The translations under genes were made by a program, and so were the position numbers. This document shows positions 1 through 24,822 of a stretch of DNA of 24,822 bases, one piece after another. The notes below the pieces were generated by a model. The model ran no database searches. It was given only the letters and a program-made list of their open reading frames with translations, and was not told the DNA's origin. The stretch is from NCBI GenBank assembly GCA_948687865.1, contig CAPQQE010000008.1:1-24822 (forward strand), in the 5' to 3' direction. This DNA is from an uncultured Bacilli bacterium. GTDB taxonomy: Bacteria; Bacillota_I; Bacilli_A; RF39; UBA660. Numbering within the stretch: the first letter of the stretch is position 1; each line of letters begins with the position of its first letter.

Positions 1-303
1 GAAAAAGGAACTATTGTATTTGCAGGAGTACAACAAGGCTATGGAAATTGTGTAGAAATAAAACATAGTACTGAGAACGGAACAATTTATTATACCTTCT
101 ATGCACATTTGGCTAGGATTGATGTGATAGAAGGACAAGAAATACAGCAAGGGACTGTTGTTGGAATTCAAGGAGGAGATCCTAATCGTGATCCGAATCC
201 TGGATATAGCACAGGTTCACATTTACATTTTGAAATTAGAAAATCACAAAGTGGAGATTTTCTAAATCCTAGAGAATACTTATTTGGAAGTAAGGAGGTT
301 TAA
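1..303 (+). CDS. M23-family peptidoglycan hydrolase, C-terminal end only
   Basis: This is the last 100 codons of an open frame that enters from the left edge, so the N-terminus is outside the window. The visible part matches the lysostaphin-type (M23) metallopeptidase core: GTIVFAG near the start, YAHL with His36, a GQxIxxGTVVG strand, and GSHLHFEIR with His74 and His76 (numbered from the window edge), the HxH zinc and catalytic pair. It ends with the usual LNPREYLF tail. Such enzymes cut peptide cross-links in peptidoglycan. In conjugative elements of Gram-positives they act in the cell wall as the VirB1-like hydrolase that opens a path for the type IV secretion channel. The stop codon abuts the next gene's TTG start, so the two are probably co-transcribed. 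The family call is strong; the role in conjugation rests on context. Confidence 0.85.
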   Translation, partial: EKGTIVFAGVQQGYGNCVEIKHSTENGTIYYTFYAHLARIDVIEGQEIQQGTVVGIQGGDPNRDPNPGYSTGSHLHFEIRKSQSGDFLNPREYLFGSKEV

Positions 304-852
304 TTGATAGTAGATATAAATAATACAGAAAATAAATATAATATAATTTATGCAGATCCGCCATGGCATTATAATACATGGAGAGATGGAATGGGAACGG
401 CTGAAAAACATTATAAGACAATGAAAGTTGAAGAAATAGTTAATATGAAGGATACAATCAAGAATATATCAGAAAAAGATTGTGTCCTTTTCTTATGGGT
501 AACTTTTCCTTGCTTATTAGATGGACTAAAAGTTATGAAAGAATGGGGATTTAAGTACAAAACTTGTGGATTTAATTGGGTAAAAAGAAATAAAGTTAGT
601 GATACATGGTTTTTCGGATTAGGACATTGGACTAGAGCAAATTCAGAACTTTGTTTAATTGGAACAAAGGGAACAATAAAAAGAAAGTCAAATAAAGTAT
701 CACAAATAATTGACACTCATATAGAAGAACATAGCAAAAAACCAGCAATAGTAAGAGATAAAATAGTTGAACTTGTAGGAGATATGCCTAGAATAGAATT
801 ATTTGCAAGACAAACAGTAGATGGTTGGGATTGTTGGGGAAATGAAGTGTAA
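304..852 (+). CDS. MT-A70-family DNA N6-adenine methyltransferase (orphan)
   Basis: This 182-residue protein carries the MT-A70 signature DPPW (Asp18-Pro-Pro-Trp21) in YADPPWHY. That is the catalytic motif of adenine-N6 methyltransferases of the Ime4/MunI-like family, here close to the N-terminus as is normal. WVTFPCL, GFKYKTCGFNWVK and the late RIELFARQTVDGWDCWGNE are also typical of phage and plasmid members. The start is TTG at 304, chosen because AAGGAGG at 292-298 precedes it by five bases and the upstream gene's stop touches it. No cognate endonuclease lies next to it, so it is probably an orphan methylase that marks the element's DNA against host restriction or affects gene expression. 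The substrate is inferred to be DNA; the target site cannot be read from sequence. Confidence 0.88.
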   Translation: MIVDINNTENKYNIIYADPPWHYNTWRDGMGTAEKHYKTMKVEEIVNMKDTIKNISEKDCVLFLWVTFPCLLDGLKVMKEWGFKYKTCGFNWVKRNKVSDTWFFGLGHWTRANSELCLIGTKGTIKRKSNKVSQIIDTHIEEHSKKPAIVRDKIVELVGDMPRIELFARQTVDGWDCWGNEV

Positions 853-922
853 ATTGTTGAAAAATAGGAAAAAATATGATAATATTCAAATATCAATAAA
901 ACATAAAAAGGTGGAATTATAT

Positions 923-1909
923 ATGGGGTTATTTAATAAAAAAGAAAAAAGTTATGAAGAGATAGTAAATGAAATACATTCAAACTTAACAGATAATAAA
1001 GAAGAAAATATTAAGTATTTAAAAAGCCAAGCTGAAAAATACAAAAAACATCCAATGGCTCATGAAATAATCAAGGAAATCGGCAGATTATTTACAAGAA
1101 ATTTAGATGAAGAAAAATTACAAGAGCTTAATAATGCAATAGAAAATGATGTTACAAGTCATTTAGATAATGGAATAAAATATCTAAAAAATGGAGATTT
1201 AAATAATGCTGAAACAGAGTTAAATAAATTTGTAGATATTTCTAAAGTAATGTTTAAAGATGATAGAGTTTATAAATATTTTACACCACGAAATCCAATT
1301 GAATATATGTTAATTTTAAATGACGAAAAAGGAAAAGAATTTAAAGAAACAGGAACTGATTTTTCAATAGGCTATACTTATTTAGGATCAATTGCAGTAG
1401 AAAAGAAGAATTTTAGCAAAGCAAGAGAAATGCTAAAACAAGCATTAAGATGGAACCCATATAATACAGAAGCAATCTTTGAAGAAGTTGAAATATATAA
1501 AATGGAAGGAAAGTTAGAAGAATACAAAAAGGCTACTTTAGAAACAATACAGAAGATATATAATCCACTTGATATGGCAAGATTTTATAGAAACTTAGGA
1601 TATTATTATATAGAAAGAAAAGAATGGGAATTAGCAAAAGCAATATATCTTTATAGTATGAGATTTGATAATGGTGAAAAAGCTAAACATGAATTAATAT
1701 ATATAATGCAACAAACCAATAGCCAAGAATTACCAAAGCTTGAATTAATAAAAGGAATACTAGAAAAACACTATATACCAACAAAAATAACTGAAAGAAA
1801 TTTAGCAATATTAAATGAAATGACTAATGGAATAAAAAGAGATAAACAGGAAAATTCTAGTTTAGGGCAATATTTAATTGGAATTATGGATTTTTATAAT
1901 AAATTATAA
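923..1909 (+). CDS. TPR-repeat cytoplasmic protein
   Basis: This is a 328-residue, Lys/Glu-rich soluble protein with no signal peptide. The frame is open from 821, but the ATG at 923 is preferred because AAAAGGTGGA (906-915) sits just upstream and the region before it overlaps the methylase gene. Several tetratricopeptide-like helical pairs are visible: a short one around residues 88-108 (GDLNNAETELNKFV), a clear one around 155-190 (KKNFSKAREMLKQALRWNPYNTEAIFEE), and further helices around 205-260 (NLGYYYIERKEWELAKAIYLY). TPR domains are protein-binding scaffolds; the partner is unknown. Proteins with an N-terminal GLFNKKEK-type stretch and TPRs occur in mobile-element operons, but I do not recognise a named family. 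A terminator-like hairpin follows it. Confidence 0.75.
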   Translation: MGLFNKKEKSYEEIVNEIHSNLTDNKEENIKYLKSQAEKYKKHPMAHEIIKEIGRLFTRNLDEEKLQELNNAIENDVTSHLDNGIKYLKNGDLNNAETELNKFVDISKVMFKDDRVYKYFTPRNPIEYMLILNDEKGKEFKETGTDFSIGYTYLGSIAVEKKNFSKAREMLKQALRWNPYNTEAIFEEVEIYKMEGKLEEYKKATLETIQKIYNPLDMARFYRNLGYYYIERKEWELAKAIYLYSMRFDNGEKAKHELIYIMQQTNSQELPKLELIKGILEKHYIPTKITERNLAILNEMTNGIKRDKQENSSLGQYLIGIMDFYNKL

Positions 1910-1920
1910 AATTAAAGAAG

Positions 1921-1946
1921 GATTATCAGAAATGGTAGTCTTTTTT
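1921..1946 (+). terminator. Hairpin plus T6 between the TPR gene and the ATPase-like gene
   Basis: GATTATC pairs with GGTAGTC (seven pairs, two of them G-U) around the loop AGAAAT and is followed at once by six T. It lies in the only sizeable gap (57 bases) of this part of the operon. It could end the upstream transcript or act as a partial attenuator, because I see no good promoter between it and the TTG start at 1967. Confidence 0.6.
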
Positions 1947-1966
1947 GTTGCAAAGGAGGGATAAAA

Positions 1967-3070
1967 TTGATTTTAGCAATCACTAGAGAAAATGAAAAAC
2001 TAATTTACGAAGTATGCAAAGAAAATGGATTTGAAACTCCACAAGTATTAACAGGAGTTGATAGTTTAAAAAGATTTGCAATTCAAGAACTGAAGAACTT
2101 AAATAATTATAAACAAATAATTATAGATGTTGATTCAACAAAAGAAAGTGAAGAGGAAATCATACAATCTATTGTAGCAATAAAGAGTATGTATAATATT
2201 AGAGTTATTGTAGTTGCTTTAGGTCATGAAGAAGGAGATAGACTACTTTCAAAACTATTTAATGAAGGAATCTACAATTTTGTAAATGCAAAAACTTACT
2301 ATGAACAAAAGGAACAATTTAGAAATTGTTTAAGTGCTGAAGGATGTCAATATAAAGATGCTATAAGGTTTAGACAAAAGGTTGAAGAAACAAAGAAAAA
2401 CAAAGTAATTGTAAAGAAGGAATATAAGACTTTAAAACAATTTGTAAATATAGCAGTATCAGGAACAGAAAAGCATATAGGAGTTACGACACAAGCTATT
2501 TTAATTACAATGTTTTTAAAAAGTTTAAATATGAATGCCTGTTATATTTGCAGTACAGATAAAGATGAAATAAAAAATATTGGAACATTAGAAGGAGTAA
2601 TTAAAAAAGACAATATGTATTCGTATAGAGGAATTGATCTTTATAGTAATACCAATAAAATTGATGCAATGAAATATGGTTATGATTTTTATATTTATGA
2701 TTATGGAACTTTAAATGAAAATACACTAGATAATTTCTTATCAAAAGAAGTTAAGATAATAGTAGGAGGAACAAAGACATGGGAAACAGATGAAACATTT
2801 AGAGTTTTAAGTTTATTAGAGAAGATTCCTGAAGTAAATTATATATTCAATTTTTCTAGTGATGAAGAAAAGGCTAAATTTAAAAGAACATTAAGAGGAA
2901 TAGTGAAAAATATATTCTTTTCAGAATATACTTCAGATACTTTTAATGATAATGTAAATACAGAGATTTATCACGAAATCTTTAAAGATTATATTGCAGA
3001 GAAATCAAATAAAATAGAAGTAATAGAAAAAAATAGTATATTTAACTTTTTGAAAAGAGGTAAAAAGTGA
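1967..3070 (+). CDS. CpaE/ParA-like protein with degenerate P-loop
   Basis: This 367-residue protein starts with TTG at 1967 behind AAAGGAGGG (1952-1960). Residues 1-130 look like a receiver-type alpha/beta domain (YKQIIIDVDSTKES, IRVIVVALGHEEG). Residues about 158-330 resemble a MinD/ParA/CpaE ATPase fold: VNIAVSGTEKHIGVTTQ (160-176) sits where the deviant Walker A should be, followed by helix and strand (TMFLKSLNMNACYICS) and YDFYIYDYGTL as a Walker B-like strand. Val173 takes the place of the usual P-loop lysine, so it may bind nucleotide poorly or not at all. Similar IGxTTQ proteins are common in conjugative elements of Clostridia, where their function is unknown. Its stop overlaps the next start (GTGA), suggesting translational coupling. 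Confidence 0.7.
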   Translation: MILAITRENEKLIYEVCKENGFETPQVLTGVDSLKRFAIQELKNLNNYKQIIIDVDSTKESEEEIIQSIVAIKSMYNIRVIVVALGHEEGDRLLSKLFNEGIYNFVNAKTYYEQKEQFRNCLSAEGCQYKDAIRFRQKVEETKKNKVIVKKEYKTLKQFVNIAVSGTEKHIGVTTQAILITMFLKSLNMNACYICSTDKDEIKNIGTLEGVIKKDNMYSYRGIDLYSNTNKIDAMKYGYDFYIYDYGTLNENTLDNFLSKEVKIIVGGTKTWETDETFRVLSLLEKIPEVNYIFNFSSDEEKAKFKRTLRGIVKNIFFSEYTSDTFNDNVNTEIYHEIFKDYIAEKSNKIEVIEKNSIFNFLKRGKK

Positions 3071-3291
3071 GTAAAAATATTTATAAAGAATATTTAAAAA
3101 AGCAAAAAGTCAGACAAAAATATGATGAAGAAGTAGTGGTTAATGAACAAAAATCGTTTATTAAAATACTACTTTTTTTATTTGAAATAATGATAAGAAT
3201 ATTTCATGTATTGTTTTATATAGGAATACTAATTTTATGCTCCATTGGAGCAACTTATATAGCAAATAAAATAGGAATATTCAAATTTTAG
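3067..3291 (+). CDS. Small single-pass membrane protein
   Basis: A 74-residue protein. The GTG start at 3067 overlaps the previous stop by four bases (GTGA), so translation is probably coupled. The first 30 residues are very basic (KEYLKKQKVRQKYDEE). Residues about 31-68 are strongly hydrophobic (IKILLFLFEIMIRIFHVLFYIGILILCSIGATYIA), long enough for one long or two short membrane spans. No motif is recognised. Its position between the ATPase-like protein and the exported proteins suggests a membrane-anchor or assembly subunit of the same module. Confidence 0.7.
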   Translation: MSKNIYKEYLKKQKVRQKYDEEVVVNEQKSFIKILLFLFEIMIRIFHVLFYIGILILCSIGATYIANKIGIFKF

Positions 3292-3300
3292 GAGGTTAAA

Positions 3301-4371
3301 ATGAAGTGGTTTAAAAAAATATTAGCAGTTTGTAGTTTCTGTACTTTACTTACAACAGTAAATTGTTTTGCAGTAACAATGGAAGAAACTAAAATTACTG
3401 AAGATGAGTTAAATTGTTATAAAACATATCAAGTTATGGAATCAGAGAAATATACATTTTTAGAGATGTTATCTAAAGAAATAGAAGTTGATGGAAACAA
3501 ATACAAGTATGTAGATTATACTGCTGAAGGAGGAAATACATCAGAAACGATAGATATAAATACAACTAAAACTATATTATCAAAAACAAATAATAAAGAT
3601 AAAATTATTGAACAATTAGAAAATACAATCAAATATGAAAAAGATGGATATATAGGGGAATATATTTTGAATCCTAATACTTTAAAAATCAAGACAAACT
3701 ATAATGGCTTTAGAGAGGATTTAATTGAAGAAACAATAAATTATACTAATCTAGAAAAGAATGATTTGGATTTTATACCGAAACAAACAATAAAAAATGG
3801 ATTAACATTGGATCTTCTAAATGTTGAATGGGAAGTAGAATCTACAAAAATGATTGGAGAATATGAGGTTGCTAATACATATACTGCTAAATGTTATTAT
3901 GTTACCAAGCAAAGAGTTGATTATCCTAATACATATACAGTAACAGCTGAATATTTTGGAACAGCAACTAAGACTGAAGAACATCCAATTACCTATGTTG
4001 TAAAATATGAAAAAGAAGAGCCTGAAGTAGTAGAAGAAAAACAAGAGAATAATGTATTGCCAGTAATTGGAGGGACAACAGGAATTATTTTAGTAATAGT
4101 ATTCTTTTTAACAAGAAATGTAACAGTTTATAACTATAAAGATGGAGAATATAAAAAAGTAGGAAAAGTAAGAGCTACAAAAGCTGGAAAGATAAAGTTA
4201 GATAGGTTTAGTTTATTTGAAACAACTAATAAATACAAATTAGAGTTATCTAAGAATTTAACAAAAAAATTGAAAGGAAAAATGATAACTGTAAGTAAGA
4301 ATGGAACAACTATAAAAATGCTAGTAAATGGCAATGAAAAAGAAAAATATATTGTTGAAGTTAGAATATAG
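3301..4371 (+). CDS. Secreted, membrane-anchored protein of unknown function
   Basis: A 356-residue protein with ATG at 3301 directly after AGGAGG. Residues 1-24 form a Sec signal peptide (MKWFKKILAVCSFC, with a probable cut after CFA). Residues about 25-250 are an extracellular, acidic, beta-rich region with Thr- and Asn-rich stretches and no recognised domain. Residues 252-270 (VLPVIGGTTGIILVIVFFL) form a transmembrane helix, followed by a basic tail of about 85 residues (VYNYKDGEYKKVGKVRATKAGKIKLDRF) predicted to lie in the cytoplasm. LPVIG before the membrane span resembles a sortase signal, but the Thr is missing and the tail is far too long, so I do not call it one. Sitting just before the sortase gene, it probably belongs to the same surface apparatus. 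Confidence 0.75.
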   Translation: MKWFKKILAVCSFCTLLTTVNCFAVTMEETKITEDELNCYKTYQVMESEKYTFLEMLSKEIEVDGNKYKYVDYTAEGGNTSETIDINTTKTILSKTNNKDKIIEQLENTIKYEKDGYIGEYILNPNTLKIKTNYNGFREDLIEETINYTNLEKNDLDFIPKQTIKNGLTLDLLNVEWEVESTKMIGEYEVANTYTAKCYYVTKQRVDYPNTYTVTAEYFGTATKTEEHPITYVVKYEKEEPEVVEEKQENNVLPVIGGTTGIILVIVFFLTRNVTVYNYKDGEYKKVGKVRATKAGKIKLDRFSLFETTNKYKLELSKNLTKKLKGKMITVSKNGTTIKMLVNGNEKEKYIVEVRI

Positions 4372-4383
4372 GAGGACTTGTAG

Positions 4384-4983
4384 ATGAAAAAAGAAAATAA
4401 ATTTATAATAGCAGTTGTTATAATTGCAATTATAGCTCTTACAGGAGTTATTTTTTTTACATATAAATATCCAATTTATAAAGCTAATAAAGATGTAGAA
4501 AGTATTGAAGTTGGAGATAACGAAGAATTAGAAGCTACAGCACTCGAAAATATAGAACAAGATATTATTCATTATGATGATGAAATAGGAACTTTGACAA
4601 TTCCTGATATTTTACTTGATAATGCACCAATAAGAGAAAGTGTAGAATCAACTACTTTATCTGAAACAATAGGACACTTCCCATCAACCAGTATTTATGA
4701 AGGAAATGTAGGTTTAGCTTCTCATAATTCAGGAAGTAATGGAGATTTCTTTAAAAATTTAAAGAAGATTAAAATAGGTAGTGAAATTTATTATCAAACA
4801 AACTATGGAACTAAAAGATATGTAGTAACAACAAAGGAAATAATAAATGAAGAGGACTGGAGTTATCTAGGTGCAACTGAAGATAATAGGATCACTCTAA
4901 TTACTTGTGTTACAGGTCAAAAAGATAAAAGACTATGTGTTCAAGCTATAGAGTCTATGGATGGAATGAATTATGGACAATAA
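4384..4983 (+). CDS. Sortase (class D-like transpeptidase)
   Basis: A 199-residue membrane-anchored sortase. Residues 8-29 form an uncleaved N-terminal membrane anchor (FIIAVVIIAIIALTGVIFFT). The catalytic triad is visible: His114 in GLASHNSG, Cys175 in TLITCVTGQ and Arg183 in KDKRLCVQA. The core starts with GTLTIPDILLDNAPIRES, the usual strand of class C/D enzymes. Sortases cut LPxTG-type signals between Thr and Gly and transfer the protein to a nucleophile, either lipid II/cell wall or a pilin lysine. The obvious substrate is the adhesin two genes downstream, which ends in LPRTGC. The family is sure; the class (D rather than B or C) is judged from length and motifs only. It is the last gene of the tight operon running from 1967. 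Confidence 0.93.
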   Translation: MKKENKFIIAVVIIAIIALTGVIFFTYKYPIYKANKDVESIEVGDNEELEATALENIEQDIIHYDDEIGTLTIPDILLDNAPIRESVESTTLSETIGHFPSTSIYEGNVGLASHNSGSNGDFFKNLKKIKIGSEIYYQTNYGTKRYVVTTKEIINEEDWSYLGATEDNRITLITCVTGQKDKRLCVQAIESMDGMNYGQ

Positions 4984-5010
4984 ATTTTATTAAAATTTTC
5001 TAAAAGGGTT

Positions 5011-5039
5011 TTGGAATCTTCCTATTAAGGTTTTATAAT
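5011..5039 (+). promoter_or_regulatory. Sigma-A-type promoter before the exported Asn/Glu-rich gene
   Basis: TTGGAA (5011-5016), a 17-base spacer and a perfect TATAAT (5034-5039). It lies in the 76-base gap after the sortase gene, 21 bases before the start at 5060, so that gene and perhaps the adhesin can be expressed separately from the upstream operon. Confidence 0.65.
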
Positions 5040-5059
5040 TATAGTAGGAGATGATTGTT

Positions 5060-5773
5060 ATGAATAAAATAATTATAGTTTTAATAATTTTAGTAGGAAA
5101 CTTTGTAAATTTATATTATATGGGACAAAATGCAGAAAAAGAATCAGAACAAGATTTAACTGTAGCAAATTTTGAAAATATTCAAAGTGAGGACTCTATA
5201 ATTGAAGAAAAACAGGAAGTCCTAGATATTGTAGATACTAATGAATCAAAAGAAATAGAAAATAATTCTATAATAGAAGATAAAATAAATAATATTAAAC
5301 AAGAAAATTCAGAAGTTGCTACATATAGTGTAACAAATACAATAAAGAAAGAAGCAAACAATCAAAAAAATATAATGCAAGAAAATAATAATCAAGTTGT
5401 AGAGGAAGTAAATACAGCTATAGTAAAACAAAATGAAATTGAAAATAATAAAGATTCTACTATAAATAAAGAAATACCACAAGAAAATGTATTAGTAGAA
5501 GAAAATACAGCACCTACTGAAGAATATAAAATAAATGAAAAGAAAATTGCTGAAATAAGAAATATAATTAATAGCAATCCTTCAGAAGATATGAAACTTT
5601 ATGGGTATGAAATTGTTGTAGATAGTTCAATTACAGAAGTTACAACACAATTTACATTTACTGAAAAAAGAGTGAAAGATAAAATAGCTTGGAAATTTGG
5701 AACTATAAGAATATATGCACAAGATTATTATAGAAATGGGAAATATATAACAACAGAATGTTATTTAATATAA
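5060..5773 (+). CDS. Exported Asn/Glu-rich protein of unknown function
   Basis: A 237-residue protein. ATG at 5060 is preferred to the in-frame ATG at 5051 because TAGGAG (5045-5050) touches 5051 but sits nine bases before 5060. Residues 2-17 (NKIIIVLIILVGNFVN) are a signal peptide or membrane anchor. Residues about 25-170 are a low-complexity linker rich in Asn, Glu, Ile and Lys, as in cell-wall-spanning stalks. The last 65 residues (from SNPSEDMKLYGYEIVVDSS to GKYITTECYLI) look like a small folded beta domain with several aromatic residues. No family is recognised and there is no sortase signal. Lying between the sortase and its likely substrate, with its own promoter, it may be an accessory of surface display; this is inference from position. 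Confidence 0.65.
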   Translation: MNKIIIVLIILVGNFVNLYYMGQNAEKESEQDLTVANFENIQSEDSIIEEKQEVLDIVDTNESKEIENNSIIEDKINNIKQENSEVATYSVTNTIKKEANNQKNIMQENNNQVVEEVNTAIVKQNEIENNKDSTINKEIPQENVLVEENTAPTEEYKINEKKIAEIRNIINSNPSEDMKLYGYEIVVDSSITEVTTQFTFTEKRVKDKIAWKFGTIRIYAQDYYRNGKYITTECYLI

Positions 5774-5790
5774 AAATTTAATATTATTTT

Positions 5791-5818
5791 AAAAGGCACT
5801 TTTACAGGTGCTTTTTTT
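5791..5818 (+). terminator. Rho-independent terminator after the 5060 gene
   Basis: AAAAGGCAC pairs with GTGCTTTT (one G-U or bulge) around a loop of about eight bases, and seven T follow. It ends 22 bases before the adhesin's start, so the adhesin would need readthrough or its own promoter, which I could not identify. Confidence 0.7.
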
Positions 5819-5840
5819 GATTGGAAAGGAAAGAGATAAT

Positions 5841-8708
5841 ATGATAAAAGTAAAAGGAAAGAAAGTAATAGCAATGTTATTATTAATCTTAACATTGTGC
5901 TCTACATTTAGTAGATTTTCATTTGCAACAGAAATAAGTGAAGCAAATTTGCAAGATAAAGGAGATTGTGGATATCACTTGCAATATTGGAATGCAGATA
6001 AAAATGGATGGTATTATATAATTACAACTTTTGTTACATATCAAAAAGATGGTGTTGAGTATCCAGCATACTGTTTGAATAAAGAATATCCAGGTGTAGG
6101 AGAATACGATGGTTACACAGTAGATATAGATGCAGTATTAGATAATGTTCAAATTTGGAGAACAATAATAAATGGATATCCATATAAGACTCCAGCAGAG
6201 CTAGGAGTTGAAAACAAATATGATGCATTTGTTGCAACTAAACAAGCAGTATATAGTATTTTATATGGTTATGATCCTGCTACTAGATATCGTGGGGGAG
6301 ATGAAAGAGGAACAAAAATAGCAAATGCAGTAGTGAATCTAGTAAATATAGGAAGATACGGAAATCAAACACCTTCAGATGGAACAATTACAATGAGAAC
6401 TTCAGGAAGCTTATATGAAGAAGGTAATTATTGGGTACAAAAATTTAATGTTAGTAGTAGTGTTGATATGGCTTCATATACAGTTACATCAACAGCTAAT
6501 TTACCTGAAGGAGCTATAATAACAAACGGAAGTGGAACTCAAACAAATTCATTTGCAGGAAGTGAAAGTTTATATTTAAAAATTCCTAAATCTTCAATGA
6601 ATAAAGATATAAGTAATGCAATTATAAATGTGCAAGGAAAATGCAAAACTTATCCAGTATTTTATGGAAAAACAAGAATTAATGCAACACAAAATTATGC
6701 AGTTACTTATGACCCTTTTGGAGATGGAGTAGGTAGAGCCACATTAAATGTAAAAACTAATACAGGAAAAATACAAATAAACAAAACAGATAGCGATACT
6801 TCAAAACCAATACAAGGTGTAACATTTCAATTAACAAAAGCAGATGAAACTGTAGTTGCAAATGCTACTACAAATTCAAATGGTATAGCAACATTTAGCG
6901 GACTATATCAAGGAAACTATAAGCTAACAGAAATTTCTACAAATGATAATTATGTTATAAATAAAGCTACTTTTGATGTAAATGTAGAGTATAATAAATC
7001 TACTACTCAAAATATAACAAATGATCATAAAAAAGGAAATTTAAAAATATACAAAGTAGATAAAGATAATCACAAAATTGCACTAGGAAATGTACAATTT
7101 GACTTATATTCAGAAGAATTTCAAAGAGTAATTGGAACTTATACGACAGATGTAAATGGAGAAATTAGCATTAAAAATTTAAGAACTGGAAATTATAAAC
7201 TAATCGAAAAAAATACAGGAAAATGGTATAATCTCGCAGAAGATACAACTGTTGAAGTTAAGTGGAATACAACTGAAGAGAATACTATTGAAAATGAATT
7301 GAAGAAAGGTCAAGTAAAAGTAATAAAAGTTGATTTAGACAATAAAGAAGTGAAATTGCAAGGAGTAAAATTTGATGTTTTAGATGAAAACGGAAAAGTT
7401 TTAGAAACAATAACAACAGATGAAAACGGAGAAGCATATACATCAAGATATGCAATAAGAGATTATTCAAAATTAACAATTAGAGAAAAAGAAACTTTAC
7501 AAAATTATGTATTAAATGATACTCCACAAACTGTAACATTGGAGGCAGAACAAATAAAAACAGTTACTTTTGCAAATGAATTAAAGAAAGGTCAAATCAA
7601 AGTAATAAAAGTAGATCAAGATAACAATGAAGTAAAATTAAAAGGTGTAGAATTCAAAGTATATGATGAAGATAACAATTTAGTAGATACTTTAATCACA
7701 GGTGAAAACGGAGAAGCTACAAGTAAAAGATTAAGAATAGATAAAAAGTACATAGTGAAAGAAACAAAAACATTAGAAATTTATGTATTAAATGAAACAC
7801 CACAAGCAGTAACATTAACACAAGATCAAATTACTGATTTAACTTTTGAAAATGAACTAATAAAAGGTTATATAAGAGTAACAAAATTAAGTAAAGAAGA
7901 TAATCAATACAATGGAGATATAAAAGGTACAAGATTAGAAAATGCTAAATTTGAAGTGTATGATAAAGAAAATAATTTGGTAGATACTCTAATTACAGAT
8001 AAGAATGGGGAAGCTACAACAAAAGAACTACTAAAAGGAAAATATACTTTAAAAGAGGTTGAAAGCCCTGATTATTATATACTAACAAATGAAATATTTA
8101 ATGCCGAGATAGTAAAACATCAAGAAATTGTTGATGTAGAAGCAGAGAATGACAATGTGGATATTGATATTGAAGTTAACAAAGAAGGCTTTAAAGAGAC
8201 TCAAAGTAAAGATAGTATATACTATGATTTTTCAAATATTCATAATAAATCCAATATTGCATTAGACAATTTTACATGGAGTGATTCATTACCAACAAAT
8301 GCTCTAAGAGCAAATAAGATTTATACAGGAACATGGAATGAAGATTTAACATATTCTGTATGGTATAAAACTAATTTAAGCGATGATTATATAGTGTTAA
8401 AAGATGGTTTAAGTACATTAGTAAATAATGAAGTGAAATTTACAGATGTTACATTACAGGAGGGAGAATTCATAACAGACTTTGAATTTAGATTTGGAAC
8501 AGTAAAAGCAGATTTTAGAGAAGTTGAACAACCTAGATTATATTGTGATATGTTAGATAATTTACCAAATGGATTTATATTTGTAAATCACACGAAAGTA
8601 TCAGGAAATTATAAAGATATTTATGTTGAAGATAAAGATGACTGGACTACAATTACTTATTATAAAGAAATAGAAACAACACAAAAACTTCCTAGAACAG
8701 GCTGTTAG
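5841..8708 (+). CDS. Thioester-domain/SpaA-repeat surface adhesin ending in LPRTGC
   Basis: A 955-residue exported protein. ATG at 5841 is chosen over an upstream frame extension because it gives a clean signal peptide (MIKVKGKKVIAMLLLILTLC, cut near SFA) and AAAGGA lies ten bases before it. Residues about 45-230 fit a thioester (TED/TQXA) adhesion domain: Cys78 in PAYCLNKE and Gln135 in TKQAVYSILYG would form the internal thioester that binds host or cell surfaces covalently. Five SpaA/Cna-B-type repeats start near residues 309, 399, 490, 584 and 676; each opens with a strand such as GQVKVIKVD and most end in a Tyr-Lys-Glu strand followed by ENEL, consistent with Lys-Asn isopeptide bonds. 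A distinct domain fills 771-945. The protein ends at residues 950-955, LPRTGC, with no hydrophobic span or basic tail. It is probably the substrate of the sortase at 4384. Confidence 0.92.
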   Translation: MIKVKGKKVIAMLLLILTLCSTFSRFSFATEISEANLQDKGDCGYHLQYWNADKNGWYYIITTFVTYQKDGVEYPAYCLNKEYPGVGEYDGYTVDIDAVLDNVQIWRTIINGYPYKTPAELGVENKYDAFVATKQAVYSILYGYDPATRYRGGDERGTKIANAVVNLVNIGRYGNQTPSDGTITMRTSGSLYEEGNYWVQKFNVSSSVDMASYTVTSTANLPEGAIITNGSGTQTNSFAGSESLYLKIPKSSMNKDISNAIINVQGKCKTYPVFYGKTRINATQNYAVTYDPFGDGVGRATLNVKTNTGKIQINKTDSDTSKPIQGVTFQLTKADETVVANATTNSNGIATFSGLYQGNYKLTEISTNDNYVINKATFDVNVEYNKSTTQNITNDHKKGNLKIYKVDKDNHKIALGNVQFDLYSEEFQRVIGTYTTDVNGEISIKNLRTGNYKLIEKNTGKWYNLAEDTTVEVKWNTTEENTIENELKKGQVKVIKVDLDNKEVKLQGVKFDVLDENGKVLETITTDENGEAYTSRYAIRDYSKLTIREKETLQNYVLNDTPQTVTLEAEQIKTVTFANELKKGQIKVIKVDQDNNEVKLKGVEFKVYDEDNNLVDTLITGENGEATSKRLRIDKKYIVKETKTLEIYVLNETPQAVTLTQDQITDLTFENELIKGYIRVTKLSKEDNQYNGDIKGTRLENAKFEVYDKENNLVDTLITDKNGEATTKELLKGKYTLKEVESPDYYILTNEIFNAEIVKHQEIVDVEAENDNVDIDIEVNKEGFKETQSKDSIYYDFSNIHNKSNIALDNFTWSDSLPTNALRANKIYTGTWNEDLTYSVWYKTNLSDDYIVLKDGLSTLVNNEVKFTDVTLQEGEFITDFEFRFGTVKADFREVEQPRLYCDMLDNLPNGFIFVNHTKVSGNYKDIYVEDKDDWTTITYYKEIETTQKLPRTGC

Positions 8709-8802
8709 TATTGACATTTGAATAAAAAACTATATAATAAAGAAAATAATAATTTTGAATTCATATATTTATATTGAATTATTATTTTATTTACTAAATT
8801 TT

Positions 8803-8843
8803 GAGGTATGGAATATTAAATATTCTGTACCTCTATTTTTTTT
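8803..8843 (+). terminator. Strong terminator after the adhesin gene
   Basis: GAGGTA pairs with TACCTC, with an inner GAATATT/AATATTC continuation separated by a TG/TG internal mismatch, followed by a T-rich tract (TATTTTTTTT). It ends the surface-protein block; the next gene starts 38 bases later. Confidence 0.85.
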
Positions 8844-8880
8844 GCCTGAAATATGATAATATGTAGTGGGAGTGAGAAAA

Positions 8881-10746
8881 ATGGAAAGTATTTATGAATA
8901 TATTAATAAAAGTATAAAAGTAAATGGAATGTTAAAAGATGATTTTAATTTGGATAAATATACTGATTGCCAACCTAATAAAATGAAATTTGCATTAGGA
9001 GCATTAGATGGAATATCATATTTTCACTCAAAAAATGAAGTTGATGAAGAACAGCTAGAATTTTTGAAAAAAATATTAAAATTATTACAAGAAGATTCAA
9101 CAGCGTTAAATGGAAATCTTATAAATGAATATTATAAAAATAATGATAAGAGGGTTTTATCAACTATAGATAGTTTACTAAGTTGGATAATAGAAAATGC
9201 CAAAGAAATTGATAATAAGCTATTATTTGAACTTGCAATATATTTAATGATGTGTTCAATAAATCCTGAAGCAGTAAAGATAGGTATTGCTATAATAGGA
9301 TTAATAGATCTTTCAGATAAAGATGAGTTAGTTAAAGTTATAGAAAAACTTGCACTATGCGATGAATTTACATTATATGCAAATATTGCTTTAAGTAATT
9401 TACCAAATATTAATGATATTAGATTTATGCTAGTGAAGAAAGTTAATGGATGGGGAAAAATCTATCTAGTTAATTCATTAAAAAACGAAAATGAAAGTAT
9501 AAATGAATGGCTAATAACGAATGGATGCGATAATGAAATAGCATTAGGGTATCTATCTTATGAAGTAGCTGAAAAAATTGATTTATTAAAAGTATTAAAA
9601 AGAGCAGATTTATCTGATGAAGAATTTAAAGGTATATGTAGTATAATGGAAGGACTAATTTCAGAAGAGCCTTTTAAAGGAATTTCATGTTATGAAAATT
9701 ATATTGAAATATATGAAGGTTTCTTAGAACAATTTGAGAAACACATTGATAATATTGATTATTATAATATACCAATAATGATTTCCATGTATTTATTTAA
9801 TAAAGAAGAAAAAAGCAAAGAAGATGTAGAAGTAGCAGAAAAAATAGTAGATCTATTAGATGGAGAAAAAGTATATAATACATTAAAAAAAGAAATAGTA
9901 GTAGAGGGAAATAGATTAAAACAAGTAATTGATATATTAAAATATAATTCAAAAATTGAATTAATTGATGAAATATTTGAGAAATTTAAAGAAAATCCAT
10001 TTGAGAGATATTACTGTTTAGAATATTTATTACAAAAAGAGGAGTACGTAGATAAAAGCATAGATATATTACAAAGTTCAATAAATTTACAAGAACATTA
10101 TTCAGATCCTGAAACTATAATGGGGTTATCTGATGAGTATAGTAATAATTTAGTTTTTATTATACAGATATTAAGAGACTATCCATTTAAAGGAACTGAA
10201 TTTATAGTAGCAGGGTTAAAGTCAAAAACGATGCAACCTAGAAATGCTTCATTAAATACAATAAAAGAATGGAAAAATAGAGCTAATATAGATATAACGG
10301 AATTTCCAAATGAAATTTATAAATCATTATTAGAGTTAAAAGAAAAAGAAATAATAAGAAGTTATAAAATAGCAGTTAACGATTTATTAGGTATAAATGA
10401 AGATTTATCAAATTATGAAGAGCCTGAAATATATTGGAATGATATTGACGAAGGAATTAATATAGATATACATAGTGATGAAATAGAAGATTTATTTGAA
10501 ACACAGATAAAAATCAGAGGAAAAGATTATTATTCAAACAATATGGTATACTCTTGTAATAAAAGTTTAAATAAATATACAGCATTTGTTCAAGGAACAG
10601 AATTTGGAAAAGAATATGAAGTAAATATAATAATGAATAAGAATAATAAAATACAAAAAATAGAGTGTAATTGCCCATATCCAAACAACTGTAAGCACGA
10701 ATATGCTACAATCTTATATATAAGAGATAAATATAAAAATAATTAA
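8881..10746 (+). CDS. SWIM zinc-finger protein with long helical N-terminal region
   Basis: A 621-residue soluble protein. ATG at 8881 is preferred to a GTG at 8866 because GGGAG (8868-8872) lies eight bases before it. Residues 1 to about 500 are almost wholly alpha-helical, acidic and repetitive in character, resembling HEAT/ARM-like solenoids, though I cannot define the repeat. The C-terminus is a clear SWIM domain: KDYYSNNMVYSCN, then YTAFVQGTEFGKEYEVNIIM, then the zinc ligands Cys596-x-Cys598 and Cys604-Lys-His606 in CNCPYPNNCKHEYA. SWIM fingers bind DNA or proteins and occur in SWI2/SNF2 helicases, MuDR transposases and bacterial defence-linked proteins. Here no helicase or nuclease motif is visible. 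It sits alone between two terminators, beside the repressor and restriction genes, and may be cargo or a regulator. Confidence 0.82.
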   Translation: MESIYEYINKSIKVNGMLKDDFNLDKYTDCQPNKMKFALGALDGISYFHSKNEVDEEQLEFLKKILKLLQEDSTALNGNLINEYYKNNDKRVLSTIDSLLSWIIENAKEIDNKLLFELAIYLMMCSINPEAVKIGIAIIGLIDLSDKDELVKVIEKLALCDEFTLYANIALSNLPNINDIRFMLVKKVNGWGKIYLVNSLKNENESINEWLITNGCDNEIALGYLSYEVAEKIDLLKVLKRADLSDEEFKGICSIMEGLISEEPFKGISCYENYIEIYEGFLEQFEKHIDNIDYYNIPIMISMYLFNKEEKSKEDVEVAEKIVDLLDGEKVYNTLKKEIVVEGNRLKQVIDILKYNSKIELIDEIFEKFKENPFERYYCLEYLLQKEEYVDKSIDILQSSINLQEHYSDPETIMGLSDEYSNNLVFIIQILRDYPFKGTEFIVAGLKSKTMQPRNASLNTIKEWKNRANIDITEFPNEIYKSLLELKEKEIIRSYKIAVNDLLGINEDLSNYEEPEIYWNDIDEGINIDIHSDEIEDLFETQIKIRGKDYYSNNMVYSCNKSLNKYTAFVQGTEFGKEYEVNIIMNKNNKIQKIECNCPYPNNCKHEYATILYIRDKYKNN

Positions 10747-10758
10747 ATTATAATTCAA

Positions 10759-10800
10759 TAAAAGATGTATATTAATTAAGCTAGTAATATACATCTTTTA
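10759..10800. terminator. Bidirectional terminator between convergent genes
   Basis: A perfect 16-bp inverted repeat, TAAAAGATGTATATTA and its complement, around the loop ATTAAGCTAG. It has A-rich and T-rich outer ends, so it can work in both directions. It separates the SWIM gene from the leftward repressor gene and includes the repressor's stop codon. Confidence 0.88.
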
Positions 10801-11058
10801 TAGTTCAGGCTTTTTTCTCCATTCATTTGCTTCAGCTTCATCAAATCTTTTATCTGAGAAGAATTCTGATAATTTAATTCCTAAAGCATCACAAATATAT
10901 AATAAATTTTCAAGTCGAATAGTTCTATTTTTTCTAGTTAAAAACATTGCAATAGTAGAGCTATAAATTCCAGTTAATTTTGAAAGTTGATTTGAATTTA
11001 TATTTTTTTCTTTCATTAATTCCTTTATTTTTAAAGCTACTAAATCTGAAAAATCCAT
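10798..11058 (-). CDS. XRE-family HTH transcriptional repressor
   Basis: An 86-residue DNA-binding protein on the minus strand. The start at 11058 (MDFSDLVALKIKELM) is preferred to one at 11103 because AAAGGAG stands eight bases before it on that strand. Residues about 9-63 form a Cro/CI-type helix-turn-helix: ALKIKELMKEKNINSNQLSKLTGIYSSTIAMFLTRKNRTIRLENLLYICDALGIKLSEFF, with recognition helix around STIAMFLTRKN. Its gene faces a small gene on the plus strand, and the shared intergenic region holds two copies of a palindrome fitting a dimeric repressor. It is therefore probably a CI-like regulator of the element that also controls itself. The family is certain; the targets are inferred. Confidence 0.9.
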   Translation of the reverse strand: MDFSDLVALKIKELMKEKNINSNQLSKLTGIYSSTIAMFLTRKNRTIRLENLLYICDALGIKLSEFFSDKRFDEAEANEWRKKPEL

Positions 11059-11108
11059 AATATTGGCTCCTTTCAAAAATAATTTTAGCAAAATATAATT
11101 CAAAACCT

Positions 11109-11124
11109 ACTCACTAAAATGAGT
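11109..11124. promoter_or_regulatory. Operator palindrome O1
   Basis: ACTCACTAAAATGAGT has perfect 5-bp arms (ACTCA/TGAGT). It matches the reverse complement of O2 (11140-11155) at 12 of 16 positions, sharing the core CTCA-Y-TAAAATGA. It lies upstream of the leftward repressor gene, where bound protein could control that gene's own promoter. Confidence 0.7.
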
Positions 11125-11139
11125 AAAATACTAAAAAGT

Positions 11140-11155
11140 GTTCATTTTAATGAGC
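11140..11155. promoter_or_regulatory. Operator palindrome O2 over the -35 region of the rightward promoter
   Basis: GTTCATTTTAATGAGC is the second copy of the palindrome, in inverted orientation relative to O1. Its centre is 31 bp from that of O1, about three helical turns, so two dimers would sit on the same face of the DNA. It covers the position of the -35 box of the rightward promoter, as expected for repression. Confidence 0.7.
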
Positions 11156-11169
11156 AGATATGTTATAAT
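11141..11169 (+). promoter_or_regulatory. Rightward extended -10 promoter
   Basis: An extended -10, TG-T-TATAAT (TATAAT at 11164-11169), with a poor -35 (TTCATT at 11141-11146) at 17-base spacing. It lies 25 bases before the small gene at 11194 and its -35 lies inside operator O2. Confidence 0.65.
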
Positions 11170-11193
11170 AGAAGAAGGAGGAGTAAAAGTAAT

Positions 11194-11493
11194 ATGAGAA
11201 GAAATAATCAAGATTATTCAATAACTGAAGAAAAATATGAAATTATAAAGAAACATATTGAAAAAATAGATAAAATAAAAAATGATTTACAAAAGCATAT
11301 AAACTTTGAAATTCCTGAATATATTATTCATGACATTGCTGAAAATGAAGAATTTAATCATATTTGTTTAATAATAAATGTTGCTATTGTTAATAATAGA
11401 TTATCTAGTGAAAATGGTAAGTATTTAAAAGAAAAAATAAAAAGTCTATGCGACATTCAAAATGATTATGATAGAGTTTGTTGGAATATTTAA
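11194..11493 (+). CDS. Small hypothetical protein divergent from the repressor
   Basis: A 99-residue, mostly helical, charged protein (MRRNNQDYSITEEKYEIIKKHIEKIDKIKNDLQ). The frame is open from 11119, but that start would lie upstream of the promoter; ATG at 11194 follows AAGGAGGAG (11175-11183). No motif or family is recognised. Its place directly under the operator-controlled promoter is that of an early regulatory gene (cro or antirepressor position), but the sequence shows no HTH, so that role is not claimed. Confidence 0.6.
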   Translation: MRRNNQDYSITEEKYEIIKKHIEKIDKIKNDLQKHINFEIPEYIIHDIAENEEFNHICLIINVAIVNNRLSSENGKYLKEKIKSLCDIQNDYDRVCWNI

Positions 11494-11511
11494 GTATCTT
11501 TTGTAAAAGGT

Positions 11512-11540
11512 TTGGATTTATAAAAGCACTCTTATATAAT
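11512..11540 (+). promoter_or_regulatory. Promoter of the excisionase-like gene
   Basis: TTGGAT (11512-11517), 17 bases, then a perfect TATAAT (11535-11540), 22 bases before the start at 11562. The 12-bp block GGTTTGGATTTA containing the -35 recurs at the integrase promoter (21249-21260). Confidence 0.7.
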
Positions 11541-11561
11541 TTTATATAGGAGGTGAGAAAT

Positions 11562-11792
11562 ATGGCAGATCTAGAGAATTATCAAAAAATAGAGAGGACT
11601 ACTTTAACAACCGAAGAAACAGCAAAATATTTAGGAGTTTCATATTGGCTAGTAGGTCAAATGGTTAGAAAAAACGAAATTCCACACTTTAGAGTAGGTG
11701 GAAGGATATTGTTCAGAAAAAAGAGCATTGATGACTATATGGAACAACAAGAGAAAATTGCATTTGATAAGCTATATGCAAGTAAAAAGTAG
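11562..11792 (+). CDS. Excisionase-family (HTH_17/MerR-like) DNA-binding protein
   Basis: A 76-residue protein. ATG at 11562 is used rather than GTG at 11553, which overlaps the SD AGGAGGTGA (11548-11556). The core LTTEETAKYLGVSYWLVGQMVRKNEIPHFRVGGRILFRKKSIDDYMEQQ (about residues 16-64) is the winged-helix Xis/MerR-type fold: a TxEEtAkyLgVs helix-turn-helix, an IPxxRVGGR wing and an FRKxxIDxY helix. Proteins of this type act as excisionases or as transcription regulators binding one side of DNA. The element has a second, more typical Xis next to the integrase (21062), so this one is more likely a regulator, or the excisionase of a lost integrase. Confidence 0.85.
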   Translation: MADLENYQKIERTTLTTEETAKYLGVSYWLVGQMVRKNEIPHFRVGGRILFRKKSIDDYMEQQEKIAFDKLYASKK

Positions 11793-11877
11793 TCAGATAT
11801 ATCTAAATGAATGGGGACTCATTTAGGTATAAATTTATTATCGTGAAAAGTAATTTTGTGAGATTAGAAAAAAGAGT

Positions 11878-11910
11878 AAATGCCAGTATAATTTTGTACT
11901 GGTATTTTTT
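11878..11910 (+). terminator. Terminator between the HTH gene and the restriction operon
   Basis: AAATGCCAGTA pairs with TACTGGTATTT (one G-U) around a loop of about eight bases and continues into a T tract. It isolates the type I restriction operon from the regulatory genes on its left. Confidence 0.8.
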
Positions 11911-11931
11911 ATCAAAAAAAGTCGTAAATTA

Positions 11932-11960
11932 TTGAGAAAAAAAGAATTTTATGATATAAG
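11932..11960 (+). promoter_or_regulatory. Likely promoter of the type I restriction operon
   Basis: TTGAGA (11932-11937), 17 bases, then TATAAG (11955-11960). A second -10-like TATAAT sits at 11962-11967 without a matching -35. The hsdM start follows at 12000. Confidence 0.5.
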
Positions 11961-11999
11961 ATATAATAGAAAAGTTATAATTGATTGATGGGGGAAATC

Positions 12000-13520
12000 A
12001 TGAGTAAAATAGAAAGTAGTACAACATTAGGATATGAAAATGAATTATGGACTGCCGCAGATAAATTGAGAGGTAGTATGGATGCAGGGGAATACAAGCA
12101 TGTTGTTTTAGGACTTATTTTTTTAAAATATGTTTCAGATGCTTTTGAAACAAAATATGATGAGTTAAAAAAAGATGAGTATGCAGATGAAGAAGATAGA
12201 GATGAGTATTTATCTGAAAATATATTTTGGGTTCCAAAAGAAGCAAGATGGAGTTATATTAAACAATATGCAAATAGTCCTGAGATTGGTAAAATAATAG
12301 ATAATGCTATGGAAATAATTGAAAAAGAAAATCCGAGCCTAAAAAATGTTTTGAATAAAAATTATTCAAGACCTGAATTAGATAAAACAAGATTAGGAGA
12401 ATTAGTTACATTATTTACTAATTTAGATATTGGATCAGACAAAGCCAAAGAAATGGATATGCTGGGTAGAGTTTATGAATATTGTATAAGTAAATTTGCT
12501 TCAGCAGAAGGAAAAGGTGGTGGAGAATTTTATACACCTGCTTGTATAGTTAGAACTTTGGTTGAAATGATAGAACCATATAATGGTAGAGTGTATGATC
12601 CTTGTTGTGGATCAGGAGGTATGTTTGTTCAATCTTCTAAATTTATAAAAGAACATCAAGGAAATATTAATGATGTTGCAATATATGGTCAAGAATTAAA
12701 TCCGACAACATGGAAATTAGCAAAAATGAATCTAGCGATTAGACAAATTGATGGAAACTTAGGAGATAATAATGCAGACACATTTCACAACGATTTACAC
12801 AAAACATTAAAAGCAGATTATATATTAGCAAATCCGCCATTTAATATATCTGACTGGGGAGGAGAAAAACTAAAAGATGATCTAAGATGGAAGTATGGAG
12901 TTCCACCTACTGGAAATGCAAATTATGCATGGCTACAACATATGATTCACCATTTGAATCCTCAAACAGGAGTGGCAGGAACAGTTTTAGCAAATGGATC
13001 TTTATCGAGTGATACTTCTAATGAAGGAGAGATAAGGAAAAATATGATAGAAGGAGATGTCGTTGAAGCAATTGTTTCAATGCCTAGCCAATTGTTCTAT
13101 GCTACAGGGATTCCTTGTTCGTTATGGATAATGAGAAGAACAAAAAATAAAAATAACGAAAATAAAGTGTTATTTATAGATGCAAGAAACTTAGGTCATA
13201 TGATTGATAGAAAAGTTAGGGAATTATCTGAAGAAGATATTACTAAAATTGCAGAAACTTATCATAATTGGAGAAAAGATGAAAATTATGAAGATATATT
13301 AGGCTTTTGTAAATCCGCAACATTAGAAGAAATAAAAGAAAACAACTATGTATTAACACCAGGTAGATATGTTGGAACAGAAGAAATAGAAGATGATGGA
13401 ATACCTTTTGAAGAAAAAATGTCAGATTTAACCAGTAAATTGGCAGAGCAAATGAAAGAATCAGCAATGCTGGATGAAGAGATAAAAAAGGTGTTAGGAG
13501 CAATAGGATATGGAATTTAA
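12000..13520 (+). CDS. hsdM: Type I restriction-modification system, methylation subunit HsdM
   Basis: A 506-residue N6-adenine DNA methyltransferase. ATG at 12000 is chosen over 11985 because GGGGGA (about 11990) sits before it and the protein then starts with the usual [47 protein letters not shown] helical N-domain (HsdM_N). The catalytic domain shows motif [11 protein letters not shown] (Asp200-Gly207), for S-adenosylmethionine binding, and motif IV, NPPF (278-281), for catalysis. [19 protein letters not shown] before motif I is characteristic. Two HsdM with one HsdS form the methylase, and adding HsdR makes the restriction complex. The length is normal and nothing is broken. Its end overlaps the hsdS start by 11 bases. 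Confidence 0.97.
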
Positions 13521-14727
13521 AAGATATAAGTTAAATGATTTATCTATTGATGGTGGATCTTATGGGATTGGTGCATCTGCTGTTGAGTATAATAAAGAAT
13601 TATATACATATTTAAGAATTACAGACATAAATGAAGATGGAACATTAAATTATAAAGATATGATGAGCGTTGATGATCCAAAAGCTAATCAGTATGTTTT
13701 AAAGAAAAATGATATATGTTTTGCAAGAACAGGAAATAGTACAGGAAAATCATATTTTTATGATGGGAGCATTAAAAATCTTGTATATGCAGGATTTTTA
13801 ATAAAATTTAGTATAGATGAAGACAAAGTAAATCCAAAGTATATAAAATATTATACAATGACGAGCGAATATAAAAATTGGGTTAAAGAAATTCAAACTG
13901 GAAGTACACGAGGCAATATAAATGCAAAAATGTATGGAAATTTGGATATATTAATACCTGAAAGAGCATATCAAGATAAATTAGTAGCTGTCTTAGATAA
14001 AATTACGGATAAAATTAAATATAATACTCAGACAAATGATAATTTGTTTGAATTAACAAAACAATTATATAAAAGATGGTTTATTGAATTTGAATTTCCG
14101 AATAAAGATGGAAATCCTTATAAAGCATCAAATGGAAAAATGGTAGAAAGCGAATTAGGTTTAATACCTGAAAACTGGTGTATAAAAAGACTAGATGAAA
14201 TTAGTGTTAATTTCGATTCGAAGAGAAAACCATTATCAAGCAAAGATAGAGAAGAAAGAAAAGGTAATATACCTTATTATGGTGCAACCTCTATAATTGA
14301 CTATGTTAATGAATATATATTTGATGATATATTTGTACTAATGGGAGAGGATGGAAGTGTTATAAATTCTGACAATACCCCCGTTTTGCAATATATATGG
14401 AAAAAATGCTGGATTAACAATCATGCACATGTATTACAAGGAAAAGGTATATCCACAGAACATTTAATGGAATGTTTAAGAGCAACAGATGTATCATCAA
14501 TTATTACAGGTGCTGTACAATTAAAGATAAATCAAGCAAATATGAATGCTTTAAAATATGTTTATGCTACAGAAGAAACAAATAGAGATTTTGATGAAAA
14601 GATTTCAAAAATATATGAAAAAATTAGAGCTAATATAGAACAAAACGAAATATTAGAACAATTAAGAGACACACTATTACCAAAGCTAATGAATGGGGAA
14701 ATAGACTTAGATAAAATAGAAATTTAG
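13510..14727 (+). CDS. hsdS: Type I restriction-modification system, specificity subunit HsdS
   Basis: A 405-residue DNA-recognition subunit with the usual two halves. Target recognition domain 1 spans about residues 1-155 and is followed by the conserved coiled-coil spacer ([41 protein letters not shown]). Domain 2 starts after [17 protein letters not shown] near residue 220 and ends in the second coiled coil, [42 protein letters not shown]. Each domain reads one half of a split target; the site cannot be predicted by eye. The ATG at 13510 overlaps the end of hsdM, so translation is coupled. No recombinase and no second hsdS copy is visible, so there is no sign of phase-variable shuffling. 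Confidence 0.95.
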
Positions 14728-14751
14728 TCATACAAATAACTATTTGTATGA
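14728..14751 (+). repeat. Perfect palindromic hairpin in the hsdS-X gap
   Basis: TCATACAAATA and TATTTGTATGA form an 11-bp perfect inverted repeat with only AC between the arms, immediately after the hsdS stop. No T tract follows, so it is not a typical terminator. It stands just before the SD of the next gene and could be an mRNA-processing or stability element, or a protein-binding site that sets the ratio of hsdMS to the downstream genes. Confidence 0.6.
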
Positions 14752-14767
14752 GCAAAGGAGCAAAAAA

Positions 14768-15439
14768 ATGGACAAATTAGTAGATGATTTTGAAAAATCA
14801 CTATTTAATTCATCAGAGAATGTAATTAGTGATTATTTAGAAATAGGTATAGATTCCTTAATGAATGAAGGAATTTTAAAAGAATTACCAATAGTTAATA
14901 CAATAGTCGGAGTTTTAAAAGTTGGCAAAAATGTTCATGATAGAAACTTATTAAAGCAAACTTTAACATTCATTAATGAATTTAATAATAATCAGATAAG
15001 TGATGATAAATTGGAAAGATACAAGCTGACAATAGAAATGAATCCTAAAAGATGTGAAGAAGAACTAGGAAGAATTTTGTTATTACTAAATAATTTTATA
15101 GACAAAGAAAAAAGTGTAATGTTAGCAAAATTATTTAAGGCTTATGTTGAAAAAATAGTTAGTTGGAATGAATTTTGTGAGTATTCAGAAATAATAAATA
15201 GGTTATTTATACAAGATATAAATTTATTAAAAATGATTTATAATGGAACAGTAAGTGATACTACTAATAGAGCAGATTTATTCAGAGTTGAAAGACTAAA
15301 TTCATTAGGAATAATAGGATTATCATTTAAATCAACAAGGATAACAAGTATAAATGGAGTACAACAAGAAAATAGACAAGATAGCTATTTGACTATGAAT
15401 AATAATGGGAAAAAGTTTATGGATATAATTAGTAAATAA
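14768..15439 (+). CDS. Unrecognised protein inserted between hsdS and hsdR
   Basis: A 223-residue soluble protein. ATG at 14768 is used because AAAGGAG (14754-14760) lies seven bases before it; an upstream GTG/TTG-type start would fall in the hairpin. Visible elements are: a segment LKELPIVNTIVGVLKVGKNVHDRNLLKQTLTFINEFNN (about 38-75) with a Pro-containing, weakly hydrophobic helix; LGRILLLLNNFIDKEKSVMLAKLFKAYVEKIVSWNEFCEYSEIINRL (about 98-145), helical; and a C-terminal part ending in YLTMNNNGKKFMDIIS that looks like a winged-helix tail. The general pattern resembles small helical proteins often found in defence islands, but I cannot name the family. Its location inside the operon implies co-expression with the restriction enzyme. 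Confidence 0.7.
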   Translation: MDKLVDDFEKSLFNSSENVISDYLEIGIDSLMNEGILKELPIVNTIVGVLKVGKNVHDRNLLKQTLTFINEFNNNQISDDKLERYKLTIEMNPKRCEEELGRILLLLNNFIDKEKSVMLAKLFKAYVEKIVSWNEFCEYSEIINRLFIQDINLLKMIYNGTVSDTTNRADLFRVERLNSLGIIGLSFKSTRITSINGVQQENRQDSYLTMNNNGKKFMDIISK

Positions 15440-15459
15440 TATAATTTAGGGGGAAAATT

Positions 15460-18400
15460 ATGTTTAATGAAGAAGCAGTAGAAAATGCAATAATCGAACA
15501 ATTACAAGGCTTAGGATATGATTATAAATATGCACCAGATATTGAAAGAGATTATAAAGAAGTAATATTAAAAGATGAATTTTATGAAAGTTTATATAGA
15601 ATAAACAAGGATATTACACAAGATATAGCTGATGAAGTTTATAGAAAAATAAGAAGTTTTACTAATTTAGAACTAATACAAGCTAATCAAGAATTTTATA
15701 AATTATTGTATGGTGGAGTTGAAATACCAATTCAAGGAGATAGGACGTATACTGCTTATTTATTAGATAAAAATAATATAGAAAATAATAACTTTTTAGT
15801 TGCTAATCAATATACAATAGAAGAATATAAAACAAAACGACCTGATGTAATTATATTTATTAATGGCATTCCAGTTGTTGTATTTGAGTTGAAAAATGCG
15901 ATGAAAGAAGATACTACAATTGAAAATGCATATAATCAAATAAAAAATTATCAACAAGATATTAGAAGTTTATTTTATTATAATGCTTTTAATGTTATAT
16001 GCGATGGGGTAAATGCACAGGTAGGAACAATTACAGCAGATTTTACTAGATATATGACATGGAAATCAAAAAATGGAGAAAACCCTGAAGATAGATTTGA
16101 CCAAGTTGATACATTATTAGAAGGAGTATTTAGAAAAGATAGACTAATAGATCTAATATTGAATTTTATTGTATATCAACATACAGAAACCAATACAATA
16201 AAAATATTAGCAGGATATCATCAATACTTTGCTGTTAAGAAAGCAATAAATAGTACAAAAAAATCACTAAAAGAAAAGACAAGAAAAGCAGGTGTTGTAT
16301 GGCATACCCAAGGATCAGGAAAAAGCTTTGCAATGGTATTTTACACAGGACTATTACTAAAAGATAAGGAGTTAGATAATCCTACAATTGTAATTTTAAC
16401 AGATAGAAACGATTTAGATGAACAATTATTTACAACATTTGCAACATGTAATAGAGAAGTATTACCACAAAAATGTCAAAATGCTAAAAATAGGAAAGAA
16501 TTAAAAAAATTACTTAAAGTTAATGCGGGAGGAATAATTTTTACAACAATACAAAAATTTGAAGAAGGCTCTGATATGCTGAGTGATAGAGAGAATATTA
16601 TATTTATTGCAGATGAAGCTCATAGGAGCCAATATGGATTGACAGCTAAGTTTAATAGGAAAACTGGCGATTTTAAATATGGATATGCAAAAAATATGAG
16701 AGATGCATTACCTAATGCAACTTTTATAGGATTTACAGGTACACCAGTTGATCTAGCGGATAGAAGTACAAGAGAAATTTTTGGAGATTATATAGATATA
16801 TATGACATGACTCAAGCCGTAGAAGATGGAGCAACAGTACCAATATACTATGAAAATAGAGTAGCAAAATTAAGCTTAGATGAAGAATTGTTAAAACAAG
16901 TTGATAAAGAATACCAAGATCTAGTAGATACAGATCAAGCTACTACAGAAGTTGTTGAGAAGTCCCAACATGAATTATCAAGATTAGAAACAATTATAGG
17001 CTCACAAGAAAGATTAGAAATGTTAGCAAAAGATATAATAGAACATTATGAACAAAGAAAAGATATTTTAACTGGAAAAGCAATGATAGTTTCTATAAGT
17101 AGAAGAACAGCGATAAACTTATATAAAGAAATCTTAAGGCAAAAACCTGATTGGAATAATAAAGTAAAAGTAATTTTGACAGATAATAATAATGATCCTG
17201 AAGAATGGCACGAAATAGTTGGAAATAAACAATATCGCGAAGAAATGGCACTAGAATTTAAGAAAAAAGATAGCGAATTTAAAATTGCTATTGTTGTTGA
17301 TATGTGGCTTACAGGATTTGATGTTCCTTCATTGAATACAATGTACATAGATAAACCGATGAAAGGACATACATTGATGCAAGCAATAGCTCGTGTTAAT
17401 AGAGTTTATAAAGATAAGGAAGCAGGGTTAATAGTAGATTATATTGGTATTGGAAGTGAATTAAAAGAAGCTTTGAATCAATATACTAACAGAGATAAAG
17501 ACAAGATTCCTGATTTGACTAAGGCATACGAAATATTAATGGAAAAACTAGAAATTATGCGAGATATGTTTTATGGTTTTGATTATTCTTATTTCACAAA
17601 TGGTACAAATCAAGAAAGATTAAAATGCTTAGCAGATGGTATAAATTATGTATTGGGATTTGATGAAGAAGAAAGAAAAGACTTTATAGTAGAAGCAAGT
17701 GCTTTATCACAGGCAGATACACTTGCAAGAACACTTTTAGATGAAAAAACTAAAATGGAAGTAGAGTATTTTAAAGGTGTTAAAGTAGGAATTAATAAAA
17801 TTGCAGGTAATGGAAAGTTAACAACAACAGAGGTTAATGCAAAAATAAGCAATATAATTGAACAAGCTATTCAACAAGAAGGAATTATAGATTTATTTGA
17901 AAAAGCAAATATGAGTAATCCTGAAATTGCAATATTATCAGAAGAATATATGTCTAATATAAGAAATATGAAACATAAAAATATTGCTGCCAATATATTA
18001 AAAAGATTATTGTCAGGAAATATAAAAATGTTCCAAAGAACTAATGTAGTAAAAGCAGAGTTATTTTCAGAAAAATTACAGAAATTAATGAAAATGTATA
18101 ATAATAGACTGATAGATAGTGCTGAAGTTATTGAACAACTAATGATTTTATCAAAGGAAATGGTTGAAGTAGCACAAGAAGGAGAAGGAAAAGGACTGAA
18201 CGAAGATGAATATGCATTTTATACAGCACTTGTAAAAAATCCAATTGTTCTAAAAGAAATGAAAGACGAAGTTTTAATTCAATTAGCACATGAATTAACA
18301 GAAACAGTTAGAAAAAGTAGAACGGTAGATTGGGATAAAAAAGAATCTGCAAGAGCATATATGAGAAAAGTAGTAAAAAGACTTTTAAGAAAATACGAAT

Positions 18401-18477
18401 ACCCACCAAAGGAAGCAGATGAAGCTGTTGCAACAGTAATTAAACAAGCTGAATTGATGAGTGCGAATTTAATATAA
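15460..18477 (+). CDS. hsdR: Type I restriction endonuclease, motor/nuclease subunit HsdR
   Basis: A 1005-residue translocating endonuclease, full family length. The ATG at 15460 follows TTAGGGGGAAAATT. The N-terminal PD-(D/E)xK nuclease is intact: Asp129 (KRPDVIIF) and Glu143-x-Lys145 (VFELK). The SF2 motor shows Walker A TQGSGKS (Thr283-Ser289), DEAH 385-388 in IADEAHRSQYG, motif III as FIGFTGTP, and late motifs DMWLTGFDVPSLNTMYIDKPMKGHTLMQAIARVNR. The C-terminal helical region that binds the methylase core follows (KSRTVDWDKKESARAYMRKVVKRLLRKYEYPP). With HsdM and HsdS it cuts DNA lacking the correct methylation after ATP-driven translocation. Intact motifs in all three subunits suggest an active system. 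Confidence 0.97.
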   Translation: MFNEEAVENAIIEQLQGLGYDYKYAPDIERDYKEVILKDEFYESLYRINKDITQDIADEVYRKIRSFTNLELIQANQEFYKLLYGGVEIPIQGDRTYTAYLLDKNNIENNNFLVANQYTIEEYKTKRPDVIIFINGIPVVVFELKNAMKEDTTIENAYNQIKNYQQDIRSLFYYNAFNVICDGVNAQVGTITADFTRYMTWKSKNGENPEDRFDQVDTLLEGVFRKDRLIDLILNFIVYQHTETNTIKILAGYHQYFAVKKAINSTKKSLKEKTRKAGVVWHTQGSGKSFAMVFYTGLLLKDKELDNPTIVILTDRNDLDEQLFTTFATCNREVLPQKCQNAKNRKELKKLLKVNAGGIIFTTIQKFEEGSDMLSDRENIIFIADEAHRSQYGLTAKFNRKTGDFKYGYAKNMRDALPNATFIGFTGTPVDLADRSTREIFGDYIDIYDMTQAVEDGATVPIYYENRVAKLSLDEELLKQVDKEYQDLVDTDQATTEVVEKSQHELSRLETIIGSQERLEMLAKDIIEHYEQRKDILTGKAMIVSISRRTAINLYKEILRQKPDWNNKVKVILTDNNNDPEEWHEIVGNKQYREEMALEFKKKDSEFKIAIVVDMWLTGFDVPSLNTMYIDKPMKGHTLMQAIARVNRVYKDKEAGLIVDYIGIGSELKEALNQYTNRDKDKIPDLTKAYEILMEKLEIMRDMFYGFDYSYFTNGTNQERLKCLADGINYVLGFDEEERKDFIVEASALSQADTLARTLLDEKTKMEVEYFKGVKVGINKIAGNGKLTTTEVNAKISNIIEQAIQQEGIIDLFEKANMSNPEIAILSEEYMSNIRNMKHKNIAANILKRLLSGNIKMFQRTNVVKAELFSEKLQKLMKMYNNRLIDSAEVIEQLMILSKEMVEVAQEGEGKGLNEDEYAFYTALVKNPIVLKEMKDEVLIQLAHELTETVRKSRTVDWDKKESARAYMRKVVKRLLRKYEYPPKEADEAVATVIKQAELMSANLI

Positions 18478-18490
18478 ATGGAGGTGTGAT

Positions 18491-19414
18491 ATGAATATAG
18501 GAAAATTTGTAGAAGTTGATATAAGAGATTTATGGAAGCATGAACAATATGATTTTTCAGAATGGCTATCAAAAGAAGAAAATATTGAAAATTTAAATGA
18601 TATATTAGGTTTAACTTTAGTTGATATAAGTAAAGAGGCATATGTTGGATCTTATAGATGTGATATTTTTGCTAAAGATGAAACAACTGGAACGAAAGTA
18701 ATTATTGAAAATCAGCTTGAAGCTTCAAACCATGATCATTTAGGAAAAATTATAACTTATGCTTCAGGATTAGATGCTAAAGTGGTTGTTTGGATTGTAA
18801 AACAAGCTAAAGAAGAACATAGAAGTGCTATAGAATGGTTGAACAATAATACAAACAATGAGTTGAATTTCTTTTTAATTGAACTTCATGCATACAAAAT
18901 TGATGATTCAAATCCAGCTCCAATGTTTGAAGTTATAGAAAAACCAAATGGATTTATAAAAAATACTAAAGCAATAAATAATCAAGACAACTTAAATAAA
19001 TCTCAATCTGAAAGATTAGAATTTTGGAATAAATTTAATGAAGTAGTAGAACAGAATGGAAAGCCTTTTAATATTAGAAAAGCTACAACAGATCATTGGT
19101 ATGATGTTGCTTTAGGAACAAGTGAAGCACATATAAGTATCAATTTAGTAAATAAAAGTTCTTATGTTGTTATAGATGTGTATATTAATGACAATAAAGA
19201 GTTATTTGATAAACTTATGGATAAGAAAGATATTATTGAGAGTGAATTAGGATTTAAACTTGTTTGGGATAGATTAGATAATGGGAAAGCTTCAAGGATT
19301 AAATATAGAATAAAAGGTTTGAATTTTGATGATCACTCAAATTATGAAGAACTTATGAAAGAAATAATAGACAAAGTTATTATAATGAGATCGGTATTTA
19401 AAAAATATATGTAA
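18491..19414 (+). CDS. DUF4268-like protein with putative PD-(D/E)xK nuclease-like domain
   Basis: A 307-residue protein whose ATG follows GGAGGTG by a few bases, 13 bases after hsdR, so it is in the same operon. Residues about 1-150 resemble a restriction-endonuclease-like fold: WLSKEENIENLNDILGL, then YRCDIFAKDETTGTKVIIENQLEASNHDHLGKIITYA, where Asp and Glu-x-Gln replace the usual D...ExK, as in other nuclease-like proteins of this type. Residues about 165-305 (SERLEFWNKFNEVVEQNGKPFNIRK to KYRIKGLNFDDHSNYEELMKEIIDKV) fit the DUF4268 region. Such proteins are frequent neighbours of restriction systems. It could be an extra nuclease, an anti-phage partner or a regulator of restriction. Gln in place of the catalytic Lys leaves activity uncertain. 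Confidence 0.75.
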   Translation: MNIGKFVEVDIRDLWKHEQYDFSEWLSKEENIENLNDILGLTLVDISKEAYVGSYRCDIFAKDETTGTKVIIENQLEASNHDHLGKIITYASGLDAKVVVWIVKQAKEEHRSAIEWLNNNTNNELNFFLIELHAYKIDDSNPAPMFEVIEKPNGFIKNTKAINNQDNLNKSQSERLEFWNKFNEVVEQNGKPFNIRKATTDHWYDVALGTSEAHISINLVNKSSYVVIDVYINDNKELFDKLMDKKDIIESELGFKLVWDRLDNGKASRIKYRIKGLNFDDHSNYEELMKEIIDKVIIMRSVFKKYM

Positions 19415-19418
19415 TCAG

Positions 19419-19444
19419 AAAGAAGGCTAGACCTTCTTTTTTTT
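19419..19444 (+). terminator. Terminator of the restriction operon
   Basis: AAAGAAGG pairs with CCTTCTTT around CTAGA, continuing into eight T. It begins five bases after the stop codon of the DUF4268-like gene. Confidence 0.9.
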
Positions 19445-19613
19445 GCCTCAAAATACTATACAAAACCAAAAAAATAAAATTTTATACAATAAATTACACC
19501 TTTTCGCATAATTCGACAAACTTTGCAAAAAGATTGTGATAGAATCCATTAAAACAAAAGAAAAATCCCTAAACTACCAAAGATGGAAAAGTAATAAGGA
19601 GTTGGGGGATAAA

Positions 19614-19682
19614 ATGGATATATCACAAAATACATTGAAAAATGTAAATAAATATACTAAACACACAATTAACCATTTATAA
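19614..19682 (+). CDS. 22-residue leader peptide MDISQNTLKNVNKYTKHTINHL
   Basis: ATG at 19614 follows AAGGAG (19596-19601) and GGGGGAT. The last seven codons and the stop lie inside the terminator hairpin at 19659-19701, with the stop in its apical loop. The peptide itself has no recognisable domain. Ribosome position on this ORF would decide whether the hairpin can form, which is the usual layout of translational attenuation. It probably reports on translation status to the downstream sigma-like gene. It is short, so coding is inferred from SD and layout only. Confidence 0.6.
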   Translation: MDISQNTLKNVNKYTKHTINHL

Positions 19683-19701
19683 GTTATTTGTGTGTTTTTT
19701 T
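19659..19701 (+). terminator. Attenuator-type terminator overlapping the leader ORF
   Basis: AAACACACAA pairs with TTGTGTGTTT (10 bp). After one mismatch TAAC pairs with GTTA around a nine-base loop that contains the leader stop codon, and a run of T ends at 19701. A ribosome finishing the leader would disrupt the stem and allow readthrough. Confidence 0.82.
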
Positions 19702-19726
19702 CAATTATTTTAATATCCAATAAAAT

Positions 19727-19849
19727 ACTACACTAATTTATAAAAATGTTCTAAGGAAAAATGAAAAGAAGAGATATATGTTAGTGTAGTTTTGAGCATT
19801 ATTACATAAATCTCAGCCTACACAAAAGGAGTGTAGTTGATTTGAGATT
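19727..19849 (+). promoter_or_regulatory. Alternative-pairing leader structure (four CTACAC/GTGTAG segments)
   Basis: Segment A ACTACACTAA (19727-19736) is perfectly complementary to B TTAGTGTAGT (19781-19790). Segment C CTACAC (19818-19823) pairs with D GTGTAG (19831-19836), and this inner hairpin is enclosed by AATCTCA (19809-19815) with TGAGATT (19843-19849). A can also pair with D, and B with C, so two exclusive folds are possible. The loop of C-D holds AAAAGGAG, an SD for the short frame starting at 19842. This is the hallmark of a switchable 5' leader; no known riboswitch class is recognised. Confidence 0.6.
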
Positions 19850-20024
19850 CAGTGTATTAAGAATGTCTGAAAAAATAATCAAAGAGGTTGAATTTATCTG
19901 TAAAGGTAGACTTGACCTCTTTTTGCTTTTATATGGATTAGTTAAATGCAGATCTCCACCTCACATTCAATTCAAAAACGAATTGAATGGAGGAAATAAG
20001 AATGAAAAAGCATTCAAAAATTAA
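19842..20024 (+). CDS. Possible 60-residue leader ORF overlapping the sigma-like gene
   Basis: A short frame starting with TTG at 19842, ten bases after AAAAGGAG, with an in-frame ATG at 19863. It reads MSEKIIKEVEFICKGRLDLF from the ATG and ends 23 bases inside the next gene. It spans a terminator-like hairpin (19881-19924) and the SD-blocking hairpin (19959-19993). Translating it would open both, so it could couple ribosome flow to expression of the downstream regulator. The alternative is that the frame is chance and the region is only structured RNA. The protein has no recognised domain. Confidence 0.4.
   Translation: MRFSVLRMSEKIIKEVEFICKGRLDLFLLLYGLVKCRSPPHIQFKNELNGGNKNEKAFKN
19881..19924 (+). 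terminator. Second leader terminator
   Basis: AAAGAGGT (19881-19888) pairs with ACCTCTTT (19915-19922), followed by more T and then GCTTTT. The loop is about 26 bases. It stands between the alternative-pairing leader and the sigma-like gene and would stop transcripts unless it is kept open. Confidence 0.65.
19959..19993 (+). promoter_or_regulatory. SD-sequestering hairpin of the sigma-like gene
   Basis: CATTCAATTC (19964-19973) pairs perfectly with GAATTGAATG (19980-19989) around AAAAAC. Beyond one bulged A, CCTC (19959-19962) pairs with GAGG (19990-19993). The SD of the gene at 20002 is GGAGG at 19989-19993, so it is buried completely in this 14-bp stem. Translation would need the stem to be opened by an upstream ribosome or another factor. 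Confidence 0.75.
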
Positions 20025-20487
20025 GCGAGAGATAATAGATACATATATTGTTTTTAGCAATAATGATAATAGCAAAAATATTATTGTATTTAAAGATGGA
20101 AACGGAAAATCAAAAATTATTAGAGCAAATGAAACATTAAGAAATGAATATAAAAAAAGAAAAAGTGAAGAAAACTCACAGAATATTAAATTTAGTAGGT
20201 ATATAGAACATTCAGAACTAACAGATATTTCATTAAATAAAAGAGCTACAAATAAAGAAATTAGTTTAGAAGAACAAGTTATTTCAAATTTAGAATCAGA
20301 AAGAATAATAAAAGAAATTTGGAAATTACCTACACCACAAAATAGGCGAGTTTATATGTATATAGTAGATGAATTTTCATATACCAAAATAGCTAAAATA
20401 GAAAATCGTTCTATTCCTACAGTAAAGGAGAGTATAGACAGAGGCTTAGAAAATTTAAGAAAAAAATTAAAGAAATTTTATAAGTAA
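20002..20487 (+). CDS. Small sigma-70-like (region 4) transcription regulator
   Basis: A 161-residue protein. ATG at 20002 is preferred to ATG at 19987, which lies within the SD/hairpin. Residues about 95-160 resemble sigma region 4: SLEEQVISNLESERIIKEIWKLPTPQNRRVYMYIVDEFSYTKIAKIENRSIPTVKESIDRGLENLRKKLKKF, with a helix-turn-helix of the FSYTKIAKIENRSIPTVKESIDRGL type. The N-terminal 90 residues are short and charged and lack a clear region 2, so it may be a sigma-like activator rather than a full sigma factor. Tn916-type elements carry a comparable small sigma-like gene upstream of xis and int, which fits its position here. Expression seems tightly controlled by the leader upstream. Confidence 0.8.
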   Translation: MKKHSKIKREIIDTYIVFSNNDNSKNIIVFKDGNGKSKIIRANETLRNEYKKRKSEENSQNIKFSRYIEHSELTDISLNKRATNKEISLEEQVISNLESERIIKEIWKLPTPQNRRVYMYIVDEFSYTKIAKIENRSIPTVKESIDRGLENLRKKLKKFYK

Positions 20488-20510
20488 CCCTAAAAAATGA
20501 TGTGATAACT

Positions 20511-20555
20511 GAAAAAACAAGTGAGAGGAGTTGATCTTTCTTGCTTGTTTTCTTT
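20511..20555 (+). terminator. Terminator after the sigma-like gene
   Basis: AAAACAAG (20514-20521) pairs with CTTGTTTT (20544-20551), and the stem continues inward through TGAGAG/CTTTCTTG with G-U pairs. A TCTTTT tail follows. Confidence 0.75.
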
Positions 20556-20807
20556 TGGAAAACGGATAGCACATTGACAAGTAAATATATTAGTTACAAG
20601 ACTTTAACTAATATAAGGAGCTCCAAGAAGGCGAATGTTATTAAAAATAAATAGCGACTATAATGAGGGAAAAAGCAAACGATGGTAAGTTTGTGTTGGC
20701 GAAGATCTATATTAGTAATAATGATACTTCAGCTCGGCTTAATTTATATTGAGGGGTTGCTCGGTTGGATAACGGAGAGGTTTAAATACCTATGTGATAG
20801 ATACCAA
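20556..20807 (+). ncRNA. Gene-free, GC-richer stretch, candidate structured RNA
   Basis: I see no convincing coding frame here. The stretch is richer in G and C than the genes around it. It has a perfect 10-bp hairpin TATATTAGTT (20586-20595)/AACTAATATA (20606-20615), a small CAAAC/GTTTG stem-loop near 20677-20694, a CTTAAT/ATTGAG stem-loop near 20739-20754, and a repeated GGCGAA (near 20630 and 20698). A TTGACA at 20574-20579 has no good -10. This could be a regulatory RNA, a long 5' leader for the 72-residue gene, or a recombination or transfer site. No known family is recognised, so the type is provisional. Confidence 0.35.
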
Positions 20808-20848
20808 TTTCACTTGTAACTAATTTTAAAAATTTATAAGTGAAAGGA
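20808..20848 (+). promoter_or_regulatory. Hairpin overlapping the SD of the 72-residue gene
   Basis: TTTCACTTGTAA (20808-20819) pairs with TTATAAGTGAAA (20834-20845), 12 pairs with one G-U. The SD AAAGGA is at 20843-20848, so half of it is in the stem. This is the second gene in this region with an SD partly or wholly held in a hairpin. Confidence 0.6.
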
Positions 20849-20858
20849 TTTGATTAAA

Positions 20859-21077
20859 ATGAAATTAAATAATGTAAAAACAGTAACTAAGAAACAGGCT
20901 AAAGCTTATGCAGTTATAGCATTAGATATATTAGGAAGTACACCAAACGATATTGATGTAAAAATGCTTGATTCAGAAATTGATGTTGCAATGAAATTAT
21001 ATAGTCCACGAGAAGCTACGGAAAAAGCAGAAAAAATTAAAGCGAAAGGTGGATTAGTAAAATGGATGAAAAAATAG
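20859..21077 (+). CDS. Small hypothetical protein upstream of xis
   Basis: A 72-residue protein. ATG at 20859 sits ten bases after AAAGGA; the TTG at 20850 is only one base from it and is rejected. The sequence MKLNNVKTVTKKQAKAYAVIALDILGSTPNDIDVKMLDSEIDVAMKLYSPREATEKAEKIKAKGG is helical and basic at both ends. No family is recognised. It overlaps xis by 16 bases, so the two are translated from the same message, and it may be an accessory of excision control. Confidence 0.65.
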   Translation: MKLNNVKTVTKKQAKAYAVIALDILGSTPNDIDVKMLDSEIDVAMKLYSPREATEKAEKIKAKGGLVKWMKK

Positions 21078-21247
21078 GTATAAATATAAAAGAAGCATCA
21101 GAGATATTAGGGATTAGTAAACAATTAATGACAGAATTAACGAAGCTTAAAGATTTTCCTTGTATTAAATTTGAAAGAAGAATTGTAATAAACAAGCCAC
21201 AGATGATTGAATGGTTTAATAAAAATTCAGGAAGAATCATTGTGTAG
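21062..21247 (+). CDS. xis: Excisionase (Xis)
   Basis: A 61-residue protein with the excisionase-type HTH (about residues 5-55): IGINIKEASEILGISKQLMTELTKLKDFPCIKFERRIVINKPQMIEWFNKNSG. The EASEILGIS turn, the FPCIKFERR wing and the final IEWFNK helix are typical of Xis proteins of Tn916-type and phage elements. It starts inside the previous gene (16-base overlap) behind AAAGGTGGA and lies 90 bases before int. Xis bends the attachment-site DNA and directs the integrase toward excision. The assignment is strengthened by adjacency to the integrase. Confidence 0.9.
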   Translation: MDEKIGINIKEASEILGISKQLMTELTKLKDFPCIKFERRIVINKPQMIEWFNKNSGRIIV

Positions 21248-21250
21248 GGT

Positions 21251-21279
21251 TTGGATTTACGAAGATAAGGATTTATAAT
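21251..21279 (+). promoter_or_regulatory. Integrase promoter
   Basis: TTGGAT (21251-21256), 17 bases, then a perfect TATAAT (21274-21279), directly after the xis stop. Transcription would start around 21286, inside the loop of the palindrome at 21269-21316. Confidence 0.72.
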
Positions 21280-21322
21280 ATTGGTAGTATATTTTACTTA
21301 GTAATATTATGAATCCTATTTT
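21269..21322 (+). terminator. Terminator-like palindrome overlapping the integrase promoter
   Basis: GGATTTATAATATT (21269-21282) pairs with AATATTATGAATCC (21303-21316), 14 pairs with one G-U, with an inner AGTA/TACT pair. TATTTTTA follows. A transcript coming from xis would contain both arms and could terminate; one starting at the integrase's own promoter would lack the left arm. Confidence 0.65.
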
Positions 21323-21337
21323 TATGGAGGAAATGAT

Positions 21338-22534
21338 ATGGGAAGAAGAGCAAAAAATGATAATACAAGGAGAGTAAAAGGAGAAGGCACAATAAGAAAA
21401 AAAGGTAATGGATATGAAGGGAGGATTACAGTTGAGGTAAATGGTGTAAGAAAACAAGTTTCAGTCTATGATAAAAGCCAACGAGTAGTTGTAGAAAAAA
21501 TGCAAGAGCTTAGGAAGAAGAGAGATGACAACTATTATATTGAGAATAAAAACATAACTTTGGAAGAATGGCTAAAAGAGTGGATGAGAGTTTATAAAAA
21601 GCCATATATATCACCTAGAACTTATCAGGGTTATGTTGAAAAATCTAAAACAATATTAGAACATTTAGGAAATATGCAATTACAAAAAATAGAATTATAT
21701 CATTTACAAAAATTTATTAGTGATTTACAAAATGTAGGTAAATCGCCTAAATCTTTAAGACATTATTATAGTATTTTAAAAATGTGTTTTGATGATGCAA
21801 TTATGTGTAGGCACATATCACTAAATCCAACAAGGAATTTAAAATTGCCATCAATGAGAAGAAAAGAATTAAATATAATGACAAAAGAAGAACAACTTGT
21901 ATTCGAAGGATTTATGAAAAAATATAGAATGGGAACAGCTTATATAGTATTAGTTAATACTGGACTTAGAGCAGGAGAACTAAGTGGATTAACATGGAAA
22001 GATGTTGATTTTGAAAACAAAGCTCTATATGTAAGAAGAGGTATGCAAAAAATAACAACTTATGATGATGAGTTTAATAAAGTAAAGAGAGAAAGAAAAG
22101 TTACAGATGTAAAAACAGAAAATAGTTATAGAGTTGTACCAATGCTAGATAAAGTAGTAAGAATTCTACAAGAATACAAGAAAAAAGTACAAGCAGAGCA
22201 AGAAGAACTTGCCGAATTAGGAGAAGGATTTAAAGAGGATGATTTTATATTTAAAACAAAATGTAATCATCCAATAACATCTGAATACTTAAGAAAAACT
22301 TGTCAGGAAATATGTAAAAGTAACAATTTTAGAAAAGTAGGAATACATGAACTAAGACATACTTTTGCAACAAGATCTATTGAAGCAGGAATCGATTTAA
22401 GAGTATTACAAGAAATATTAGGTCATGCTAGTTATAGTACAACAGCAGATATATATGTTCATATTTTAGGACAAGTCAAACTATCCCAAATGAATAGATT
22501 AGAAGATTATTTAACTGATATAAATATGAACTAA
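21338..22534 (+). CDS. int: Tyrosine-recombinase integrase
   Basis: A 398-residue site-specific recombinase, ATG at 21338 behind ATGGAGG. Residues about 15-60 form an arm-binding AP2-like domain (GEGTIRKKGNGYEGRITVEVNGVRKQVSVYDKS). About 70-165 is the SAM-like core-binding domain (TLEEWLKEWMRVYKKPYISPRTYQGY to PKSLRHYYSILKMCFDDAI). The catalytic domain has Arg211 (NTGLRAGEL), His337-x-x-Arg340 (HELRHTFATRS), His363 (LGHASYSTT) and nucleophile Tyr373 (DIYVHI). All catalytic residues are present and the length is normal for Tn916/phage-type integrases. It catalyses integration and, with Xis, excision. Its place at the right end, just before a tRNA-like 16-mer, is the usual arrangement. Confidence 0.97.
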   Translation: MGRRAKNDNTRRVKGEGTIRKKGNGYEGRITVEVNGVRKQVSVYDKSQRVVVEKMQELRKKRDDNYYIENKNITLEEWLKEWMRVYKKPYISPRTYQGYVEKSKTILEHLGNMQLQKIELYHLQKFISDLQNVGKSPKSLRHYYSILKMCFDDAIMCRHISLNPTRNLKLPSMRRKELNIMTKEEQLVFEGFMKKYRMGTAYIVLVNTGLRAGELSGLTWKDVDFENKALYVRRGMQKITTYDDEFNKVKRERKVTDVKTENSYRVVPMLDKVVRILQEYKKKVQAEQEELAELGEGFKEDDFIFKTKCNHPITSEYLRKTCQEICKSNNFRKVGIHELRHTFATRSIEAGIDLRVLQEILGHASYSTTADIYVHILGQVKLSQMNRLEDYLTDINMN

Positions 22535-22552
22535 ATGGAACTTTAAAACGAC

Positions 22553-22574
22553 ATAAAGGGAAAATAAAGGGAAA
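22553..22574 (+). repeat. Two abutting 11-bp direct repeats, candidate integrase arm sites
   Basis: ATAAAGGGAAA occurs twice back to back, 18 bases after the int stop and some 60 bases before the tRNA-like core. Short direct repeats beside int are typical binding sites for the N-terminal AP2-like domain of such integrases. No second cluster was located, since the left end is outside the window. Confidence 0.6.
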
Positions 22575-22621
22575 GCCTAAAAAATAAATCTCCAAACACC
22601 TGAGAATAAAGGCTTTCTCTA
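22570..22621 (+). terminator. Inverted repeat after int
   Basis: GGAAAGCCT near 22570-22578 and AGGCTTTCT near 22610-22620 form an 8- to 9-bp stem with a loop of about 30 bases. No T tract follows, so it is a weak terminator candidate or part of the attachment-site architecture. Confidence 0.4.
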
Positions 22622-22635
22622 AAAAACTTTCTGTC

Positions 22636-22651
22636 CTCATAACCCGAAGGT
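22636..22651 (+). other. Putative right attachment core matching initiator tRNA anticodon arm
   Basis: CTCATAACCCGAAGGT is identical to the anticodon loop and 3' stem of initiator tRNA-fMet as known from E. coli (anticodon CAT in CTCATAA). The flanks do not continue as tRNA on either side: no D-arm before it and no GGTTCAAATCC after it. It lies 102 bases after int. A G/C-rich 16-mer with this match next to an integrase is best explained as the attachment core, which would put the other junction at a tRNA-Met gene left of the window. The 3' part may have eroded, or only a short core is shared. Confidence 0.6.
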
Positions 22652-22683
22652 TTTAATTTATACTAATGTAAAAAATACGTATA

Positions 22684-22712
22684 TTGGAATAATTTAAATT
22701 TTATGGTATAAT
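22684..22712 (+). promoter_or_regulatory. Promoter just right of the attachment core
   Basis: TTGGAA (22684-22689), 17 bases, then TATAAT (22707-22712) with an extended TG-G before it. No intact gene follows for 500 bases; it points into the decayed stretch. Confidence 0.6.
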
Positions 22713-22955
22713 CATGAAAAATAAGTTAGTAGTTATATCAGTTTTGCTAACAAATTAGAGTTTCGTAAGTGATAATGTATAGTAACGAGTTCAAAAAAGA
22801 GTTGATAGATGATTATAATTTGATTTTATATTGAGAGGTTATTAAATAGAAAATTTTCTTATCTGGAAAACGAATGGATAAAAGAAAAAACTGAAATTAA
22901 TTTTTAGATTTATAAAAAAAGTGCTAAAAGATGAAGAAGAAAGAAAAAACAAATT

Positions 22956-23132
22956 AAATATTTACCAGAGATCAAAGATGAGAATATAGACGAAAATTGA
23001 AATGAAAAATATATCGAAGCAAAAACTACAAAATGGGGATTGAATAATGTTTTTCATATTTCTGAAAAAGATGCTGTAAAAAGAGATAAATTACAAGCCG
23101 ATAATCATACATGTAGAATAGGTGGGAAATAA
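22956..23132 (+). pseudogene. Decayed coding remnant, possibly HNH-nuclease-like
   Basis: One frame reads KYLPEIKDENIDEN, a stop, then NEKYIEAKTTKWGLNNVFHI followed by SEKDAVKRDKLQADNHTCRIGGK and a stop. RDKLQADNHTCRIGG resembles the start of an HNH motif (HTCxxCG) in which the second Cys is Gly. There is no SD or start codon, and stops are frequent around it. The rest of the 680-base stretch from the int stop to 23215 holds only the repeats, core and promoter listed, plus scattered coding-like fragments. Such decay is common beside insertion sites. Confidence 0.35.
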
Positions 23133-23215
23133 TTAAAAAAAGAAAAGATTAAAGCAAAGATAGAAAATATTAAATTTTAGGAAAAAACAATTAAATTGAT
23201 GAAAGGAGGACCGAT

Positions 23216-23569
23216 ATGAAAACAATTTTTATTGAATATCCAAAATGTTCAACTTGTAAGAAAGCGAAGAAATGGCTAGAAGATAATAAGATTAAGTTTA
23301 TAGACAGAAACATTGTAGAAGAAACGCCAACAGTAATAGAATTAACAGAATGGATAAAAGCTAGTGGACAAGATATCAAGAAATTCTTTAATACTAGTGG
23401 ATTAAAGTATAAAGAGTTAAACTTAAAAGAAAAGCTAACAACTATGAGTGATAAAGAAAAAATTAAGTTACTTGCTAGTGATGGTATGCTTATAAAAAGA
23501 CCATTATTAGTAACAGATAAAGGCATTTCAGCAGGATTTAAAGAAGATAATTGGAAAAAAATATTATAA
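23216..23569 (+). CDS. ArsC/Spx-family thioredoxin-fold protein
   Basis: A 117-residue protein with ATG at 23216 behind AAAGGAGG. The N-terminus FIEYPKCSTCKKAKKWLEDN has the redox pair Cys11-Ser-Thr-Cys14. The later IKRPLLVTDKGISAGFKEDNWKKIL has the RPLL segment with cis-Pro typical of ArsC/Spx/YffB relatives. The family includes glutaredoxin-linked arsenate reductases and the RNA-polymerase-binding regulator Spx. With no arsenic genes around it, the true substrate is unknown; many Clostridia carry such a stand-alone 'arsenate reductase family' protein. It is followed by its own terminator and probably belongs to the host chromosome. Confidence 0.9.
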   Translation: MKTIFIEYPKCSTCKKAKKWLEDNKIKFIDRNIVEETPTVIELTEWIKASGQDIKKFFNTSGLKYKELNLKEKLTTMSDKEKIKLLASDGMLIKRPLLVTDKGISAGFKEDNWKKIL

Positions 23570-23611
23570 TAATATCAATTTATATAAGGATTATATATTA
23601 TTATAAAAAAT

Positions 23612-23645
23612 CAAGTACAAAGAAATATATGTACTTGTTTTTTTT
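23612..23645 (+). terminator. Terminator after the ArsC-family gene
   Basis: CAAGTAC pairs with GTACTTG around a 12-base loop, followed by eight T. From there to 23829 I see no gene and no further structure worth calling. Confidence 0.88.
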
Positions 23646-23829
23646 ATGGACAACATCTGCTACAAACATTAAATCCCTGCAAGATTGCAGAGCTTTTATC
23701 ATTTTCGCATTTTCACCACTATTATACACACTACATGCGATTTTTGCAAATATATCATATTAAAAGCAACCAAAATAAATATATTAGAGTGTGTAGAAAG
23801 AGAAAACCAACCTTGATAGTTTACATAAC

Positions 23830-23858
23830 TTGATTAAACTGCCAAAATATGCTATAAT
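23830..23858 (+). promoter_or_regulatory. Promoter of the Rossmann-like gene
   Basis: TTGATT (23830-23835), 17 bases, then TATAAT (23853-23858) with an extended TG-C. The start codon follows at 23890. Confidence 0.78.
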
Positions 23859-23889
23859 ATAAGAGTTAATTAAACATTTGGAGGTTTTT

Positions 23890-24675
23890 ATGGAAAGGGA
23901 AAATAATATTAATTTAGAAGAAGTTTACAAATATAGAAGTAAATTAATAGATTGTGGAAAAAGAGTTGGACTTGAAAATCCGGACAGATTAAGTTTAGAC
24001 GAGATAAAAGCGTTAACTTCTAGAGTTTTTGAAGAATTAAATAAGATTGATATGTCAATGGGGTTTCCACATCACGATACTGGATTAAGAAGACCAGCAA
24101 GCGTAGATAAATATAGGGAAACAGAGCTTTTCATAGATTTTATAGATTGGTATAATATATTAGCTACTCCAAGTAATGTTATTTTAGGATATGTGCAAAG
24201 AAATTATCCTAAAAATAAATATCCTAGAGTAATGTGTGTTGGTGATGGAGAACATTGCCACTTAGGAAGAAAGCTAGCGGGATTAGGGTATACAGTGGTT
24301 GTAGTCGACCCTGTCTCTAAAAAAGAATTTGATATACCAAGACAAAGTAATGGTGGAAGACTTAAAGTTATTAATGGAGAATTTTACGAAAACTCAGAAG
24401 ATATGATAAATTGGTCAAGCCTTATAGTTGGTGCGAAAGTGCCACAATGTGCAGAAATTTTAACTAGTATTAGAAGCAAACCAACAGTCTTTAATATTAG
24501 TAATAATGCTGAAGTACATAATATGAGTTTCAGAGGAAAACCGATTCAATCTTCTAAAGAACTTGAAGAAGCGATAGAAAAAATAAAAAGTGTAAAAAAG
24601 GAATGCCATACGGATTCTTTTGGAATGAAGAGTTATTTTTATGTATGTGATCAAAGAACTTATGGCGAAAGATAA
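23890..24675 (+). CDS. Rossmann-like protein of unknown function
   Basis: A 261-residue soluble protein; ATG at 23890 is used because GGAGG lies at 23880-23884. Residues about 113-140 (RVMCVGDGEHCHLGRKLAGLGYTVVVVDP) form a nucleotide- or SAM-type Rossmann unit with a GDGxxxxLG turn and a strand ending in Asp-Pro, as in small methyltransferase-like proteins. Later SSLIVGAKVPQCAEILTSIRSKPTVFNIS resembles a following strand-helix pair. The N-terminal 100 residues are helical and contain DMSMGFPHHDTGLRRPASVDKYRETELFIDF. There is no catalytic NPPY-type motif, so I do not call it a DNA methylase. It has its own promoter and appears to be a stand-alone chromosomal gene. No named family is recognised. 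Confidence 0.75.
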   Translation: MERENNINLEEVYKYRSKLIDCGKRVGLENPDRLSLDEIKALTSRVFEELNKIDMSMGFPHHDTGLRRPASVDKYRETELFIDFIDWYNILATPSNVILGYVQRNYPKNKYPRVMCVGDGEHCHLGRKLAGLGYTVVVVDPVSKKEFDIPRQSNGGRLKVINGEFYENSEDMINWSSLIVGAKVPQCAEILTSIRSKPTVFNISNNAEVHNMSFRGKPIQSSKELEEAIEKIKSVKKECHTDSFGMKSYFYVCDQRTYGER

Positions 24676-24685
24676 ATATTAACAG

Positions 24686-24714
24686 TTGACAATATGTGGA
24701 AACCATGTTAAAAT
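24686..24714 (+). promoter_or_regulatory. Strong promoter of the His-leader transcript
   Basis: A consensus TTGACA (24686-24691), 17 bases, then TAAAAT (24709-24714) with an extended TG-T. It is the best -35 match among the promoters called in this window. Confidence 0.78.
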
Positions 24715-24748
24715 ATAATACATAGAAATCAAAGGAGATTTATTTTTT

Positions 24749-24793
24749 ATGATAACAATTTTAGAAGGTAACAAACATCATCATAGAAAATAG
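24749..24793 (+). CDS. 14-residue leader peptide with three consecutive His codons
   Basis: ATG at 24749 follows AAAGGAG and reads MITILEGNKHHHRK before TAG. Three tandem CAT codons near the end of a very short ORF, directly before a hairpin, is the layout of his-operon attenuator leaders: scarcity of charged tRNA-His would stall the ribosome and change the fold downstream. Known examples carry more His codons, so sensitivity may be lower. The regulated genes lie beyond the right edge; a histidine-biosynthesis or His-tRNA-related gene is predicted, not seen. Confidence 0.6.
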   Translation: MITILEGNKHHHRK

Positions 24794-24822
24794 CTTGTGT
24801 CGAGAATTTAGGCACAGGCTCA
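24792..24822 (+). promoter_or_regulatory. Attenuator hairpin after the His leader, cut by the window edge
   Basis: AGCTTGTGTC pairs with GGCACAGGCT (10 pairs, two G-U) around GAGAATTTA. The leader's stop codon overlaps its left edge. Whether a T tract follows cannot be seen, since the sequence ends two bases later. Confidence 0.6.

Follow-up and report, generated by a model that had tools for sequence, protein, structure and literature searches.

Gene content and features of the locus

The window (the whole stretch of DNA analysed, 24,822 nucleotides) carries a gene for a sigma-like regulator, followed by genes for an excisionase-like protein and a tyrosine integrase. The original prediction placed a layered leader at 19445-20001, before the regulator gene, and each of the pieces that it named was found at its place. 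The features of this region are as follows, where the promoter was read from the sequence.

18491-19414, DUF4268 gene, upstream of the leader and with a terminator-like hairpin behind it
19512-19545, + strand, putative promoter TTCGACA ... TAGAAT and putative start of the leader transcript
19614-19682, + strand, ORF1, 22 codons from an ATG, MDISQNTLKNVNKYTKHTINHL, with its stop TAA (19680-19682) in the loop of hairpin 1
19659-19703, + strand, terminator-like hairpin 1 with T tract (stem-loop 19659-19697)
19727-19790, + strand, hairpin A:B (CTACAC ... GTGTAG) with a long loop (A 19727-19736, B 19781-19790)
19818-19836, + strand, hairpin C:D, with the leader SD AAAAGGA in its loop
19842-20024, + strand, leader peptide ORF with a TTG start, MRFSVLRMSEKIIKEVEFICKGRLDLFLLLYGLVKCRSPPHIQFKNELNGGNKNEKAFKN, sharing 23 nt with the sigma-like gene, which is read in another frame
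19881-19924, + strand, terminator-like hairpin 2 and its T tract, within the leader ORF
19947-19961, + strand, Cys-Arg-Ser-Pro-Pro codons TGC AGA TCT CCA CCT, an arrest-type core (predicted P site 19956-19958)
19959-19993, + strand, SD hairpin of 4+10 bp with one bulge, burying the GGAGG (19989-19993) of the sigma-like gene
20002-20487, + strand, sigma-like regulator, 161 aa, with a sigma70 region 4-like C terminus and a strand-rich N-terminal part
20718-20795, + strand, pemK RNA motif (RF02913), Rfam score 50.6 bits against a gathering cut-off of 34.8
21062-21247, + strand, HTH_17 protein, excisionase-like (Pfam and ORF list)
21338-22534, + strand, tyrosine integrase (profile search)

The C-terminal part of the sigma-like protein resembles Pfam Sigma70_r4_2 (E 1.5e-4, below the curated cut-off), 20 NCBIfam sigma families were listed for it, all below their cut-offs, and profile matches were obtained to FliA and SigW chains. 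A model predicted from 22 sequences (mean pLDDT 77, pTM 0.42) has four strands, one long helix and C-terminal helices. The strands and the long helix make up the N-terminal half (20002-20240), modelled with moderate confidence, and this half is presumably unlike sigma region 2. We take the protein to be the activator of the element, which is likely.

A small ORF lies between the pemK RNA motif and the HTH_17 gene, and perfectly complementary 12-nt arms (20589-20600 and 20813-20824) flank the pemK RNA region in the window. Besides the window, four of the 20 relatives scanned carry the pemK RNA 3' of the sigma-like gene (L013 2089-2167, L016 1151-1231, L024 1158-1238 and L026 2137-2217). As for the leader, Rfam searches at the gathering threshold over the whole window and at E <= 1 over 19380-20900 placed it in no family and returned only the pemK RNA downstream.

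Collection of related loci

The closest relative on a genome contig is L001, from an uncultured Clostridia MAG, whose sigma-like protein is 94% identical. It shares approximately 19451-22651 with the window at 82.5% DNA identity, and 79% across the leader. Homologues of the sigma-like protein were found in 112 of 390 genomes of the family of L001 (E <= 1e-3) and in 43 of 385 genomes of its order (E <= 1e-10), two genome sets that overlap. With the sigma-like protein of the window as query and matches at roughly E <= 1e-7, we obtained 73 loci including the window and L001, which fall into 52 clusters at 85% amino-acid identity. We left out weaker family matches, one match at a contig start (G294:C22), L002 and L004 (which coincide with L001) and L003 (a match of 27 nt at another site of the L001 genome). 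L010 and L022 have too little upstream sequence.

The upstream half of the leader

Four of the five hairpins of the leader are more stable than all 200 of their shuffles, namely hairpin 1 (-13.4 kcal/mol, z -4.8), A:B (z -4.2), hairpin 2 (-18.5 kcal/mol, z -4.9) and the SD hairpin (-18.4 kcal/mol, z -5.1). The fifth, C:D (z -2.5), was matched by 4 of 200 shuffles. A simple terminator scan flagged C:D only and left both terminators uncalled because of mismatches in their stems.

TTCGACA and most of the promoter block are also present in L001. The consensus scan missed this putative promoter, and its promoter-like sites (8, against 10.6 in shuffles) were fewer than expected by chance. One weak promoter-like site on the + strand (19698-19726) lies just 3' of hairpin 1 and, if real, would bypass ORF1. 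A promoter directly before 20002, named in the original prediction as evidence against it, did not appear, as the scan called no + strand site within 19727-20002.

According to that prediction, the whole leader would be a stacked switch, induced for example by ribosome-targeting antibiotics or starvation, in which ORF1 and the CTACAC segments would act as sensors. Several of its parts are real: a 22-codon ORF does end in a terminator loop, the SD of the second short frame does sit in a hairpin loop, and the four CTACAC/GTGTAG segments, together with C:D, are identical in L001. A slowing of ribosomes would also plausibly act on any such leader. The two exclusive folds proposed for the segments both exist, but the local pairs win in folding (A:B -15.3 and C:D -11.4, against A:D -10.7 and B:C -8.3). 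ORF1 itself is traced to L001 only, and even there its counterpart has 17 codons and a different peptide. The alignment search for the segments covered L001, so that the four-segment switch is traced to this one close relative only, and the search among relatives for a conserved upstream switch established none. Just 20 of 49 clusters have an additional terminator farther up, 150-430 nt before the Arg codon, and it is possibly not in all cases a part of the leader. We regard the stacked switch with these sensors as unlikely, and it is compatible with the explanation that we prefer, developed below for the downstream half.

In the same region, GAGATATATGTTAGTG could by eye pair with CATTATTACATAAATCTC (19771-19814), a third alternative to A:B and the outer C:D stem, and a counterpart of this pairing appears in the predicted fold of L001.

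A conserved R-x-P-P core in the leader frame

The second short frame of the original prediction is present at 19842-20024, but its Cys-Arg-Ser-Pro-Pro core had been overlooked. When the leaders were read side by side, C-R-x-P-P was found at the beginning of the SD hairpin. Ribosome-arrest peptides of the RAPP type have R-[A/G/S/D]-P-P as their core, and the window has it as RSPP, near the C terminus of a small ORF directly upstream of and codirectional with the regulator gene; the leader frame is long or runs into the next gene in 6 of 49 clusters.

Upstream sequence of 150 nt or more was available for 71 loci. Of these, 65 have R[SGDA]PP at the leader position; counted by cluster at 85% amino-acid identity, the figure is 45 of 50. 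Our script found 63 of these cores (RSPP 37, RGPP 11, RDPP 8 and RAPP 7); L039 (RAPP) and L066 (RSPP) lie outside its span and SD filter and were placed separately, which gives the total of 65. One-residue variants are found in five loci (RSPT in L050 and L051, RSPS in L013, KSPP in L065 and HSPP in L076), and L052 is the sole locus of the 71 without such a leader. Position x is S, G, D or A only. All four residues fall within the permissive set reported in PMC12992588 from ApdA/ApdP mutagenesis, in which Gly is at least as good as Ala, Ser, Asp and Pro are partly permissive, and Arg is irreplaceable. The same source assayed these peptides with other N-terminal sequences, and RSPP and RDPP were only partly permissive there.

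The two prolines alone are no independent evidence, since CCNCC is also an anti-SD. CCNCC lies 22-50 nt upstream of 106 distinct GGAGG starts, and 32 of these have no Arg two codons before it; some of the 32 are shifted readings of the same motif and others are unrelated. It could then be asked whether the switch works by RNA only, with the conserved CCUCC as anti-SD, the rest as structure and the peptide motif as a by-product of base pairing. The hairpin is indeed strongly conserved and CCNCC pairs with GGAGG, as this explanation would have it. However, the Cys-Arg-Ser codons lie upstream of the stem, and they are kept across switches between codon families: the Arg codons are AGR in 25 and CGN in 21, and the Ser codons AGY in 24 and TCN in 4, of 48 cluster representatives, which argues for selection on the peptide. 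Moreover, the frame that is open upstream is the RxPP frame alone, where the median open length is 52 codons (6 and 3 for the two others; 49 clusters); at least 25 codons are open in 40 of 49 clusters in this frame and in 3 and 1 in the others. An RNA-only switch is therefore highly improbable in our judgement.

In 47 of 49 clusters the codon two positions ahead of PP is an Arg codon, for which composition predicts a chance of 0.046. Furthermore, R[SGAD]PP is absent from 1460 other 170-nt stretches of the same cluster representatives read in three frames, and RxPP of any kind occurs in 2 of them. Cys precedes Arg in 28 of 30 clusters with RSPP or RDPP, as opposed to 8 of 15 with RAPP or RGPP (Fisher p 0.003, 45 representatives).

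The remainder of the peptide is variable. Between the window and L001, the 35 codons before CRSPP comprise 20 non-synonymous, 3 synonymous and 12 identical ones. As these residues are unconserved, nothing but the core points to a specific interaction in the tunnel, and only the open frame and the core seem to be constrained in the leader peptide, as far as the sequences tell. Seven homologous predicted metagenome peptides retain CRSPPHIQFKNELNGG, a stretch that doubles as hairpin. Leader lengths range from 6 to 66 aa before Arg, and 3 of 49 representatives (L018, L049 and L054) showed no start codon. The shortest leaders (6-14 aa before Arg) hardly have room for an N-terminal localization signal. 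Five loci of this length (L023, L050, L057, L063 and L070) have the leader SD within the stem of the terminator-like hairpin, and leader initiation and termination may compete there.

Wherever annotation allowed comparison, the leaders sat in unannotated or unlisted frames. In seven loci (L026, L027, L040, L075, L091, L097 and L102) no stop separates the leader from the sigma-like gene, which shares its frame; the resulting open frames have 213-252 aa, and gene callers may annotate such leaders as N-terminal extensions.

A terminator inside the leader frame

A second terminator inside the second frame had also been predicted, and hairpin 2 with its T tract lies there. A hairpin with a T tract at most 170 nt upstream of the Arg codon was found in 43 of 49 representatives (cut-off -6 kcal/mol), with a median of -18.2 kcal/mol against -3.5 kcal/mol in shuffles; 6 of 49 have none at this cut-off. 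Among the 43, the hairpin is wholly inside the leader ORF in 31, across the start in 4 and before the start in 7, and one has no start codon. By folding, the leader ORF thus overlaps an intrinsic terminator, as in transcription attenuation. Because the terminator is upstream of the core, an arrest at the core cannot rescue the same transcript from termination, and leader translation can. It follows from this order that two steps would act in series.

The SD hairpin and the register of the ribosome

The 14-bp hairpin said to bury the SD of the regulator gene is present as 4+10 bp. Its 5' arm covers 19959-19973, and the second Pro codon forms its first bases. The register described for RAPP arrest in PMC10951233 places the P site at 19956-19958 in the window, and a leading edge 15 nt ahead of it would cover up to about 19972.

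We inferred the SD hairpin by folding free of register; the MAFFT alignment gapped the stems and was left out of the counting. Native hairpins have a mean energy of -16.8 kcal/mol, compared with -9.2 kcal/mol for chimeras (48 loci). The native one is the best in 19 of 48 loci, and a median of 1 of 47 chimeras is as stable. In a gapless count of columns over 12 SD hairpins, 67% were paired, against 58% with re-dealt arms (1 in 1000 as good) and 40-58% with slid controls; differences in the bulge keep the margin over the control modest.

In folding of the 49 representatives, the median unpaired probability of GGAGG rose from 0.00 in the free RNA to 0.77 once a ribosome was placed on the core, and in the window from 0.00 to 0.97. 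It was below 0.3 when free in 44 of 49 and above 0.7 when stalled in 31 of 49, and both held in 30 of 49. The other 19 fell short on one side or both, one of them (L043) through an SD misplaced by the script.

Plain translational coupling could use the same parts. Ribosomes that pass or end in the leader would then suppress the terminator and melt the SD hairpin with no arrest at all, and RxPP would be incidental. The leader frame does enter the hairpin in every representative (a consequence of how the set was built), its stop is before or in the SD in 28 of 49, which is a usual layout for coupling, and the orf7 leader of pCF10, which lacks RxPP, combines an open frame with a terminator-like hairpin and an SD hairpin. 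What coupling leaves unexplained is the Arg codon two before PP, the restriction of x to four residues and the absence of R[SGAD]PP elsewhere. In addition, the leader passes the SD in 15 of 49, much further in 6; in the window its stop begins 20 nt past the first base of the activator start codon. We consider coupling without arrest quite improbable, and an arrest-type RxPP in register with the SD hairpin is most likely the way in which the last step opens.

The original prediction proposed conservation among relatives as a test. The second frame, the terminator and the SD hairpin recur in most of the 49 clusters and stand up to it; for ORF1 and the CTACAC segments support extends no further than L001.

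Distribution and mobile context

Within the class, 54 of 391 genomes had a match, and among the matches listed we examined 25 new loci (L077-L081 are repeats). RSPP lies directly before the sigma-like gene in 16 of them, and in L085-L087 it precedes the first gene of a cassette some 1.2 kb upstream. The motif was not found in 6 of the 25, among which L083 has only 238 nt upstream and L096 is a partial match.

In the named records, 4 of 36 plasmid records and 2 of 4 phage records were examined. RSPP is present in the E. faecalis plasmid NZ_CP110291 beside bcr genes, in a Monoglobus plasmid before the first of two sigma-like genes, and in a Subdoligranulum plasmid and two phage-like contigs. Two Tet(O)-type records have it as well, ahead of the cassette's first gene. 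An earlier candidate class of Tet(O)-type elements without the motif was dropped, the motif preceding the first gene of their cassette. A Cohnella record reads RSPL, not RSPP. The scan of viral contigs gave no relative, and the DNA search of phage records gave no match.

In the window and L001, xis and the integrase lie 3' of the sigma-like gene. tblastn with both proteins of the window found them downstream in only two (L001 and L029) of the 58 loci that had 1300 nt or more, and thus the integrases differ among relatives. By Pfam, in the genomes of 40 relatives, a tyrosine integrase lies 1.5-2.3 kb downstream on the same strand at at least 8 sigma-like places (among the matches listed, G122, G294, G346, G368 twice, G390, G696 and G784), and a relaxase lies 7-35 kb upstream on the same strand at at least 12. 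The mobility of the remaining relatives is unproven. Searched against plasmids, the integrase of the window matched 848 records, all below 60% identity, and its sigma-like protein matched 2 plasmid records, pCF10 not included.

Comparison with known systems

The Tn916-type order of sigma-like gene, xis and tyrosine integrase is found in the window and in pCF10. The orf7 module of Tn916/Tn925 (pCF10, L114) resembles the window in its order of sigma-like gene, small gene, xis and int, and also in leader layout, as an open frame before orf7 (L114 2300-2504) runs over a terminator-like hairpin into a strong SD hairpin. This frame reads T-N-P-P and has no RxPP; the likeness is one of gene order and layout, and the pCF10 leader is possibly a cousin of that in the window. 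Attenuation at tet(M) in the conjugative transposon Tn916 (cited in PMC7288454) likewise involves a short leader that is translated and overlaps a terminator, but it acts on a resistance gene. To our knowledge, the tet(M) leader has been described with neither an arrest motif nor an activator's SD hairpin. The main texts of two papers on Tn916 (PMC11658703 and PMC7288454) do not contain the word "leader".

With ApdA, ApdP, ApcA and SecM/RQH (PMC10951233, PMC10987492, PMC12992588) the present leaders share an R-x-P-P near the end of a small uORF. With SecM-secA they share a folded ribosome-binding site that is opened by the stalled ribosome, here at the core and as predicted by folding. As these sources describe them, known RAPP-type peptides mostly carry localization signals and precede sec/yidC genes, or genes for metal or redox functions in many cases of the wider survey; for the sec/yidC leaders, PMC10987492 lists RSPP and HGPP uORFs among the known ones. 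In contrast, the leaders here have 6-66 aa before Arg, mostly C-R-S-P-P and a terminator in or near the ORF, with the sigma-like gene of an integrative element downstream and a Bacillota host.

CruR, the copper leader of Bordetella pertussis (PMC9426467), is alike in that a small RAPP ORF decides on transcription into the next gene. It is reported there as Rho-dependent, with a CXXC copper motif and 145 aa, whereas the present leaders encode much shorter peptides and carry both an SD hairpin and a terminator-like one. A metal sensor based on cysteine, like that of CruR, was considered as a candidate reading of the present leaders. SLIV_33595 and SLIV_33605 of S. lividans (PMC12992588) are RAPP/RGPP peptides before ECF sigma genes; they have four predicted transmembrane segments and come from an actinomycete, and the account of them in that paper mentions no link to mobile elements. 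According to the survey in the same paper, RAPP/RGPP uORFs precede diverse genes and are absent in many Gram-positives including Bacillota. The uORF survey was made on annotated RAPP/RGPP proteins, and the paper counts RSPP and RDPP among avoided motifs. Our literature search found no description of the present leader family; most subscription papers were outside its reach.

Proposed mechanism and implications

The frame, its motif, the predicted hairpins, their register and their conservation are read directly from the loci. We consider it probable that 19842-20024 is a RAPP-type regulatory leader, in which translation suppresses termination and an RxPP arrest then frees the SD of the activator gene. 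In the first step, RNA polymerase would reach the terminator at 19881-19924, and a ribosome on the leader frame just behind it would cover the terminator stem, so that transcription continues into the sigma-like gene. In the second step, whose motif is proven elsewhere, the ribosome would halt when peptidyl-Arg-Ser-Pro occupies the P site (19956-19958) and the A site holds Pro; that it does so at RSPP is suggested by analogy with the known arrest peptides. Its leading edge, about 15 nt ahead, would cover 19959 to about 19972, which is nearly the whole 5' arm, leaving GGAGG (19989-19993) single-stranded for translation of the sigma-like protein. Without leader translation the RNA would terminate, and without arrest the SD would be folded away or crossed by the leader ribosome. 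As the presumed activator, the sigma-like protein may in turn affect excision or transfer.

EF-P did not release RAPP arrest in vitro (PMC12992588). EF-P acting on RSPP would be the first candidate for a signal, along with whatever slows or frees ribosomes. On a wider scale, and more tentatively, the leaders may represent a large, undescribed RxPP family that controls activators of integrative elements across Clostridia, some of them beside resistance genes. In such a family, leader translation would license transcription, C-R-x-P-P arrest would then license translation, and core strength would be tuned, the element possibly reading the state of host translation to decide on moving.

How integrative and conjugative elements are switched on is a long-standing question, and the answer has usually been sought in DNA-binding repressors. 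Arrest in a leader peptide before the activator would tie their mobility to the behaviour of ribosomes. It would also extend RAPP-type arrest peptides to the mobile elements of Bacillota, for which the survey in PMC12992588 reports such uORFs as absent. Most of the leaders here carry RSPP, beyond the two motifs of that survey, and lie in unannotated or unlisted frames wherever annotation could be compared, which may explain why they have been overlooked.
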